DNA of 64,000 nucleotides from Halorientalis salina (lineage in GTDB: Archaea > Halobacteriota > Halobacteria > Halobacteriales > Haloarculaceae), in assembly GCF_005049285.1 (NCBI RefSeq), contig NZ_SOSC01000001.1:620001-684000 (forward strand), in the 5' to 3' direction. The notes below the pieces were generated by a model that had not been told where the DNA came from, searched no databases, and worked only from the letters and a program-made list of their open reading frames with translations. Of this stretch, positions 1-64,000 are shown piece by piece. Every line of letters begins with the position of its first letter. Positions within the stretch are counted from its first letter, which is position 1. A program made the position numbers and the translations under genes.

Positions 1-1583
1 TGCTTGGCGACGGTGAGGCCGACGAACTGCCCGGACGCCGCGTCCGAACCGTCCGTGCCGGTGACCCACGCCGCTTCGGGTTCGTCGCTGAGGAACAGCA
101 GTGCGGTGTCACGGACGTACATCACGGCGATCAGCGTCAGCACGGTGTAGAAGCCGGTCGCCAGCGCGGCGAGTTGCATCACTGCGAGGGCGTACACCAG
201 CACTGCCATGGGAATCAGGAAGTAGCGACCCTGGAAGAACTGTTCGAGGCTCGCTGCGAACTCGTCGCCAGCGCTTCCGTCGGTCGACTGGACGGCTGCC
301 TGCAGGAACCGCGCCGCGAGGAGCGCGACCATCGTCGCACCGCCCGACACGAGAAGCGACAAGCCGGCGACGGTCCGCGTTGCGTAGAAGGCACCGACGC
401 CCAGCAGGGCGTAGCCCACGACGATCAGCGCCTCTCGACTGAACAGGACTTCGGCGATGCCGCCGGTGTCCTCGCCGCGGTCGCTCGTCCAGCCGTACCG
501 GAGGACCGCGAACTGGACGGCCACGCCGACGCTGAAGTAGAACAACAGCGCCGGGATGAGGCCGGCCTGGATGATGCGGACGTAGGGAACGCCGATGAAG
601 TCGGCCATCAGGAACGCGGCGACGCCCATGACCGGGGGCATGATCTGTCCCCCGCTGGAGGCGACGCTCTCGATGGCGGCCGTGTAATCTTTCCGGACGC
701 CCTGTTCTTTCATCATCGGGATGGTGAAGCTCCCGGTCGTCGCGGCGTTGGCCGCCGCGCTCCCGGTGATCGACCCCATCGCCATCGAGGAGATCACCGC
801 GACGTGGACGATGCCACTGCGGAGTCGTTTCCCGAGTTGTCCGCTCAGACTCAGGATGACATCGAGGATGCCGTAGGCCCGAGCCAGCCCGGCGAACATG
901 ATGAAGATGGCGACGTACTTCGCGCCGGCCTGGGTGATGAAGCCGTACGCACCGGAGTTGTTGATCTGCGTCGCGCCGTACAGTGCGATGTCACGCGTGC
1001 TCTGTCCGGTGTGCTGTAAGAAGCCGGGGAACACGGAGCCGAACAGCGCGTAGAGGACGGACGCGACGGCCACGAGCGCGATCGACCAGCCGTAGGCGCG
1101 TCGCGTCGCATCGATGACCATCGCGACGACGATGATCCCGAGCGTGAGTTCGAGGTTCGTGTACCCGAGAATGATCTTCGCGTCGCCGGTCAACCGCTCG
1201 TACCCGGTCACGAAGAAATAGCCCGTGCCCGCCGCCGCGACGGCCGTGCCCAGGCACAGGACGGTATCCAGACGAACGTAGACGCGTTGGATGCGTTTGC
1301 TGAGCCTGCTGGCGATCGGCCCGGTGGCCACGGCGGTCCCCTTCGAGATCCCTTCGTACGCGAGAAACAGGTAGTACAGGGTCAGCCCGAAGTGCATGAA
1401 GAGGATGCTGTGGATGATCTGTGAGAACGGGCGCTGCCACGCGTAGTAAACGGTGTACGCCGTGAGCGCCACAGCCAGCAGTGCAACGAGCGGGAACAGG
1501 AGTTGCTCCGGGAGCGACCGCTCGGCGAAGGCGGCCCTGAGATCGCTGGGCGACGTGGGTTGTTCGTCGATTGTCTCAGTCAT
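1..1583 (-). CDS. TRAP transporter fused permease (4TM/12TM, DctQM type), C-terminus cut by window edge
   Basis: Reading the complement from the ATG at 1583 gives an open frame to the window edge, so the C-terminus is missing. It starts MTETIDEQPTSPSDLRAA and is then a chain of hydrophobic segments. The stretch GSITGSAAANAATTGSFTIP followed by ESVASSGGQIMPPVMGVAAF is typical of the large membrane subunit of TRAP transporters fused to the small DctQ-like one. Family knowledge: such fused permeases work with TAXI-type binding proteins, taking up organic acids or similar solutes driven by an ion gradient. The TAXI protein gene lies 19 bp upstream on the same strand, so the two form an operon. 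The substrate cannot be read from the sequence. Confidence 0.9.
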   Translation of the reverse strand, partial: MTETIDEQPTSPSDLRAAFAERSLPEQLLFPLVALLAVALTAYTVYYAWQRPFSQIIHSILFMHFGLTLYYLFLAYEGISKGTAVATGPIASRLSKRIQRVYVRLDTVLCLGTAVAAAGTGYFFVTGYERLTGDAKIILGYTNLELTLGIIVVAMVIDATRRAYGWSIALVAVASVLYALFGSVFPGFLQHTGQSTRDIALYGATQINNSGAYGFITQAGAKYVAIFIMFAGLARAYGILDVILSLSGQLGKRLRSGIVHVAVISSMAMGSITGSAAANAATTGSFTIPMMKEQGVRKDYTAAIESVASSGGQIMPPVMGVAAFLMADFIGVPYVRIIQAGLIPALLFYFSVGVAVQFAVLRYGWTSDRGEDTGGIAEVLFSREALIVVGYALLGVGAFYATRTVAGLSLLVSGGATMVALLAARFLQAAVQSTDGSAGDEFAASLEQFFQGRYFLIPMAVLVYALAVMQLAALATGFYTVLTLIAVMYVRDTALLFLSDEPEAAWVTGTDGSDAASGQFVGLTVAK

Positions 1584-1602
1584 TGGTTAGTCGGGAGGCG
1601 GT

Positions 1603-2664
1603 CTACTGCTCCTCGCCGCGGACGAACTCGTCGGACCAGAGGCCCTTGTCCTCGTAGAAGTCGGCTGCCGCCGGGTGGAACGGGATATCGGTGTAGGCGT
1701 TCTTGGTCCACGCCTCCCCCTCGGCCATCGGTGCCAGCAGGCCGGTGTCTTCCTGAAGTGCCTCGCGCTGTTCCCACAGCGTCTCGAGGAACGACGTCAG
1801 GGTGTCGTAGTCGTGGTCCTCGCGCACGATGAAGTTGTACGCCAGCGTCGGCGTGCTGAGCGTGTCCGGCGTGTACCCGTAGTCCTCGAACTGGCTCATG
1901 TCGATGTCCGAGACGACGATCGCCGGGTCGTCTTCCAGTTCCGAGACGATCTCTTCGGGCCAGTTCAGCACCCGGAGATCGACGGTGCTTTTCATCTGCT
2001 GGAGCCAGCCAGGCTCGACGGAGAGGTTGACGTAGGTTGCGGCACCCGCGTCGAGTCGCCCCTCGCTCATCGCACCGGCCTGGTCACCGTACTGAACGCT
2101 GGTCCGCTCGTAGTCGTCGACGGCGAAACTGAGCGCGTGTTCGAGCATTTCCGCCGTTCCCGAACCGCTCGGCGTCGGCGACACGGCGCTGTCGGATTCG
2201 ATGTCCGTGACGGTCGTCCACTCGTCGTTCGCCGAGGCCAGGAACCACGCCAGGTCGTACAGGTGGAACACCTGATACGGCTGATACTCGAGGTCCCCGA
2301 ACGGCTCCTCGCCCTCGCGGATCTTGTTCGCCGTCCAGTTCTGGATGTACGCGATCTCCGTTTTGCCCTGGACGACCTCGGAGACGTTCCGGTTCGTCCC
2401 CTGGCTCGGTCGAGCGTCGACGGACACGTCCGAGTTCTGGCTGACCGACGAGGAGATGACCTGACTCATCGAGTAGGCCGCCGTCGTCTCGCCCGAGGTC
2501 TTCATGATCATCTCGCCGTCCGAGCCGGGGGCCTCCGAACTCGCACCACCGTCATCACCGAAACAACCGGCGAGTCCGGCGACACCAGCTAGTCCGAGGG
2601 TGCCTGCGGAGCGTTTGAGAAACGAACGTCTGACTACACCAGTGGGTTGCTGCTTACCACGCAT
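1603..2664 (-). CDS. TAXI-family TRAP transporter solute-binding lipoprotein
   Basis: 353 residues. The N-terminus carries a twin-arginine motif (RRSFLKRSAG) and a lipobox ending LAGC, so a Tat-exported, lipid-anchored protein is expected. The rest fits the TAXI family of TRAP binding proteins. I chose the ATG at 2664 (MRGKQQPTG) over 2685 because a TATA-like element at 2690-2697 lies about 27 bp before it, which would give an almost leaderless mRNA and place the upstream ATG inside the promoter. The fused permease follows after 19 bp. The ligand is unknown; some TAXI proteins bind glutamate or other carboxylates. Confidence 0.92.
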   Translation of the reverse strand: MRGKQQPTGVVRRSFLKRSAGTLGLAGVAGLAGCFGDDGGASSEAPGSDGEMIMKTSGETTAAYSMSQVISSSVSQNSDVSVDARPSQGTNRNVSEVVQGKTEIAYIQNWTANKIREGEEPFGDLEYQPYQVFHLYDLAWFLASANDEWTTVTDIESDSAVSPTPSGSGTAEMLEHALSFAVDDYERTSVQYGDQAGAMSEGRLDAGAATYVNLSVEPGWLQQMKSTVDLRVLNWPEEIVSELEDDPAIVVSDIDMSQFEDYGYTPDTLSTPTLAYNFIVREDHDYDTLTSFLETLWEQREALQEDTGLLAPMAEGEAWTKNAYTDIPFHPAAADFYEDKGLWSDEFVRGEEQ

Positions 2665-2689
2665 GGAAACCCAATTAACATTCATTTCG

Positions 2690-2697
2690 TATATATC
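2690..2697 (-). promoter_or_regulatory. TATA-like element of the TRAP operon
   Basis: An A/T-only run reading ATATATA on the complement, about 27 bp before the ATG at 2664. This is the spacing expected of an archaeal TATA box for a leaderless transcript and it decides the start codon of the binding protein. Confidence 0.55.
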
Positions 2698-3411
2698 CTT
2701 CTATCCTAACTGTGTTATCTATAATCTGCTAAAATATAACAAGAGAACAGAAACGAAGCGTTCGGAACTTGTTTCACAGCTATTCGAAGGAGAATTATCC
2801 CGCCGCCACGACTGAAACAACTCGATCAACAACTCTTGGGATGGTGGATTCGTACTACCTGATTCGGTGACCACTTCTCCAGTTCTCCGACCAACAACCG
2901 ATCTTCGATTCCCGATAGTTATCTGTTTTAGTACCGAGTAGCAGACAGTTATATTAGAAATATTTCAATAGTTGTGTTTGTTTTTATAGACTAAAAGGAC
3001 AACGAGGTGATAGGGCTGCGGATCTCCGGCACCGAACTACTCTCGTCGTCTCAGAGCGGCTTCGCAGTTGCGCTTTACACCGACTAGAGCGCCTCTGTTC
3101 CGAGGAGAGAGTCGTATGCGTACACAAATATTTCACCACCGATATCGGGTAGCTGTCATCAGAGCAGAATATCAGTCGGAGCAGAGTTGGACATGGTAGC
3201 TGGTGGAAAACCGGATTTGTAGCCGTTTGTAGTGGGTTATAGATCAACAACGAGAATTCAACTAGCGAGACCACCCTGCGGACTTCTATAATAAATTTGA
3301 TGTAGTTTATTCTATCAGACTTATATTTTAGATTTCGAATGTATACCTCGTTCAAGGCTATTGATGGAACTAGGTGAGAAGGCAAACCGTGGTCCGAAAA
3401 GAATGGCCGAC
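2698..3411. other. Gene-free AT-rich intergenic stretch
   Basis: About 700 bp between the TRAP operon and the SDR gene, clearly richer in A/T than the flanking genes, with many stops in all frames. I see no convincing gene, RNA or repeat. Open frames that run into it are tails of shadow frames from the SDR gene. Probably promoter DNA plus decayed or acquired sequence. Confidence 0.5.
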
Positions 3412-4185
3412 TCAGATCTCCGGCGATTCGTCGATCTGCGGGACGCCTTTCGCGGTGATGGTCTCGCCGGTCATGTACGACGACGCCTCGCTGGCGAGGA
3501 ACTGCGCGATGTCGGCGATCTCCGCTTCCAGGCCGATACGCCGATGGACGTTGTCGCGTTCGATTTCGTCGGCGGAGACGCCCATCTGGCTCTCGACGCC
3601 GGGCGTGGCGACGTAGCCGGGCGCGATGCAGTTGACCCGGACCTGGTCGTCGGACCACTCGAAGGCCAGCGACTGGGTGAGGTTGACGACGGCTGCCTTC
3701 GCCGCCGCGTAGTGGCTCATCCAGGGCGCGCCCATCTGTCCGGCAACGCTGGCGAAGTTGACGATCTGACCGCCGTCCGATTCCCGCATGACTTCCCCGG
3801 CGGCCTGGGTCGCGTGGAAGGTCCCGTGGAGGTTGATATCCACGATCGTCTTCCAGCCGTTCTCGCTGATGCCCTCGAAGTTCGCCATGAACGACGCGCC
3901 CGCGTTGTTGACGAGCGTGTCGACGCCGCCGAACTCCTCGACGGTCGCCTCGACGAGCGCGTCGACGGCGTCGCGGTCGGTCACGTCGCACTCGATGGGG
4001 AGACACTCGCCGCCGTCCCCCTCGTTGATGGTTTCGGCCACGTCGTCGACTTTCTCCTGTTCGCGCGAGCAGACGACCACGTCGGCCCCGTCGTCGGCGA
4101 ACCGCTCCGCGATGGATCGGCCGATGCCCTGCGACGCGCCCGTGATGATGACCGCCTGGTCGTCGACACCGAACTGCGACCTCAT
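3412..4185 (-). CDS. SDR family NAD(P)-dependent oxidoreductase
   Basis: 257 residues, usual length for a classical short-chain dehydrogenase. The cofactor motif TGASQGIG is at residues 15-22, NNAG at 93-96, the catalytic Ser at about 146 (FASVAG) and the YxxxK pair at Tyr159/Lys163. It should reduce or oxidise a carbonyl or hydroxyl substrate with NAD(P)(H). It stands alone on the minus strand, divergent from the MBL-HAD pair. Upstream on the same strand a 12-codon open frame (4182-4220) ends in an ATGA overlap with this start, which may couple translation. The substrate is not predictable. Confidence 0.9.
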   Translation of the reverse strand: MRSQFGVDDQAVIITGASQGIGRSIAERFADDGADVVVCSREQEKVDDVAETINEGDGGECLPIECDVTDRDAVDALVEATVEEFGGVDTLVNNAGASFMANFEGISENGWKTIVDINLHGTFHATQAAGEVMRESDGGQIVNFASVAGQMGAPWMSHYAAAKAAVVNLTQSLAFEWSDDQVRVNCIAPGYVATPGVESQMGVSADEIERDNVHRRIGLEAEIADIAQFLASEASSYMTGETITAKGVPQIDESPEI

Positions 4186-4220
4186 CGGTTCCCCCCGCTC
4201 CGTCCGAACGAACTGCGCAT
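4182..4220 (-). other. Possible upstream mini-ORF (12 codons) of the SDR gene
   Basis: ATG at 4220 reads MRSSFGRSGGNR and its stop TGA overlaps the SDR start as ATGA. Such overlaps are typical of translational coupling. Whether it is translated is unknown; the SDR could also be the only product, with this as its leader. Confidence 0.25.
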
Positions 4221-4449
4221 TGTGTTTTCCATTGTTAATCTACAACTGCACTATTGAGTTTACCGTTAATAAATATGGGTGCCCCGACCCATGTCGGAAA
4301 GCCGTCTTACGAAATACGGTCGGCAGTTTCACGATTGCATGAAGCGTTAGCCTATGCTCTATTCAAACATCGATTGTAAGTTTATTTCTGTTTTAACTCG
4401 TCCGTTGGAAACCAAACTCTTAACGGGCAGAAGGGTGTTCTGTGCGCTA

Positions 4450-5436
4450 ATGAGCGAACAGAACGCCGAACAGCGAGCGGAGGCGGTTGGCGTCCATCGA
4501 ATCGAATTCAGCGTCGACTGGCCGCCCGGGCACGTGGCGGCGTATCTGGTCGACTGTGCGGAGCCGATCCTCTTCGACGCCGGCATGGCCGGGGAGTCGG
4601 CCCACGACGAACTCGTCGCGGCCCTGGCCGAGCACGACTACGAGGTCGCCGACATCGAGCATCTGGTCGTCACGCATCCCCACGTCGACCACATCGGACA
4701 GGTCCCGGCTATCGTCGAGGCCGCCGACCCCGAGGTGTACGCACCGGAGGGGGTCGGCGAGCGGTTCGAGCGGGACGTCGACGACCTGGCCGAGACCGTC
4801 GAACGGAACGCGACCGCGGCCGGACTGCGCGGCGAGTACCTCGAAGACGCCATCGAGATGTCCGTCGAATCCCTCGAACGCGACGGGAGTCTCCTCGACC
4901 CCGACTACGTTGACCACTGGGTCGACGGCGGGACCGACGTCGATATCGGCCCGATCAGTTTCGAGACGACACATACGCCGGGCCACCAGGCGGACCACCT
5001 CGTTTTCCTCGCGGCGTTCGACGGCGAGCGACGGCTGTTCGCCGGCGACACCGCGCTGGGCACGTTCCGGCCGGTCGCGATGCACACCGGCTTCGACGAC
5101 GGCTTCGACGACGCCATCGACGCCTACTACACCGCCCTCGATCGACTCGGCGAACTCACCGTCGACCGCGTCTATCCCGGCCACGGACCCGTTCATACGG
5201 AGTTCCAGGAAGCGATCGCCGACGACGTCGAGAGTCTCGATCACCTGCTGGAGCGCACCGAGGCGATGCTCGACGACGACGACAAGACCGCCGTCGACGT
5301 GGCCTTCGAGCGCAACGGGGACAGGGACATCCGGTATCTCGTCATCGAGACGACCAGCGCGCTGGCGAAACTCGACCGCGACGGCAGGGCCGACAGCACG
5401 CTGACCGACGGCGTCCGTCACTTCACACGAGCATGA
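4450..5436 (+). CDS. MBL-fold metallo-hydrolase
   Basis: 328 residues from ATG 4450; the longer frame upstream has no support. The metal-binding HxHxDH motif is His76-x-His78-x-Asp80-His81 (THPHVDHIG), followed by HTPGHQADH, FAGDTALG and VYPGHGP, which supply the remaining ligands of a dinuclear metallo-beta-lactamase-fold enzyme. Family members hydrolyse thioesters, lactones, phosphodiesters or similar. It overlaps the next gene by ATGA, so it is co-translated with the HAD hydrolase. The substrate is unknown. Confidence 0.9.
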   Translation: MSEQNAEQRAEAVGVHRIEFSVDWPPGHVAAYLVDCAEPILFDAGMAGESAHDELVAALAEHDYEVADIEHLVVTHPHVDHIGQVPAIVEAADPEVYAPEGVGERFERDVDDLAETVERNATAAGLRGEYLEDAIEMSVESLERDGSLLDPDYVDHWVDGGTDVDIGPISFETTHTPGHQADHLVFLAAFDGERRLFAGDTALGTFRPVAMHTGFDDGFDDAIDAYYTALDRLGELTVDRVYPGHGPVHTEFQEAIADDVESLDHLLERTEAMLDDDDKTAVDVAFERNGDRDIRYLVIETTSALAKLDRDGRADSTLTDGVRHFTRA

Positions 5437-6179
5437 CCGGACAACAGGTCCCCGACGAGTGGGAGGCCGTCTTCTTCGACATCGGCGGCGTCATCGTGAA
5501 CCTCCCGTCGATCCGCGCCGGCTACGCGGCGTACCTCCAGGAGTTCGCAGCCGAGTACGATCTGGACCCCGAAGCAGCCATCGAGACCTGGCGCGAGACG
5601 CTCGGCGAACACTTCAAATCAGCCGAGGGCAACGAGTACCGGACCGCGAGCGAGGGGTACACCAAGGCCTTCGACGCGCTCGTCGACGCGGACCTCACGG
5701 AGGACGATTGGCGACCCGGATTCGAGGACGCGACGCGCGAGGCGATGGAAGCCGAACCGAACGTCGTCGAGACCATCCGCGCCCTGGACGACGCGGGCCT
5801 GTATCTGGGCATCATCTCGGACATCGACACCTGGGAGGCCCACCGGATGCTCGACATCTTCGAACTCGACGACGCCGTCGACGGGATCACCACCTCGGAG
5901 GCCGTCGGGTACAAGAAACCGGACGAGCGGATGTTCCGGACGGCGCTGGCGGCGGCCCCCGTCGATCCGACGCGGTCGCTGTACGTTGGCGATCGCTACG
6001 AACACGACATGGAGGGCGGCGATCGGGTGAATCTCTGGACCGTTGCCTACAACGGAACCGCGGCCGAAGCAGTCGCAGACGCCAATCGAGACGGGTATCG
6101 GGTACTCGACGACCCGGTTGTCGACTTCCACCTCGAAGACCACCGCGGACTGCTCGACATCGTCGGCGTCGACGGGTAA
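5433..6179 (+). CDS. HAD family hydrolase
   Basis: 248 residues. Motif I is VFFDIGGV with the nucleophile Asp16; the second Asp of the usual DxD is replaced by Gly, as in several subfamily IA members. Later motifs are IISDIDTW (motif II), the GYKKPDERMF lysine and YVGDRYEHDMEG (motif IV acidic pair). Expected to be a phosphatase or dehalogenase-type hydrolase. It starts inside the stop of the MBL-fold gene, so both belong to one operon. The substrate is not predictable. Confidence 0.9.
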   Translation: MTGQQVPDEWEAVFFDIGGVIVNLPSIRAGYAAYLQEFAAEYDLDPEAAIETWRETLGEHFKSAEGNEYRTASEGYTKAFDALVDADLTEDDWRPGFEDATREAMEAEPNVVETIRALDDAGLYLGIISDIDTWEAHRMLDIFELDDAVDGITTSEAVGYKKPDERMFRTALAAAPVDPTRSLYVGDRYEHDMEGGDRVNLWTVAYNGTAAEAVADANRDGYRVLDDPVVDFHLEDHRGLLDIVGVDG

Positions 6180-6243
6180 CCGACTGCCGGCTCCCGGGAG
6201 TGTTCACGAAACGTTAAGTCGATATCGGGGGACAGTCCGGTAG

Positions 6244-7347
6244 ATGGAGAGCAGGCATCGTATCGTCACCGGTGATTCCCGCTCGCTCTCGGAGATGGAC
6301 GACGATTCCGTCGAGTTGGTCGTCACGTCCCCGCCCTATCCGATGATCGAGATGTGGGACGAGCTGTTTGGCCGACTCGACGCCGAGATCGGCGAGCACC
6401 TCGAAAACGGCGACGGCCAGGCCGCGTTCGCCCGGATGCACGAGGAACTCGACAGGGTATGGGCGGAAGTCGGCCGCGTGCTCGTCGACGGGGGAATCGC
6501 CTGCATCAACGTCGGTGACGCGACGCGAACAGTCGACGGCAGCTTTCGCGTCTTCCAGAACCACTCCAGGGTCATCGACGCCTTCGAGGAGTTGGGGTTC
6601 GAGCCGCTCCCAGAACTCCTGTGGCGGAAACCCGTCAACTCGGGCGCGAAATTCATGGGGTCGGGGATGCTCCCGCCGAACGCGTACGTGACGCTCGAAC
6701 ACGAGTACATCCTCGTGTTCCGGAACGGGACGGAGAGCCGGCAGTTCGAACCGGGGTCGGACCGTCGGTACAACTCGGCGTACTTCTGGGAGGAGCGAAA
6801 CCGCTGGTTCTCCGACGTGTGGGAGGAGATCAACGGGGAAACCCAGTCGCTCGGAGGGGGCGAACTCAGAGAGCGGTCCGGGGCCTTCCCCTTCGAGATT
6901 CCCTACCGCCTCATCAACATGTACTCCGTCTACGGTGACACCGTACTGGACCCCTTCTGGGGAACGGGGACCACCACGTTCGCGGCGATGGTCGCCGGTC
7001 GGAACTCCGTCGGATACGAACTCGACGAGGAGTTCGTCCAGGTGTTCGACGACCGGGTCGAGGCAGTCCCCGAGCACTCCCGAACCGTCGTCCAGCAGCG
7101 CCTGGACGACCACGAAGCGTTCGTCGCCGAGCGGAGAGCAGAGGGAGAGACGTTCAAATACGAGGCGGACAACTACGAGTTCCCCGTCACCACGAAACAG
7201 GAGCAACCGATCAGGTTCTACGCCGCTTCGACCGTCGAGGAAACGGGCGACGGATACCGGGTCACCCACGAACCCGTCGAGGGAACCGACGTTCGGACCG
7301 AGGACGGGACGGGAACGGACGACGTCGCGTCGTCCTCGAATCGCTGA
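6244..7347 (+). CDS. zim: Orphan DNA methyltransferase, beta-class N4/N6 (possible CTAG methylase Zim)
   Basis: 367 residues. The catalytic motif IV (TSPPYP, residues 28-33) precedes the AdoMet motif I (DPFWGTG, 236-242), the order of beta-class amino-methyltransferases; SPPY is common in N4-cytosine enzymes. No restriction enzyme or specificity subunit is adjacent, so it is an orphan. Haloarchaea widely carry an orphan CTAG N4-cytosine methylase called Zim, and the length and N-terminal motif block fit what I remember of it, hence the symbol. The class is secure, the recognition site is inference. The start is ATG 6244, with a TATA-like TTAAG about 30 bp upstream. Confidence 0.8.
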   Translation: MESRHRIVTGDSRSLSEMDDDSVELVVTSPPYPMIEMWDELFGRLDAEIGEHLENGDGQAAFARMHEELDRVWAEVGRVLVDGGIACINVGDATRTVDGSFRVFQNHSRVIDAFEELGFEPLPELLWRKPVNSGAKFMGSGMLPPNAYVTLEHEYILVFRNGTESRQFEPGSDRRYNSAYFWEERNRWFSDVWEEINGETQSLGGGELRERSGAFPFEIPYRLINMYSVYGDTVLDPFWGTGTTTFAAMVAGRNSVGYELDEEFVQVFDDRVEAVPEHSRTVVQQRLDDHEAFVAERRAEGETFKYEADNYEFPVTTKQEQPIRFYAASTVEETGDGYRVTHEPVEGTDVRTEDGTGTDDVASSSNR

Positions 7348-7400
7348 GCGAGCGTTGCACCCCCTTCGCCCCGGGTCATTAGCCTCGTTTGTGAGGGAGA

Positions 7401-7428
7401 ACCGTTAACACACCGGCTAGTGAACGGT
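7401..7428. promoter_or_regulatory. Inverted repeat just before an SDR start
   Basis: ACCGTT (7401-7406) and AACGGT (7423-7428) form an interrupted palindrome 9 bp before ATG 7437. It could be an operator, but its position and short arms do not prove this. Confidence 0.25.
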
Positions 7429-7436
7429 CGGACGCA

Positions 7437-8213
7437 ATGGATTTCGGATTCGACGACAAGACGGCCCTCGTGACGGGGGGAGCGGGTCGTATCGGAAGCG
7501 AGGACTGCCGCGTACTCGGCGAGGAAGGCGCCGAGGTCGTGATCCTCGACGTGGACGCGGACGGTGCAAAGGAGGTCGCCGACGAGATCGAGGAAGACGG
7601 CGGTGACGCCATCGCGCTCGAATGCGACCTGACCGACCGCGACGAAGTCGGCGAGACGGTCGAGGACTTACAGGACGCGACCGGCGGCGTGGACATCCTG
7701 ATCAACAACGCGGGGATGGTCGACGCCGTCGGTCGCACGGGCGATCTCGACCCGAGCACCTGGGACCGCGACATGGAGATCAACCTGACGGGGACGTTCA
7801 ATATCACCCGAGAAGTGTTCCCCAACATGTGCGACCGCGGGTGGGGACGGGTCATCTCGATGTCGTCGATGGCCGGCGCGTACGGCGGCTACGGACAGAT
7901 CTCCTATTCGACGACGAAAGCGGGTCTCATCGGCCTCGGGAAGACCCTGGCGCTGGAAGGCGCACCAGAGGGCGTCACCTCGAACGTCATCGCGCCCTCG
8001 ATCGTCGTGGGCGACCTCGCGGACCTCCCGGTCGACCAGATCGAGAACATCAACGAACACTGGGCGGACATCGCCCGCGCGACGCCGATGGGTCACCTCG
8101 GTCGCGAGGAAGACGTCTCGAACCTCATCGCGTACCTGGCCAGCGAACAGGCCAGTTACATCACCGGCCAGGTCATCGGCGTCACCGGCGGCGTCGACCT
8201 GTTCACCTACTGA
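7437..8213 (+). CDS. SDR family oxidoreductase (FabG-like)
   Basis: 258 residues. TGGAGRIG at 13-20 is the nucleotide motif, NNAG at 90-93, serine block SMSSMAG near 141-147 and Tyr157-xxx-Lys161. The C-terminus (SYITGQVIGVTGGVDL) is the tetramer end typical of 3-oxoacyl-ACP reductase-like SDRs. In haloarchaea, which lack fatty acid synthase, such proteins usually act on 3-hydroxyacyl-CoA or alcohols, an inference here. Single gene between the methyltransferase and the response regulator. Confidence 0.9.
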   Translation: MDFGFDDKTALVTGGAGRIGSEDCRVLGEEGAEVVILDVDADGAKEVADEIEEDGGDAIALECDLTDRDEVGETVEDLQDATGGVDILINNAGMVDAVGRTGDLDPSTWDRDMEINLTGTFNITREVFPNMCDRGWGRVISMSSMAGAYGGYGQISYSTTKAGLIGLGKTLALEGAPEGVTSNVIAPSIVVGDLADLPVDQIENINEHWADIARATPMGHLGREEDVSNLIAYLASEQASYITGQVIGVTGGVDLFTY

Positions 8214-8315
8214 ACGGGACAGGCCCACTGCAACGAATATATTTCGCCGTTTCACAACGGAGCCAACCATGTCAATGTCCACCGCCCGATGCCCGCAATA
8301 CCGGTCGACGAATCG

Positions 8316-8873
8316 ATGAGTGGAGAGCCTTCGACCGATGCGACGGTGTTGGTCGTCGACGACGAGCAGCGAGCGGCCGACACGTACGCGTCGGCGCTCG
8401 GTGAGGAGTACGAGGTACTGACGGCGTACGGGGGGCGGGAAGCGCTATCGATCGTCGACGACGACGTCGACGTGGTGCTGTTAGACCGCCGGATGTCGGA
8501 GCTGTCCGGCGACGAGGTTCTAGAGGAGATCCTCCACCGGAAACTCGACTGTCGGGTGGCGATGGTGACGGCAGTCAACCCGGACTTCGACATCCTCGAA
8601 CTCGGGTTCGACGACTACGTCGTCAAGCCCGTCGGCAAGGACGGCCTGCTCGCGACCGTCGAGCGCCTGCTCGCGATGGCGGAGTACGACGAAACCCACA
8701 CGCGACTCAGTTCGCTGCAGCTCAAACGCAACGTCCTCGCCCTGGAGAAATCAGACGCCGAACTCGACGAAAGCGAGGAGTTCGAACGGCTCGAAGCGCG
8801 TATCGACGAGTTGGAGGCACAACTCGACGACATCGAGTCGACGACGGACATCCCGGATCAGCGCACGCGGTGA
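8316..8873 (+). CDS. Response regulator with HalX domain
   Basis: 185 residues from ATG 8316; an in-frame ATG at 8289 would add nine residues. Receiver domain: acidic pocket VVDDE near 13-17, phospho-acceptor Asp57 in VVLLDRRMS, conserved Lys in VVKPVGKDG. The C-terminus (about 115-175) is an acidic helical segment rich in Glu/Asp/Leu that fits the haloarchaeal HalX domain, which follows receiver domains in place of a DNA-binding output. No histidine kinase is adjacent. A hairpin at 8906-8929 follows the gene. Confidence 0.88.
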   Translation: MSGEPSTDATVLVVDDEQRAADTYASALGEEYEVLTAYGGREALSIVDDDVDVVLLDRRMSELSGDEVLEEILHRKLDCRVAMVTAVNPDFDILELGFDDYVVKPVGKDGLLATVERLLAMAEYDETHTRLSSLQLKRNVLALEKSDAELDESEEFERLEARIDELEAQLDDIESTTDIPDQRTR

Positions 8874-8905
8874 ATCATACCGACTGCTGTCGCTGGGTAC
8901 CGATA

Positions 8906-8929
8906 CGACCGCACGCCGTCGTGCGGTCG
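8906..8929. terminator. Hairpin between convergent genes
   Basis: Perfect 9-bp inverted repeat: CGACCGCAC (8906-8914), six-base loop, GTGCGGTCG (8921-8929). It lies between the convergent response regulator and LLM oxidoreductase genes, so a bidirectional terminator or processing signal is the simplest reading. Confidence 0.45.
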
Positions 8930-8957
8930 ATCCGGGACTGTTCGACAGTAATCCGTA

Positions 8958-9935
8958 TCAGGCCGGCGCGAGCGCCTGAATCGTTTCGAGCGCCAGTTCG
9001 TCCGCCGCCTGTGCCGGAACGGTGAGTATCGGCAGGTCGACGAACCCGTCACGAATCGCCGCCAGTTGTTCGGCGGCCTCGTCAGCCGACCCGGACACGC
9101 CGAGCGCGGCGACCATCTCGTCGGTGACCGCGGCCGTCGCCTCGTCCCTGTCGCCGGCCTGCCAGTAGTCTGCGACGGTCTCGGCTTCGTCGGGGAACCG
9201 CTGGGCGACTGCACGGCGGTATCCCTCGCCGCTTCCGACGTAGTAGGCGACGTGACCGCGGATGGCGTCCCTCGCGCGGTCGGGGTCGTCGTCGCTGACG
9301 GCGGCCGGCACGTACGGTGCCACGGTGATTTCCTCGGGATCTCTCCCGGCCCCCTCTGCGGCTTGCGCGATCTCCTCGAAGGCGTCGTCGAGGTCCGGGA
9401 ACGGGACGTTGTGCGGGATCCAGCCGTCGGCGAGTCGTCCGACCACCCGCCGGTTCGCCGGCCCGAGCGCAGCGTGGTAGATCGGGACCTCGACGCCGAG
9501 CGGGTCGAAATCGGCCACCTCGAACAGTTCGCCCTCGTAGGACACGGGCTCGTCGCCCGTCGAGAGGTAGCGCTGTGCGATGGCGATGGCCTCGTGGGCG
9601 CGACGGACCGGCCGGTCGTACGCCATGCCGTGGAGGTCCTCGACGGCTTTCGGCGTGCTGGCACCGGTGCCGAGGATCATCCGCCCGTCGGCGAAGCGGT
9701 CGACGGTGGCCGCGGCCATCGCGATGACGGCCGGGGACCGCGAGAAGACGTTCGTGATGGCGGTCCCGATGGTCACCTCGTCGGTCTCGTGGGCGACGAC
9801 GCCGAGCTGGACGAACGCGTCGCTCCCCCAGAGTTCGGGCATCCAGACCGAGCTGTACCCCAGGTCCTCGGCAGTCGTGGCGATACCGACGGGGTCGATC
9901 ACGTCCGCGGGCGGCAGGAGCAGTCCGGGTTTCAT
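8958..9935 (-). CDS. LLM-class F420-dependent oxidoreductase
   Basis: 325 residues from ATG 9935 (MKPGLLLPPADVID); the upstream ATG at 9962 is less likely. The luciferase-like TIM barrel is seen in the N-terminal pattern, GYSSVWMPELWG, TIGTAITNVFSRSP and ILGTGAS, as in archaeal F420-dependent members. F420 use is inferred from the lineage and motif style. It lies end to end with the class III CoA-transferase gene, same strand, 76 bp apart, so one transcript is possible. The substrate is unknown. Confidence 0.88.
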   Translation of the reverse strand: MKPGLLLPPADVIDPVGIATTAEDLGYSSVWMPELWGSDAFVQLGVVAHETDEVTIGTAITNVFSRSPAVIAMAAATVDRFADGRMILGTGASTPKAVEDLHGMAYDRPVRRAHEAIAIAQRYLSTGDEPVSYEGELFEVADFDPLGVEVPIYHAALGPANRRVVGRLADGWIPHNVPFPDLDDAFEEIAQAAEGAGRDPEEITVAPYVPAAVSDDDPDRARDAIRGHVAYYVGSGEGYRRAVAQRFPDEAETVADYWQAGDRDEATAAVTDEMVAALGVSGSADEAAEQLAAIRDGFVDLPILTVPAQAADELALETIQALAPA

Positions 9936-10011
9936 GGACCGAAGGGCGGCCGCCGGAACCAAAAAGGTCCGCTCGGGCGAACCCTTCAGACGATCCGAAC
10001 CTTTCGTGCGG

Positions 10012-11178
10012 TCACGCGATGACGCCCTCCCGTCGCAACTCCTCTAATTCCGTGGGGTCGTAGCCGACGGCTTCGAGAACGTCGTCGGTGTGTTCGCCGT
10101 GACCGGGAAGCGGACCGCCCGTCCCCGCCGGAGCCTCCGAGGACAGCGCCGGGAACCCGACCCGCGGATTGGTGCCGTCGCGCTCGATCAGATCGCGAGC
10201 GCGAGCGTGCTCGCTATCGACAATTTCCGAGAGTCGCTGGACCGGTGCGACCATCGCCTCGACGTCCCCGAGCAGTTCCTCCCACTCCCCGCGGGTTCGG
10301 TCGGCGAAGACATCGGCGAGTTCCGCCCGGAGCGCCTCCCGTTCGGCCGGATCCTCCGTCATGTGGGCGTCGGCCAGGTCCTCGCGGTCGACGGCCGCAC
10401 AGAAGGCCGACCAGAACTTCGGTTCCAGCGCCGCGAAGGTCACGTACTCGCCGTCGGCCGTCTCGTACACGTCGTACCAGGGCATGCCCCCGGTCAGCGG
10501 CGACTCGCCGGGCCGCGCATCGTCGCCGCCGAACGCGTCGTCCGCGACGGCGTGGGAAAACGAGGCGACCACGTCGGTCATCGCCACGTCGACGTACTCG
10601 CCGCCGGTGTTTCCGAGTTCCCGCGACAGCAACGCGCCGACGATGCTGAAGGCCGCGAACAGCCCGCCGGACATGTCGCCGATCGGATAGCCCGGGATCT
10701 GTGGCTGACTCTCCTCGTCCTCGCGCGTCAGGTCGAGCAAGCCTGCCATGCCCACGTAGTTCAGGTCGTGGCCGACTCGGTCGGCGTACGGTCCCGTCTG
10801 TCCGAACCCCGACAGCGAGCAGTAGACCACGTCCTCGTTTCGCTCCCGGACTGACTCGTAATCGACGCCGAGGCGGTCGACCACGCCGGGCCGGAACTGC
10901 TCGAAGACCACGTCCGCGGTTTCGGCCAATCGCAGGAGGGCCTCGCGGCCCTCGTCGCGTTTCAGATCGAGGGCGACGCTCCGTTTGCCCCGATTGATGG
11001 CGTCGAAGATGGCGCCGACGCCGTCGTCCGTATACGGTGGCATCAGTCGGGCGTAGTCGCCGGCGTCGGTGTCCTCTATCTTGATTACGTCCGCGCCGGC
11101 GTCGGCGAGCAACTGCGTCGCGTAGGGGCCGGGGAGCAGTCGCGAGAGGTCGAGAACGCGTATCCCGTCGAGTCGCAT
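10012..11178 (-). CDS. CaiB/BaiF family (class III) CoA-transferase
   Basis: 388 residues, usual for the family. N-terminal GIRVLDLSRLLPGPYATQ and GADVIKIE are hallmark sequences, and the catalytic Asp is about Asp138 in GHDLNYVGMAG. These enzymes move CoA between carboxylic acids, for example in carnitine, oxalate, mesaconate or alpha-methylacyl-CoA metabolism; some are racemases. With the acyl-CoA dehydrogenase at 14818 and ligase at 21124 it fits organic-acid catabolism, but no common operon exists. The substrate is open. Confidence 0.92.
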   Translation of the reverse strand: MRLDGIRVLDLSRLLPGPYATQLLADAGADVIKIEDTDAGDYARLMPPYTDDGVGAIFDAINRGKRSVALDLKRDEGREALLRLAETADVVFEQFRPGVVDRLGVDYESVRERNEDVVYCSLSGFGQTGPYADRVGHDLNYVGMAGLLDLTREDEESQPQIPGYPIGDMSGGLFAAFSIVGALLSRELGNTGGEYVDVAMTDVVASFSHAVADDAFGGDDARPGESPLTGGMPWYDVYETADGEYVTFAALEPKFWSAFCAAVDREDLADAHMTEDPAEREALRAELADVFADRTRGEWEELLGDVEAMVAPVQRLSEIVDSEHARARDLIERDGTNPRVGFPALSSEAPAGTGGPLPGHGEHTDDVLEAVGYDPTELEELRREGVIA

Positions 11179-11608
11179 ACTGGCCGTCTCTCACGGGACC
11201 ACAATAAGTGTCCGGCGGCGTCCACGCCGTCGGAACCGTGTCAATCTCGACCGCTGACCAGTCACGAACGGTTCCTGACGAGTTGTCGTGAGGTTTGTCC
11301 CACCGTACGGGTGTCGCGCCGAGTTCGCGGCCGTCACCGCGTCTTGAGGCCAGCGAGTGCCCGAAACCAACTCAGAGACGACCGGGTAAGTTCGGCCTAG
11401 CCGGGACGGTTCACCGAATCGACACACTGTTCGTGGGCGGGCGCGGGTGGTTCGGCAACGAACGGTCGCTCGGGTTTATTCCCCGATTTGTGGAAGCCCA
11501 ACCGCCACCGCGGCACGGTCGCCGCGAGTGGCGGGGAACCAGTATGTACATACACGTCACGACAACACAGACGGAGACAGAGGGATCTTCAGGTCACCGG
11601 GGGACGCC
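11179..11608. other. 430-bp divergent intergenic region with promoter and palindrome
   Basis: It separates the CoA-transferase from the large secreted repeat protein. I see a TATA-like TTTATT near 11474-11480 and the perfect palindrome at 11542-11553, but no gene. If that TATA is used, the repeat-protein mRNA would have an untranslated leader of about 100 nt, unusual among the leaderless genes here. Confidence 0.45.
11542..11553. promoter_or_regulatory. Perfect 12-bp palindrome upstream of the repeat protein
   Basis: GTATGTACATAC reads identically on both strands and lies between the putative TATA element and ATG 11609. Candidate operator; equally it could be chance. Confidence 0.3.
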
Positions 11609-14600
11609 ATGAGATCGCGGCTCGTGTTCGCCCTCGCGACCGTCGTCGTCCTGAGTGCCGTTTCGGCACCGGCCGCCTCGGTACAGGACGGATCCGACGG
11701 GACAGTCTCGGCCCAGGACCAGTCGGCAATTACGGAGTACAGCGAGACTGCAGCGGAGTTAGCGGCGTTGGCGCGCGCCTCCCCCGATCAGGAACCCGAG
11801 CTTTCGGCCCAACAACAGGAGGCGGCGATTCGGGGCGCTCGTGAGGGTGCGCTACTCGCACAGGAGCAGGGCGTCGACATCACGCAGGAACAACGACAGG
11901 CAGCGATCGACGGCGCGATCGAGGCCGCAGCCCAGAACCAGGAGGCATCGGTCGAACAGATCCAGGCGGCGACCAAAGGCGCGGCACACGGGGCGCTGAT
12001 ACAGAACCAGACGGCCAACGTCACCCAGCAACAGGCCGGCGTCTACGGTGGGGCGGCCGGTGCGCTCACACAGTCACAGGACGCGACCGTCACGCAACTC
12101 CAGAGCGCGGGCTACGGTGCGGCACACGGGTCCGTCGCCCAGTCCCAGCGCGCGAACGTCACGCAGATCCAGTACGCGGCGATCGGCGGCGCCGCCGGCG
12201 CTGCCAGTGAGATCGCCCAGTCCCAGCGTGCGACCGTCTCGCAGGTACAGGAGGCGGCCCAGGGCGGGACGTACGGGTCGCTGACACAGGTCCAGTCGGC
12301 GAGCGTCGAGCAGATCCAGGCCGCCGCCTACGGCGCGGCGGGTGGCGGTGTCTCCGACCACGACGCGACCGATCCGAAGAAAGTTCAGGAGGCAGCAGTG
12401 GGTGCCGCTTCGGGGTCGCTCATGCAACAACAGGACGCGACGGTCGAGCAGGTTCAGGCGGCCGCACGCGGGTCCTGTGAGGGATCGCTCCAGCAGAGCC
12501 AGGCGGTCTCGATCGTACAACTCCAGCAGATCTCCGTCGGCTCGGCCCACGGTGCGATCTCCCAGTACCAGGACGCGTCGGTCGAGCAGATCCAGGCCGC
12601 CGCGACCGGCGCGGCCAGGGGCGGCGTGACACAGGTCCAGACTGTCGAGATCACCCAGATCCAGACCATCGTCTTCGAGGCGGCCGCCGAGTCGGCGGAC
12701 GAGGCCGCACAGTCGGGGACGACCGACCCGACCGTGATCATCCAGCAGACCGAGACGAACGTGGAACAACGAGTCACCGTCGAAATCGGCGACGACGATG
12801 ACCAAGACGACGAGGAACCGTCGGAGCCAGAGAGCCTGAACGTCTCGGTCGAGAACCAGACGGTGACGTTCGAGAACCCCAACGACGAGGTAGTCGTCGC
12901 CACGGTCGACGGGGACCGCTTCGGCGAGCGTAACTTCACCGTCGACGCCGACGGGACGCTCAGCGAGGAGTTCGCCCACGGGTTCTACACCGTCACCGCC
13001 CAGACCGAGGACGGCCAGCGGGTTTCGGTCAACGGGGAGTCCGAATACGATCTGACCGTCGAGCCGTCGGTCGAGAGCGTGAACGTCTCCACCAGCGACG
13101 GCGTCGTCACCCTCGAGAACCCGAACTCGCTGTCGGTGGTGGTGACCGCGCAGAACGAAACCGGTGAGAACAGGACCGTCATAGTCGGGTCGAACGACTC
13201 CCGGACGACCACGTTTGCGCCGGGTGAGTACACCGTCACGGCCGCGACCGAGGAGCGACGCTTCGCAGTCCCCGTGAACGGACAGGACGAAGCGACGATC
13301 ACGGTCGAGCCACTGCCCTCGGCCAACGCGACGGTCGAGGATGAGGCCCTCACCGTCGAGAACCCCACGGCGGTTCGGCTGACGCTCCTGTTGACACGCG
13401 AGGACGGCGAGACCGACCAGTTCCTGGTGCTGGCCGGCGAAAACGAGACGCGCGATCTCGATCCCGGGAACTACACCCTGACAGCCGAGACCAGGGACGA
13501 CGTGACCGTTCGGATCAACGACGAGGACGAGTTTACCTTCAGTGTCGAGGAACCCGAACCGGAGGTAGAGAGTCTTTCGACCGACACAGACGGCACCGAA
13601 CTGTCCATCGAGAACCCTAACGACGTGCGGGTCATCGTCACCGCGACGAACGAAACGGGTGAGAACCGAACCATCGAGGTCCCGGCCGAGGGGAACACCA
13701 CTGAAGAATTCGAGCCTGGGGAGTACTCGCTCACTGCCGAGACCGAGGACGGCCGGCCCGTGCCGGTCGACGGGGCGAACGAGACGACCGTCACCATCGA
13801 GGAACCCGAGGTAGAGATCGAGAGCCTCAGCGCCAGTTCCGACGGAGACGAGTTGACCGTCGAGAATCCCAACGACGAATCGGTCGTCGTAACCATCACG
13901 AACGAAGCGGGCGAAAACGAGACCCTCACGGTCTCGGGAGCCGAGACGACCACGTTGGAACTCCAGCCAGGTGAATACACCGCGTCCGCCGAGACTGAGG
14001 ACGGCCAGACAGTGCAGATAAACGACGAAGACGAAGTGAGCTTCACCATTGACGCGCCCGAGACGGCCTTCGAGAGTCTCTCGGCCAGTGTCGAAGACGA
14101 CGAACTGACAGTCGAGAACCCCAACGACGAGACGGTCGTCGTGACCGCGGCGAACGACACCGAGGGCGATCAGACGATCGAGATTCCGGGTGACGACACC
14201 GTCACGGACGAACTCCCGGCCGCGGTGTACACCGTGACCGCCGAAACCGAAGACGGTGACCAGGTCGACATCAACGACCAGGAATCGATCGACATCGAAA
14301 TCGAAGAACCAGCAGAGGAGACTGAACCCGTGACTGACACACCCACAGAGACACCGGAACCTGAGGATACGCCCACAGAGACACCAGAACCGGAAGATAC
14401 GCCCACCGAAACGCCGGAGCCTGAGGATACGCCCACAGAGACACCGGAACCAGAGGACACACCCACCGAAACGCCAGAACCCGAGGACACGCCCACAGAA
14501 ACGCCAGAACCCGAGGACACGCCCACAGAAACGCCAGAACCCGAGGATACGCCCACAGAGACACCGGAGCCAGAGGACACACCCACCGAAACGCCGGAAC

Positions 14601-14650
14601 CGGAACCGGAAGACACGCCAACAGAGACTCCTGAGCCCGAAGAAGAGTAA
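11609..14650 (+). CDS. Large secreted repeat protein: Q/A/G 23-residue repeats, six beta-type repeats, TPTETPEPED stalk
   Basis: 1013 residues from ATG 11609. Four parts are visible. Residues 1-24 look like a Sec signal peptide. Residues about 62-365 are some eleven units of about 23 residues with the pattern GAAxGSLxQxQxAxVxQxQxAA. Residues about 408-905 are six units of about 82 residues, each with ENPNDE..VVVT, GENRTI, PGEYTVTAETEDG and a closing acidic strand. Residues about 908-1013 are ten TPTETPEPED units and a PEPEEE end. NxT/S sequons are many, suggesting N-glycosylation. No C-terminal membrane helix or PGF-CTERM is seen, so anchoring is unexplained. The Q-rich repeats recall curlin or beta-solenoid units (inference); the PT/E stalk resembles cell-surface spacers. 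Probable matrix, adhesin or surface-fibre protein. Confidence 0.8.
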   Translation: MRSRLVFALATVVVLSAVSAPAASVQDGSDGTVSAQDQSAITEYSETAAELAALARASPDQEPELSAQQQEAAIRGAREGALLAQEQGVDITQEQRQAAIDGAIEAAAQNQEASVEQIQAATKGAAHGALIQNQTANVTQQQAGVYGGAAGALTQSQDATVTQLQSAGYGAAHGSVAQSQRANVTQIQYAAIGGAAGAASEIAQSQRATVSQVQEAAQGGTYGSLTQVQSASVEQIQAAAYGAAGGGVSDHDATDPKKVQEAAVGAASGSLMQQQDATVEQVQAAARGSCEGSLQQSQAVSIVQLQQISVGSAHGAISQYQDASVEQIQAAATGAARGGVTQVQTVEITQIQTIVFEAAAESADEAAQSGTTDPTVIIQQTETNVEQRVTVEIGDDDDQDDEEPSEPESLNVSVENQTVTFENPNDEVVVATVDGDRFGERNFTVDADGTLSEEFAHGFYTVTAQTEDGQRVSVNGESEYDLTVEPSVESVNVSTSDGVVTLENPNSLSVVVTAQNETGENRTVIVGSNDSRTTTFAPGEYTVTAATEERRFAVPVNGQDEATITVEPLPSANATVEDEALTVENPTAVRLTLLLTREDGETDQFLVLAGENETRDLDPGNYTLTAETRDDVTVRINDEDEFTFSVEEPEPEVESLSTDTDGTELSIENPNDVRVIVTATNETGENRTIEVPAEGNTTEEFEPGEYSLTAETEDGRPVPVDGANETTVTIEEPEVEIESLSASSDGDELTVENPNDESVVVTITNEAGENETLTVSGAETTTLELQPGEYTASAETEDGQTVQINDEDEVSFTIDAPETAFESLSASVEDDELTVENPNDETVVVTAANDTEGDQTIEIPGDDTVTDELPAAVYTVTAETEDGDQVDINDQESIDIEIEEPAEETEPVTDTPTETPEPEDTPTETPEPEDTPTETPEPEDTPTETPEPEDTPTETPEPEDTPTETPEPEDTPTETPEPEDTPTETPEPEDTPTETPEPEPEDTPTETPEPEEE
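12182..12700 (+). repeat. Core of the 23-residue Q/A/G repeat array
   Basis: Within the secreted protein, codons here encode successive 23-residue units, about 69 bp each, with one 26-residue unit and one degenerate unit (SDHDATDPKKVQ). Degenerate units extend upstream to about 11790. DNA identity between units is low, so the repeat is held at protein level. Confidence 0.7.
14338..14640 (+). repeat. 30-bp tandem repeat coding for the TPTETPEPED stalk
   Basis: Ten units of 30 bp (the ninth is 36 bp) encode the C-terminal TPTETPEPED series. Units differ mainly at third codon positions, so the array is old enough to have drifted or is selected at protein level. Confidence 0.9.
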
Positions 14651-14817
14651 CCTGAAGACGCAGGCGGAACGGCCGAGACGCCGGACGCGCACGGAATCTG
14701 TCGTCGCAGGGTGACGAGTCGGCGTCCGGGACGCCATGCTGATTCTTTTCCGAACCTGGCGGTCGACGATCCCGGAGAGGCGCGGGATTAATGCACCAGT
14801 GGACAATTTATCGTGTC

Positions 14818-16044
14818 ATGGCAACACAAGACTCGGCCCGGACCGGGGGCGTCAGTTTCGAGACCGACGAGGAGACGCGGCTCATCCTCGACAGTCTGGA
14901 CGAGTTCGTCGAACAGGAGGTCGAACCGCTGGAGTCCGAGCTCGGAGAGACGTGGTCGAACCCGCGACTTCGCCACGAGGACGACGGCAGGCTGGTCGAC
15001 GAGGTGGTCGACGCCATCGAGACCATCCGGAAGAAGAGCGCCGAGGCGGGCTTCTACGCCATGAACCTCCCCGAGGACGTGGGCGGGGAGGGCGTCTCGA
15101 ACGTCACCTGGTACCGGGCGAAGAAACACGTCGCATCCCACGGAACGGGGCTGTCCGAGTTCGTCCTCGCCGGCCCCGAAGGCCCCAAACCCCTCCTGAT
15201 GCAGGCCGAGGGCGAGCAGGTCGAGGCGTACCTGGAACCGGCCATCCGCGGGGAGAAATCGACCGCGTTCGCCCAGACCGAACCGGGCGTCGGCTCTGAC
15301 TCGCCGAGCATGGAGACCAGCGCGGCAAAGGACGGCGACGAGTGGGTCATCAACGGCCAAAAGCAGTGGATCACGAACGCACCCTACGCCGACTTCGTGC
15401 AGGTGTTCGCGCGCACGACGCCCCAGGACGAGGCCGGTCGCTACGGTGGCATCACCTGTTTCATCGTCGAAGACGACGAGTTCGAACTCGGGTCGATGAA
15501 CAACGCCGTCGGGATGGAGGGGTTACAGGCGGAGTTGCTGTTCGACGACGTACGCGTCCCCGAGGACCGCGTCCTGGGTCAGCCCGACGCGGCCTTCTAC
15601 AACGCGATGGACTTCCTGTCGCTCGGTCGGCTGGAACTCGGCGCGGAAGCCATCGGATACGCCGAGCACCTCATCGAGAAAGGCGTCGAGTACGCCAACG
15701 ACCGCGAGGCCTTCGGCCGACCCATCGGGAAGTTCCAGGGCATCTCGCACAAACTCGCGAAGGGGCGTGCCAGGACCTACGCCGCCGACGCCGCCGGCCT
15801 CCGACTGGCCTGGCAGATGGACCAGGGCGAACAGGCCATCGAGGAAGCCTCGATCCTGAAGTGGTTCGCGACGAACGCGTTCTGGGAGGTCGCCGACGAC
15901 GTGGTGCAGGTCCACGGCGGCAACGGCCTCGCCGAGGACAACCCGTTCATGGAGCACCTCCACGTCGCGCGCATCCTGCGCATCGTCGAGGGGACCGACG
16001 AGATCCAGCTCAACACCATCGCCAAGCAACTGGGAATCTCGTAG
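14818..16044 (+). CDS. Acyl-CoA dehydrogenase
   Basis: 408 residues from ATG 14818. FAD/acyl-CoA binding patterns are clear: FAQTEPGVGSDSPSMETSA, WITNAPYADF, and the C-terminal VEGTDEIQLNTIAKQLG, whose Glu in EGTDE occupies the place of the catalytic base of medium-chain acyl-CoA dehydrogenase. It should oxidise an acyl-CoA to the 2-enoyl-CoA, passing electrons to ETF. Monocistronic; related CoA genes (CoA-transferase at 10012, acyl-CoA synthetase at 21124) are near but not in the same operon. Chain length is not predictable. Confidence 0.93.
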   Translation: MATQDSARTGGVSFETDEETRLILDSLDEFVEQEVEPLESELGETWSNPRLRHEDDGRLVDEVVDAIETIRKKSAEAGFYAMNLPEDVGGEGVSNVTWYRAKKHVASHGTGLSEFVLAGPEGPKPLLMQAEGEQVEAYLEPAIRGEKSTAFAQTEPGVGSDSPSMETSAAKDGDEWVINGQKQWITNAPYADFVQVFARTTPQDEAGRYGGITCFIVEDDEFELGSMNNAVGMEGLQAELLFDDVRVPEDRVLGQPDAAFYNAMDFLSLGRLELGAEAIGYAEHLIEKGVEYANDREAFGRPIGKFQGISHKLAKGRARTYAADAAGLRLAWQMDQGEQAIEEASILKWFATNAFWEVADDVVQVHGGNGLAEDNPFMEHLHVARILRIVEGTDEIQLNTIAKQLGIS

Positions 16045-16050
16045 CGGCAC

Positions 16051-16299
16051 TCAATGCCGGAACATCAGGATGCGATCGGCCTCGTGACGGATGCAAAACG
16101 GCGTCACCGAGGACGGATCGAACGTGTTGTGTCGCTTCTCGGAGGTGAACAGTTGCTCGAAGGGCTTGCCACAGGCAGGGCAGGCGTAGCCTTTCTTGTT
16201 GGTCCAGAGGCTCGTCTCCCTGGTCTCCTTCAGGAGTTTCAGCCCGTGGCGGTAGTCGTGGATGTCGATGGGGCCGTCGCCGTCACCCAGCGTTTCCAT
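16051..16299 (-). CDS. Small zinc-binding-type haloarchaeal protein (resembles 'flagella cluster' family)
   Basis: 82 residues. One CPACGKPF knuckle is followed by a lone TPFCIRHEADR, so metal binding through three Cys and a His is possible. The start IDIHDYRHGLKLLKETR and end RILMFRH match my memory of a small haloarchaeal family often labelled flagella cluster protein; that name gives no function. It is convergent with the acyl-CoA dehydrogenase, 6 bp apart. The assignment is recollection, the motif is seen. Confidence 0.7.
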   Translation of the reverse strand: METLGDGDGPIDIHDYRHGLKLLKETRETSLWTNKKGYACPACGKPFEQLFTSEKRHNTFDPSSVTPFCIRHEADRILMFRH

Positions 16300-16417
16300 G
16301 GCGAGGAGATGAGAGGGGTCGGTAAAAGACCCTCCGGACGGTTCGGCGGTCGACCGGACGGGGCGAACCGTTGCCGGGTTCCCCGCGGTTAAGAAACCGG
16401 ACGCCGAATTCGGGGGT

Positions 16418-16864
16418 ATGACACTGCTGGTTCCGTTCGACGGGTCGGGGCTCTCGAAGACGGCCCTCGAACGAGCGACCGAGTTCGCAGACTATCGCGA
16501 CGAGGAGGTCGTCGCACTCAGCGTGGTCCCAGACGACCCCGAATACCTGCAGAACCGAGGCCTGCTCGACGAGGGCGAATCGCTCGACGTCGACGCCCTC
16601 TGTGAGGAGTTCGAGCGGGAGATTCGGGAGATAGCACCCGAGGCGAGGTTTCGCTGTAAGACGCCCGGTTCGAGCGATTCCATGGTCGCGACGGTCATCG
16701 ACGACGTAACCCGAACGATACGGGAAGTCGCGGACGAAATCGACGCCTCAATCGTGTTCATCGGCAGCGAGAACGCCGGCCGCGTCTCGACGCCGGTGAC
16801 GAGCGTCGGCAGCCCCATCTCCGAGGACCCCCGATACGACGTCCACATCGTCCGCCACGCGTAG
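16418..16864 (+). CDS. Universal stress protein (UspA family)
   Basis: 148 residues, standard single Usp domain. The N-terminus MTLLVPFDGSGLSKTALERA and the C-terminal nucleotide-binding-like pattern GSENAGRVSTPVTSVGS are typical. Such proteins bind ATP or act as stress-responsive partners; the exact role is unknown. Monocistronic, 83 bp before the CetZ gene on the same strand. Confidence 0.92.
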   Translation: MTLLVPFDGSGLSKTALERATEFADYRDEEVVALSVVPDDPEYLQNRGLLDEGESLDVDALCEEFEREIREIAPEARFRCKTPGSSDSMVATVIDDVTRTIREVADEIDASIVFIGSENAGRVSTPVTSVGSPISEDPRYDVHIVRHA

Positions 16865-16947
16865 CGACTCGGGACCTACCGACGGGCACCGATCCCGCGC
16901 CGAGAGCTTGATATATGTGACGCCGTTTTGTAAACGGAGAGACAGCC

Positions 16948-18111
16948 GTGAAGCTCGGACTCATCGGGATCGGCGGGGCCGGCGGACGGGTCGTCGAGTC
17001 CCTCCTGCAGTACGAGGACGGGTCGCGAGGGGAGTTCATCGCGGACGCGGTCGCGATACACACCGCGACGGCCGACCTGAAGCGCCTCGAACGGGTACCG
17101 GTCGACAATCGCGTCCCGATCGGCCAGACGCAGGTAAAGGGGCGGGGAACCGGCGCGGACAGCGAACTCGGGGCCGAGATCGCAACGGCGGATATCGCGG
17201 AGATCAGGGGCACGATCGACGATGTTCCAGTCGGCGACCTCGACGCCTTTCTCGTCGTCGCCGGCCTCGGCGGTGGCACCGGGGGCGGCGGGGCACCGGT
17301 CGTCGCCCGCGAACTCGGCGAGAGCTACGCGGAACCGGTCTACGGCCTGGGCGTCCTGCCAGGCGCGGACGAGGGACGCGTCTACGCGCTCAACGCCGCC
17401 CGATCCGTCCGGACGCTCGTTCGGGAGACGGACGCGCTCGTCCTCGTCGACAACGACGGATGGCAACCCAGGGACGAGAGCGCTGGTGCCGGCTACCGAC
17501 GCGTCAACGCCGACGTGGCACGCCGGCTCGGCGTGCTGTTCAGTGCGGGCGAAACCGACGGTCACGGGACGGTTCCCGAGAGCGTCGTCGACGCGAGCGA
17601 GATCAGCAACACGTTCGGGACGGACGGGGTGGTGACCGTCGGGTACGCGGCCTCGCGTATCGAGAGCCCCGAGAGCGGATTCCTCTCCCGGATTTCGGGA
17701 TCGGAACCCGAGGAGATCGACACGGGGAATCAGATCACGAGCACGGTCCGGATGGCGACGCTGGGACGGCTGTCCCTGGCGTGTGACATCACCAGCGCCG
17801 AGCGCGCACTGGTCGTCGTGGCCGGCCCGCCGGAGCATCTCGACCGCAACGGGATCGAGCGCAGTCGGACCTGGCTGGAGGAGGCCACCGGCACCATGGA
17901 AGTCCGCGGCGGCGATTATCCGGTTCCGGATTCGAGTTACGTGGCCGCCGTGGTCGTCCTCGCCGGCGTCTCGGACGTGCCACGCCTCGCGGAACTGCAG
18001 CGGACTGCGGTGAAAACGCAACGTTCGATGGAAGAAGCGGCGGATGAAAGCGAGCGCAACCCGACCGACTGCACCCCGAGCGGTGACAACGACATCGAGC
18101 CACTGTTTTGA
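16948..18111 (+). CDS. cetZ: Tubulin-like cytoskeletal GTPase CetZ (paralogue)
   Basis: 387 residues with a GTG start at 16948. The tubulin/FtsZ GTP signature appears as LGGGTGGGGAPV, N-terminal GIGGAGGRVVESL binds the nucleotide, and the T7 region is VVDASEISNTF as in CetZ proteins. CetZ is the archaeal FtsZ/tubulin family that in Haloferax controls cell shape and motility. The C-terminus ends in a short hydrophobic tail (DIEPLF) after a disordered linker, as in FtsZ-like proteins that bind partners through the tail. Haloarchaea have several CetZ paralogues, so the specific role is open. Confidence 0.9.
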   Translation: MKLGLIGIGGAGGRVVESLLQYEDGSRGEFIADAVAIHTATADLKRLERVPVDNRVPIGQTQVKGRGTGADSELGAEIATADIAEIRGTIDDVPVGDLDAFLVVAGLGGGTGGGGAPVVARELGESYAEPVYGLGVLPGADEGRVYALNAARSVRTLVRETDALVLVDNDGWQPRDESAGAGYRRVNADVARRLGVLFSAGETDGHGTVPESVVDASEISNTFGTDGVVTVGYAASRIESPESGFLSRISGSEPEEIDTGNQITSTVRMATLGRLSLACDITSAERALVVVAGPPEHLDRNGIERSRTWLEEATGTMEVRGGDYPVPDSSYVAAVVVLAGVSDVPRLAELQRTAVKTQRSMEEAADESERNPTDCTPSGDNDIEPLF

Positions 18112-18587
18112 GTTAGCTCGGTATACATCCGCCCCTACTTAAGTACCCGATAATATCACGAAGAAGACTCATCGAAACAACGGTCGGAATAGAGAGTGCA
18201 GTTCGCTCCCAATCCAACGCCCGATATTTCCCTCCCCGAATCCATCGGGCGTTTCCCACACGCGACTCCGCGCCGGGGTCTCCGGCTCGGAATTACCTTC
18301 TGACGTCCGTGAGTCGGCGAGCCGTGACGGTGTCGCCTCGTGAATCCTAAAAACCTCCTCACATCCCAGGCAGAATTCTCACACGACAGGCAGGAGTACA
18401 CCGGACCGGCCAGTGAGTGCCAGGACACCCCACTCCAGACGCTCACTGGTGTGACTCCCAACTGCAAGACGCCACTCGGCAGCACCCGGCCGTGTTCGGC
18501 CGGGGTTTGCCACCTGCATCCTCCCCGATACCGACCTCGCATTGTGAGTACCGAAACCGGTAGAAGCGTGAGGGCTAATGGCGACGT
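18112..18587. other. 476-bp intergenic region holding a structured element
   Basis: Between CetZ and the small protein gene at 18588. No gene is supported in its left half (18112-18340). The right half holds the two perfect hairpins described separately. Short open frames on either strand follow the structure and look spurious. Confidence 0.6.
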
Positions 18588-18590
18588 ATG
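18350..18590 (-). ncRNA. Candidate structured non-coding RNA (unidentified)
   Basis: Two perfect 8-bp stems lie here: CCAGTGAG/CTCACTGG (18409-18416 with 18441-18448, 24-nt loop) and CCCGGCCG/CGGCCGGG (about 18486-18505, loop AACA on the complement), the latter extended by GGCA/TGCC. On the complement the stretch ends in a GTTTTTAGG run near 18350, which could terminate an RNA of about 240 nt. I find no RNase P or SRP RNA signature. Strand and transcription are inference; it could also be a repeat element. Confidence 0.4.
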
Positions 18591-18857
18591 GGGGAACACG
18601 TCGACTCACTGACCCAACAGGACGGCTGGCACGCCGAGGACCGCGCCGCACGCGTCCACTACCAGGGCGGCAGTGACCGCTACAGCATCGAGTACTACGA
18701 ACCGAGCGACTGCGTCGTCTACTGGAAGGTCGCTCCCGACGGCGACATCGCGGTCCCGGTGAGCCGTGACACGGTTCCAGACCCGCTCCGCGAACGGATC
18801 CGACAGGACCTCACGACCGCCGACATCGACCCGGCCGTCGAATCCCGGACGCTGTGA
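18588..18857 (+). CDS. Small conserved-looking haloarchaeal protein, function unknown
   Basis: 89 residues from ATG 18588. Acidic, no signal or membrane segment. Features seen: a central SDRYSIEYYEPSDCVVYWKV beta-rich stretch and a C-terminal helix VPDPLRERIRQDL. Codon use matches neighbours, so it is probably a real gene. I do not recognise a function. Confidence 0.7.
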   Translation: MGEHVDSLTQQDGWHAEDRAARVHYQGGSDRYSIEYYEPSDCVVYWKVAPDGDIAVPVSRDTVPDPLRERIRQDLTTADIDPAVESRTL

Positions 18858-18945
18858 GACGGTGTCCGACCGGCACAGACACCTGGGGAATGCTCACGAT
18901 GGAGACGACAGTGCGTTTTAGGGAGTCGATGCCCTGCACAGAGAT

Positions 18946-19710
18946 ATGAGTGTCTCGGACGCGGACATCGAGGCTGTCGCAGCGGCCGTCCGGGCTGCCG
19001 AAACGGTGGTCGCGATGACGGGCGCGGGCGTGAGTACGGCGTCGGGGATCCCGGACTTCCGCGGCGAGGGCGGCCTCTGGGAGCGCCACGACCCGATGGA
19101 CTTCCACATCGACCGGTTCCGGTCGGACCCGGCCGGGTTCTGGACCGACCGGGTCGACCTCCAGGCAGCCATCTTCGGGGACGAATCGATCGCCCCCAAC
19201 GGCGCACACGAGGCACTGGCCGATCTGGAGTCCGCCGGCCATCTCGACACCCTCGTCACCCAGAACATCGACGGCCTCCACCAGGAGGCAGGCTCGGAGG
19301 ACGTCGTCGAAATCCACGGCTCGGCCGCCCGCGTCAGTTGCCGTGACTGCGGGGAGCGCTTCGACGCCGACCCCGTTATCGAACGGGCACGGGACGGCGA
19401 ACTCCCGCCGACCTGCGCGGACTGTGGCGGGACGCTCAAACCCGACACGGTGCTGTTCGGGGAGCAACTCCCCGAGCACGCGCTCGCACGCTCACAGGCA
19501 GCCACACGGAACGCCGACCTGTTCCTGGTCGCTGGGTCGTCGCTCACCGTCGAGCCAGCAGCCACGCTCCCGCAGACCGCCGCAATGCGTGGGGCGACGC
19601 TGGTTCTGGCCAATCTCGAATCGACGCCGCTGTCGGACCGCGCAGAGTTCGACCTCCGGGCCGACGTGACCGAGGTCCTCCCACGGATCCGTGACGAACT
19701 GGGACTCTGA
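18946..19710 (+). CDS. sir2: Sir2-family NAD-dependent protein deacylase
   Basis: 254 residues. NAD-binding GAGVSTASGIPDFRG, TQNIDGLHQ with the catalytic His in EIHGSA, and four zinc ligands as CRDC and CADC pairs. It should remove acyl groups from lysine using NAD. Start ATG 18946. Monocistronic. Lysine-acylation targets are unknown; in Haloferax Sir2 is dispensable. Confidence 0.94.
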   Translation: MSVSDADIEAVAAAVRAAETVVAMTGAGVSTASGIPDFRGEGGLWERHDPMDFHIDRFRSDPAGFWTDRVDLQAAIFGDESIAPNGAHEALADLESAGHLDTLVTQNIDGLHQEAGSEDVVEIHGSAARVSCRDCGERFDADPVIERARDGELPPTCADCGGTLKPDTVLFGEQLPEHALARSQAATRNADLFLVAGSSLTVEPAATLPQTAAMRGATLVLANLESTPLSDRAEFDLRADVTEVLPRIRDELGL

Positions 19711-19881
19711 AGCGGGACGAAACGCATGGGGCGTCCGTCGAATCGGACTGCTCGCTACCGTCGGCCTGTTTTTCGTCGCGTTCAACCCCCTCACGAAGCC
19801 GACGAAGGAGCACATCGAGCGGTGGAGAACGTGTGAGTCCCCACCACACTTAAGAGACGGGCCGGCGACTCTTTCCCCGCT

Positions 19882-20301
19882 ATGGACTACGAAGTCATCG
19901 ACACGGAGGACGTGCCGGTAACCGACCTCTCGGAGATCGAGGACGTGCCGCCGGATCTGGACATTCGGCCCATCGGCCGCCAGATGGGGCTTAGTAACAT
20001 GCACGTCACGCTCTGGTACTTCGAGCCGGGCGAGGAGATCCAGTATCACGCCCACGCCGAACAGGAGGAGTTGTACTACGCCATCGAAGGCGAGTTCTCG
20101 CTGAAGATGGGTCGTTCCGGCGAAGAAGAGACGATGGAAGTCGGTCCCGGCGCGTTCTGGGTCGCCGAACCCAAAATCGGCCACGGCCATCGGTACGTCG
20201 GCGACGACACCGGCGTCGTCCTCGCGGTCGGCGCGCCCGCCACGGAGGACCCGGGACTGGACCCCCACGGGATCGACGACGAGGAGATCGACGACGAATA
20301 A
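19882..20301 (+). CDS. Cupin-domain protein
   Basis: 139 residues with a single cupin barrel. The metal-binding motif runs WYFEPGEEIQYHAHAEQEELYY and the second motif holds VGPGAFWVAEPKIGHGHRY, so a small metal-binding isomerase, sensor or oxygenase fold is expected. It ends immediately before the stop of the convergent glutaredoxin-like gene. Substrate unknown. Confidence 0.88.
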   Translation: MDYEVIDTEDVPVTDLSEIEDVPPDLDIRPIGRQMGLSNMHVTLWYFEPGEEIQYHAHAEQEELYYAIEGEFSLKMGRSGEEETMEVGPGAFWVAEPKIGHGHRYVGDDTGVVLAVGAPATEDPGLDPHGIDDEEIDDE

Positions 20302-20541
20302 TCAGGCGTAGCTTTTGTCGAGGTACTCCAGGATTCGCTCGGACTCGGCCATCGTGACGCCGCGGTCCTCGTCGACGACGACCGGGACGGCCCGCTGACC
20401 CGAGACGCGGCGGACCTCGTCGCGCTGGGAGTGCAGCCCCTCGACCCAGACGCTCTCGTAGTCGACGTCGAGTTCCTCCAGTCGGTCGACGACGAGTTCA
20501 CAGTACGGACAGCCTTCGAGCCGGTAGAGTGTGAGTGCCAT
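20302..20541 (-). CDS. Glutaredoxin-like (thioredoxin-fold) protein
   Basis: 79 residues from the ATG at 20541; the longer open frame upstream has no support. It has a CPYC active site (EGCPYCELVV, Cys11/Cys14), cis-proline region RAVPVVVD and the C-terminal helix ESERILEYLDKSY, as in glutaredoxin or GST N-domain proteins. Likely dithiol redox carrier. It is divergent from the peroxiredoxin-like gene at 20632, 90 bp away, so the two may share a promoter region. Confidence 0.9.
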   Translation of the reverse strand: MALTLYRLEGCPYCELVVDRLEELDVDYESVWVEGLHSQRDEVRRVSGQRAVPVVVDEDRGVTMAESERILEYLDKSYA

Positions 20542-20631
20542 GTCAACCGCTAGGTCCCCGGAGGGTAAAGTAATCGGGGCTCTCGGCCGCGCCGGGGAGA
20601 GTTTTTTGTGGCCCCCGGGAGTTGTCGGGGT

Positions 20632-21111
20632 ATGCCACCGACCGAAGGGGAGCGAGTCCCCGACTTCGAGGCGTTGCTCTGTGACGGGGAGACGTTCCAG
20701 TCGACTGGGTTGTCCGAGGCACTCGGTGACCGCGGGGGCGTCGTCGTCGCCACCGGCTTTGCCTTTTCCGCCATCGCACGCAACTGGTGGAAACGCTTCG
20801 AGAAGTACGGCTGGGAGGAGTTCGAGGACGTGCCAGTTCTCGGCGTGAGCCGCGACGGCCCATACGCCCAGAACGCCTTTCTCCGTCGGCTCGACGAGCC
20901 GGCGTTCGAGTTCTTCGCCGACGTGAACGGCGGCGTCACCGACGCGCTGGATCTCGAAACGGATCGGGACCACATGGCCAACACGTCGACGCCGTGGCGG
21001 TCCGTGTTCGTCCTAACGCCGGACCGTGAGGTACAGTTCGCGTACGTCGCCGACGAGTGGATCGGCCCGCTACCGCACGAGGACGTTGAAGACGCGGTCG
21101 CGGCGTTGTAG
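20632..21111 (+). CDS. Peroxiredoxin-like (redoxin fold) protein lacking the peroxidatic cysteine
   Basis: 159 residues from ATG 20632. Thioredoxin-fold AhpC/TSA layout: GERVPDFEALLCDGETFQ, a strand VVVATGFAFSAIARNWW in the place where active enzymes have a TxxC-type site, GVSRDGPYAQNAFLRRL and STPWRSVFVLTPDREVQF. The peroxidatic Cys is Ala or Ser here; the only Cys is residue 17. It is therefore probably a non-catalytic or altered redox protein. It faces the glutaredoxin-like gene. Confidence 0.82.
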   Translation: MPPTEGERVPDFEALLCDGETFQSTGLSEALGDRGGVVVATGFAFSAIARNWWKRFEKYGWEEFEDVPVLGVSRDGPYAQNAFLRRLDEPAFEFFADVNGGVTDALDLETDRDHMANTSTPWRSVFVLTPDREVQFAYVADEWIGPLPHEDVEDAVAAL

Positions 21112-21123
21112 CGACGACTGCCG

Positions 21124-23091
21124 TCAGTCGTCGCCGTAGATCCGGTCGACCTTCCCGGAGAACTTCTCTAAGATGTTCCGCCGTTTGAGCTTCATCGAGG
21201 AGGTGAGCATGTCGTTTTCGGGCGTCCACTCCATCGGGATCAGCTCGAACGTCTTGATCCGCTCGTGTTTCTCGAACCGGTCGTTGACGTCCTCGACGGC
21301 CTCCTCGATCCACTCGTGGACGCGCTGGTCCTCACAGATTGCGATCTGCTCGGACGGGATGGCGATGTCTTCCTCGTCGGCCCAGCGTTCGATGGCCTCG
21401 AAGTTCGGGACCACGAGCGCGCTGATGAACTTCTCGTTGTCCCCCATCACCATCACCTGGTCGACGCGCTCGCTGGTGGCGAAGGCGTCCTCGATGGGGC
21501 CCGGCGCGACGTTTTTCCCCGTCGTGAGGACGATGAGTTGCTTGAGGCGGTCGTGGTAGACGAAGTACCCGTCGTCGGTCTGTTCGATGATATCGCCGGT
21601 TCGGAACCAGCGTCCGTTCTCGTCCTCGGTGAACGCGTCCTCCGTCGCCTCCGGGCGCTCCCAGTACCCCTCGGTCACGTTCGGGCCCTGGACGAGCAGT
21701 TCACCGATCTCGCCCTCGGCTTTCTCCTTGCGGTCGGGACCGATGACGGTGTCGTCGAGTTTGACGTCGATGTCGTGCATCGGCGGCCCGAGCGTCCCCG
21801 GTCGCGGGTCCTCGGCAGGGTTGATGGAGACGACCGGCGAGGTCTCGGTGAGCCCGTACCCCTCGTAGATCTCTAAGCCCATGCCGCGGAACAACTCGGC
21901 GAGTTCCTTGTTGAGGCTGCCCCCGCCGCTGATGAAGTACTCGATACTGCCGCCGAGCTTCGATTTCACCGACTGGAAGACGAGTTTGTCTGCCGCGTAG
22001 TACTTCATCTTCAGCGAGTTGCTCGGGTTCTCCTGTCGGCCGTACTTCCGGCCGACCTCCAGCGCCCACTCGAAGATGCGCTCTTTGATGTCCGAACTGG
22101 CGGCCTGTTCGCGCATGGCGTCGAAGATGCGTTCGTACACCCGTGGGACGCTGGTCGCCATCGTCGGCTGGACCGCCTGCAGGTCCTCCTGGATGGTGTC
22201 CGTGCTCTCGGCGTAGGCGACCGTCGCCCCCGAGAAGTACATGGTAAAGTGCCCCCCAGTTCGTTCCAGGACGTGTGCGAGCGGCAGGAAGGAAAGCGTC
22301 TTGACGTGTGAGTCCAGCACCGCCGTGTCGGGGTCCTTGTCCGGACGTGGCCCGAACCGCTTGCGGATCTGCGTGAAGTTCGCCGTGAAGTTGGCGTGGG
22401 TCAACTTCACGCCCTTCGGTTTGCCCGTCGTCCCCGAGGTGTAGATCAGACTCGCCAGGTCGTCGGGGTCCTGTTCGTCGATCCAGGACTCGTAGGCCGA
22501 CTGCTCGAAGTTCTCGACACCCAGTTCGTGGACCTCTTCCAGCGTGAGGATGTCGTCGCGTTCCTCGTAGATGTCCACGTCGTCCATGATGACGATGAAC
22601 TCCAGGTCGAGGTCGTCCTCGACGCCCAGCACCCGGGCCAGCAGTTCCTCGTTCTCGACGACGACGCCCATCGCGCCGGGGTCGTCGAGCAGATACCGGA
22701 CCTGTCGTGGCGAGGACTCCGTGTAGATCGTCGAGACCACGCCACCGGCGCTGAGCAGACCGAAGTCGGCCTGTGCCCACTCCATCCGGGTGTTGGCGAA
22801 CATCCCGACCCGGTCCCCGTGTTCGACGCCGAGTTCCCGAAAGCCCGCCGCCAGGTTCTTGACGATGTCGTGCATCCGCTCGTAAGTCAACAGCGCGAAC
22901 TCGTCGGCCGGCGGCGACGGGACGATATCGTCCGTCAGCGACCGGTGGTACACCCCGCCCTTGTACTGCTGGGCTGGCTCACCGGCGTGACGCTCGGCGC
23001 TCTTGGCGAACAGTTCCGGCAACGTCCCTTCCCCCGTCATGTCGTCGGTGTACTCAGCCTCCGCGGCCAGCAGTTCCTCCGTCGATCCCAT
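21124..23091 (-). CDS. Long-chain acyl-CoA synthetase (AMP-forming ligase)
   Basis: 655 residues. The AMP-binding P-loop is LIYTSGTTGKPKGVKLTH; later motifs are GYGLTETSPVVSI, GRWFRTGDI and the C-terminal lysine region. Long-chain family length and the YSFY-like order of motifs fit FadD/FAA type enzymes, which activate fatty acids to acyl-CoA. In haloarchaea this supports breakdown of fatty acids. Minus strand; a TATA-like TATAAAG lies near 23137-23143 on the complement. Chain length is inference. Confidence 0.92.
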   Translation of the reverse strand: MGSTEELLAAEAEYTDDMTGEGTLPELFAKSAERHAGEPAQQYKGGVYHRSLTDDIVPSPPADEFALLTYERMHDIVKNLAAGFRELGVEHGDRVGMFANTRMEWAQADFGLLSAGGVVSTIYTESSPRQVRYLLDDPGAMGVVVENEELLARVLGVEDDLDLEFIVIMDDVDIYEERDDILTLEEVHELGVENFEQSAYESWIDEQDPDDLASLIYTSGTTGKPKGVKLTHANFTANFTQIRKRFGPRPDKDPDTAVLDSHVKTLSFLPLAHVLERTGGHFTMYFSGATVAYAESTDTIQEDLQAVQPTMATSVPRVYERIFDAMREQAASSDIKERIFEWALEVGRKYGRQENPSNSLKMKYYAADKLVFQSVKSKLGGSIEYFISGGGSLNKELAELFRGMGLEIYEGYGLTETSPVVSINPAEDPRPGTLGPPMHDIDVKLDDTVIGPDRKEKAEGEIGELLVQGPNVTEGYWERPEATEDAFTEDENGRWFRTGDIIEQTDDGYFVYHDRLKQLIVLTTGKNVAPGPIEDAFATSERVDQVMVMGDNEKFISALVVPNFEAIERWADEEDIAIPSEQIAICEDQRVHEWIEEAVEDVNDRFEKHERIKTFELIPMEWTPENDMLTSSMKLKRRNILEKFSGKVDRIYGDD

Positions 23092-23159
23092 TACCAGGAC
23101 AGATTACAGGAACCTAATAATAGCTTCGGGAATCTTTATACTGCGATTCGCGTTCATAC

Positions 23160-23291
23160 CTACGAAGGTAGGACATCTGCCCGCGAGAACTCGCGACCGC
23201 AATCCCCGCAACGATACGTCCCGATCGCCACCTTCCGAACTGGCCGGGTCCGATCACAGGACGGACAGCTGATATCGACCACGAGTGTCAT
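23160..23291 (-). CDS. Small zinc-ribbon protein, 43 residues
   Basis: ATG at 23291 on the complement gives MTLVVDISCPSCDRTRPVRK, then a second knuckle RCGDCGREF and a stop at 23160. The paired CPSC and CGDC are a compact zinc ribbon, and codon use matches neighbours. It sits alone between the acyl-CoA synthetase and the ABC exporter, same strand. Function unknown; very small zinc-finger proteins of this kind are common in haloarchaea. Confidence 0.72.
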   Translation of the reverse strand: MTLVVDISCPSCDRTRPVRKVAIGTYRCGDCGREFSRADVLPS

Positions 23292-23334
23292 CGGTTGTCG
23301 CTCGTCGCGCACCCACTTGAGTCTCCCGGCGCCG

Positions 23335-25248
23335 TCAGTCGTCCCCGACTGCGGCCGACCCGTCTCGATCCGCCTGCGCGTCCCAGAGGCCGGCGTACTC
23401 GCCGTCGCTCTCGACCAACTGATCGTGCGTGCCCGTCTCGATGATCTCGCCGTCGTCGAGGACGACGATCCGGTCGGCGTCCTTGATCGTCGAAAGTCGA
23501 TGAGCGATGACGAAGGCCGTGCGCTCGTCGATGAGTCGGTCGAGGCTCTCCTGGATGAGGTCCTCGGTTTCGGTGTCCACGTCGCTCGTCGCCTCGTCGA
23601 AGACGATGATGCTGGGATCGTTCAACAGTGCGCGGGCGATGGCGATGCGCTGACGCTGGCCGCCCGAGAGCTTGATCCCACGCTCGCCGACCTGGGTGTC
23701 GTAGCCGTCGGGGAGGTCCCGAACGAACTCGTGGGCCTCCGCGGCTTTGGCGGCGTCGACGACCCGGTCTCGCGTCTCGATATCGGTGTCGCCCGCGGCG
23801 GTTTCAGCATCGAGTGCCGCCCCGTCGCCGTACGCGATGTTGGCGGCGACGGTGCCCGAAAACAGGTACGGGTTCTGCTCGACGATGGCGATCTCCTCGC
23901 GGAGCGCCTGGAGGTCGTACTCGCGAACGTCGGTCCCGTCGACGCGCACAGCTCCGGAGTCCACGTCGTACAGCCGTGGAACGAGTTTGACGAGCGTGGA
24001 CTTGCCGGCACCGGTACTCCCGGCCAGGCCGATCGTCTCGCCGGCGGTCACGTCGAGCGAGACGCCCCGAAGCACCGGATCGTGGTCCGCCTCGTAGCTG
24101 AAGGTCACGTCGTCGAAGGTCACGTCGCCGTCCACCGAATCCGGCACGTGCGGATCCGCAGGTGAGGTGACGTCGGGGGCTCGACCCAGGAGGCCGAACA
24201 CGCGCTCGGCGCTGGATTTGGCGAGCTGGTACTTGTTGGCCGACTTCCCGACCCGGCGCATCGGCGAGTACAGGCGGCGCAGATAGAGGAAAAAGAGGGC
24301 AAAGGCACCAGTCGAGAGCGCGCCGGGATTGCCGAGGATGATGTCGCGGCCGCCGACGTAGAGGACGAGGACGAACACCACGCCCGTCAGGAGCCGGAGC
24401 GTCGCGAAGAAGGCCCGCCGGATGCGGAGGGCACCGACCTTCTCGTCGTGGTAGGTCTGGCTCTGGTCGGCGACCCGGCCGCGCTCGAACGCGTGGCGAT
24501 TGAACGCCTTGACGACCGCGACGCCGCCGAGGTTGTTCTCCAGACGAGTGTTGAGCCGGGCGACGGTCTCCCTGATGGACTTGTATCGCGGTTCGATCCA
24601 GGTGAGAAACCGCCCGCTGGCCAGGCCGATGAGCGGGACCGGAGCCAGCGCGATGAGTGCGAGTTTCGGCGAGTACGTCGCCAGGACGACGGCGATGCCC
24701 CCGACGGTGGCCACGACCCGAATCATCTGGCGGAACTCGGTGTTGAGGAACTTCTCCAGGCGGTTGATGTCGCTGTTGAGGATGGACATCATCCCGCCGG
24801 TCTGATGGTTGGCGAAGAATCCCATCGAGAGGTGCTGGAGGTGGTCGTACGTGTCGTTCCGGAGGTCGCGCTGTATCTTCTGGGCCGCCGACTGGATGAG
24901 ATACCGGGAGACGAACCGGGTGGCCGACCGTATCAGGTAGGCGAGTGCGGCGATGACGACCAGCCGTTCCAGCAGGGCGAGCCGCGCCGCCTCGCCGGCG
25001 ATCGCTCCCTCGGGGACCAGTCCGGCAGTCGCCAGGAGCCCGGGGTCACCGGACCCGAGGACGACCCGATCGATGGCCGTCGCGACGATGATGGGGGGCA
25101 CCAGACGGGCGAATCGCGTCACGAACGACGCGACCACGCCGACCGCGAGGACCAGCCAGTTCGGGCGAGCGTAGGAGAGCAGATTCCACATCGGGTGGCC
25201 GTCGACGTTCTCCCGGACGTTCTCGAACCCGCCGTGTTCGTCGGCCAT
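23335..25248 (-). CDS. ABC exporter, fused permease and ATPase (MsbA/multidrug type)
   Basis: 637 residues from ATG 25248 (MADEHGGFENVR). Six-TM ABC domain at about 40-350, then ATPase with Walker A GSTGAGKSTL, signature LSGGQRQRIAIARALL, Walker B IIVFDEATSDVD and the His-loop IAHRLSTIK. Homodimeric half-transporter exporting lipids or drugs. The ORF extends upstream, but the ATG here precedes the TM domain and looks best. Monocistronic. Substrate unknown. Confidence 0.93.
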   Translation of the reverse strand: MADEHGGFENVRENVDGHPMWNLLSYARPNWLVLAVGVVASFVTRFARLVPPIIVATAIDRVVLGSGDPGLLATAGLVPEGAIAGEAARLALLERLVVIAALAYLIRSATRFVSRYLIQSAAQKIQRDLRNDTYDHLQHLSMGFFANHQTGGMMSILNSDINRLEKFLNTEFRQMIRVVATVGGIAVVLATYSPKLALIALAPVPLIGLASGRFLTWIEPRYKSIRETVARLNTRLENNLGGVAVVKAFNRHAFERGRVADQSQTYHDEKVGALRIRRAFFATLRLLTGVVFVLVLYVGGRDIILGNPGALSTGAFALFFLYLRRLYSPMRRVGKSANKYQLAKSSAERVFGLLGRAPDVTSPADPHVPDSVDGDVTFDDVTFSYEADHDPVLRGVSLDVTAGETIGLAGSTGAGKSTLVKLVPRLYDVDSGAVRVDGTDVREYDLQALREEIAIVEQNPYLFSGTVAANIAYGDGAALDAETAAGDTDIETRDRVVDAAKAAEAHEFVRDLPDGYDTQVGERGIKLSGGQRQRIAIARALLNDPSIIVFDEATSDVDTETEDLIQESLDRLIDERTAFVIAHRLSTIKDADRIVVLDDGEIIETGTHDQLVESDGEYAGLWDAQADRDGSAAVGDD

Positions 25249-25348
25249 GTCACTCCCCAACCGTTCCAGCCTTGAATATCGACCGAAACGGGACTGTACG
25301 AGGGGTCGGTCGCATAAGAGGTATATCGTTCGGCTGCATAGGGAGGGT

Positions 25349-26344
25349 GTGGCGAAGCCTCTCCGTTTTCGACGGTCCACCGAGCGCTGGACCGACGGCC
25401 GCGTCCGCTCGGAACTCCTCCAGCCCCTGCAATCGAAGTTCGGCGCGACCAAGCGACGCACGTGGTACAAACCCCCAGACGCCTACGAAGCCTGCCGGCT
25501 AGAGATGGACAACGGCGACACGGCCCTCTTTTGCTGGACCGACGACGTGGCCTTCTGGATGGGCAACACCGAAACCCCGAAGACGCTCTGGCGTACCGAG
25601 AAGTACACGTTCGAGGAAATCCCCGACGGGGTCGCAGACTGGGCCGAGCGGGAACTGCTCGCCCAGTTGCACGACGAGTCCCCGTGGCTCGAAGCCTACC
25701 CGAACATCTCGTGGTTCTTCCTCCCCGTGCTGCTCTCGAAGGACGGCCGGCACACGAGCAGGGAGTTTCTCAAAGACCACGCAGCGGGGTTCCCCGACGC
25801 CGACGCCGACGAGGCGCTGGCGTACTACGAGGAGTTGCTCGGCCGGGAACTGTTCGACGACCGCTACGAGATGGCGGGGAAACTCGGCACCAGCGAACAG
25901 CTCAACCTCGATCGGATGCGGTCGGCCATGAGCGAGTTCACCGTGGCCCGACTGCTGGACGACGCCGGCCACGAGGTCACGCCGGAGATCGAGGTCACGA
26001 CCGGCCACTCCATCGACTTCCGGGCCGACAGCAACGGCACGGGACGGCTCGTCGAAGTGACCAGACCCCGGCCGCCCTCGCGGCGGTCGGCGTCCTCACC
26101 GGTCGCTTCGATTCGGGAGACCGCCGAGACCAAAACCAGCGGCCAGCTACAGGCCCACGACGGCGGCGTCACGCTGTTCGTCGACTGTTCTTCCTTCGCC
26201 GACGACGACTGGGCCACGCTCCTGGACGCACGGCCGGACGTGAGACACCGGCCCGCCGTGGTCTTCCGGGCGCGTCCCGACGGGAGTTTCGAGGGCTACA
26301 CGAAGGGGTCGGTCCCCATCGGCCTGCCCGACGGGATTCAGTAG
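25349..26344 (+). CDS. DUF5784-family haloarchaeal protein
   Basis: 331 residues from GTG 25349 (MAKPLRFRRSTERWTDG). I take this start because the following residues match the beginning I remember for DUF5784 proteins; the frame is open upstream to 25247. No signal or membrane helix. Noteworthy stretches: MDNGDTALFCWTDD and a nuclease-like end with HSIDFRAD and LVEVTRP, which resemble a PD-(D/E)xK core (inference only). Function unknown. It is divergent from the ABC exporter, about 100 bp away. Confidence 0.8.
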   Translation: MAKPLRFRRSTERWTDGRVRSELLQPLQSKFGATKRRTWYKPPDAYEACRLEMDNGDTALFCWTDDVAFWMGNTETPKTLWRTEKYTFEEIPDGVADWAERELLAQLHDESPWLEAYPNISWFFLPVLLSKDGRHTSREFLKDHAAGFPDADADEALAYYEELLGRELFDDRYEMAGKLGTSEQLNLDRMRSAMSEFTVARLLDDAGHEVTPEIEVTTGHSIDFRADSNGTGRLVEVTRPRPPSRRSASSPVASIRETAETKTSGQLQAHDGGVTLFVDCSSFADDDWATLLDARPDVRHRPAVVFRARPDGSFEGYTKGSVPIGLPDGIQ

Positions 26345-26400
26345 GCTCTTTCGTAACTCAGTGGCATAGCTGTCGAACTGGTGAACTCGTCAGAGGTTAT

Positions 26401-26427
26401 CGTGCAAGATGGCAGGTATCTTGCACG
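26401..26427. repeat. 10-bp perfect inverted repeat downstream of the DUF5784 gene
   Basis: CGTGCAAGAT (26401-26410) and ATCTTGCACG (26418-26427) with a 7-bp spacer. It could terminate the DUF5784 transcript or mark the end of an inserted element. Confidence 0.5.
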
Positions 26428-26531
26428 TCGCAAACCGAGAACTGGGGTCGTCTGATTCGGTCAGTACAAAGCGCGTATGCAGCACGTGACACAGCGAGAA
26501 TCGGGGTCGTCAAATTCAGTCAGTACAGAGC
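26423..26531 (+). repeat. Imperfect 50-bp direct repeat, 59-bp period
   Basis: Copies at 26423-26472 and 26482-26531 match at about 40 of 50 positions by hand alignment, with shared blocks GGGGTCGTC and TCAGTACA. They look like duplicated mobile-element ends or binding sites. Confidence 0.6.
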
Positions 26532-26576
26532 AAAGGCTACACAATCATTATTTTAACAGGCAACCACTCACTATGT

Positions 26577-26750
26577 ATGACGAGGATAATTTGGGCACTC
26601 GCAGCAGCATATGTTCTTGTTGGACTCGGTTTATTTTACAGTTTAGCAATAGATTCTAGCGAGCTATTTTTGGGAATGACCGCACTCATTTATCTTCTAA
26701 TGAGTCCGTTAGCATATCTTATTTACAAAAAGCGAGTGGTGAACGAGTGA
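26577..26750 (+). CDS. Two-TM small membrane protein, 57 residues
   Basis: ATG 26577 gives MTRIIWALAAAYVLVGLGLF, a polar turn AIDSSELFLG, then a second hydrophobic span MTALIYLLMSPLAYLIY and a basic end KKRVVNE. Both spans are long enough for membrane helices. The DNA is AT-rich relative to the chromosome, suggesting acquisition. A nearby ATG in another frame at 26573 makes no membrane protein, so I prefer this frame. Function unknown; a toxin-like or regulatory membrane peptide is one possibility. Confidence 0.55.
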   Translation: MTRIIWALAAAYVLVGLGLFYSLAIDSSELFLGMTALIYLLMSPLAYLIYKKRVVNE

Positions 26751-26783
26751 TCGGTCAATCCGCACACGCGGTGAGCAGCCGAT

Positions 26784-26906
26784 TCATTCGAAAGAGCGTA
26801 AAATGAAGGTGGGCTCCATGCTGACTTGATCCTCTATGTGTCGCACCGCGATACCCGACAACTTCTGAACAGATGGCGCTGTTTCGCTGTCTTCGGTAAG
26901 AGCCAT
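26784..26906 (-). pseudogene. Possible gene fragment, 40 residues
   Basis: ATG at 26906 reads MALTEDSETAPSVQKLSGIA and continues through SMEPTF to a stop at 26784. The segment has a protein-like flavour and then ends abruptly in AT-rich DNA, as an N-terminal fragment of a larger protein would. I cannot name the parent; a transposase-like origin is only a guess from context. Confidence 0.3.
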
Positions 26907-26937
26907 TCAGATCAGTCAGCGTCGCCGAAATTCGAAA

Positions 26938-27315
26938 TTAGCTCTCGTCTCCGTCGTACTCGTACTCGCGCAGCGTCGACGGCGGGACGCTGGAGAGCGC
27001 CGACTCAGCGGTCGCCTCCAGCACGACGGGCGGGGCCTTGCCGTCGTCTTCGGCTTCGAGCCAGCGGTCGACACAGACACACCAGTGGTCACCCGGCTCC
27101 AGGCCGGGGAACTCCAGTTCCGGGCGCGGCGTGACGAGGTCGTTGCCCCGCGCCTTGCTGTATTCGAGGAACGCCTCGGTCATGACGGCACAGATCTCGT
27201 GACGGCCGGTGTCCCTGGGATTCGATCGGCAGCAGCCGTCGCGTTCCCACCCGGTCACTGGGTCCTTGCTGCAGGGGAGCAGTTGGCCGCCGAGGACGTT
27301 CGTGTCGTCGGTCAT
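26938..27315 (-). CDS. DUF2237-family protein
   Basis: 125 residues. The start NVLGGQLLPCSKDPVTGWERDGCC and the Cys-rich line including HEICAVMTEAFLEYSKARGN are typical of DUF2237, a small widely spread family of unknown function. Several conserved Cys are in place. Its start overlaps the stop of the DUF5796 gene by ATGA, so they are co-translated on the minus strand. Confidence 0.9.
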   Translation of the reverse strand: MTDDTNVLGGQLLPCSKDPVTGWERDGCCRSNPRDTGRHEICAVMTEAFLEYSKARGNDLVTPRPELEFPGLEPGDHWCVCVDRWLEAEDDGKAPPVVLEATAESALSSVPPSTLREYEYDGDES

Positions 27316-27788
27316 GTGTCGCTCTCGCTGCTCTCGTCGCTCGTGTCACTCCCCTCGATCTCTCCGGCCGGGACGATCTCGTAGGAGCGTTCGCCCATCT
27401 CGTTTTCCTCGAAGACGAACACGCGACCGTCGACGGTCTCCAGGTTCGCCTCGACGGTGATGCGGTGTTTGTCGTTCTCGACCGACACGCCCGGGAACAC
27501 CGTCGTCTCCTCGACCGTGTCGAGCAGGACGCGACCGACGCCGGAGTCCCTGAGGATGTCGTCGTTGGTTTTCTGGTCGTTCACGTACGTGAGGACGCCT
27601 TCAGTCTCCGTCGGGTCGGTGACGAGGACGTGGACGTCCTTGCCGGGCGCCGTTCGAACGCTCTCCTCGCGCTTGGCCGGAACGCCGCGGTAGTACACCG
27701 AGCGTCCGTCCCTGTACTCGACCCTGATACCGTCGGCCTGGAGTTCGACGGGCAGCGAGTCCGGGGAGATCTCCTCGCGGATGGTCAT
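27312..27788 (-). CDS. DUF5796-family haloarchaeal protein
   Basis: 158 residues from ATG 27788 (MTIREEISPDSLPVELQ). A beta-rich acidic protein with VEYRDGRSVYYRGVP and VFVFEENEMGERSYEIV; it matches the haloarchaeal DUF5796 as I remember it. Function unknown. First gene of a two-gene minus operon with DUF2237, which it overlaps by 4 bp. Confidence 0.82.
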   Translation of the reverse strand: MTIREEISPDSLPVELQADGIRVEYRDGRSVYYRGVPAKREESVRTAPGKDVHVLVTDPTETEGVLTYVNDQKTNDDILRDSGVGRVLLDTVEETTVFPGVSVENDKHRITVEANLETVDGRVFVFEENEMGERSYEIVPAGEIEGSDTSDESSESDT

Positions 27789-27923
27789 GCTCGACTCTAT
27801 CCGTGGCGGGCGGAAAAGCGCTCTCTTTGGCGGTGGCAACGGGCGCCGAGGGGCGGGCGCGGCCTGCGGGGAACCTGGCGGCAACCATCAACGGTAAGTA
27901 TCGAGGTATTCGAGAGGAATGCG

Positions 27924-28775
27924 ATGGAAGGTCGGGCAGACGCACCCGCAGCAGGGACCGTGTTGAACGCGCTGGCGACCGGCACCGGGTCGGCGTTCGC
28001 TATCGACGTCTACACCACAGCGACCGTCGAGTTGACCGACGCCGACGGGGTCGAGGGGACCATCGACGGCGCACCCGACGCGGACACGCGACTCATCGAG
28101 CGCTGCGTCGAACTCGTCACCGAGCGGTTCGGCGACGGCGAGGGCGGCACCGTCGAGACCGAGAGCGACGTGCCGATGGCTTCCGGCCTCAAAAGTTCCA
28201 GCGCGGCCGCCAACGCGACGGTGCTGGCGACGCTCGACGCGCTCGACGCGACCGACGAGATCTCGCGAGAAGACGCCTGTCGACTCGGCGTCGAAGCCGC
28301 GCGGGACGTGGGCGTCACGATCACGGGCGCGTTCGACGACGCGAGCGCGAGTATGCTCGGCGGCGTCACCGTCACCGACAACACCGACGACGCGTTGCTC
28401 GCCCGCGACGAACCCGACTGGGACGTCCTCGTCTGGACGCCGCCGGAGCGGTCCTTTTCGGCGGACGCCGACGTCGAGCGCTGCAAGCAGATCGCCCCGA
28501 TGGCCGAGTTGGTCGCCGACCTGGCGCTCGACGGCGAATACGGGCGCGCGATGACGGTCAACGGCCTCGCCTTCTGTGCGGCACTGGGATTCCCGACCGA
28601 CCCGCTCGTCGAGGCGATGGACCACGCAGCGGGCGTCTCCCTGTCCGGGACGGGACCGAGTTTCACGGCCATCGGCGAGCGAGCGGACCTCGAGCGGATC
28701 GAAGCGATCTGGAGCGAACGAGAGGGTACGACATGGTTGACGACAACACAGACCGACGGCGCACGGACGAGATGA
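27924..28775 (+). CDS. aroK: Archaeal shikimate kinase (GHMP family)
   Basis: 283 residues from ATG 27924. GHMP kinase motif VPMASGLKSSSAAANATVLA provides the phosphate-binding loop, followed by VTITGAFDDASAS and the C-terminal VSLSGTGPSFTAIG. This is the archaeal non-homologous shikimate kinase, which phosphorylates shikimate with ATP in aromatic amino acid synthesis. The chorismate mutase gene starts 43 bp before its end in another frame, joining two steps of the same pathway. Confidence 0.94.
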   Translation: MEGRADAPAAGTVLNALATGTGSAFAIDVYTTATVELTDADGVEGTIDGAPDADTRLIERCVELVTERFGDGEGGTVETESDVPMASGLKSSSAAANATVLATLDALDATDEISREDACRLGVEAARDVGVTITGAFDDASASMLGGVTVTDNTDDALLARDEPDWDVLVWTPPERSFSADADVERCKQIAPMAELVADLALDGEYGRAMTVNGLAFCAALGFPTDPLVEAMDHAAGVSLSGTGPSFTAIGERADLERIEAIWSEREGTTWLTTTQTDGARTR

Positions 28776-29038
28776 GCCTGGACGAACTCCGCGAGGAGAT
28801 CCGGACGATCGACCGGGACATCGTGGAGTTGATCGCCCAGCGAACCTACGTCGCGGAGGCGATCGCCGACGTGAAAGACGAACGGGGCCTCCCCACGACC
28901 GACGAGGAGCAGGAACAGGCGGTCATGGACCGGGCCGGCGAGAACGCCGAGCAGTTCGACGTCGATTCCAACCTCGTCAAGGCCGTCTTCCGCCTGCTCA
29001 TCGAGTTGAACAAGGTCGAACAGCGCGAGAGCCGGTAG
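28733..29038 (+). CDS. Chorismate mutase (AroQ type)
   Basis: 101 residues from ATG 28733. Pattern LDELREEIRTIDRDIVELIAQR and ADVKDERGLPTTDEEQE match the all-helical AroQ fold that turns chorismate into prephenate. It overlaps the shikimate kinase by 43 bp. Its last 22 bp before the ESR-stop codons are repeated at 29743-29764, after the VapBC-like pair; see the findings. The gene itself is intact. Confidence 0.93.
   Translation: MVDDNTDRRRTDEMSLDELREEIRTIDRDIVELIAQRTYVAEAIADVKDERGLPTTDEEQEQAVMDRAGENAEQFDVDSNLVKAVFRLLIELNKVEQRESR
29007..29028 (+). repeat. 22-bp direct repeat, left copy (within chorismate mutase 3' end)
   Basis: Exact match to 29743-29764. It encodes the NKVEQR end of chorismate mutase. 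Downstream of it the gene continues GAG AGC CGG TAG (E S R stop). Interpreted as an attL-type junction. Confidence 0.75.
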
Positions 29039-29133
29039 GACGCCACACTCGCGGACACTCGCCTACGCCACCGAATCGGGCGGAGAACGCGACCGGCCAA
29101 ACTGATTTATTACGACCACCTCTATCTAGCCAT

Positions 29134-29286
29134 ATGGGAAGTTACGCAACGCCGCCGGATTGGTCGACGCCGACCGACGAGGACGACCAGTCGGCGGTCA
29201 AACTCGGCGACCTGCTGTCGGGACGACTGGCTGACGTCGACATCGACTCCGTGGAGGCGGTGCGCGAAGCGCGAGAACGTCGATGA
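29134..29286 (+). CDS. VapB-like antitoxin partner, 50 residues
   Basis: ATG 29134 gives MGSYATPPDWSTPTDEDDQS, then an acidic run, VDSVEAVREARERR-like basic end and a stop at 29286 that overlaps the PIN gene's start as ATGA. Position and size are those of the antitoxin of a PIN toxin pair; I see no classic AbrB or MetJ motif, so the DNA-binding mode is unknown. A TATA-like TTTATTA at 29105-29111 suits a leaderless start. Inferred from context. Confidence 0.7.
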   Translation: MGSYATPPDWSTPTDEDDQSAVKLGDLLSGRLADVDIDSVEAVREARERR

Positions 29287-29675
29287 AGGTATTCGTCGAC
29301 ACGAACGTTTTCATCGCCAGCATCACAGACGAGCCGGGTCGCGGTGACGTAGCGACTGAACTGCTGAACGAGAATCACGATTTCTGCACGTCGATTCTCA
29401 ATCTCATGGAGATTCGGTCAGTGTTGACGAAAAAGAAGCGCGTGGAACAAGAGCGAGTCGAGGAGGTACTGTCGGATATCTACGGACGCGTTGATATCTA
29501 CGCGCCGGAAATCAGCGACCAGATTTCGGCGTACAGTCTCCAACAAGACACGTTACTGTACACGCTCGACTGCGTTCTCCTCGCTCTCGCCGAGGATATC
29601 GACGCCACGCTGGTCACGTTCGATGGCGAACTACTGGAGAACGGTGCCGTCTCGCCAACCGAGTTGAGGGAATAG
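29283..29675 (+). CDS. vapC: PIN-domain protein, VapC-type toxin
   Basis: 130 residues. The PIN acidic residues are visible: Asp6 (FVDTNVF), Glu43 (LMEIRS), Asp96 (TLDCVLLALAED) and Asp114 (VTFDGEL). These bind Mg and cleave RNA, often tRNA or rRNA. It overlaps the 50-residue gene by 4 bp, forming a toxin-antitoxin pair. The pair sits inside a 714-bp insertion flanked by a 22-bp direct repeat. Confidence 0.9.
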   Translation: MKVFVDTNVFIASITDEPGRGDVATELLNENHDFCTSILNLMEIRSVLTKKKRVEQERVEEVLSDIYGRVDIYAPEISDQISAYSLQQDTLLYTLDCVLLALAEDIDATLVTFDGELLENGAVSPTELRE

Positions 29676-29742
29676 AGTGGCATCTGAGGATTTACGCAGA
29701 TAGCGGCACTCTGTGTTGTCTCTGTTACACCAGTTGACTACC

Positions 29743-29764
29743 TGAACAAGGTCGAACAGCGCGA
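29743..29764 (+). repeat. 22-bp direct repeat, right copy, with remnant gene end
   Basis: Identical to 29007-29028 and followed by GAA TCA CGC TGA, which again reads E S R stop but with different codons from the intact gene. It is therefore a leftover 3' end of a chorismate mutase gene, not a random match. Interpreted as attR. Confidence 0.75.
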
Positions 29765-29982
29765 ATCACGCTGAGCGGTGCCCTGTTCCAACAGTTACTC
29801 ACCAACGAGCGACGCAGCCGAATTTTCCGCTCGTACTCTCCTGACCGTGACCGCAGGAACGTACGATTCGAGACATGTGATGACCTGTGACACACAGTTC
29901 TTCCACCTCGGTCCCGTATGACTCGGTATGGTTCGGTCCGAGAAACGGACATCCAGCGAAACGTTCCCGGGAGACAGGTAGC

Positions 29983-30792
29983 GTGGGGGAATCAGAGCAA
30001 GCAGTATCGGCGTCCGAAGAGCAAACCCCATCCACTGAGGTGCTGAAATCGCTCATCGAAGACGGCCAACACGAGATGGAACGCGAGACGGGCGGTCTCT
30101 TCCTGTCGGGGTTCTCGGCGGGACTGGACATCGGGTTCGGGCCGCTGCTGATGGCAGTCCTCCTGACCCTCACTGCGGGCGGGTACGGCGACGTCGGGGT
30201 CGAACTCCTCCTGGCCAGCGCCTACGCAGTGGGGTTCATCTTCGTCATCATCGCCCGCTCGGAGTTGTTCACCGAACACACGACCCTGGCGGTGATGCCA
30301 GTACTCGACGATCGATCGTCCCTCGGCGCGTTAGCTCGGCTCTGGGGAATCGTCTGGGCCGGAAACATTGTGGGTGGTGCGATATTCACGGCGTTCGTCG
30401 TCACCCTGATGCCGAATCTCGGCGTCGCCTCGCCGGAGGCGTTCGGAACCATCGCGCACAAGCTGGTCGACCACGACGTCGGGTGGTTGTTCGTCGCTGC
30501 GATCCTCGCCGGCTGGCTCATGGGGTTGTTGGCCTGGCTCATCACCGCCGCGCAGGAGACGATCAGCCGCCTGCTCATCATCTGGCTGGTCACCGCGTCG
30601 ATCGGGATTCTCCATCTCCCACACTCGATTGCTGGCAACGTCGAGGTGTTGTTCGGGTTGTTCGTCTCGCCGCGCGTCTCGCTGGCCGACTATGGGACCT
30701 TCCTCGCACTGGCGACAGCCGGGAACGTAGTCGGTGGGGTCGTGTTCGTCGGGTTGTTGAAATACGGTCACGTCGTCCGCGGTGGCAGTTGA
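29983..30792 (+). CDS. Formate/nitrite transporter (FNT) family membrane protein
   Basis: About 269 residues from GTG 29983; an ATG at 29887 would add 32 residues and cannot be excluded. After a polar N-terminus it has GGLFLSGFSAGLDIGFGP, about six hydrophobic spans and repeated helix-breaking GNxxGG motifs (GNIVGGAIF, GNVVGGVVF), the pattern of pentameric FNT channels that pass small monovalent anions. It is convergent with a beta-carbonic anhydrase, so bicarbonate or a related anion is a thought, not a fact. Confidence 0.85.
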   Translation: MGESEQAVSASEEQTPSTEVLKSLIEDGQHEMERETGGLFLSGFSAGLDIGFGPLLMAVLLTLTAGGYGDVGVELLLASAYAVGFIFVIIARSELFTEHTTLAVMPVLDDRSSLGALARLWGIVWAGNIVGGAIFTAFVVTLMPNLGVASPEAFGTIAHKLVDHDVGWLFVAAILAGWLMGLLAWLITAAQETISRLLIIWLVTASIGILHLPHSIAGNVEVLFGLFVSPRVSLADYGTFLALATAGNVVGGVVFVGLLKYGHVVRGGS

Positions 30793-30875
30793 GCGGGCTG
30801 TGCCGTTGGCATCGACTGTGCTCCCTCGACGACTTGCTCTTGAAATATAGCCCCCAGGGCGCTGGGACGGGACGG

Positions 30876-31556
30876 TCAGTACTCCCAGAGCCTGTCGATC
30901 CGATCGTCGATGTCCGGATGGTCGTCTCGCAGTGTATCGACGGCAGTCTCACCGTTGACGTTGATGACGTGGACCTCCCCGCGACGCCCGCCGTACACGT
31001 CCTGGAAGTCGTAGACGACGCCGACCACGTCGACGGCCTCTGGTATGTCGTTGCTCTCTCTGAGGAACTCGACCTGTCTGTCGACGTTGTACTCGACGAG
31101 TCGGTTGATCGCGTCCGCCCGGTCGAGGCCATCGGGGAGCGATTCGACGCCGGCTTCGAGGAAGGGTTTCAACAGCCCGATACAGTGTTCGATGCCGGCG
31201 GGTTCGTCGATTCCACCCGTCAACTCGTCGAACGTCGCCGTGACTGCGCCACACCCCGTGTGGCCGACGACCACGACGGTTTCGGTGCCGGTGTGTTCGA
31301 CCGGATAGAGGACATCACCGGAGACGGCGTCGCCGGCCTCGGTCCGCTGGACGACGCGGTTGCCGATGTTCCCACACGTGAAGACGTGTCCGGGCCAGTC
31401 GTTCCCCCAGATGTGATCCTGGAGGACGCGCGAATCCGAACAACAGACCGTGACCACGTCGGGTCGCTGGGACTCCTGTACGTCATCGAACCGGGATTGG
31501 AACTCGGCGGCGTGGGCAGCGTTTCCCGCGAGTAACTCGACGAGCGTTCGGCGCAT
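30876..31556 (-). CDS. Beta-class carbonic anhydrase
   Basis: 226 residues. Zinc ligands Cys39, His99 and Cys102 appear in VCCSDSRV and VVGHTGCGAV, with the conserved Asp41-Arg43 pair. It interconverts CO2 and bicarbonate. Full-length for the family; intracellular, no signal. It points toward the FNT gene, with 83 bp between their ends. Both may share a role in anion or CO2 handling (inference). Confidence 0.94.
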   Translation of the reverse strand: MRRTLVELLAGNAAHAAEFQSRFDDVQESQRPDVVTVCCSDSRVLQDHIWGNDWPGHVFTCGNIGNRVVQRTEAGDAVSGDVLYPVEHTGTETVVVVGHTGCGAVTATFDELTGGIDEPAGIEHCIGLLKPFLEAGVESLPDGLDRADAINRLVEYNVDRQVEFLRESNDIPEAVDVVGVVYDFQDVYGGRRGEVHVINVNGETAVDTLRDDHPDIDDRIDRLWEY

Positions 31557-31649
31557 GCTCGACTAGAGACGACTCACCGAATTAGTACCGATGGTTCAGA
31601 CGGTCGCGATTCGACCGGGTTTTATCGCTCGCGACGCAACCGGCGGACA

Positions 31650-31865
31650 ATGACTGACGAATCCAGCGACGAGCAAGCGACGGTCCCGATCGTCTGTGCG
31701 GAGTGTGAGACCACGACACGCGTGCCACTGTCGGAGTTGGCGACGACGCTGGAGCGCCACAACGACAACCAACACGACGGAGACCAGGTCGCGCAGGTCG
31801 ACCCGGACATCGCCGATCAGGTCGCGGACCTCGTCGCCGAGGACCTCGGACTGCTCGAGGAGTGA
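31650..31865 (+). CDS. Small Cys/His protein, function unknown
   Basis: 71 residues from ATG 31650. A single CAEC knuckle followed by HNDNQH gives a possible C2H2-like zinc site; the C-terminus is acidic and helical (DIADQVADLVAEDLGLLEE). Cytoplasmic, strongly acidic. The long hairpin at 31865-31946 begins on its last base and may end its transcript. Confidence 0.65.
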   Translation: MTDESSDEQATVPIVCAECETTTRVPLSELATTLERHNDNQHDGDQVAQVDPDIADQVADLVAEDLGLLEE

Positions 31866-31946
31866 TACGGTTTGCTGTAACTGTTTCCCGCGACGCCCGC
31901 CCGATGTCGGGCGGTTGACGCGGAAACGACGTACAGCAGTCCGTAT
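31865..31946. terminator. Extended 82-nt hairpin (30 paired bases) after a small protein gene
   Basis: From outside in, ATACGG/CCGTAT, TGCTGTA/TACAGCA, GTTTCC/GGAAAC, GCG/CGC and CCGCCCGA/TCGGGCGG pair, with small mismatched bulges and a TG loop at 31905-31906. It could be a terminator, an RNA-processing element or a miniature inverted-repeat element. Function is inference, the pairing is seen. Confidence 0.6.
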
Positions 31947-32076
31947 GAGACAGCCCCGAGCTCCGTCCCCACTGCTAGCGTAATTCCCTCAGAAGCGTTC
32001 CATCCACATGCCGGACGCGGTCGACATACTCCCCGTCAGCGGGGGACCTTTCAGGACCGTTCCGGTAGGCCCCGTG

Positions 32077-32460
32077 ATGGTACCAGAGGACAGTTCCCGG
32101 CCGGACCCCGATCACGAGCGCGTACAGGAGCGAGCTAGAGACCGACAGCACGACCGAACGGAGTCGGTCGAAGACATGCTCGGCGAGGTGGGAATGCTAG
32201 AGGCGGACAAATATCCCACCACGAGCGAGGAACTCGCCGTCGAGTACGCCGACGAGACCGTCGACCTTCCGAACGAAACCGAGTCGCTCGGCTCGGTGTT
32301 CGACCGACTCACCGACGTACGGTTCGAATCCCCCGCCGAGGCTCAAGAGGCCGTCCTCAACGAGCTCACCGGTGAACAAGCCGGTCCCGAGGAGTACAAC
32401 GACGAGCGCGCGCTCGACGACTTACAAGACGAGGACGAGCGGAGCGACCCGCTGGAGTGA
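32077..32460 (+). CDS. DUF5789-family haloarchaeal protein
   Basis: 127 residues from ATG 32077; an ATG at 32008 would add 23 residues with little family support. The block YPTTSEELAVEYADETVDLP and SPAEAQEAVLNEL match the DUF5789 pattern I remember. Small acidic protein, function unknown. Upstream is the long hairpin; downstream the tRNA region. Confidence 0.7.
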   Translation: MVPEDSSRPDPDHERVQERARDRQHDRTESVEDMLGEVGMLEADKYPTTSEELAVEYADETVDLPNETESLGSVFDRLTDVRFESPAEAQEAVLNELTGEQAGPEEYNDERALDDLQDEDERSDPLE

Positions 32461-32535
32461 AAGCTACAATAGCCCAAGCCCCGTCTCGACCGAACAGAAT
32501 TCCGTCGCTCGCGAGTTTGCGAGCGACAGCAACTG

Positions 32536-32587
32536 TGGACTCGCCGGGACTCCCGCGAGCGGAGCGAGTGGGAGGTCGGCGAGTCCA
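32536..32587. repeat. Partial copies of the tRNA-Ala 3' end
   Basis: TGGACTCGCCGGGA at 32536-32549 repeats the tRNA end at 32619-32632, and its first ten bases are mirrored as GGCGAGTCCA at 32578-32587. The inner sequence also forms a stem around CTCCC/GGGAG. It resembles an attachment-site scar or a downstream hairpin. Confidence 0.5.
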
Positions 32588-32618
32588 TTGACCGACCGAG
32601 CGTAGCGAGGGAAGGAAA

Positions 32619-32690
32619 TGGACTCGCCGGGATTTGAACCCGGGGCCTTCCCCGTGCCAGGGGGATGATCTACCGCTGATCTACGAGCCC
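32619..32690 (-). tRNA. tRNA-Ala (anticodon GGC)
   Basis: On the complement, acceptor GGGCTCG pairs with CGAGTCC, the D-stem is GATC/GATC, the anticodon stem TCCCC/GGGGA has loop CTGGCAC giving anticodon GGC, and the T-arm is CCGGG/CCCGG with TTCAAAT. Discriminator A is at 32619; CCA is not encoded. Reads Ala GCC codons. A TATA-like GTTTAAG lies about 30 bp upstream, near 32720. Confidence 0.95.
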
Positions 32691-32844
32691 GCGCACTTCT
32701 CGCTTTCCGGTGGGTTTTCTTAAACCCATCGAAGCCAGCCGCCGACACCACCCCGAACGGAGCCCGGCTCCCAGTCCTATCAAATCAGCGGCCAAAACTA
32801 ATATATGGTGTAAGAGTCCGCTCCGTCCGGGATTCGGCCACAAA

Positions 32845-32853
32845 CGATATATT
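32845..32853 (+). promoter_or_regulatory. TATA element of the pilin-like cluster
   Basis: GATATATTT lies about 27 bp before the GTG at 32873, the archaeal spacing for a leaderless message, and supports that start for the first gene of the cluster. Confidence 0.5.
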
Positions 32854-32872
32854 TGGTACCGCCGGATATCTG

Positions 32873-33649
32873 GTGACAAACACGTATGCTGAGGACGGGG
32901 TCGGCGGTTCGTCGAACAGGTTGCCAGTCGCAGGACGATCAGAGACAGTGACAGGGGAGACGCCTTCACCGCCGATCGACGGGGACTCGGCCGAGAAGCC
33001 GCGCGAAGAACGAGGGTCGAGCGGCGGGTCCGGGCTCGATTCGAACGGTCGGTCCGTGGTGGCATCCGACGAGGGCCGACGGCGTGGGCAGACGACGCTG
33101 GATTTCGCGACCGGGATGAGCGTCTTTCTCATCATCCTCATCGCCGTGCTGTTGTTCATTCCCGGGTCGCTGGAACCGTTCACCAAGGGGGCACAGGACA
33201 ACATCGTCACCTCGAACCGGGTCGGTGACCAGCTCTCGGAGGGCTTGCTGGGCGACCCGTCGAGTCCACACGTCGTGAACGCGAGCTGTACCATCGCGTT
33301 CTTTGAGGACAGGACGCCAGGGCACGGCGAGTGCCGGTTCACGGGCTCGACGTTACAGGAGCGAATCGGCGTGCAGGACCGGCGACTGGTCAACGTCTCC
33401 GTACAGGGGAACCTCTCGGCGAACGGCGGGCAGGAGGGCATCCTCTGTTGGGACGAAAACGGGAACGACCCGGGCCTGCTCGTCGAACAGAGCAACGCAT
33501 CACAGAGCTGTGATACACAGTTGGCGATTGGGTCGACGCCGCCCCAGCAGGCGGACGCGACCGTCACCGCGCGGCGCGTCATCTCGATCAACGAGAGCGC
33601 GAACTCGACCGAGAAGGTCGACGTGGCGCTCATCGTGGAGGTGTGGTGA
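32873..33649 (+). CDS. Pilin-like membrane protein 1 (DUF7287-type)
   Basis: 258 residues from GTG 32873. After a disordered N-terminus of about 70 residues it has RRRGQTTLDFATGMSVFLII and one hydrophobic helix, then an extracellular-type domain with sequons and Cys pairs. The RGQ-TLDF block before a single helix is like a class III or prepilin-type signal processed by a PibD-like peptidase. The long N-terminus is unusual, and a later internal start is possible. First of five overlapping genes. It fits DUF7287 as I remember it; function unknown. Confidence 0.75.
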   Translation: MTNTYAEDGVGGSSNRLPVAGRSETVTGETPSPPIDGDSAEKPREERGSSGGSGLDSNGRSVVASDEGRRRGQTTLDFATGMSVFLIILIAVLLFIPGSLEPFTKGAQDNIVTSNRVGDQLSEGLLGDPSSPHVVNASCTIAFFEDRTPGHGECRFTGSTLQERIGVQDRRLVNVSVQGNLSANGGQEGILCWDENGNDPGLLVEQSNASQSCDTQLAIGSTPPQQADATVTARRVISINESANSTEKVDVALIVEVW

Positions 33650-33651
33650 CG

Positions 33652-34233
33652 ATGCGAGGACAGGTGCACACGCTGGAGGCGATCGTCGGCGCGCTCCTGT
33701 TGTTGACGAGCGTGGTGTTCGCCTTACAGATGACGGCAGTGACGCCGCTATCGGCGAGTACCTCCAGTCAGCACATCGAGAACCAGCAGCAGGCGAGCGC
33801 GGAGGGGGTCCTGGCCAGCGCGGTCGAGAGCGGCGCACTGCGTCGGGCCGTGCTGTTCTGGAACGAAACTGACGGGAGTTTCAACGGGACGACGTCCGAG
33901 GAGTTCTACACGGTCAACGCACCGCCCAACGAGTTCGGGGAGAAGCTCGAACGCCAGTTCGGCGAGCGCGGGATCGCGTACAACGTCAGGATCTACTACC
34001 GGACGGCGAGTGGGAACGTTGCCGAACAGCTGATGGTCCACCAGGGCGAGCCCAGCGACAACGCCGTGATGTCGGCGCGGACCGTCGTAATAACCGACGA
34101 TGCCCGGTTGTACAACGAGACCGGAGCTCGGTCCGGTACCTCGGTGCGCGACTCGTACATGTCTAACGACGTCACCACTGACAGTCCGGTGTACAACGTC
34201 GTCCGCGTGGAGGTGATTGTATGGCGCATCTAA
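33652..34233 (+). CDS. Pilin-like membrane protein 2 (DUF7288-type)
   Basis: 193 residues from ATG 33652 (a GTG at 33643 would add three). It begins MRGQVHTLEAIVGALLLLTS, so the RGQ motif again precedes one N-terminal helix, and the rest is a soluble outside-facing domain with NET and NGT sequons. It starts 2 bp after the previous stop and overlaps the next gene by 13 bp, so it is a translationally linked operon member. Confidence 0.8.
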   Translation: MRGQVHTLEAIVGALLLLTSVVFALQMTAVTPLSASTSSQHIENQQQASAEGVLASAVESGALRRAVLFWNETDGSFNGTTSEEFYTVNAPPNEFGEKLERQFGERGIAYNVRIYYRTASGNVAEQLMVHQGEPSDNAVMSARTVVITDDARLYNETGARSGTSVRDSYMSNDVTTDSPVYNVVRVEVIVWRI

Positions 34234-35249
34234 GTAACGAGAATCGCCGAAGTCGGGGCCAGCTCATCCTGGTGACCGCCTTCGCACTGGCAGTATCGTT
34301 CGTGGCGCTCGCGCTCGTGTTGAACTCAGTCATCTACACGGAGAACCTCGCGACGCGAAGCGAGTCCGCGAAGGCCTCCGACGCCGTGAAGGTCAAATCC
34401 GACATGGTCGACGGGACGGCCCAGATCATGACCTACGTCAACGAGTACAACGCGAGTGAAGCGGACACCTACTCGGATCTGGTTGACGAGATACGCGTCG
34501 GCGTCAGCAACACGACACAGTTCGCCCGCGAGTACCAGAACGTCAACGGACAGGCGATAAACACCACGCTCGTGGCCACCGAGAAGGGGACCTGGATCAA
34601 CCAGACGTTCTCGGTCGAGAACAAGAACTTCACCGACGCGAACGGCGACCCCAGCTGGACGCTTGTCAACGACACCGAGGGTACCCGGCGGTTCCGCATG
34701 AACGTGACTGACCCCGATGCACTCGCGGACACCGGGGACCTCGCGGCAGGAGAGACGAGAAGCGACCTGGACAACTTTACCGTCGTCGCCCGAGACCGGT
34801 CGGTATCGCCGGCGAAGACCTGGAAGATGGAATTGTTCCACGACGACGCCGACCTGATCGGCTCCGGTTCCGAGTACGTCCTCTCTGTCGTCGTTGACGG
34901 GGACCAGCGGCCGACGTGTACGGTCCCGAACGGCGTCGAGCACTTCTGGGTCAACGTCTCGGCGGGTACCGTCAGCGGCGAGGACTGCCGGGCACTGCGG
35001 TTCGCGGAGAACACCGGAGGCGTCTACGACATCAGTTACTGGAACGGTGACAAGATAAACGGGACCTATCGGCTCATGGTGAACAACCAGAGCGCGCTCG
35101 ACCCCACACACTACAACAGTACGGTCACCGCCGGGCCGCCGGTGCTCGACAAGGCGATCTGGGGTGGGAAGATCCTCGTCGACTACGAGGAACAGCGCAT
35201 GGTGTACGAGACGGACGCACGGGTCGTCCCGGGTGAGAGCGATGACTGA
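34221..35249 (+). CDS. Pilin-like membrane protein 3 (DUF7261-type)
   Basis: 342 residues. RRSRGQLILVTAFALAVSFV gives RGQ then a helix; the remainder is a large sequon-rich domain (NTT, NQT, NVT, NVS, NST). Overlaps its neighbours by 13 and 8 bp. It matches DUF7261 as I remember it. Probably an anchored or assembled surface subunit. Confidence 0.8.
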   Translation: MAHLSNENRRSRGQLILVTAFALAVSFVALALVLNSVIYTENLATRSESAKASDAVKVKSDMVDGTAQIMTYVNEYNASEADTYSDLVDEIRVGVSNTTQFAREYQNVNGQAINTTLVATEKGTWINQTFSVENKNFTDANGDPSWTLVNDTEGTRRFRMNVTDPDALADTGDLAAGETRSDLDNFTVVARDRSVSPAKTWKMELFHDDADLIGSGSEYVLSVVVDGDQRPTCTVPNGVEHFWVNVSAGTVSGEDCRALRFAENTGGVYDISYWNGDKINGTYRLMVNNQSALDPTHYNSTVTAGPPVLDKAIWGGKILVDYEEQRMVYETDARVVPGESDD

Positions 35250-35706
35250 CCGGCCCACCAACCGCGGACAGGCCATCACGCTCAACTACGCGTTGGGACT
35301 CGGCATCAGCGTCATCCTCATGACGGGGTTGTTGATAACCGGCGGGGCGTTCGTCAACGACCAGCGCGAGAGCGCCATCCGGACGGAACTGCGCGTCATC
35401 GGCCAACAGGTGGCCGCCGACGTCGCGACGGCGGACCGACTCGCCCAGTCGACGGAGGACAATTCGTCGGTCACGCTCGAACGGGACATGCCGGACACTG
35501 TCGCCGGTGGCACCTACGACATCGAGGTCGTGGCGACAGCGGACGCACACTTGATCCTCACCACGAGGAACCCCGATGTGCGCGTCAGGGTCGACCTCGT
35601 CAACGAGACGGTCATACAGGAGACCTCGATAAACGGCGGGCGGCTCCGCATCAACCAGACGGAGAGTGGTGAGCTGGAACTCGTCAGCGGCGGTGGTAGC
35701 GGATGA
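35242..35706 (+). CDS. Pilin-like membrane protein 4 (DUF7266-type)
   Basis: 154 residues from ATG 35242. TNRGQAITLNYALGLGISVI repeats the RGQ-plus-helix start; a short outside domain follows, ending SGGGSG. It overlaps the neighbouring genes by 8 and 4 bp. Function unknown, minor-pilin-like by layout. Confidence 0.8.
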   Translation: MTDRPTNRGQAITLNYALGLGISVILMTGLLITGGAFVNDQRESAIRTELRVIGQQVAADVATADRLAQSTEDNSSVTLERDMPDTVAGGTYDIEVVATADAHLILTTRNPDVRVRVDLVNETVIQETSINGGRLRINQTESGELELVSGGGSG

Positions 35707-36479
35707 TCCGCCGTGACGAGCGAGCGGTGACCGACGTCATCGGCTTCATCCTCGTCTTCGGACTGGTCGCGACCACGGTGGCCATCGTTTCCGTCAGCGG
35801 ACTGAGTACACTGCAGGACGCCCGTAACGCGGAACAGATCAACAACGCCGAGCGGGCGTTCGACGTGCTGGCCGACAACATGGCCGACATCTATCAGGAG
35901 GGAGCGCCCCACCGGGCGACGGAGGTCAGCCTCGATGACGCCACGATGAACACGGCGACGAGCGTCCGGATCAACGTCAGCGGGGAGGAGAAAAGCAGCG
36001 GTGACCTGGAGACGATCACGAACGTCCAGTCGCGACCCGTCCTCTGGAGGTCCACACAGAGCGCAGAGACCGAGATCGCCTACTCGTTGGGGGCAGTGGT
36101 CCGGGCCGACCGGGAGAGCGGTGTGATGGTCAACGAACCGCCGTTCGTCCTCCAGGATGACAGGATGTTGCTGACGATCGTCAAGACCCGGACCGATAAC
36201 CCGAAGAGTCTGAGCGGCACGACGGTCCGGGTCCGGGGCAACCAGGAACGGTCGTCTAGTAGCGTCCTCACCGGCGTCGACGACAGCTACGACGAAGTCA
36301 AGATCAACATCACGTCGTCACGGGCCGGCGTCTGGGAGCAGTACTTCGAACGGAAAGCGATCACCAACTCCTGCTCGATAGACGAGGAGACGGGTCGAGA
36401 GCGCGTGAGCTGTACCCTGGATGCGCCCAAAGAGATGTACGTCACGGTCAACGGCGTCAACGTCGAACTGGAGCGCTGA
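35703..36479 (+). CDS. Pilin-like membrane protein 5 (DUF7289-type)
   Basis: 258 residues. The N-terminus MIRRDERAVTDVIGFILVFG carries RAVTDVIGF, close to the archaeal type IV pilin start, then one helix and an extracellular domain with two Cys near the C-terminus. Starts as ATGA in the stop of the previous gene. Last of the five-gene unit. Confidence 0.82.
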   Translation: MIRRDERAVTDVIGFILVFGLVATTVAIVSVSGLSTLQDARNAEQINNAERAFDVLADNMADIYQEGAPHRATEVSLDDATMNTATSVRINVSGEEKSSGDLETITNVQSRPVLWRSTQSAETEIAYSLGAVVRADRESGVMVNEPPFVLQDDRMLLTIVKTRTDNPKSLSGTTVRVRGNQERSSSSVLTGVDDSYDEVKINITSSRAGVWEQYFERKAITNSCSIDEETGRERVSCTLDAPKEMYVTVNGVNVELER

Positions 36480-36759
36480 CAGCTCCCAGGACTACAGTCT
36501 TACCGCGCTACTGGCTACAGACCCCGACCGTGAACTGGTGAGCGTTCGTGCTGCATACGCTGTAGCGTCGTCACCATCTGTGAGGAGGTCAACGACCGTT
36601 CGGACGACGGGACAGGCGATGCCTGCTGCCCGACGACCGTTCGGACGATTGGACTGGCGATGCCTGCTGCCCGAAGTCAGTTGCGTGGGCAGCGACGCGC
36701 TGTTTCTCGGCCAGATCCCACGACCGGGCGCGACCGGTCACTCTAGAAAGCGGTGGCGC
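36480..36759. other. Convergent intergenic region with a 41-bp tandem duplication
   Basis: No gene seen. It separates the five-gene unit from the minus-strand pilin-like gene, and its only structure is the tandem repeat at 36593-36674. Confidence 0.6.
36593..36674 (+). repeat. 41-bp tandem repeat, two copies
   Basis: Copies 36593-36633 and 36634-36674 abut and differ at three positions by hand alignment. Both contain GGCGATGCCTGCTGCCC. A recent slippage-type or duplication product in intergenic DNA. Confidence 0.8.
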
Positions 36760-38367
36760 TCACTCGAAATCGACCTGGACGTCGTTTTCGGTCACGTGGA
36801 GGAACGCGATGAACTCCGTGCCTTTCGTCTCCTCGTAATCGAGCGATGCACTGGAGGTCGGTTCCTGGATGCGGTCACTCGTGCCCGGGCCGCCCTTGAC
36901 GATGAGATCGACGTCAGGCCCCATCAACTGGAAGTAGTGGTTGATGACCTCGTCCATCTGCTCTTCGTCGCCCTGGGTGTAGCTCGAGGGCTCGTCGGTG
37001 ACAGTCGGGGAGTGCTGATCCCACTTGGCCGTGCTGTTCAGCGACCAGCTCCCCTCCTCCCGGATGTGGTCGTTGAACGCCCACCTGTTCCCGAGCGTCG
37101 AATCGTCTGCGGTACCGCTGCTGGGTTCCAGCTTACTAGTGAAGCCGGGGTCGACGTGGCCGTCCTTGCCGAGTTTGTCGTAGGTCATCTGCCTGGAGTT
37201 CAGGAAGTCGATGTTGAGCTTGGCGTCGCTGCTACAGTCCCAGTCCATCCAGGACGCCTGGTCCGGGTCGATGGCCGTGCGGTTCTCGAACGCTTCGTAG
37301 TTCGTCGTCCCATCACCATCGTGGTAGTAGACACCGACGTAGACCTTGCCGTCCGGATCCGGACACGGATTGTTCTTGACGTCCGAGTAGACGTAGATCT
37401 CGAACTCCTTGCCGTCCTCGGTCGCGTAGAACGAGAAGCGAGGATCGCTTTTGTCGACGTCAAGGGACACGTCGAACTCCTTCAACGGATGCCCCTCGCC
37501 GACGCCACCGGCTTCGATGTCGCCGCCAGGATCCGGCAGCGGTGCGACGGTCCCGGGTGCACCGCCGAAGGAGACCAGTTCCAGCCGGACCGTCTGGTTG
37601 TGGTCGTATTCTGTCACGTTCCCGGTGGTGCGCTGGCGGAAGTACTCCGCCCACCCCTCGTAGTAGTCGCTGTGGACCCAGGCGTAGACGGTCCCGTTCT
37701 CGATGGGGTTCTCGTACTGTGCGGGATCGTCCTCGTAGTCGTACGGTGCCCCAGTCCCGTTGCTCGTGCTGGTCGTCTGGTTCGGATACACTGGCGCTTC
37801 AGGACCCTTCTGGCTCACAGTCACCTTGGCCGTACTGGACCCTTTGGTGTCACTCCGGACCCGGATGATCGGGAGCGTCAGGGTCGCCCGGCGGTAGTGG
37901 AACTCGGGCGGTGAGACCATCAGCGCGTCGCCCTGCCCGTCCTTCCGCCAGACCCCACCGCCTTGGTACGCGATCTCTGTCTTCCCGTTCGTATAGAGCA
38001 TCCGACCCAGCGACTCGTTGTAGATTACCTCCACGTTCTCGCCGCCCGAATAGTTGTGGTGCTCGATGGCGATCCACCCGGATTCCGGGTCGGTCGTGAA
38101 CGACCCGCTGTCCTGCCCGAATGAGATGGTCTGGGTGTTCGACGCGCCCAGTGCGACCATCGCGGTCCGCGAATCGAACAGCGTCATCGAGTGTTCGGCC
38201 CGCTGGAGTTCCGCCTGCTCACGCGTCGAATCCAGCGCCGACGTGCCGAGCGCGACGATAGTGATCGTGCCGGCAAGCACGACTGCGATGACGAGCAGGT
38301 ACCCAATCGGGCTCGATTGGCCACGCGAGTCTCCCGACAGCCACCGGCGGACCCCGCCTACAGTCAT
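36760..38367 (-). CDS. Large pilin-like membrane protein with RGQ start
   Basis: 535 residues. GDSRGQSSPIGYLLVIAVVL shows RGQ followed by SPIGY and a helix, which fits an archaeal type IV pilin or archaellin start. The rest is a big sequon-rich outside domain with many acidic residues and Cys pairs. It is convergent with the five-gene unit, so it is separately expressed. Likely in the same functional group (DUF7289-like); the role is not known. Confidence 0.8.
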   Translation of the reverse strand: MTVGGVRRWLSGDSRGQSSPIGYLLVIAVVLAGTITIVALGTSALDSTREQAELQRAEHSMTLFDSRTAMVALGASNTQTISFGQDSGSFTTDPESGWIAIEHHNYSGGENVEVIYNESLGRMLYTNGKTEIAYQGGGVWRKDGQGDALMVSPPEFHYRRATLTLPIIRVRSDTKGSSTAKVTVSQKGPEAPVYPNQTTSTSNGTGAPYDYEDDPAQYENPIENGTVYAWVHSDYYEGWAEYFRQRTTGNVTEYDHNQTVRLELVSFGGAPGTVAPLPDPGGDIEAGGVGEGHPLKEFDVSLDVDKSDPRFSFYATEDGKEFEIYVYSDVKNNPCPDPDGKVYVGVYYHDGDGTTNYEAFENRTAIDPDQASWMDWDCSSDAKLNIDFLNSRQMTYDKLGKDGHVDPGFTSKLEPSSGTADDSTLGNRWAFNDHIREEGSWSLNSTAKWDQHSPTVTDEPSSYTQGDEEQMDEVINHYFQLMGPDVDLIVKGGPGTSDRIQEPTSSASLDYEETKGTEFIAFLHVTENDVQVDFE

Positions 38368-38717
38368 GATAGGTCACATTTAGAAGGTTCTAATATAAGC
38401 GCACTGGCCAACTATCGAGTGGTTTACCATTCGACCCGAGGCCGTCGATCTTCGGGCGAGGGGGAGTCGACCCGCCGTCGCGAGTAGCAACCGTTTAGTG
38501 TCCCAAGGAGGACGTTGAACTGGGAACAGCACGGCCGCAACTCCGACTCGCCGCTTTGCGTGGCTCCCGGGCCTTGGCCCCGAGTCACCGACCTTTCCGC
38601 GGCTTGGGATTGCGGTAGTGTTTCGGCGAAACGCCGGTTTGCGGGCTGGCCCACCAGCCAGCAGCACCAGCCGGACCCGCGCCGGACAGCGGTCGATGCG
38701 GTTCCAATTTCAGAACA
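38368..38717. other. 350-bp upstream region with a structured leader before uS15
   Basis: The left part has a TATA-like GTTTAG near 38493. The right part, 38515-38715, is GC-rich and folds. No gene is seen. See the ncRNA entry. Confidence 0.5.
38518..38712 (+). ncRNA. Structured leader or non-coding RNA before uS15
   Basis: Stems visible by eye: GACTCG/CGAGTC (about 38538-38585), GTTTC/GAAAC with loop GGC, GGCTGG/CCAGCC with loop CCCA, in tandem. A TATA-like element about 25 bp before its left end would start an RNA of about 200 nt running to the uS15 gene. It could be an autoregulatory leader, or a double-hairpin H/ACA guide RNA, since ACA triplets follow the hairpins; neither is proven. 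Confidence 0.4.
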
Positions 38718-39179
38718 ATGGCACGAATGCACACACGCCGCCGCGGGTCGTCCGATTCGGACAAACCCGTGGCAGACGAGCCGCCGGAGTGGAGCGACGT
38801 CGACGATGCCGCCATCGAGGAGCGCGTCGTCGAACTAGCAGAACAGGGACACGACCCGAGCGTCATCGGACTCAAACTCCGTGACGAGGGGGTTCAGGGA
38901 ACGCCCGTGCCGGACGTCAAGCTGGCGACCGGCAAGAAGATCACCGAGATCTTGGAGGAGAACGACGCCGACTCGGAGTTCCCCGAGGACCTGCACAACC
39001 TGATGGAGCGGGCCGTCCGCCTGCGCGAGCACATGGACGAGAACCCGACCGACCACCAGAACAAGCGCGCACTCCAGAACACCCAGTCGAAGATCCGTCG
39101 CCTGGTCGATTACTACCGCGGTGACGAGATCGACGCCGACTTCACGTACTCCTACGACACCGCCAAGGAACTCCTGTAG
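38718..39179 (+). CDS. rps15: 30S ribosomal protein uS15 (S15P/S13e)
   Basis: 153 residues. MARMHTRRRGSSDSDKPV is the archaeal start, and HNLMERAVRLREHMDENPTD and the DYYRGDEI block near the C-terminus are typical of the family. It binds 16S rRNA in the small subunit. Its stop is directly followed by the ATG of the RecJ-like gene, the first of a four-gene operon. Confidence 0.97.
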   Translation: MARMHTRRRGSSDSDKPVADEPPEWSDVDDAAIEERVVELAEQGHDPSVIGLKLRDEGVQGTPVPDVKLATGKKITEILEENDADSEFPEDLHNLMERAVRLREHMDENPTDHQNKRALQNTQSKIRRLVDYYRGDEIDADFTYSYDTAKELL

Positions 39180-40349
39180 ATGTCCACAGCCGACCGTCCC
39201 GCCGGGCCAACCACTGCCGCGAGCGACGTCGCCGCCGCCTGCCGCGACGCCGACTTCGTTCGCCTCGTCGCCACCGCCGACGGCGACGCGCTGGCAGCGA
39301 CTGGTGTCCTCGCCCGCGCCCTCGACGCCACGGACCGGCCGTTCCAGGCCAGCGTCGTCGCGCCGGCGGCCGACACCACCCGCGAGACGGAGGCAGACCT
39401 CACCGTCACCATCGGACACGCGACCGCGACGGCCGATCGCTCGATCGAACGCGGCGCGACGCCGCTTTCGGAGATCGCCAACGCCGCCGCGAGGGAACTC
39501 GCCGGCACCGGCGACCCCGTACTCGCACTGGCCGGTGCGACGACCGCACCGGCGACGCCGAGTGGCGACCTGCTCGAGGGCGCCACCGAAGCCGGCGCAG
39601 TGCAACAGCCCGGCGTCGCGATCCCGACAGGGAACGTCGCCGACGGCCTGGCACACAGCACGCTCGTCCACGCGCCGTTTTCGGGCGACGCGGACCGAAC
39701 CGACGAGGTACTCCGCGAACTCGGAGTACCCGAGTCGGCCGACGAGCTGGGAGCGGACGACCGCCGGCGTCTCGCGTCGACGGTCGCTATCCGGACGGTC
39801 AAACCCGAGTCCGCGACAGCGCGAGGAGCCGAACGTGTCGAGCGGGCGCTACGTCCGCACGCACTCGACGGCCCGTTCGCGACGGTCGAGGGCTACGGAG
39901 ACGTCCTCGACGCCGTCGCTCGCGAGCAACCGGGCACCGGCGTCGCGCTGGCACTCGGTCACGACACACGCGAGGCTGCGCTGTCGGCCTGGCGAACCCA
40001 CGGCGACCGCGCCCATCGCGCGCTCCGGTCGGCGACGACCGGGCGCTACGACGGGTTGTTCGTCGCACGCGGCGGCGTCGAAGACCTCGGCGTCAGCGAC
40101 GTGCGCGACGTCCCCGTCGGCACGGTCGCGCGACTGCTCGGCGACTTCCGGTCGCCGGAACCGGTCGCGCTGTTCGTCACCGACGGTCGGGCCGCCGCCA
40201 CGGCGACCGACGGTCGGGACCTGGCGACGACGATGGAGGCGGCCGCCGCGGCCGTCGACGGCCGGGCAGGCGCGACGAGCCACGGCGCGCAGGCGACCTT
40301 CGAGACCGACACGTCGGACCTCATCATGGCGTTCAGGGAGGCACTATGA
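39180..40349 (+). CDS. Degenerate RecJ/DHH-family protein
   Basis: 389 residues, starting next to the uS15 stop. The N-terminal ATADGDALAATGV is like the first DHH-family motif but lacks the His, and no DHH triad follows. It shares the order of RecJ-like proteins found between uS15 and Pcc1 in haloarchaea. It is therefore likely inactive as a nuclease and could be structural, in the manner of Cdc45-type RecJ proteins in archaeal replication (inference). It overlaps Pcc1 by 4 bp. Confidence 0.75.
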   Translation: MSTADRPAGPTTAASDVAAACRDADFVRLVATADGDALAATGVLARALDATDRPFQASVVAPAADTTRETEADLTVTIGHATATADRSIERGATPLSEIANAAARELAGTGDPVLALAGATTAPATPSGDLLEGATEAGAVQQPGVAIPTGNVADGLAHSTLVHAPFSGDADRTDEVLRELGVPESADELGADDRRRLASTVAIRTVKPESATARGAERVERALRPHALDGPFATVEGYGDVLDAVAREQPGTGVALALGHDTREAALSAWRTHGDRAHRALRSATTGRYDGLFVARGGVEDLGVSDVRDVPVGTVARLLGDFRSPEPVALFVTDGRAAATATDGRDLATTMEAAAAAVDGRAGATSHGAQATFETDTSDLIMAFREAL

Positions 40350-40576
40350 CGCGGCGAGCGACGATCACGACGACCCACGACGACGCCGAGCGGGCGACGC
40401 GCGTCGCTGCCGCCCTGACCCCGGACAACACCGCGGAGATGGAGACGACGGTCGACGGCGAGACGGTTCGGACGGACATCGAGCGAGAGACGACAGGTGG
40501 ACTCCACGCGACGGTCGACGACTACGTGGTCAACCTATCGATTGCAGACGAGCTGACAGACACGACACAATCATGA
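40346..40576 (+). CDS. pcc1: KEOPS complex subunit Pcc1
   Basis: 76 residues. RATITTTHDDAERATRVAAAL, PDNTAEMETTVDG and LHATVDDYVVNLSIA give the Pcc1 fold. It is the dimerising subunit of KEOPS, which with Kae1 makes N6-threonylcarbamoyl-adenosine on tRNA. It overlaps both neighbours as ATGA and links translation of tRNA modification and ribosomal genes. Confidence 0.92.
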   Translation: MTRRATITTTHDDAERATRVAAALTPDNTAEMETTVDGETVRTDIERETTGGLHATVDDYVVNLSIADELTDTTQS

Positions 40577-41226
40577 GCGAACGATCAGTTTCACGACAGA
40601 AGCAGGGCAAGCAGTGGTACGACGTACTCGCACCCGAGATGTTCGACCGCGAGGAACTCGGCACCACGCCCGCAGAGGAATCGGAACAGGTCCTCGGACG
40701 GACCATCGAAACGACGCTGGGCGACTTACAGAACAACGCCAGCGAGAACAACAAGAAGCTGAAATTCCAGGTCAACGAGGTCGCGGGCAAGTCCGCCTAC
40801 ACCGAGTTCCTGAAGTACGAACTCACACGGGACTACAAGCGGAGCCTGGTCCGCCGCGGCTCCTCGAAGATCGAGGCGTTCATCACCGTCCTGACGACGG
40901 ACGACTACCGCCTGCAGATCCAGCCGGTCGCACTCACGACCAAATCCGCCGACGAGAGCCAGGAGAAGGCCATCCGGCGCGAGATGATCGACATCGTCGA
41001 GGAAGCGGCCAGCGAGCGCACCTACAAGGACCTGGTCGACAGCGTCGTCTCCGGTCGCATCTCCAGTGCGATCTACAACGAGGCGAAGCTGATCTACCCC
41101 GTCCGGCGCGTCGAGGTCCAGAAGACGACCCTCGAAGCCCACCCCGAGGAAGTCGCCGAAGAAGAGGAAGTCAGCGTCGACGTCGACGAAGAGGACGTCG
41201 CCGTCGAAGGCGCCGACGAGGAGTAA
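40573..41226 (+). CDS. rps3ae: 30S ribosomal protein eS1 (S3Ae)
   Basis: 217 residues. SRQKQGKQWYDVLAPEMFD and GRTIETTLGDLQNN are diagnostic. It sits near the mRNA exit platform of the small subunit. An acidic C-terminal tail (about 30 residues) is typical of halophilic versions. Last gene of the uS15 operon. Confidence 0.97.
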   Translation: MSERSVSRQKQGKQWYDVLAPEMFDREELGTTPAEESEQVLGRTIETTLGDLQNNASENNKKLKFQVNEVAGKSAYTEFLKYELTRDYKRSLVRRGSSKIEAFITVLTTDDYRLQIQPVALTTKSADESQEKAIRREMIDIVEEAASERTYKDLVDSVVSGRISSAIYNEAKLIYPVRRVEVQKTTLEAHPEEVAEEEEVSVDVDEEDVAVEGADEE

Positions 41227-41230
41227 CGCG

Positions 41231-41749
41231 TTACTCGCCGTCGCCTTCGGTCGCCGATTCAGAACTCGCGTTCTTTGCGGTCGTCGCGTTCGTGACGGTC
41301 ACCCGGCCACCTTCGGGTGTGCGCGTCGCGTCCTGGGTCACCTCGATAACGCCTGTCATCCCGTTCGGTTCGTGCGGGATACAGAAGTAGTTGTACGTGC
41401 CGGGGACGGTGAACTCGTTTTCGAAGGTCTCGCCCCCGTGAATGGACCCCTGGGTGCCCGACTGCCACCCTTCCCGGGCGGCTTCGGACGAGGAGAAGCC
41501 GCCGGAGGCGAAGAAGTCGGCCTCGTCGGGGATCCCGCTCTCGTAGGCGGTCACCGTGTGCGCGTGGGAACTCGTGTTCCGCCAGACGACGGTCGTGCCG
41601 GGAGCGACGGCGAACGAGTCGGGCTTGAACGCCGAGGAGGACATACCGATGTCGTGGTCGTCGCTGTCAGTCGGGCCACCGGCACCGAGACAGCCCGCGA
41701 GCGCGACCGTACTCCCGCCGACCGTCGCGAGGAAGGCTCGTCTGTCCAT
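41231..41749 (-). CDS. Halocyanin-like blue copper lipoprotein
   Basis: 172 residues. A Tat motif (RRAFLATVGG) and lipobox LAGC ending at Cys20 anchor it outside. Copper ligands are His64 (SHAHTV), Cys123, His126 and Met131 (FCIPHEPNGM). It should carry electrons at the outer face, for example to a terminal oxidase. It is convergent with eS1, 4 bp apart. Confidence 0.92.
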   Translation of the reverse strand: MDRRAFLATVGGSTVALAGCLGAGGPTDSDDHDIGMSSSAFKPDSFAVAPGTTVVWRNTSSHAHTVTAYESGIPDEADFFASGGFSSSEAAREGWQSGTQGSIHGGETFENEFTVPGTYNYFCIPHEPNGMTGVIEVTQDATRTPEGGRVTVTNATTAKNASSESATEGDGE

Positions 41750-41837
41750 GGTCGGCTGTCAGGACTCGACCATCAAATGTCGCGCGGTTTCACCCGGAGT
41801 AGGCGGACTTTTGTCGGAGGGTCACCCATCGACGAGT

Positions 41838-42113
41838 ATGGGAACGGATACGTTCGGCTACGGGACGCTGGCGCTGGCGGCCGTCGTGGTCGCCATCGCA
41901 ATAGGCCAGCTCCGAGTGGAGATTCCGCGACTGGCTCCGGTCGGCGTCGGACTCGGCCTCGTCCTCGCCGCCGTCGGCGTCGCGACGCTCGCGGGGCGGG
42001 GCTACGGCTTCGACGCGGACCGCGATCGGCCACTGCTCGGGCTGGTGACAGTGTTCGGGACCGTCGCTGGCTTTGGATTCATCGTGACCAGTCTCATGCT
42101 CCTGATCGGGTGA
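41838..42113 (+). CDS. Small membrane protein, three spans
   Basis: 91 residues from ATG 41838, with three hydrophobic stretches and a central GRGYGFDADRDRP loop. It is like genes found in the same place, between eS1 and PssA, in haloarchaea. Function unknown. Confidence 0.75.
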   Translation: MGTDTFGYGTLALAAVVVAIAIGQLRVEIPRLAPVGVGLGLVLAAVGVATLAGRGYGFDADRDRPLLGLVTVFGTVAGFGFIVTSLMLLIG

Positions 42114-42179
42114 CGGTGACTCGTTCGGGGACGGCCCAGTATCGAACGGACTAAGACGGCGGTGGTCGGACCGGGTGGT

Positions 42180-42875
42180 ATGCAGCCGCGGTTCGTCGGC
42201 CGGCTGGGACCGGCAGACGCGATGACCGTTGCCAACGCAGCGCTGGGCTTTGCGGCCGCCGTCGCCGCCACCATCGACCCCAGCCTGGGCGCGCGGCTCA
42301 TCCTGCTGGCCGCCGGCACCGACGGACTCGACGGCGTCATCGCCGCGAAATACGGCGGGACACCCGTCGGGGAGTTCATCGATTCGCTGGCCGACGTGGC
42401 CTCCTTTTGCGTCGCGCCGGCCGTCTTCGTGTTCAGCGTCGCCAGCACCGAGTGGGGACTGACCCTGACGGCCGCCGACCCGCCGCTGAAACTCGCGGCG
42501 GCCTTCGTAATTCCTGCCCTGTTCGTCGGCTCGGGCGTCGTCAGACTGGGGATGTACACCGCCTACGACATCGGGAGTGACTCGACCGAGGGCGTCCAGA
42601 CGACGCTGGCCGCGACGCTGTTGGCCGTCGTCTACCTCGCCGGCTTCCAGGGAGCAGCCCTGCTCGTCGGCCTCACCGCGATCTTCACCTATCTGATGGT
42701 CACCACCATCGAGTACCCCGAACTGAAGGTGAGCCACGTCCTCGGGATGGCGGTCATCCAGCTCGGAGCGATCATCGCGCCGACCGCGTTCAATCGCGTC
42801 TTCCCGCGCGCCCTGCTGTTCATGGCTGTCCTCTACCTCATCGGCCCGTGGTTCTACCGGCGGTATCTGCGGTGA
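42180..42875 (+). CDS. pssA: Archaetidylserine synthase-type CDP-alcohol phosphatidyltransferase (PssA)
   Basis: 231 residues from ATG 42180, with several TM spans. The CDP-alcohol signature is seen as DGLDGVIAA, a G and then IDSLADVAS, keeping the acidic metal ligands though the usual AR is AA. In Haloferax PssA makes archaetidylserine, with PssD needed for archaeosortase anchoring. No PGF-CTERM protein lies in this window. Start by ATG and synteny after eS1. Confidence 0.88.
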   Translation: MQPRFVGRLGPADAMTVANAALGFAAAVAATIDPSLGARLILLAAGTDGLDGVIAAKYGGTPVGEFIDSLADVASFCVAPAVFVFSVASTEWGLTLTAADPPLKLAAAFVIPALFVGSGVVRLGMYTAYDIGSDSTEGVQTTLAATLLAVVYLAGFQGAALLVGLTAIFTYLMVTTIEYPELKVSHVLGMAVIQLGAIIAPTAFNRVFPRALLFMAVLYLIGPWFYRRYLR

Positions 42876-42916
42876 GGGCGTCTTTTTCCTCGCCAGAATG
42901 CTACACGTTCTGGTTT

Positions 42917-42945
42917 GCTCACGAGACCCGACCCGTCTCGTGAGC
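42917..42945. terminator. 11-bp perfect hairpin after pssA
   Basis: GCTCACGAGAC (42917-42927), a 7-nt loop, and GTCTCGTGAGC (42935-42945). It follows pssA and a T-run (GTCTTTTTCC at about 42880), a good terminator candidate. Confidence 0.55.
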
Positions 42946-43136
42946 CCCGAAAAGCATGGGCGAAAGGGTCTAACTCGGCCACAGGCTCCGATTCAGTGAC
43001 CCGCGGCGGGCAGCGTCAGGGATGCCGGTACTCAGTACAGAAAAAATACTTATCGGAGGGCTATCACCATCTGCGTAGACGTACTATGCCCTCCAAGCAA
43101 TCCCTGTCCGCATCAGCTGTTCAGTCACGCTAGCAC

Positions 43137-43640
43137 ATGGACCGTCGCACCGCACTCAAAAGCCTGGCGACAGTTGGAAGCGTTACGCTCGCGGGGTGTT
43201 CATCCGTCCCCGGGTTCGGCCAGTCGGGGACCGTCCTCGGAAAGATCGAAGTCATCAACTCCTCGTTCGTGCCGAACCGGATTCGCCTGCTAGTGGTTCG
43301 CGGTGAGGACGATCTCATCGACCGGGAGCACTCCCTGGCCGCAATCGACGCTGAAAACGGCACGCGTGGCACGATAATCGAACCGTCGTGGTCCGATACA
43401 CGGGGCCAGTATACGATTCACGCGCACCACGTCGAGGAGTCCGGTGATCGGGAATCCAGCTCCCGGGAGTATACGGTTACGGGAAAGGACTACGACCGGT
43501 ACTACGGCGATAGTCAGGAAGACCCGGGCTGTATCGGGGCCGTCGTCAAGATCGGGAGTCTCGCCGAGACCGAAAACGCCGCGATCGGAATCAGTCCCAC
43601 GTACATGGAAAACCCCTGTGACGCGTCGGATTCCGAATAA
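43137..43640 (+). CDS. Secreted lipoprotein, function unknown
   Basis: 167 residues. MDRRTALKSLATVGSVTLAG with lipobox Cys21 gives a Tat-style signal. The body is beta-rich with Asn-Gly and Ser-rich loops and two Cys near the end, possibly a disulfide. No family recognised. Preceded by a 260-bp gap holding the 11-bp hairpin. Confidence 0.75.
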   Translation: MDRRTALKSLATVGSVTLAGCSSVPGFGQSGTVLGKIEVINSSFVPNRIRLLVVRGEDDLIDREHSLAAIDAENGTRGTIIEPSWSDTRGQYTIHAHHVEESGDRESSSREYTVTGKDYDRYYGDSQEDPGCIGAVVKIGSLAETENAAIGISPTYMENPCDASDSE

Positions 43641-43732
43641 GGTGGGAGCATCCGCCGACCGAAGGGAGGCGGTTCACTCCAGGCGAGCGTAGCGAGTCTG
43701 GAGCATGTTTTAGTCCAGTTTTTGCGAGGAGT

Positions 43733-43763
43733 GGTTCGAGCGCGGCTTTGCCGCGACTCGAAC
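43733..43763. repeat. Hairpin-forming palindrome
   Basis: GGTTCGAG, CGCGG, a short TTTG-type turn, CCGCG and CTCGAACC form a near-perfect long stem, one of several such palindromes near gene ends here. It is ahead of the coiled-coil/HEAT gene. Confidence 0.4.
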
Positions 43764-43822
43764 CCGACGAAGTAAAAAGTGGAAAGGAAACACCTTTTGT
43801 GGGGACTCGCGCAGGACTAGGT

Positions 43823-45493
43823 ATGTTTATCGGGGACGACGAGCCGGACTGGCGACCCGTCGTCGAGGACCTCAGCACTCGACTCGACGCGGTCATCGAG
43901 CGCGTCGACGACGTCGAGACCGAGGAGGAAATCGTCGAGATCGAGGAGGAACTTGACGACGTCGAGAACACGCTCGAGACGTCCGACGTACCCGCCGACA
44001 GCGACGAGTACGAGACGCTCGAGGAGTGGATCGAGGAAGCACGCAACCGACTCCCGCCGGCGTGGCTGCCACAGGCAGGGACATTCGAGGACAGGCTCGA
44101 CGAGGTTGAGAGCGAAATCGAGACCGTCGAGACAGCCGACGAGATCGACGCCGTCGAGGCGGACCTCGCGGCCGTCGAGTCCGACCTCGAGGACTCGGAC
44201 GTCCCCGAGGACGCCGACGAGTACGCGACGCTCGAATCCCGCATCAGCGACCTGGAAGGCGAAGTTCCCGAGGAGTACCACCCCACAGTCTGGGACTACG
44301 AGGCCGAACTCGACGAGATCGAAGCCGAACTCGACGAGGCGACGCTGGAATCCGAACTCGACGACATCGAGGCCGAACTCGACGACGTCGAGAGCGACAT
44401 CGAGGCCTCTGAGGTGCCCGAGGACGCCGAGGCTCACGAGGAGTTGCTCGGTCGGATCGAGGACCTCCGCGGCGAGGTCGAAGGAAGGCGCGGTCCGTAC
44501 GCCGAGGACGTCGCCGAGGAGATCGAAACCGCCGAGGGGACGCTGACCGACGGCGACTGGACGCCCACGGGTACCGATGACGTCGCGATCGCCGTCGAGG
44601 AGTTCCTCGACGTGGCGGGCAGCGAGTTCGTCGAGACCTTCGAGGCGGACAGCGACAGTCCGGCGGACCTGGCGGCGGCGCTCGAAGACGTACGAGGGAT
44701 CGTCGAGGAAACCGATCTGGACGCCGACGAGGACGACGACACCATCGAGACGCTCCTCGCGGCAGCCGAGACGCTCACCGAGGAACTCGACGCCGCCGAG
44801 GAGTGGACCGACCTCTCGGTACGGGACCAACTCGACCGGAAGGGGTTCTACGAACCCCTGGAGTCGGAGAACCGCAAGGACTTCCCGGCCGAGTGGAACG
44901 CCATCAAGCTCCACGAGAAGGCCTACCGGGCGGGCGACAGCGAGGCCATCGAGATGATCCTGCTCGGCCTGGAGACGTTCGATTCGGACTTCATGGAGGA
45001 GAACGTCCTCGACTCGCTGCGGCGGATCGCCCCGCCGGAGGCCTACGAGGACCTGGAGCCGCTGGCGAACAAACGCAACCAGGACGCCATCGAAATCCTG
45101 GGCAAGATCGGCGACGAACGCATCTTAGAGACGATCACCGAGTTCGTCGAGGGCGGCGACGTGGCGCTCCGGAAGACGACGCTCCGGGCCATCGGTGCCA
45201 TCGGCAGCGAGGAGTCGACCCAGACCGTCGCCGACCAGCTCGTCGACGACAACCCCGAGGTCCGCAGCACGGCCGCCCGGGCGCTGGGTCTCATCGGCGA
45301 CACGCGCGCCATCGAGCCGCTGGCCGACGTCCTCGAGGGCGACGACAGGGACGAAGTGCGTGCCAGCGCCGCGTGGGCGCTCAACACGATCGGAACGGAA
45401 CGGGCCCGCGAGGTCGTCACGGAGTACACCGACGACGCGGCCTACATCGTGCAGGTCGAAGCCGAGAAGGCGGCGACCGAGCCAGCAGCCTGA
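43823..45493 (+). CDS. Coiled-coil protein with C-terminal HEAT repeats
   Basis: 556 residues from ATG 43823. The first about 240 residues hold three degenerate repeats of some 80 residues, each with an acidic helical ELDDVE-type run, SDVPEDADEYATLE and a Trp/Pro turn, giving a coiled coil. Residues about 350-550 are HEAT-type helices (LGKIGDERILETITEF, ALGLIGDTRAIEPLAD, ALNTIGTERAREVV). Such scaffolds hold protein complexes, and PBS-lyase HEAT repeats are close. Function unknown. Confidence 0.82.
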   Translation: MFIGDDEPDWRPVVEDLSTRLDAVIERVDDVETEEEIVEIEEELDDVENTLETSDVPADSDEYETLEEWIEEARNRLPPAWLPQAGTFEDRLDEVESEIETVETADEIDAVEADLAAVESDLEDSDVPEDADEYATLESRISDLEGEVPEEYHPTVWDYEAELDEIEAELDEATLESELDDIEAELDDVESDIEASEVPEDAEAHEELLGRIEDLRGEVEGRRGPYAEDVAEEIETAEGTLTDGDWTPTGTDDVAIAVEEFLDVAGSEFVETFEADSDSPADLAAALEDVRGIVEETDLDADEDDDTIETLLAAAETLTEELDAAEEWTDLSVRDQLDRKGFYEPLESENRKDFPAEWNAIKLHEKAYRAGDSEAIEMILLGLETFDSDFMEENVLDSLRRIAPPEAYEDLEPLANKRNQDAIEILGKIGDERILETITEFVEGGDVALRKTTLRAIGAIGSEESTQTVADQLVDDNPEVRSTAARALGLIGDTRAIEPLADVLEGDDRDEVRASAAWALNTIGTERAREVVTEYTDDAAYIVQVEAEKAATEPAA

Positions 45494-45540
45494 TCGGGTG
45501 ACGGCCACGTTTTTCTGCCCCGGCCGCTGATGCACTGAGT

Positions 45541-48500
45541 ATGACAACCGAGCCCGGAGCCGACCCCGCCGTCGACCGGCGTGCGGCGTACGATTACGGC
45601 GGCGGCGACGTCTCCCGGTCGGGCATGGTCGACGACCTGGACCAGCTCGTCGCGGGGGAGGTGCGCTTCGACGAGTACTCCCGGGAACTGTACGCGACCG
45701 ACGCCAGCATCTACGAACAGACGCCGATCGGCGTCGTGTTCCCGGCATCGACGGCCGACGTGGCAGCCGTCGTCGAATACTGCGCGCTGCGGAAGATCCC
45801 GGTCCTGCCACGGGGCGGCGGGACGAGCCTGGCCGGCCAGACCGTCAACCGGGCGGTCGTCCTCGACACGAGCCGGCACATGAACGACCTCCTCGAGTTC
45901 GATGCCGAGGAGCGACGGGTGCGCGCACAACCCGGGATCACGCTTGGCCACCTCAACGCCGCACTGGCCGACGATGGGCTGAAGTTCGCGCCGGACCCGG
46001 CCTGGGGCGACAAGAGCGTCCTCGGCGGCGCGATCGGGAACAACTCGACGGGCGCACACTCGCTGAAGTACGGCAAGACCGACGCCTACGTCGAGGAGGT
46101 GGAGGTCGTCCTCGCCGACGGGACGGTGGCGCGGTTCGGGCAACTGCCCTTCGACGAACTCGACGAGCGCGCCGACACCGAGGGCGACCTCGAAGCGCGC
46201 ATCTACGCCGAAGTCCGGCGGATCATCGAGGAGGACGGCGACACCATCGAGAGCGCGTACCCCGACCTCAAGCGCAACGTCTCGGGGTACAACCTGGATT
46301 GGCTTGTTGAGCGCGCACGCGAGGACGGCGTCGTCGACATGCCCGGCCTGATCGCAGGCAGCGAGGGGACCCTGGCCTTCGTCACCGAGGCGACGGTATC
46401 GCTGGAGCCGATCCCCGAGACGAAGGCGATGGGACTCCTGCGGTACGACACCGTTCTCGACGCGATGGAAGACGTGGGGGCGATCCTCGACCACGACCCC
46501 GCGGCGGTCGAAGTGCTCGACGACGTACTATTGGATCTGGCGCGTGACACCGAGGAGTTCGGGACCCTGGTCACCGAGATGGTCCCCGGCGGAACCGGGG
46601 CTGTGTTGCTCGTGGAGTTCTACGCCGACGACGACGAGCAGGGACGCCGCAAGGTGGCGGACCTCCTGGCCGATCGCGCGCCCGGAAGCGACACCGAAGC
46701 AGCGCCAACCGACGGCGGCGTGACGACCGGCGAACCGACGCGTGCGACCTCGGCCGACGAGGCCCACGACGCGAGCGAGCGCGAGCAGTTCTGGAAACTC
46801 CGCAAATCCGGACTGCCGATCCTGCTGGGACGGACCACCGACGCGAAACACGTCGCGTTCGTCGAGGACACCGCCATCCCGCCAGAACACCTCCCGGCGT
46901 TCGTCGAAGACTTCCAGAAACTGCTCGAGGACCACGACACGTACGCGAGTTTCTACGCCCACGCCGGTCCCGGGGTCTTACACATCCGACCGCTCGTCGA
47001 CACCAAGACCGAACCCGGCGTCGAGCAGATGGAGGCCATCGCGGACGCGGTGACGGACCTCGTCGTCGAGTACGACGGCAGCGTCTCGGGCGAACACGGC
47101 GACGGTCGCGCGCGGACGCAGTGGAATCATAAACTGTACGGCGACGACGTGTGGGAGACGTTCAAAGACCTGAAGACGGCGTTCGATCCGGACTGGCTGC
47201 TCAACCCCGGCCAGGTCGTCTTCCGTGAGGACGAGCCGACGGACATGACCGAGAACCTGCGGTTTTCCCCGGAGTACGAGTTCGAGGCCGGGTTCGAGCC
47301 GACGCTGTCCTGGGAGAACGACAACGGCTTCCAGGGGATGGCGGAACTCTGTCACGGCTGCGGCGGCTGTCGCGGCCATCAGGACACCACCGGCGGCGTC
47401 ATGTGTCCGACCTTCCGGGCGTCGAACGAGGAGTCGCTCTCGACGCGCGGTCGGGCGAACATGCTCCGGCAGGCCATGTCGGGTGACCTCCCCGACGACG
47501 AACCGTTTTCCGACGAGTTCGTCACGGAGGTCCTCGACCTCTGTATCGGCTGTAAGGGCTGTTCGAAAGACTGCCCGAGCGAGGTCGACATGGCGAAGTT
47601 GAAAGCCGAGCTTACTCACGAGTACCACCAGCGAGAAGGGACGAACCGTCGGGAGCGACTGTTCGCGAACGTCGACCGGCTCTCGGCGCTCGGGAGTCGG
47701 CTGGCCCCGCTCTCGAATTGGCTCCCGAAGGTACCCGGCGTTCGAGGGTTCATGGAGAAGACGCTCGGCATCGCGCGCGAGCGGTCGCTGCCGACGTTCC
47801 GACGGTCGACGTTCGTCGACTGGTTCGAGGAACACGACCCCGCGATACCGGCGTCCGACGCCGACCATCGCGTCCTGTTGGTCCCCGACACGTACACCAA
47901 CTACAGTCGGCCGGAGGCCGGGAAGGCAGCCGTCGCGGTGCTCGAAGCCGCGGGCGTCCACGTCGACGTACCGTCGTCGCTTTCGGACAGCGGCCGAGCG
48001 GCCTTCTCGAAGGGGTTCCTCGACCGGGCGCGCGAGACGGCCGCGGCGAACGTCGAGACGCTCGCGCCGAAAGTCCGGGACGGCTGGGACGTCGTCGTCG
48101 TCGAACCGTCCGACGCCGTGATGTACCAGTCGGACTACCTCGACTTGCTCGACGGCGACGACGCCGAACACGTCGCCGCGAACAGCTACGGCGTGCTCGA
48201 GTACGTCGACACGAAGCGCCTCGACGACGCCGTCGCCTTCGACGCGCCCGACGCCCACCTGACCTACCACGGCCACTGTCATCAGAAAGCGGTCACGAAA
48301 GACCACCACGCCGTGGGGGTGCTCCGCCGTGCGGGCTACGCCGTCGACCCGCTGGATTCGGGGTGTTGCGGCATGGCCGGCTCCTTCGGCTACGAAACCG
48401 AACACTACTCGATGAGTCAGGCGATCGGGGACGTCCTGTTCGATCAGGTCGATGCGAGTCCGGGCGCGGAAGTCGTCGCACCCGGGGCGTCGTGTCGGAC

Positions 48501-48579
48501 GCAACTCGGCGACAGGCCCGACGCCGAGGGGAAGCCACCGCATCCAATCGAGAAGGTCGCCGAAGCGCTGGCTGCGTGA
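45541..48579 (+). CDS. dld: FAD- and Fe-S-containing dehydrogenase (D-lactate/glycolate type)
   Basis: 1012 residues. N-terminal FAD-linked oxidase domain with VLPRGGGTSLAGQ, then the FAD-oxidase C-domain with GSVSGEHGDGRAR. Cys clusters follow: CHGCGGCRG at about 603 and CIGCKGCSKDC at about 667, for [4Fe-4S], then a CCG domain with HGHCHQKAV and SGCCGMAGSFG. This fusion matches D-lactate dehydrogenase-like enzymes that oxidise a 2-hydroxyacid and send electrons to quinone or another carrier. The precise substrate is not certain. Confidence 0.9.
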   Translation: MTTEPGADPAVDRRAAYDYGGGDVSRSGMVDDLDQLVAGEVRFDEYSRELYATDASIYEQTPIGVVFPASTADVAAVVEYCALRKIPVLPRGGGTSLAGQTVNRAVVLDTSRHMNDLLEFDAEERRVRAQPGITLGHLNAALADDGLKFAPDPAWGDKSVLGGAIGNNSTGAHSLKYGKTDAYVEEVEVVLADGTVARFGQLPFDELDERADTEGDLEARIYAEVRRIIEEDGDTIESAYPDLKRNVSGYNLDWLVERAREDGVVDMPGLIAGSEGTLAFVTEATVSLEPIPETKAMGLLRYDTVLDAMEDVGAILDHDPAAVEVLDDVLLDLARDTEEFGTLVTEMVPGGTGAVLLVEFYADDDEQGRRKVADLLADRAPGSDTEAAPTDGGVTTGEPTRATSADEAHDASEREQFWKLRKSGLPILLGRTTDAKHVAFVEDTAIPPEHLPAFVEDFQKLLEDHDTYASFYAHAGPGVLHIRPLVDTKTEPGVEQMEAIADAVTDLVVEYDGSVSGEHGDGRARTQWNHKLYGDDVWETFKDLKTAFDPDWLLNPGQVVFREDEPTDMTENLRFSPEYEFEAGFEPTLSWENDNGFQGMAELCHGCGGCRGHQDTTGGVMCPTFRASNEESLSTRGRANMLRQAMSGDLPDDEPFSDEFVTEVLDLCIGCKGCSKDCPSEVDMAKLKAELTHEYHQREGTNRRERLFANVDRLSALGSRLAPLSNWLPKVPGVRGFMEKTLGIARERSLPTFRRSTFVDWFEEHDPAIPASDADHRVLLVPDTYTNYSRPEAGKAAVAVLEAAGVHVDVPSSLSDSGRAAFSKGFLDRARETAAANVETLAPKVRDGWDVVVVEPSDAVMYQSDYLDLLDGDDAEHVAANSYGVLEYVDTKRLDDAVAFDAPDAHLTYHGHCHQKAVTKDHHAVGVLRRAGYAVDPLDSGCCGMAGSFGYETEHYSMSQAIGDVLFDQVDASPGAEVVAPGASCRTQLGDRPDAEGKPPHPIEKVAEALAA

Positions 48580-48673
48580 GCGTCCGTCGGTGACGGTCGT
48601 TCGTTCCAGTTGCTCAGGCTTAGTTCACGCTACGGGACGTATAACGAAGCGCTGCGGAATAGAGCGGTAACGC

Positions 48674-49717
48674 ATGGCTAACCGAGACGTCGACGAACTC
48701 GAATCGGAACTACCGAAGAAACAACGACTCATCAACGCCTGGATCGCCGTCGGCCCCGAGGGGAAGACGACTGACGTGAGCGAGTTGACTGACTCCTCGC
48801 GCGGGTACGCCTCCGACCTCCGACGCGGGCTCGAAGGCGAGGACGAGGAGGAGATCGAACACGACGAGATCGAAGACGCCTACCACCCGGAACTCGTCGA
48901 GAAGTACCGGTCGGAACTGGACGAAGACGCGATCGAAGGTGAATGGGAGTTCCTCGAACAACTCGAAGGACAACCGACACCCGAAGCGGAGTCGGAGGCT
49001 CCGAGCGAAACCGAACAGTCACCGACGGAGGGCCGCCGGACACCACCGCAACCGGAACCGCGAGAAACCGGTGAGGCTCCCGAACGCGAACGCCGACCGA
49101 CGGGACCGAACCAGCCGCCGGCACAGGCTTCGCAACCGGGGGGACAACCACGTGAGGGCACGCAACCGGGACGACACCCAGGAGGGACGCCCCAGTCGGG
49201 ACGGCAGCCGGGTCAGACCCCCCAACAGGGCCGCCAACCCCAGCAGCCGGGGTCTGCGGCACCGACACAGCAGCCGACACGGACGGGACCGCCGGCACAA
49301 CAGCCCACGCAAACCGGGCCGCCAGCCCAGCCACCGACATCCAGCCCGCATGGCGGTCAACAGGGAGGCGGTTCCGGGTCGTCTACCGGACAGCCGACAC
49401 GACAGGCCGGCCAGGGGCCGACAGCGGGCGGGCAGCGAACGGGTCAAGCACCTGGCGGGCAGCCAGCGGAGCCAACAGCGGGCGGGCAGCCGACTGGGAC
49501 ACGACAGTCTACACAGGTGAACCAGCAACAGCTCGCCAGTCAACTGCGCGAACTGGACAACTCGCTCACCTACCGGCAACAGCAGGCACAGTCCGAGATC
49601 AACTCCGTCCCGCCGCAGTCCGCGGTACAGTCGATGGCGGTCTCGAAGTACAACCTCATCGTGGAGATGCGCCAGTCGGTCCAGCAGTTGCTGAGCACGG
49701 TGACGCCCGGTCGATAA
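48674..49717 (+). CDS. P/Q/G-rich disordered protein with small N- and C-terminal domains
   Basis: 347 residues. The first about 100 residues hold an acidic domain with possible winged-helix features (QRLINAWIAVGPEGKTTDV). The middle, about 105-285, is low complexity with Pro, Gln, Gly, Thr, Arg. The last about 60 residues form helices (LASQLRELDNSLTYRQQQ). No signal or TM, so cytoplasmic. It precedes the secreted PLD gene on the same strand. Function unknown; the middle may phase-separate (inference). Confidence 0.72.
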   Translation: MANRDVDELESELPKKQRLINAWIAVGPEGKTTDVSELTDSSRGYASDLRRGLEGEDEEEIEHDEIEDAYHPELVEKYRSELDEDAIEGEWEFLEQLEGQPTPEAESEAPSETEQSPTEGRRTPPQPEPRETGEAPERERRPTGPNQPPAQASQPGGQPREGTQPGRHPGGTPQSGRQPGQTPQQGRQPQQPGSAAPTQQPTRTGPPAQQPTQTGPPAQPPTSSPHGGQQGGGSGSSTGQPTRQAGQGPTAGGQRTGQAPGGQPAEPTAGGQPTGTRQSTQVNQQQLASQLRELDNSLTYRQQQAQSEINSVPPQSAVQSMAVSKYNLIVEMRQSVQQLLSTVTPGR

Positions 49718-49780
49718 CGGCCGACCGTATTCGATATCGCGTGCAAGGGTTTATCCAAAAAGGCGGGGCCACCCTCCCGT

Positions 49781-51463
49781 GTGCTGCCGAAAGCCGCCGC
49801 GGTAACGGCGCTCGCCCTCGTTGCGGTCGTCGCAGGCGTGGGTGTCACCCCTGCCAGCGCACAGTCCCCTGCCAGCGCACAGTCGGTGCCCGACAACCGC
49901 TCGGTCAATATCACTGCGGTCTATCCGAACCCGGTCGCGCACGGCGACGCCGGGGAGTTCGTCGTCGTCCGCTCGAACCGGGAGGTGTCACTGGCGAACT
50001 GGTCGCTCGCCGACGACGACCAGCGGGTCGGCCTCCCGAACGTCACCGTCGGGGGTCGCCTCGTTCTCTCGACAGCCCCGAACCGGACGCGGAACCTGAC
50101 AACCGGACCGGTGGGGCGACTCCCCGACGGGCTGGCGCTCGCCAACAGCGGCGAACGCCTCGAACTCGCGCGGAACGGGACTGCCGTCGATTCACTGTCC
50201 TACACCGACGCGCCCGAGGGGGAGATCGGGCGACCGAACGGGAAGCGTGTCGCATGGCGATCGGTGGGTGCCACGGCGTTCCCCATAGTCGCGGGAACGG
50301 ACGTTCCGGGTCGTGCGTTCGTTCTCCCCGACGGCGGCGGCGTGCCGAAGGAGATTCTCGGCGCGGCCGACGACCGAATCCTGCTGGCCGGGTACACGCT
50401 GACCTCCGAACGCGTCGTCGAACTGCTCTCGAAGGCCGCCCGGCGCGGCGTCGACGTCCGGGTACTCGTCGACGACAGCCCGGTCGGCGGGCTGACCCGA
50501 CGAGAAGCCGCGGCGCTCGACCGACTCGCCAACAGCGACGTCACCGTCACCGTCGTCGGCGGCGACCGGGCGCGGTACGAGTTCCACCACGCGAAGTACG
50601 CCGTCGTCGACGACCGAGCGCTCGTGACGACGGAGAACTGGAAACCGGCCGGAACCGGCGGGCACGGCAGTCGGGGCTGGGGCGTCATCGTCTCCGAGCG
50701 GACCGTCGTCAGGGCGTTGGTCGAGACCTTCCGGGCCGACGCCGGATGGCGAGACACCACGGCCTGGTCGAGGTTTCGGGAGAGCAAATCCTTCGAGCCG
50801 GCAGAGTCGCCGCCGGCGAACGAGACGTATCCGAGCCGTTTCGAGCCGCGGAGGTTTCGCGCGGAGCGGGTCGAACTCCTCCGCGCGCCCGACAACGCCG
50901 AGCGGCGGGTGGTCGCACTCGTCAACAACGCGACCGAATCCGTCCGCGTCGAGCAGGTCTCCGTCGGAAGCCGGCAACAGCCGTTCCTGCAGGCGAGCCT
51001 GCGGGCAGCCAGACGGGGGGTCGACGTGCGAATCCTGCTCAGCGGTGCCTGGTACGTCGAGGAGGACAACCGCGAGCTGGCCAGGTGGCTCAACGAGCGA
51101 GCGGCCCGTGAGGACCTGCCGCTGGAGGCGAGACTGGCGAATCCCCGGGGCCGCTTCGAGAAGATCCACGCGAAGGGCGTCGTCGTCGACGGGGACCAGG
51201 TACTCGTCGGGTCGTTGAACTGGAACAACCATTCGGCGCGCGAGAACCGGGAGGTCGCACTGCTGGTGGAAGGCGAGGAAGTGGGAGCGTACTACGCGCG
51301 CGTGTTCCGGTCCGACTGGCGAGGCGGCCAGTGGAAACTGACGGTTGGACTGGCACTCGTAGTGGCACTCGGTGGCCTCCTGGCAGGCCTGATCGGACGG
51401 CGGATCGAGTTCGAGGGGAATGGCGCTGACCCAGAGCCCGCAGTGGGTCGAAAGCGGCCGTAA
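49781..51463 (+). CDS. Secreted phospholipase-D-like nuclease with lamin-tail-like domain
   Basis: 560 residues from GTG 49781. A signal helix to about residue 28, a beta domain with VNITAVYPNPVAHGDAGEFV resembling lamin-tail domains, two HxK(x)4D motifs (HHAKYAVVDD, IHAKGVVVDG) of the PLD family, and a C-terminal hydrophobic helix before EFEGNG. The two HKD motifs would form one active site that splits phosphodiesters, such as DNA. Likely surface-anchored by its C-terminal helix. The substrate is inference. Confidence 0.88.
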   Translation: MLPKAAAVTALALVAVVAGVGVTPASAQSPASAQSVPDNRSVNITAVYPNPVAHGDAGEFVVVRSNREVSLANWSLADDDQRVGLPNVTVGGRLVLSTAPNRTRNLTTGPVGRLPDGLALANSGERLELARNGTAVDSLSYTDAPEGEIGRPNGKRVAWRSVGATAFPIVAGTDVPGRAFVLPDGGGVPKEILGAADDRILLAGYTLTSERVVELLSKAARRGVDVRVLVDDSPVGGLTRREAAALDRLANSDVTVTVVGGDRARYEFHHAKYAVVDDRALVTTENWKPAGTGGHGSRGWGVIVSERTVVRALVETFRADAGWRDTTAWSRFRESKSFEPAESPPANETYPSRFEPRRFRAERVELLRAPDNAERRVVALVNNATESVRVEQVSVGSRQQPFLQASLRAARRGVDVRILLSGAWYVEEDNRELARWLNERAAREDLPLEARLANPRGRFEKIHAKGVVVDGDQVLVGSLNWNNHSARENREVALLVEGEEVGAYYARVFRSDWRGGQWKLTVGLALVVALGGLLAGLIGRRIEFEGNGADPEPAVGRKRP

Positions 51464-51593
51464 TCGGTCGACTCAGTGCTCGACCGTCCGTCGATAAACC
51501 GCCTAACGCGATAGCAAATCGGGGAACGAACCGAACGGGCGGCGGGCGACACGTTCGGGAGACGGCTTGTTTGACCGGTACACCGAGCGTCCG

Positions 51594-51899
51594 ACATGGC
51601 AGTCTCGCTCGACCGCGAGCGGATCACCGAAATGTCCCGTATCGCCGGCGTCGGTGGCAGGGTCGGCCCCCTGGTCGACACCGCGACGCGACGGCCGATC
51701 AGGAGGCCGTCGTGAATCGACGGCTGTCCGCTCGAATGCGCCAGGACCTGTCTGGACAACACGACGTGAACCCACTCAGCACGACGCCCTCTCGACGGAA
51801 GGCATCGCCAAGGAGTATCACACCGAGTACGACGACGAGGAGGCCGGGGAAATTCGCGAGCGGATACGCGAGGACGTCGACGGACTGACTGCGGCGTAG
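51594..51899 (+). pseudogene. Decayed DGC-domain (putative zinc-binding) protein gene
   Basis: Three pieces of one protein sit in three frames: MAVSLDRERITEMSRIAGVG from about 51597, then IDGCPLECARTCLDN with the family's Asp-Gly-Cys hallmark from about 51716, then TEGIAKEYHTEYDDEEAGE to the stop at 51899. Frame changes and a missing N-terminal section mean no intact product. The frame breaks are read from sequence; the family name comes from the DGC motif. Confidence 0.7.
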
Positions 51900-51953
51900 G
51901 ATAGAATCAGAGACGGATCAAACAGCGACGATTGGAGAGTGTTTCAGGAGTGT

Positions 51954-53864
51954 TCAGTCGTCGGTCTGGAACGTCGCTGCGAGTTCCTCGTCGAGTTCCG
52001 CGTCGGCCATCTTCTCGACGAGGGCGTCGATGACTTCCTCGCGCATGCCCTTGACGAACTTGATGGAGCCGACGACGAGGTGGCCGCCGCCGGAGACGCC
52101 GCCGCCGTCGATCTCGTCGACAAGCTCCGCGACCATGTTCGGAATGTCCAGTCGGACGCCGTCGGAGCGCAGGACGGCGAAGTCCGGGCCGTACCCGATC
52201 GTGATGACGGGGTCGCCCGTCTCCTTGACCTTCCGGTCGTGGATCTCGCCGGTGGTCTTGCCGGGCGCGGGATACGTGAACCGATGTGCGTAGTTCTCGA
52301 CGTCGATGCGGTAGAGGTGGGCGTCGTTGTCCAGTTCCTCGTGTTCGACGTGGTCCATCGCGGCGTCGAGTTGCTTCTCCACGTCGCGTTCGGCCCGGGA
52401 GGCGAGGAACTCGACCAGCTGTTCGTGGCGGTCGCGGTCGTCACAGTTGACGTTCAGCGCGTCGTTGATGAGCTGGCGCCCGTCGTTGTATCGGAGCCAG
52501 TGGGTCGCGTAGTCAAGCGCCTCGCCGATGTCGCGGAGGTCCGCCTCGTCGTACCCTTTCTCCTCGGCGAGGTCGATGAAATCGTCCATGGCCTCGGCCT
52601 GCGAGCGGTCTGAGAGACCGGCGACGGCCGGGACGTGGGTGAGTTCGTCCGTGAGGGAGGGATCGATCATCCGCGCGAGTTCGACCGAGAGCATCCCGGT
52701 CGTGATGCGGTAGTCCTCGTCGTGCAGGTAGGGGTTGACGTGTTCGGTGACCAGGGGGCCGACCGCCTCGGGGTCGGGGTGGTGGTGGTCGACGACGACG
52801 ATGGGCACGTCGTAGTGTGCGAGGTTGCGGTAGGCCGGCGTGTCCTCCTCGGTCGACCCGTTGTCGAGCATCAACAGCATCGGGAGCTTCTGCCCGTGGC
52901 GCTTGCGGTTCTCCAGGGCGAAGTTGAGGTCCCGGGTCACGTCCTCCATCTCGTAGAAGGGGGCTTTGCTGGGCAGTCGCTTGAGGAGGTGTCGCGGGGC
53001 CTCGGGGTCGTGGTGGTGTTTTTCGAGGAACCGTTCCAGGGCCAACTGGAGCGGCACGGAGGCACAGAGCCCGTCGCCGTCGGCGTGGTGGCGCATGCGA
53101 ATCGGGCGGCCGTCCAGGGCGGCGGCCCGGAGCCGCTTCGCGACGCGTTCGAGGTCGGGCCGGAGTTTCTCGAAGGCCGGCCACTCGACGAGGGGCTCGA
53201 CCTCGTTGGGTTCGGCCTGGTCGTCGAGCGCGTCGTCGAGTCGCTCGCGGATGGGTTTGGCGTCCATCGGGTCGAACCGCTGGATCTCGTCGACCTCGAT
53301 CTGGACCGCTTCGTCGCGCCGTTCGACCCGTCCGGTCAGCCGGACGACGTCGTCCAGTTCGACCTCGGGGTAGGCACGGACGCCCGCTTCCTCGAAGGCC
53401 GCACAGGGGACGACGCCGGACTCCCCGCGCAGGTGGAAGATGGTGGGGCCGCCGGTCTGTTTGATCTGAACGACGATGCCGTCGAGCGTGACGGTGTCAC
53501 CGACGGCGTCGGTCAGGTCCGTGACGGGAACCTGATCGCCGGCGTCGACGCGTTCGGTCACGGAGTCAGCGAGTTCGACTTCGGTGAAACTGATGTCGCC
53601 GTCCTCGCGGATCTCGGTGAGTTCGACGACGAACTCGTCACCGACATCGTAGTCGCCGAGGAGGTTCGATTCGTGGACGAGTCCGGAGACCGAGGCCGAG
53701 AGGTCGACGAAAACGCCGTAAGCGACGACGCCGTTGACCGTGGCGTGGTATCGGTCGCCTTCGGACACGTCGTCGAGTGTACAGCCGTCGGCGAGGTCGT
53801 AAACGACAGGCTTCCCGTCGGCGGATACGTCCGCCCCGTCGTCGGGAGTCGGCGATGGAGTCAT
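51954..53864 (-). CDS. DHH-family phosphoesterase with S1 domain (archaeal RecJ-like nuclease)
   Basis: 636 residues from ATG 53864 ([12 protein letters not shown]); an earlier ATG at 53882 adds six. An N-terminal S1/OB domain with [20 protein letters not shown], a second OB, then DHH motifs HADGDG and [11 protein letters not shown] and the DHHA1 end with [14 protein letters not shown]. It binds nucleic acid and hydrolyses DNA or RNA, in the family of archaeal replication-linked RecJ proteins. Catalytic residues are present, unlike in the RecJ-like gene at 39180. Confidence 0.9.
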
Positions 53865-53980
53865 GTGGCCGTGCTTCGTCACTCGCCGGTTTCAAGCTTT
53901 GGAAACGGTCGTCTGCGTGGAACGATCCCGACTCGCCAGGGTTCCGGAACGCTTAGAAGGCAACCACCCCGATTTGAGGT

Positions 53981-54469
53981 ATGCGGCTGTTCCGGTCGAG
54001 CGAGATCCTCGGCATCGCCGAGGACGCGCTCGATTTCGCCCTCGAAGCTTCGGAGGACGCCCACCCCGACGAGTACATGGGACTGCTCCGCGGCGAAGAC
54101 GCCCGGAAACTCGGCCTCGACCGAGACGGGACCGTCATCACGGACGTACTGGTCATCCCGGGCACGGAATCGAACCCCGTCAGCGCGACTGTCAAGACGA
54201 ACATGATTCCGAACGACATGCGCGCCGCCGGATCCATCCACTCACACCCCAACGGCGTCCTCAGACCGAGCAATGCGGACCTCCAGACGTTCCACAAGGG
54301 CAAGGTCCACATCATCATCGGCGCGCCATACGGGCCGACCGACTGGCAGGCGTTCGATCAGGAGGGCAATCCCCGGGATGTCGACGTGATCGACGTCGAT
54401 CTCCCCGAGGACGAGTTCTTCGATTTCACGCAGGCCGACATCGACGAGGAACTACGAGACGACTTATGA
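53981..54469 (+). CDS. JAMM/MPN+ metalloprotease
   Basis: 162 residues. The zinc motif is seen as Glu31, His87-x-His89, Ser97 and Asp100 ([16 protein letters not shown]). In archaea such proteins remove SAMP ubiquitin-like proteins. The length and GLLRGED block resemble Haloferax JAMM2 more than the desampylase JAMM1 (recollection). It overlaps RibL by ATGA. Confidence 0.9.
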
Positions 54470-54918
54470 CGACACCCCCAACGGAGTCACCGACGACGGT
54501 CGTCGCACAGGGCACCTTCGACCTCCTGCATCCGGGCCACGTCCACTACCTCTCGGACGCGGCCGCGATGGGCACCGAACTGCACGTCATCATCGCCCGC
54601 CGTGAGAACGTCACCCACAAGGACCCGCCGATCCTCTCGAACGAGCAGCGCCGCGACATGGTCGCTGCCCTCGAAGTGGTCGACGAGGCGCGAATCGGCC
54701 ACCCCGAGGACATCTTCGTCCCCATCCGGGACATCGAACCGGACGTCATCGCGCTGGGGTACGACCAGCATCACAAAGAGGAGTCGATCGCGAGCGCACT
54801 CGACGAGCAGGGCATCGACTGCGACGTTCGGCGGGCGTCGGGTCGGGAACCCAACCACGACGACGAGTTACTGTCGACCGGCGACATCATCGACCGGATC
54901 TGCGACAAACGGTGTTGA
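54466..54918 (+). CDS. ribL: FAD synthase RibL (archaeal cytidylyltransferase-like)
   Basis: 150 residues from ATG 54466. The HxGH nucleotidyltransferase motif is HPGH (22-25) in [15 protein letters not shown], and [18 protein letters not shown] and the [10 protein letters not shown] region are typical. It makes FAD from FMN and nucleotide. It starts in the stop of the JAMM gene, and RibH lies at 58988. Confidence 0.9.
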
Positions 54919-55080
54919 GCGGCTCCACCGTCGCATCGGTTGTTCGTTCGCCCGAGTGGTAGAGATGATCTCATATCGACACTTCTGAAACCGCCAGTAC
55001 AGAGTGGTAGGATAATTTACGAGATTGTGTCGGTGAAACATTACATTTATGTGACAGTCGAGGGAAAAAGATGTGTCGAA

Positions 55081-55803
55081 ATGGCAGGGTTCTCATATCT
55101 AAGACAAGACTTGCGGCGAGGGTCGAATTTCGTCGAATTCGATTACGAACGCATCGATCCACGGACACACCTGCGCAGGATACAGCGGGAGATCCAGGAG
55201 GTCCGAACCGAGACCGGATTCAAATACGCGACGGAGGAACCGGCCGGCCAGAATCCGGTCGTGACCTCGGAGAACGTCGGTACGGAGACCGGTCGAGTCG
55301 AAGGTCGACTGATCGCCCACACGAACTGGGAGAAGTTCGCCGGCGACGAAACCGAAGAGGAGAGTTCACCGATTCTCCCGCTCATCGCCGGTCTCCTGGG
55401 CGTCGTTATCCTCATCGCCGGGCTGACGGCACAGGGTAACGACCAGGCGACCATTCTGGGAGTCGGGATTCTGCTGTTGATCGTCGCAGGACTCATCTAC
55501 TACTTCCAGGATCCGGCGGTCAACCGGAACGAGTACTACTTCCGGAAACGGGTACGGATACTCATGGAAGGCGAAGTCGCAGAACACGGGACAGGAAGTT
55601 CCCCGTCCGATCTCGTCGCCAGCGATCTCTCCGTGATTTACAGCGAGAATCTCGAAATCGAGCGTCGGACCGGCAGTGGGAGCCAGACGCTGATGCGAAA
55701 CGACCTGCCCGAACGGCTGCAAAACCAGTTGGCCACACAGCAGACCCCGGTTACGACGGAGATCGAAGTCGAGACGGCCGATGCAGTAGCGTGTTCCCGA
55801 TGA
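55081..55803 (+). CDS. Membrane protein with two spans, function unknown
   Basis: 240 residues from ATG 55081, where TATA-like sequence lies about 30 bp upstream. After an acidic-basic N-domain come two TM spans near residues 98-117 and 122-141, then a C-terminal domain of about 95 residues. Its end overlaps the DUF389 gene's end by 53 bp in opposite orientation. No family recognised. Confidence 0.7.
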   Translation: MAGFSYLRQDLRRGSNFVEFDYERIDPRTHLRRIQREIQEVRTETGFKYATEEPAGQNPVVTSENVGTETGRVEGRLIAHTNWEKFAGDETEEESSPILPLIAGLLGVVILIAGLTAQGNDQATILGVGILLLIVAGLIYYFQDPAVNRNEYYFRKRVRILMEGEVAEHGTGSSPSDLVASDLSVIYSENLEIERRTGSGSQTLMRNDLPERLQNQLATQQTPVTTEIEVETADAVACSR

Positions 55804-57175
55804 GGGTCTGAGTCGTCGCTCCCGGTTCCAGAGCGACGCTCGAATCCCACGGGTTCGCCCCCGCGGGGTTCGGAGCCGGGGCTGTCCGTGACGACATCGA
55901 CCGGTTGTACTCGACGTACTGGACTCGAACGATCACGTCGCGGCCGGTCCGCTCGGTGATCGGCTCGTCGAGTCCGTTCGGGAGGCCCGGATACTCGGCA
56001 GTCGAGTTCCTGGTGAGTGTGACGGTCACGGTGGGCTGGCTGTCGACAGTCCACGGGGAGACGTACTGGGCGGAGATGGTGACCACGTCGAGGCCGCGGT
56101 ACGGGTCCTCGCCGATCGTTTCAGTCACCGCGGCAGTCGTCTCCCGCTCGAAACTCGCCTGGTAGAGAAATCCCAGCGTAACGGCGGCGATCACCAGCAC
56201 CGTCAGGGCCAGCGTGGCCACGACGACGCTCGCTTCGCGGGCGGAGCCGAAGTCGAGGATCCCCCGGTCGACGGCGTCCGGACGATAGCCGAGATACACC
56301 AGCGAGAGCAACACGCCGAGGTTCACTGCGAGGGTACTGAGGACGAGCAAGACGAGCGCTCCGGCCGCGACCACGGCGTTGCCCCAGGCAACTCCAATGC
56401 CGACGACGGCCGCGGTCGGGATCAACGCGGCGGCGATCATGACGCCGACCAGACTGACCTGGCCCTTCGTCGCCAGCCCGAACGCCCCCGCCGCGCCAGC
56501 CGCCAACCCGACGGCGACCGAGAGGATGCTCGGTGCCAGACGGACGCCGATCAGTTCGATAGCCGCGACGTCGAGGGTGGCCGGTGTCGCTCCGATCCAC
56601 TTGAGACCGTAGCCGAACACTACCGCACCAATAATGGCTGCCCCGAGGCCGAACCCCTGCATCTGGAGGCTCCTGACGAGCATGTCCTGGTCGTTCCTGA
56701 CTGCACCGATGCCGGCAGTGAGCATCGGCCCGACGACGGGGGCGATGACCATCGACCCGACCACGACCGCAGGCGAGTCCATGAGGAGCCCCGACGTTGC
56801 AACGACCGTGCTCAGAAGCATCATCCAGAGGTACGCCCGCGTGTTCGGTCGCATGCTCTTTGCCTTCGAGCGCAGCGACTGCGGGGCGATCCGGTTGGGG
56901 GAGTTTTGCCACTGGTTCTGGACCGAGTCGATGCCCTCGAAGTTCGCGAAGTCCGCGTTCAGCGACACCGTGAACTGACTCTCGTCGACCCCCTCGTCGC
57001 GGAGGTCGTCGAGGACGGGTCCGACGGCATCGGCAGGCACCAGAAAGCCGACGAGCGACCGGTCGTCCTGTTCGCCCGCGCCCGCGGTGACGGTGTATCC
57101 CAGGTCGTACTCCTCGAGCACGTCGACGACGTCGTCTCGCTCGTCGTCGGAGACGGAGAGCTGGACCAGCCGCAT
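55751..57175 (-). CDS. DUF389 (TIGR00341-type) membrane protein
   Basis: 474 residues from ATG 57175 (MRLVQLSVSDDERDD), rather than the frame start at 57277. It has a ferredoxin-like N-domain, then about seven or eight TM helices with LLMDSPAVVVGSMVIAPVVG, the family hallmark. Transport or sensing role unknown. Its C-terminal tail continues past the last helix with a sequon-rich part, and its end overlaps the neighbour convergently. Confidence 0.88.
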   Translation of the reverse strand: MRLVQLSVSDDERDDVVDVLEEYDLGYTVTAGAGEQDDRSLVGFLVPADAVGPVLDDLRDEGVDESQFTVSLNADFANFEGIDSVQNQWQNSPNRIAPQSLRSKAKSMRPNTRAYLWMMLLSTVVATSGLLMDSPAVVVGSMVIAPVVGPMLTAGIGAVRNDQDMLVRSLQMQGFGLGAAIIGAVVFGYGLKWIGATPATLDVAAIELIGVRLAPSILSVAVGLAAGAAGAFGLATKGQVSLVGVMIAAALIPTAAVVGIGVAWGNAVVAAGALVLLVLSTLAVNLGVLLSLVYLGYRPDAVDRGILDFGSAREASVVVATLALTVLVIAAVTLGFLYQASFERETTAAVTETIGEDPYRGLDVVTISAQYVSPWTVDSQPTVTVTLTRNSTAEYPGLPNGLDEPITERTGRDVIVRVQYVEYNRSMSSRTAPAPNPAGANPWDSSVALEPGATTQTLIGNTLLHRPSRLRSPS

Positions 57176-57284
57176 GGATTCGGTACGCCGGACTGTCGGA
57201 AAAGAATTGGTCCGCCCGCTTGCGGTTTCGGCGTCAGCTACCGACGACGACCGCCGGGTTACTGGCCCGATGCCCACCGGTCAG

Positions 57285-57782
57285 TTATCCCTCAGCGCGC
57301 GTGCGTCGGACGGTGTCGTCGTCGACGTAGTAGACGAACGTCTGGGTGAACCAGTCGGCGTGGATCTCGGTCACTGTCTCGGTCCCACTCGGCTCGCCGC
57401 GCGTGTTGGAGTAGCCGGTACAGCTCACGACCCCCCTGTAGCCGTCACCGGCCGATTCCACCGACTCGACGGAACAGTCCAGGGAGACGTTCGTGTACTC
57501 GCCGTACCACAGCGAGTTGTACACGTAGCGGTACTCGTGTGTCCGGAGGTACGATCGGACGCTCTCGGTCGTGAGGTCGTCGGGTCGCTCGGGTTGGGCC
57601 TTCGGGCCGTCGGGCCACTCGACGGCGGCGTCCGCGCCGGGCGTCTCGAACTCAGTCGTCGGCGCATCGGTCGACGTCGGCGGACTCGAATCCGTGTCGG
57701 TCGGTGATCCGCCAGGGCCGCTCACACAGCCGGCAGTCAGGACGATCGCGAGCAACAGGATTGGTATCGTGCGCCGAATCAT
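57285..57782 (-). CDS. Lipoprotein, function unknown
   Basis: 165 residues. MIRRTIPILLLAIVLTAGC has a lipobox ending at Cys19, so Sec- or Tat-exported and lipid-anchored. A Thr/Ser/Asp-rich linker is followed by a small beta domain with two Cys. Located 109 bp upstream of the DUF389 gene on the same strand. Confidence 0.75.
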   Translation of the reverse strand: MIRRTIPILLLAIVLTAGCVSGPGGSPTDTDSSPPTSTDAPTTEFETPGADAAVEWPDGPKAQPERPDDLTTESVRSYLRTHEYRYVYNSLWYGEYTNVSLDCSVESVESAGDGYRGVVSCTGYSNTRGEPSGTETVTEIHADWFTQTFVYYVDDDTVRRTRAEG

Positions 57783-57839
57783 GTACCCGAACGCTGTGCT
57801 GCCGGGAATAAACGTCTTGTAGAGACTGAAAGACGCGTT

Positions 57840-58991
57840 TCAGTCTAGGTAGCCGTGCTCGGCCAGGCGTTCGACGCCTTCCTGGAGGCGCTCCTTGCTC
57901 GCGGCGTAGGAGAGTCGGGCGTAGCCGGGCGTGCCGAAGGCGCTGCCGGGCACCGTCGCGACGTGGGCGTCCTCGATGGCCCCCTCACACCAGGCCTGGT
58001 CGTCGTCGTCCACCGGGAGCATCATGTAGAACGCGCCGTCGCCGACGGGCACGTCGACGCCGTGGTCGGCGAACAGATCGGCGAGCATGTCGCGGCGTTC
58101 CTCGAAGGCGTCGCGCATCTCGACGACCGACTCGTCGGTGTTCTCGAGGGCTTCGACGCCCGCGTGCTGGACGAAGTTCACGGCACAGGAGACCGAGTGG
58201 CTGTGGAGTTTGCCGGCCTGGTCGACCAGTTCCTCGGGGCCGGCAAAGTAGCCCAGCCGCCAGCCGGTCATGGCGTAGGCCTTCGAGAAGCCGTTGAGCG
58301 TCAGCGTGCGGTCGGCCATCCCGTCGAGGGTGCCCAGGCTCGTGTGCTCGACGCCGTAGGTGATCTCCTTGTAGATCTCGTCGGAGATCACGGTGATGTC
58401 GTGCTCGACGGCCAGATCGCGGACGCCTTCGAGCGCGTCGTCGGAGTAGACCGCGCCGGTGGGGTTCGACGGGGAGTTGACGACGAGCAGTTCGGTGTCG
58501 TCCGAGACGGCCTCGGCCAGATCGTCCAGCGCGGGTTCGAGCTGGAAGTCGTAGGGCGAGAGGTCGACGCGCGAGAGCGTGCCGCCAGCCATCTTGACCA
58601 TCGCCTCGTAGGAGACCCACGCGGGGTCGAGCAGGCAGACCTCGTCGCCGTCGTCGATGAGCGACATGAAGATCTCGAAGAGGGCCTGCTTGCCGCCGGG
58701 CGTGACGATGACGTTCTCGGGACCGTAGTCCAGGCCGTCGTCCTGGAGTTTGGTCGCGATGGCCTCACGGAGTTCGGGGATGCCGTTCGAGGTAGTGTAG
58801 CCGGTGTGACCGGCCTCCATCGCGTCGATGCCGGCTTGCTTGACGTTCTCGGGGGTGTCGAAGTCCGGTTCGCCGACCGAGAGGTCGACGACGTCGACGC
58901 CGTCGGCTTCGAGTTCGGCCGCGAGGTTGCTGATCGCCAGGGTTGCGCTCGGTTCCACTCGTTGTACGCGTGATGCGAAGTCCATAGTCAT
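57840..58991 (-). CDS. Pyridoxal-phosphate aminotransferase (aspartate aminotransferase type)
   Basis: 383 residues from ATG 58991 (MTMDFASRVQRVEPSA). The PLP lysine lies in TLNGFSKAYAMTGWRLGY, with NSPSNPTGAVY and the Arg near the C-terminus. It is a class I aminotransferase for amino acids; which is not certain. The start overlaps the RibH stop by ATGA. Confidence 0.93.
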   Translation of the reverse strand: MTMDFASRVQRVEPSATLAISNLAAELEADGVDVVDLSVGEPDFDTPENVKQAGIDAMEAGHTGYTTSNGIPELREAIATKLQDDGLDYGPENVIVTPGGKQALFEIFMSLIDDGDEVCLLDPAWVSYEAMVKMAGGTLSRVDLSPYDFQLEPALDDLAEAVSDDTELLVVNSPSNPTGAVYSDDALEGVRDLAVEHDITVISDEIYKEITYGVEHTSLGTLDGMADRTLTLNGFSKAYAMTGWRLGYFAGPEELVDQAGKLHSHSVSCAVNFVQHAGVEALENTDESVVEMRDAFEERRDMLADLFADHGVDVPVGDGAFYMMLPVDDDDQAWCEGAIEDAHVATVPGSAFGTPGYARLSYAASKERLQEGVERLAEHGYLD

Positions 58992-59389
58992 AGTTCCTCC
59001 ACGAGGTCGACGGCTCCTTCCAGTGCGCTCGCGCCGTAGCCGGTGCGAGCGTGGGCCTCGTCCATGCTCATGCCGGGGCCGGTGACCCCCAGCGTGACGG
59101 GGGTGTCGCGGTCGAGGCTCACCTCGGTCAGGCCCTGTGCCATCGCATTGCCGATGACCTCGTCGTGGTCGGTGTCGCCCGACTTGATCGCGCCGACGAC
59201 CGTGACCGCGTCGACGTCGTCGCGGCGCGCCAGGCGGTCGGCCGCCAGCGGCGCGTCGTACGCGCCGGGGACGTGGGTCGTCTCGACGACCTCCGCACCC
59301 AACTCGTCGGCGGCCTCCAGGGCCTTCCGTTCCATTTCCTCGGTGACGTCGCGGTTGAACTCCGCGACCACCAGTCCGAGCCGTACCAT
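58988..59389 (-). CDS. ribH: 6,7-dimethyl-8-ribityllumazine synthase
   Basis: 133 residues from ATG 59389. LVVAEFNRDVTEEM, VPGAYDAPLAADRL and GAIKSGDTDHDEVIG fit archaeal RibH, which condenses the riboflavin precursors. It overlaps the aminotransferase gene and is divergent from Agl23. RibL at 54466 works later in the same flavin pathway. Confidence 0.94.
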   Translation of the reverse strand: MVRLGLVVAEFNRDVTEEMERKALEAADELGAEVVETTHVPGAYDAPLAADRLARRDDVDAVTVVGAIKSGDTDHDEVIGNAMAQGLTEVSLDRDTPVTLGVTGPGMSMDEAHARTGYGASALEGAVDLVEEL

Positions 59390-59506
59390 ATGCCACGGGT
59401 AGCAACGGGGACCTAAAGAAATACCGTTCGGGAACGGGCCGGGCCACGGGGCAAGCGTCGGTCCCAACCAGAAGAATCCTAAACCCCGGGAGCATGACCT
59501 CGGGCA

Positions 59507-61264
59507 ATGGCAACGGTCGAGGACGATTCGCCCTCCGATACAGACGCCGCCGCCGGGTCCGAGACCGACCTGCTCGCCCGCTACGGCATCGAGCGCATCA
59601 CGCTCGTCGTCGTCGGCATCGCCGCGTTCGCACTGGCTCTGCGCTTTTTCGCCCTCGGCGAGCGGATCGCACACTGGGACGAGGCCCGCGTCGGCTGGTG
59701 GATTCTCGATTACATGAAGACCGGCGACATGCGCTACCGGCCCATCATCCACGGCCCCTTCTACCACATCGTCAATAAGTTCGTGTTCGACGTGTTCGGC
59801 GTCACGGACGCGAACATGCGCCTGGTCACGGCGCTGCTGGGCGGCCTGACGCCGCTGGCGGCGCTCGGTCTCCGCGAGCGACTGGACGACATCGAAGTCG
59901 GCGCGCTGGCGCTGTTTTTGGCCGTCAATCCGCTCTTGCTCTACTACTCGCGGTTCATGCGCGGCGATCCCATCGTCGCCTTCTTCATGCTGTTTGCCTT
60001 CGTGCTGTTCGTCCGGCTGATCGACACAGGCCAGCGCCGATACCTCTTCGCGGGAATGGCCTGCGTCGCGCTCGCCTTCACCGCGAAGGAGAACGTACTG
60101 ATCTATCTGGTCACCTGGGTCGGCGCGACGGTCCTGTTGCTAGACCACCGGCTGTTCCTCGCCCGGGAACGCGATCAGGAGTGGACGACGCTGGCGTGGG
60201 ACTACGTGAAGCGAACGGCGTACGGGGCCTGGGCCTGGCTCCCCTGGCTGCTGTTCGCCATCGTCGAGTTCGTGGTCATCACGGTGTACTTCTACGCGCC
60301 CCGCGGGGACGCAGTCGAGGGAACGCCGTCGCTCGGGGAGGCCTTTAGCGACCCGACGCTGTTCCCGGCGGTCGTCAACGAGGCGGTCATCGGGTCCTGG
60401 AAGGAGTTCTACGGACTGTGGGTCAACGGCGGCCACCAGGACCACTCGTACATCCCGTATCTCGTCGACCTGCTCGAAACGCTGGGCTACGGTGCCCTGG
60501 TGCTGTGTGTGCTCGCAGTCGTCGGGTTCGTCGTCGATCGGTACTCCGGAGACGGGCCCCGCGACGTGGTGGCCTTTTCGTTCTACGCCGGATTCGTCTC
60601 GATACTCGGGTACCCGATCATCACGGACATCCAGGCCCCGTGGGCGGCGATGCACGCCGTGGTACCGCTCGCGATCCCCGCCGCGGTCGGCCTGGCGCTG
60701 ATCGTCCGCTGGGGCCGGTCGGCACTCGCCCGCGACGACGCGCTGACCGTCGGCCTCAGTGCCGTCCTGTTGCTCGTCCTCGTCGGCGTCGTCGCCTTTT
60801 CGGCGCTGTCGTGGGTGTACCTGCAGCCACAGTCGAACGACAACAAACTCGTCCAGTACGCACAGCCGGGGGGTGACATCCAGCCCTCGCTGGACCGAAT
60901 GGCGGCCGCGTCGGCCCGGAACGACAACGGGACCGACGTGCTGTTGTACGGGTCCTTTTTCGTCGACGGCGCGGAAAACGCGACGCGGTCGCCGGCGTGT
61001 GCGAAGTGGTTCAACTCCTTACCACTGCCATGGTATTTCGAGATGCACAACTCCACGGTCGACTGTGCACAGAACTCAGTCCAGCTAGACGAGTTCGAGT
61101 CCGATCCGCCGCCGGTCATCATCAGCCGGAAATCCGAGCAGGCGACCGTCCGCCAGCGGTTCCCCGACTACTGGATGGCGACCTACGAACTCCGAACCTT
61201 CGGCACCGAGACGGTGTTTTTCTTCCACCCGGACTACGCGCGGGAACCGGACGCGACGGGGTAA
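59507..61264 (+). CDS. Agl23-like membrane protein (TIGR03663 family)
   Basis: 585 residues, with about ten TM helices and an N-terminal GT39-like loop containing HWDEARVGWWIL, then a hydrophobic core. Haloarchaeal members are described as flippase-associated proteins in N-glycosylation or lipid-carrier metabolism. The catalytic role is unproven. Single gene; the C-terminus has a soluble outside domain with two Cys. Confidence 0.85.
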   Translation: MATVEDDSPSDTDAAAGSETDLLARYGIERITLVVVGIAAFALALRFFALGERIAHWDEARVGWWILDYMKTGDMRYRPIIHGPFYHIVNKFVFDVFGVTDANMRLVTALLGGLTPLAALGLRERLDDIEVGALALFLAVNPLLLYYSRFMRGDPIVAFFMLFAFVLFVRLIDTGQRRYLFAGMACVALAFTAKENVLIYLVTWVGATVLLLDHRLFLARERDQEWTTLAWDYVKRTAYGAWAWLPWLLFAIVEFVVITVYFYAPRGDAVEGTPSLGEAFSDPTLFPAVVNEAVIGSWKEFYGLWVNGGHQDHSYIPYLVDLLETLGYGALVLCVLAVVGFVVDRYSGDGPRDVVAFSFYAGFVSILGYPIITDIQAPWAAMHAVVPLAIPAAVGLALIVRWGRSALARDDALTVGLSAVLLLVLVGVVAFSALSWVYLQPQSNDNKLVQYAQPGGDIQPSLDRMAAASARNDNGTDVLLYGSFFVDGAENATRSPACAKWFNSLPLPWYFEMHNSTVDCAQNSVQLDEFESDPPPVIISRKSEQATVRQRFPDYWMATYELRTFGTETVFFFHPDYAREPDATG

Positions 61265-61346
61265 CGACCGCCGTCACGTCGGACCGCCGACCGTTCTCGA
61301 CCCGGTGTGACAACGCTTAAGCGGGTCGCTCGGGAAGCGCCGGTCG

Positions 61347-62501
61347 ATGACACTCACCTCGCCAGGACCGACGCTCGGCGTCGTCGGCGGCGGCCAACTC
61401 GGCCGGATGCTCGGCGAAGCCGCCGGCCCGCTCGGCGTCGAACTCGTCGTCTCGGACCCCACACCGGACGCGCCGGCCGCGCCGGTCGTCCGGGACCAGG
61501 TCGTCGGCGACTTCGACGACCCGGAGACGCTCCGAGAACTGGCCGACAGATCCGACTACCTCACCTACGAGATCGAACTGGCCGACCCTGACCTGCTCGA
61601 AGCGATCAGCGAGGACACCGGCGTCCCGGTCCACCCGTCACCCGAGACACTCCGGCTCATCGAGGACAAACTCGTCCAGAAGGAGCGACTCCAGGCGGCG
61701 GGGATTCCCGTCCCCGAGTTCCGTCAGGTCGACTCCGAGGGGGAACTCCGCGAGGCCCTCGACGAGTTGGGCTATCCCGCAATGTTGAAAGCCAGAACCG
61801 GCGGGTACGACGGCCGCGGGAACGTCCTCGTCGAGACGCCCGACGACGTCGAGCAGGCCTTCGAGGACATCGCCGGCCCGGCGATGGTCGAGGCCTTCGT
61901 CGACTACGAGCGGGAACTGGCCGTCATGGGCTGTCAGGGGGTCGACGAAACCGCGACCTTCCCCGTGACCGAGACGATCCACCGGGAAGAGATCCTCCGA
62001 GAGACAGTTTCGCCCGCGCGTGCGAGCGAAGCGGTTCGGGAGGACGCACAGCGCGTCGCCGAAGACGTCCTCGACGTGATGGACGGACGCGGCGTCTTCG
62101 GCATCGAGTTGTTCGACACCGGCGAGGAGATCCTCCTGAACGAGATCGCGCCGCGACCGCACAACTCGGGGCACTGGACCATCGAGGGGTGTCACACCTC
62201 CCAGTTCGAACAGCACGTCCGGGCAGTCACCGGTCGTCCGCTCGGGTCGACCGAGCGTCGGGCACCGACCGTCTCCGCCAACATCCTGGGCGACGTCACT
62301 GAGCGACAGGAGGCCATCCTCTCCGGCGAGGAGAGCGTGTTCGAGACGCCCCAGGCTCACCTCCACTGGTACGGAAAAAGAGAGGTGTACGAACTGCGGA
62401 AGACGGGCCACGTCACCCTGACCGGTGAGCACGGGGCGGACCAGACGGCACTGCTCGAATCGGTACGCGAACTACGCGACGAACTCACTTTCCAGTCATG
62501 A
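61347..62501 (+). CDS. purK: 5-(carboxyamino)imidazole ribonucleotide synthase (PurK)
   Basis: 384 residues. GVVGGGQLGRMLGEAAG at the start, ATP-grasp centre KARTGGYDGRGN and NEIAPRPHNSGHWTIE are signatures. It uses ATP and bicarbonate to make N5-CAIR in purine synthesis. The ATGA overlap with PurE joins the two steps. A TATA-like CTTAAG lies about 30 bp upstream. Confidence 0.96.
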   Translation: MTLTSPGPTLGVVGGGQLGRMLGEAAGPLGVELVVSDPTPDAPAAPVVRDQVVGDFDDPETLRELADRSDYLTYEIELADPDLLEAISEDTGVPVHPSPETLRLIEDKLVQKERLQAAGIPVPEFRQVDSEGELREALDELGYPAMLKARTGGYDGRGNVLVETPDDVEQAFEDIAGPAMVEAFVDYERELAVMGCQGVDETATFPVTETIHREEILRETVSPARASEAVREDAQRVAEDVLDVMDGRGVFGIELFDTGEEILLNEIAPRPHNSGHWTIEGCHTSQFEQHVRAVTGRPLGSTERRAPTVSANILGDVTERQEAILSGEESVFETPQAHLHWYGKREVYELRKTGHVTLTGEHGADQTALLESVRELRDELTFQS

Positions 62502-63145
62502 CCGACTCAGCAAACGTCCAGTCACTCGTCGACGAGTTGGAAGCACAGGCAACACAGGAGAAAGCAGACGCCGAGACGCCCGAAATCGGGATCATCATGG
62601 GGTCGGATTCGGACCTCGACGTGATGGCCGGGTCCGAGACCGGTCGGCCCGGAGCCTACGACGTGCTGACCGAGGAGTTGGGCTTCGAGGAGCAGACGGA
62701 TTACGACGATCCGCCCGAGTCCCGCTTTACCTTCGAGACGTTCGTTGTCTCGGCCCACCGGACGCCCGGCCTGATGTACACGTACGCGGAGACGGCCGCC
62801 GACCGCGGTCTCGACGTCATCATCGCCGGCGCGGGCGGAAAATCGGCGGATCTGCCGAACATGACCGCCTCCATCGCGTACCCGCTCCCGGTCATCGGCG
62901 TCCCCGTCCAGGAGAAGTCGCTCCCGTCGGTCATCGGGATGCCACAGGGTGCACCCATCGTGGCCGTCGACGCGGGCAAGTCCTTCAACGCGGCGCTGTC
63001 GGCGGTCCAGATCCTGGCCCGCCAGCACGACGACCTGCGCGAGCGCCTGGTCGACTATCACGAGGGACTGCAGGACGACGTGGGCACCGTCTCGCGTGAC
63101 CTCCACGAACTGGGGACGCCCGGTTTCAGATCCCAACAGGACTAA
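62498..63145 (+). CDS. purE: N5-CAIR mutase (PurE class I)
   Basis: 215 residues. IIMGSDSDLDVM, VSAHRTPGLM and IIAGAGGKSADLPNMTAS mark it. It is longer than bacterial PurE by an N-terminal extension of about 25 residues and an insertion after the first helix, which I believe haloarchaeal forms share. It converts N5-CAIR to CAIR. Overlaps purK. Confidence 0.95.
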   Translation: MTDSANVQSLVDELEAQATQEKADAETPEIGIIMGSDSDLDVMAGSETGRPGAYDVLTEELGFEEQTDYDDPPESRFTFETFVVSAHRTPGLMYTYAETAADRGLDVIIAGAGGKSADLPNMTASIAYPLPVIGVPVQEKSLPSVIGMPQGAPIVAVDAGKSFNAALSAVQILARQHDDLRERLVDYHEGLQDDVGTVSRDLHELGTPGFRSQQD

Positions 63146-63323
63146 CGGACCGATTCACGGCGATCCGTCTTTTGTATCGTCGGTTCCCACGGCTCGACGG
63201 GCGGAAACGTCCGACGTTGTATTGTGTGACGAGACTCGGCGGAGCGGAGTCCCCGTCGACGATCGGCAGTGGTAGTCGTTGACACACGACAAACTTTAAT
63301 AACAGATAGAATGACTGTTCAGT

Positions 63324-64000
63324 ATGTATCGACTTGCAAATCGACGAGTAGCTGGTGTCGTGTTGATGAGCTTGTTGCTCGTGTTGGCCGGCTGTAACGG
63401 TGGCGGCCAGACAACCGAAACGACGGCGGAGACGACTGGAACGGCGGCGGAGACGACAGACGGTGAAATGGAGACGGCGGACGGGGACGAGGGTGACGTC
63501 CAGGAGCCAGAACTCGGTTCGTACGAGTTCACGGAGGGCGAGTCGTACACGTACACCGAGACGCTTCTGGGGACACCGGTCCAGAAGACGTGGTCCGTCG
63601 TTTCGGTGGACGGTGACAACGTGACCGTGACCGTCACCTCGAGCGGGCCGACCGAGAACGCGACGGTTACCGCGAGTCAGGACTCCATCGTCGATCGAAT
63701 GTCGCAGGAATCGATCGGCGAGAATTTCGGGGCGGCTCGGCTTCCGCTCGCGATCGTCAGCATGGGCGATACGTCCAGCGAGGATTTCACTATCGAAAGC
63801 GATGCGCTCGGGGCGAGCGGGTCCCAACTCGAGTGGGAGACTGCTACGGTATCGCCACAGGGAGGCGATAGCGTCGCCGGGGTCGAGTGTTCCGCCTTCG
63901 AAGTCGATGCGGACGACACGGACGAGCGATACGACTTCTGTATCGCAGAGGACTACCCGTTTGCAGTGTCGTTTAGCTACGAGCAGGGCGGACAAACGGC
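63324..64000 (+). CDS. Lipoprotein, function unknown (3' end cut by window)
   Basis: At least 225 residues. MYRLANRRVAGVVLMSLLLV leads to a lipobox ending at Cys24, followed by a Thr/Glu-rich linker and a beta-rich domain with sequons (NVT, NAT). It continues beyond the window. No family recognised. Confidence 0.78.
   Translation, partial: MYRLANRRVAGVVLMSLLLVLAGCNGGGQTTETTAETTGTAAETTDGEMETADGDEGDVQEPELGSYEFTEGESYTYTETLLGTPVQKTWSVVSVDGDNVTVTVTSSGPTENATVTASQDSIVDRMSQESIGENFGAARLPLAIVSMGDTSSEDFTIESDALGASGSQLEWETATVSPQGGDSVAGVECSAFEVDADDTDERYDFCIAEDYPFAVSFSYEQGGQT

Follow-up and report, generated by a model that had tools for sequence, protein, structure and literature searches.

A probable second pilin set of a PilB4-class type IV pilus, detached from its motor genes, in Halorientalis salina

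Six genes between tRNA-Ala and uS15

The stretch of DNA that we analysed (the window) comprises 64,000 nucleotides of a contig of Halorientalis salina, whose family is the one that contains Haloarcula and Halorientalis. Six genes in this window, all with intact reading frames, are bordered on the left by a tRNA-Ala(GGC) gene (32619..32690, minus strand) and on the right by the gene for ribosomal protein uS15 (38718..39179, plus strand), which is no part of a pilus; both borders are kept across the family. Genes 1 to 5 run head to tail on the plus strand. Gene 1 (A; 33059..33649, 196 aa) carries the signal RGQTTLDF and matches Pfam DUF7287 (6.7e-36); gene 2 (B; 33652..34233, 193 aa, ATG start) carries RGQVHTLE and matches DUF7288 (4.1e-65); gene 3 (C; 34221..35249, 342 aa) carries RGQLILVT and matches DUF7261 (1.7e-10); gene 4 (D; 35242..35706, 154 aa) carries RGQAITLN and matches DUF7266 (1.1e-25); and gene 5 (E; 35703..36479, 258 aa) has a PilA-like signal, RAVTDVIGF, and matches DUF7289 (6.6e-64). 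The sixth or facing gene (F; 36760..38367, 535 aa) occupies the minus strand and combines DUF7289 (4.6e-21, residues 15-185) with DUF7308 (5.7e-43, residues 286-512). Gene 5 and the facing gene, both of which carry DUF7289, are told apart by strand and position.

The original prediction had described a tightly overlapping five-gene unit opposed by a large gene, and this layout is confirmed, the five genes being co-directional and overlapping by 4-13 nt from gene 2 on: gene 1 ends at 33649 and gene 2 begins with its ATG at 33652, while the overlaps are 13 nt between genes 2 and 3, 8 nt between genes 3 and 4, and an ATGA (4 nt) between genes 4 and 5. The GTG at 32873 from which gene 1 had been read is probably too early a start. 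Several orthologues of gene 1 begin 12-20 residues ahead of the prepilin motif, a spacing that the GTG at 33059 fits. A scan with a bacterial sigma-70 promoter model, which is unsuited to archaea, gave no match.

All six proteins belong to Pfam families of unknown function; a literature search with the names DUF7287, DUF7288, DUF7261, DUF7266, DUF7289 and DUF7308 gave no paper, and an NCBIfam search of the proteins gave no usable match. The closest named relative of gene 2 is found in Halorientalis marina (62% identity). The earlier statement that no function had been assigned is thus accurate for the individual families, which are unnamed, but not for the ensemble: a pilin set of this kind, together with its ATPase, is on record as a type IV pilus system of euryarchaea (PMC4858521).

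Prepilin signals and sequons

In each of the six proteins a prepilin-like site precedes the only strong hydrophobic stretch. As originally noted, this site is RGQ, ahead of a single N-terminal helix, in genes 1 to 4 and the facing gene, with RAVTDVIGF in its place in gene 5. As a mark shared by the whole group, RGQ stands for genes 1 to 3 and fails for gene 4. Among roughly 70 orthologues of each gene, R(G/A)Q is present in 63 for gene 1, 66 for gene 2 and 58 for gene 3, and gene 2 keeps R, Q and an E further downstream without exception in all 36 aligned sequences; because the motif is conserved among orthologues, a chance origin is excluded. Gene 4 has RGQ in a single one of about 70 orthologues, most of which have R(A/G)V instead, and its RGQ is a peculiarity of this genome; R(A/G)V is the normal site of genes 4 and 5 in relatives. 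Gene 4 also documents a switch between two kinds of prepilin site inside one family. Class III prepilin signals, one of the marks of a PilB4-type pilin set, are conserved across the orthologues.

The outer domains had all been called rich in sequons, which applies to half of them. Gene 1 has 6 sequons against 1.7 expected (P 0.003), gene 3, the most sequon-rich of the set, has 12 against 3.7 (a number reached in 0 of 2000 shuffles), and the facing gene has 9 against 3.5 (P 0.0025); gene 4 is borderline, and genes 2 and 5 show no enrichment.

Pilin layout and the two halves of the facing protein

The AlphaFold model of the gene 2 product (pLDDT 90) has a 60-residue N-terminal helix followed by a C-terminal beta sheet, and this predicted layout is that of pilins in general. 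A Foldseek search with the model listed no pilin among solved structures, VIA-align 2 likewise returned no pilin and an uninformative mixture of unrelated beta sheets, and a sequence search for solved relatives of gene 2 found none. Gene 5 shares the RAVTDVIGF signal with the archaeal PilA-type pilins (Pilin_N, PF07790), to which it has a weak similarity (0.034; 15.4 bits) that falls below the family cut-off of 25.2.

The facing protein (model pLDDT 78) has all of its invariant alignment columns within residues 15-264 and none beyond; its pilin half is conserved, and the outer half varies. All 32 F-type proteins that we compared carry DUF7289, with DUF7308 in 16 and DUF7305 in 16; three also match an ice-binding-like adhesive domain. 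A pilin moiety joined to an extra C-terminal domain is the architecture of a modular type IV pilin. The top fold matches of the DUF7308 half are galectins and similar ConA-like beta sandwiches, which would suit a lectin-like binding module but, with Z values of at most 7.4, lie within background; this module is not a recognised lectin by sequence, and Foldseek gave no match to the facing protein at E ≤ 0.001. We read the product of the facing gene as a minor pilin of this type, with a swappable binding half, and as a probable tip adhesin. A relationship of the facing protein to beta-propeller or WD-repeat proteins was considered and set aside, the sequence matches to such solved structures being weak and taken as chance.

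Motor genes are encoded elsewhere in the genome

The original prediction that no PilB, PilC or PibD gene lies nearby was confirmed. The genome's PilB matches all fall outside the window, none of the window's open reading frames matches PilB4 or PilC4, and tblastn with both proteins against the window found nothing, so that no remnants of them stand beside the set; a Peptidase_A24 (PibD-type) gene is present on another contig (C18). With no ATPase or platform gene beside this copy, the window locus is not a complete PilB4-type system; the lack of an adjacent motor bears on the locus and not on membership of the pilin families.

A PilB4-class ATPase and a PilC platform are nevertheless present in this genome (G000:C22:125182-129780; T2SSE and T2SSF by Pfam), on a contig (C22) that places the pair at least ~200 kb from the window set; the name PilB4 rests here on locus organisation and not on arCOG numbers. 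Directly behind this pair lies a second, diverged pilin set, which is 22-35% identical to the window set in B to F and alignable in A over 37 residues only. The genome contains six further PilB-family (T2SSE-family) matches.

The set is linked to PilB4-PilC4 in other families and detached in this one

Of the 146 genomes of the order, 117 have DUF7288; 140 have an ATPase that is PilB4-class or related, a count that also takes in remoter members of the PilB family. In families other than that of the window, a PilB4-class gene lies within 15 kb of 92 of 101 DUF7288 genes; for the remaining nine, the contig that carries DUF7288 contains none. The order that recurs in the sampled haloarchaeal families is PilB4-PilC4-A-B-C-D-E, mostly followed by a facing F gene, so the pilin genes of the window recur there in unchanged order behind the ATPase and platform genes. 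The association does not hold strictly for the ATPase, since 15 genomes outside the family have a PilB4-class member and no DUF7288 match. Five loci of other families (L056, L095, L103, L104 and L106) have the PilB4 module near the same tRNA-Ala/uS15 site, and on this ground it seems that the window copy has kept the ancestral location and that the motor half has moved away.

Within the family we sampled 96 genomes and counted as detached any set that lies within 8 kb of uS15 and does not adjoin PilC4. Such a set is carried by 36 genomes, 34 of which have PilC4 elsewhere: 4.7-11.4 kb upstream of the set (14 genomes), 55 kb to 2.2 Mb away (10 genomes) or on another contig (10 genomes, this one included). 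The two genomes in which PilC4 is missing are drafts, 60% and 91% complete. This natural series, from an adjacent to a wholly separated motor, backs the motor assignment. The loci that we examined in the family follow the order PilB4-PilC4 (sometimes with a set 1), tRNA-Ala, set 2, uS15; moving upstream past the tRNA in L067, G220, G167, G174, G153, G196, G185 and G217, the first recognised module is PilB4-PilC4, beside which no separate pilin set stands. A single PilB4-PilC4 pair stands alone in G146 (99% complete), where set 2 is the only set and lies on a different contig. All seven genomes of one genus (g58: G147, G162, G172, G181, G192, G203, G212) have neither DUF7288 nor PilC4, which would fit a joint loss of motor and pilins; since one event could account for all seven, the evidence is weak.

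Some variants of the site deserve mention. Haloarcula loci L057, L061, L062, L063, L065, L072, L090 and L091 have two tandem facing genes, both encoding modular pilins. In G059 (L079:14885-15802) all that is left of the tRNA-Ala/uS15-site set is gene 1 with a truncated facing gene; the set seems to be in the process of being lost.

The family's motor-linked sets bear recognisable outer modules: the F position has VWA or CARDB, and D may carry PKD with LamG or with a ricin-type lectin. The C22 set of the present genome (L038:13974-16607 and 17603-19495) has PKD and Laminin_G_3 in its gene-4 paralogue and VWA in its facing-gene paralogue; at L089:6796-8469, a gene-4 paralogue has PKD and a ricin-type beta-trefoil lectin fused to the DUF7266 pilin.

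Phylogeny and selection

In a tree of A+B+D+E, 22 uS15-site sets form one clade (support 98/94) that is nested among the motor-linked sets of other families. The motor-linked sets of the window's own family fall in several places on long branches; the trees are midpoint-rooted, and these long branches make the placement of the motor-linked sets unsure. In the PilC4 tree, by comparison, the family minus one genus forms a single clade (support 100/91). From this pairing of one PilC4 clade with scattered motor-linked sets, the motor appears to have descended as one lineage; its neighbouring pilin set would have diverged or been exchanged, and the detached set would have been retained. Purifying selection acts on the detached set, with dN/dS values of 0.01-0.24 for the six genes in comparisons among Haloarcula copies; the gene 3 values for L045 versus L066 or L047 were left out as extraction errors.

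Discussion

We consider it probable that the six genes encode a second copy of the pilins of an archaeal type IV pilus of the PilB4 class, and that PilB4-PilC4 assembles them in trans. PibD, encoded on contig C18, would cleave all six proteins after R-G or R-A. The motor pair of contig C22, a PilB4-class ATPase with its PilC4 platform, would then build the products of genes 1 to 5 into a filament or the tip complex of one, while also serving its own adjacent, diverged set. The pilin half of the facing product would anchor it in the filament; its DUF7308 half would be displayed, probably at the tip, and may bind surface or cell-envelope glycans. Comparative genomics thus supports the earlier suggestion of a pilin-type surface complex served by a distant export machine, and points to the C22 pair as that machine; the suggestion of a pseudopilus gained no support of its own. 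Linkage in relatives falls short of proving use in this species.

PilB4 may not be the sole or main motor of the set, in view of the six further PilB-family matches in the genome and of reports that one PilB-C pair is able to serve the pilins of another (PMC6491452). Pressed further, this argument would have the set mainly assembled by another PilB-PilC pair, such as a general PilB3-type one, the partner having been switched when the motor was lost; in Haloferax volcanii, pairs are known to serve one another's pilins (PMC6491452), and archaea exchange pilin sets and motors (PMC4858521). Such a switch seems unlikely to us: PilB4-PilC4 is the neighbouring motor in relatives that have exactly the same set, and PilC4 is retained in nearly all genomes in which the set is detached (34/36).

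We give distinctly less credence to an unpolymerised, ATPase-independent, membrane-anchored surface complex in which class III signals serve for insertion only. The absence of a motor gene nearby would suit such a complex, as would the large, unlike ectodomains and the lack of any obvious major pilin in the sequences; however, the same gene order recurs behind PilB4-PilC4 in nearly all other families, where a motor would be pointless, and the N-terminal helix predicted for gene 2 has the 60-residue length seen in pilins. That the set is a decaying remnant of a duplication we regard as very improbable. The reduced G059 locus is what speaks for decay; against it stand the six undamaged frames in this genome, the dozens of genomes with a complete set, the dN/dS values well under 1 in Haloarcula, and the fact that the window set is closer to the sets of other families than is the motor-linked set of the same genome.

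The PilB4-class pilus to which we assign the set is itself of a known kind (Makarova 2016). Clade 2 of Makarova, Koonin and Albers (2016; Fig. 4B) includes the H. volcanii PilB4 system at the HVO_1160 locus, which has its own pilin set and a duplicated minor pilin of 250-550 aa, arCOG02911 (PMC4858521). The likeness lies in an ATPase and a TadC/PilC protein that go with several dedicated pilins, and the arCOG02911 minor pilin fits gene 5 and the facing gene; the window set differs in being a second copy without ATPase and platform. (HVO_1153 was considered as a further member of that locus, and we found nothing that ties it to the pilus.) What is new is the detached, lineage-conserved second set, together with modular pilins in archaea. 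For haloarchaeal ATPase-TadC modules, cooperation with pilins whose genes lie elsewhere has been described (PMC4858521), and the PilA1-6 adhesion pilins of H. volcanii are likewise encoded away from PilB3-PilC3, the pair that assembles them; those pilins serve as alternative major subunits, whereas the detached genes described here make up an entire ordered set that includes a modular minor pilin. Archaeal genomes can hold dozens of orphan pilins, whose motors are usually hard to assign; for one detached set, our comparison proposes the cognate motor. More tentatively, a single motor might alternate between, or co-assemble, two conserved sets with different tip adhesins, a fixed one at tRNA-Ala/uS15 and a fast-changing one beside the motor; we rate this as possible rather than likely. 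If it were true, a cell could change its binding specificity by swapping its pilin set.

The facing protein also resembles the Streptococcus sanguinis modular pilins PilB and PilC, which are equipped with VWA and ConA-like lectin modules, bind ligands and have been placed at the pilus tip in models (PMC8179133, PMC9934059). Common to both are a class III signal, a pilin moiety and a grafted binding module, and VWA and ConA-like lectin modules are also found on the family's facing-gene and gene-4 paralogues; the likeness is one of design only, the pilin families here being archaeal. It seems that archaeal pilins, like bacterial ones, can be fitted with interchangeable modules (VWA, LamG, ricin-type lectin, DUF7308, DUF7305). 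With modular pilins and a named motor, six Pfam families of unknown function gain a testable role. Elsewhere in the window, at 11447-14650, a 1067-aa frame that starts with GTG contains repeated units, a C-terminal TETPEPEDTP repeat and 19 sequons, and probably encodes a surface protein.
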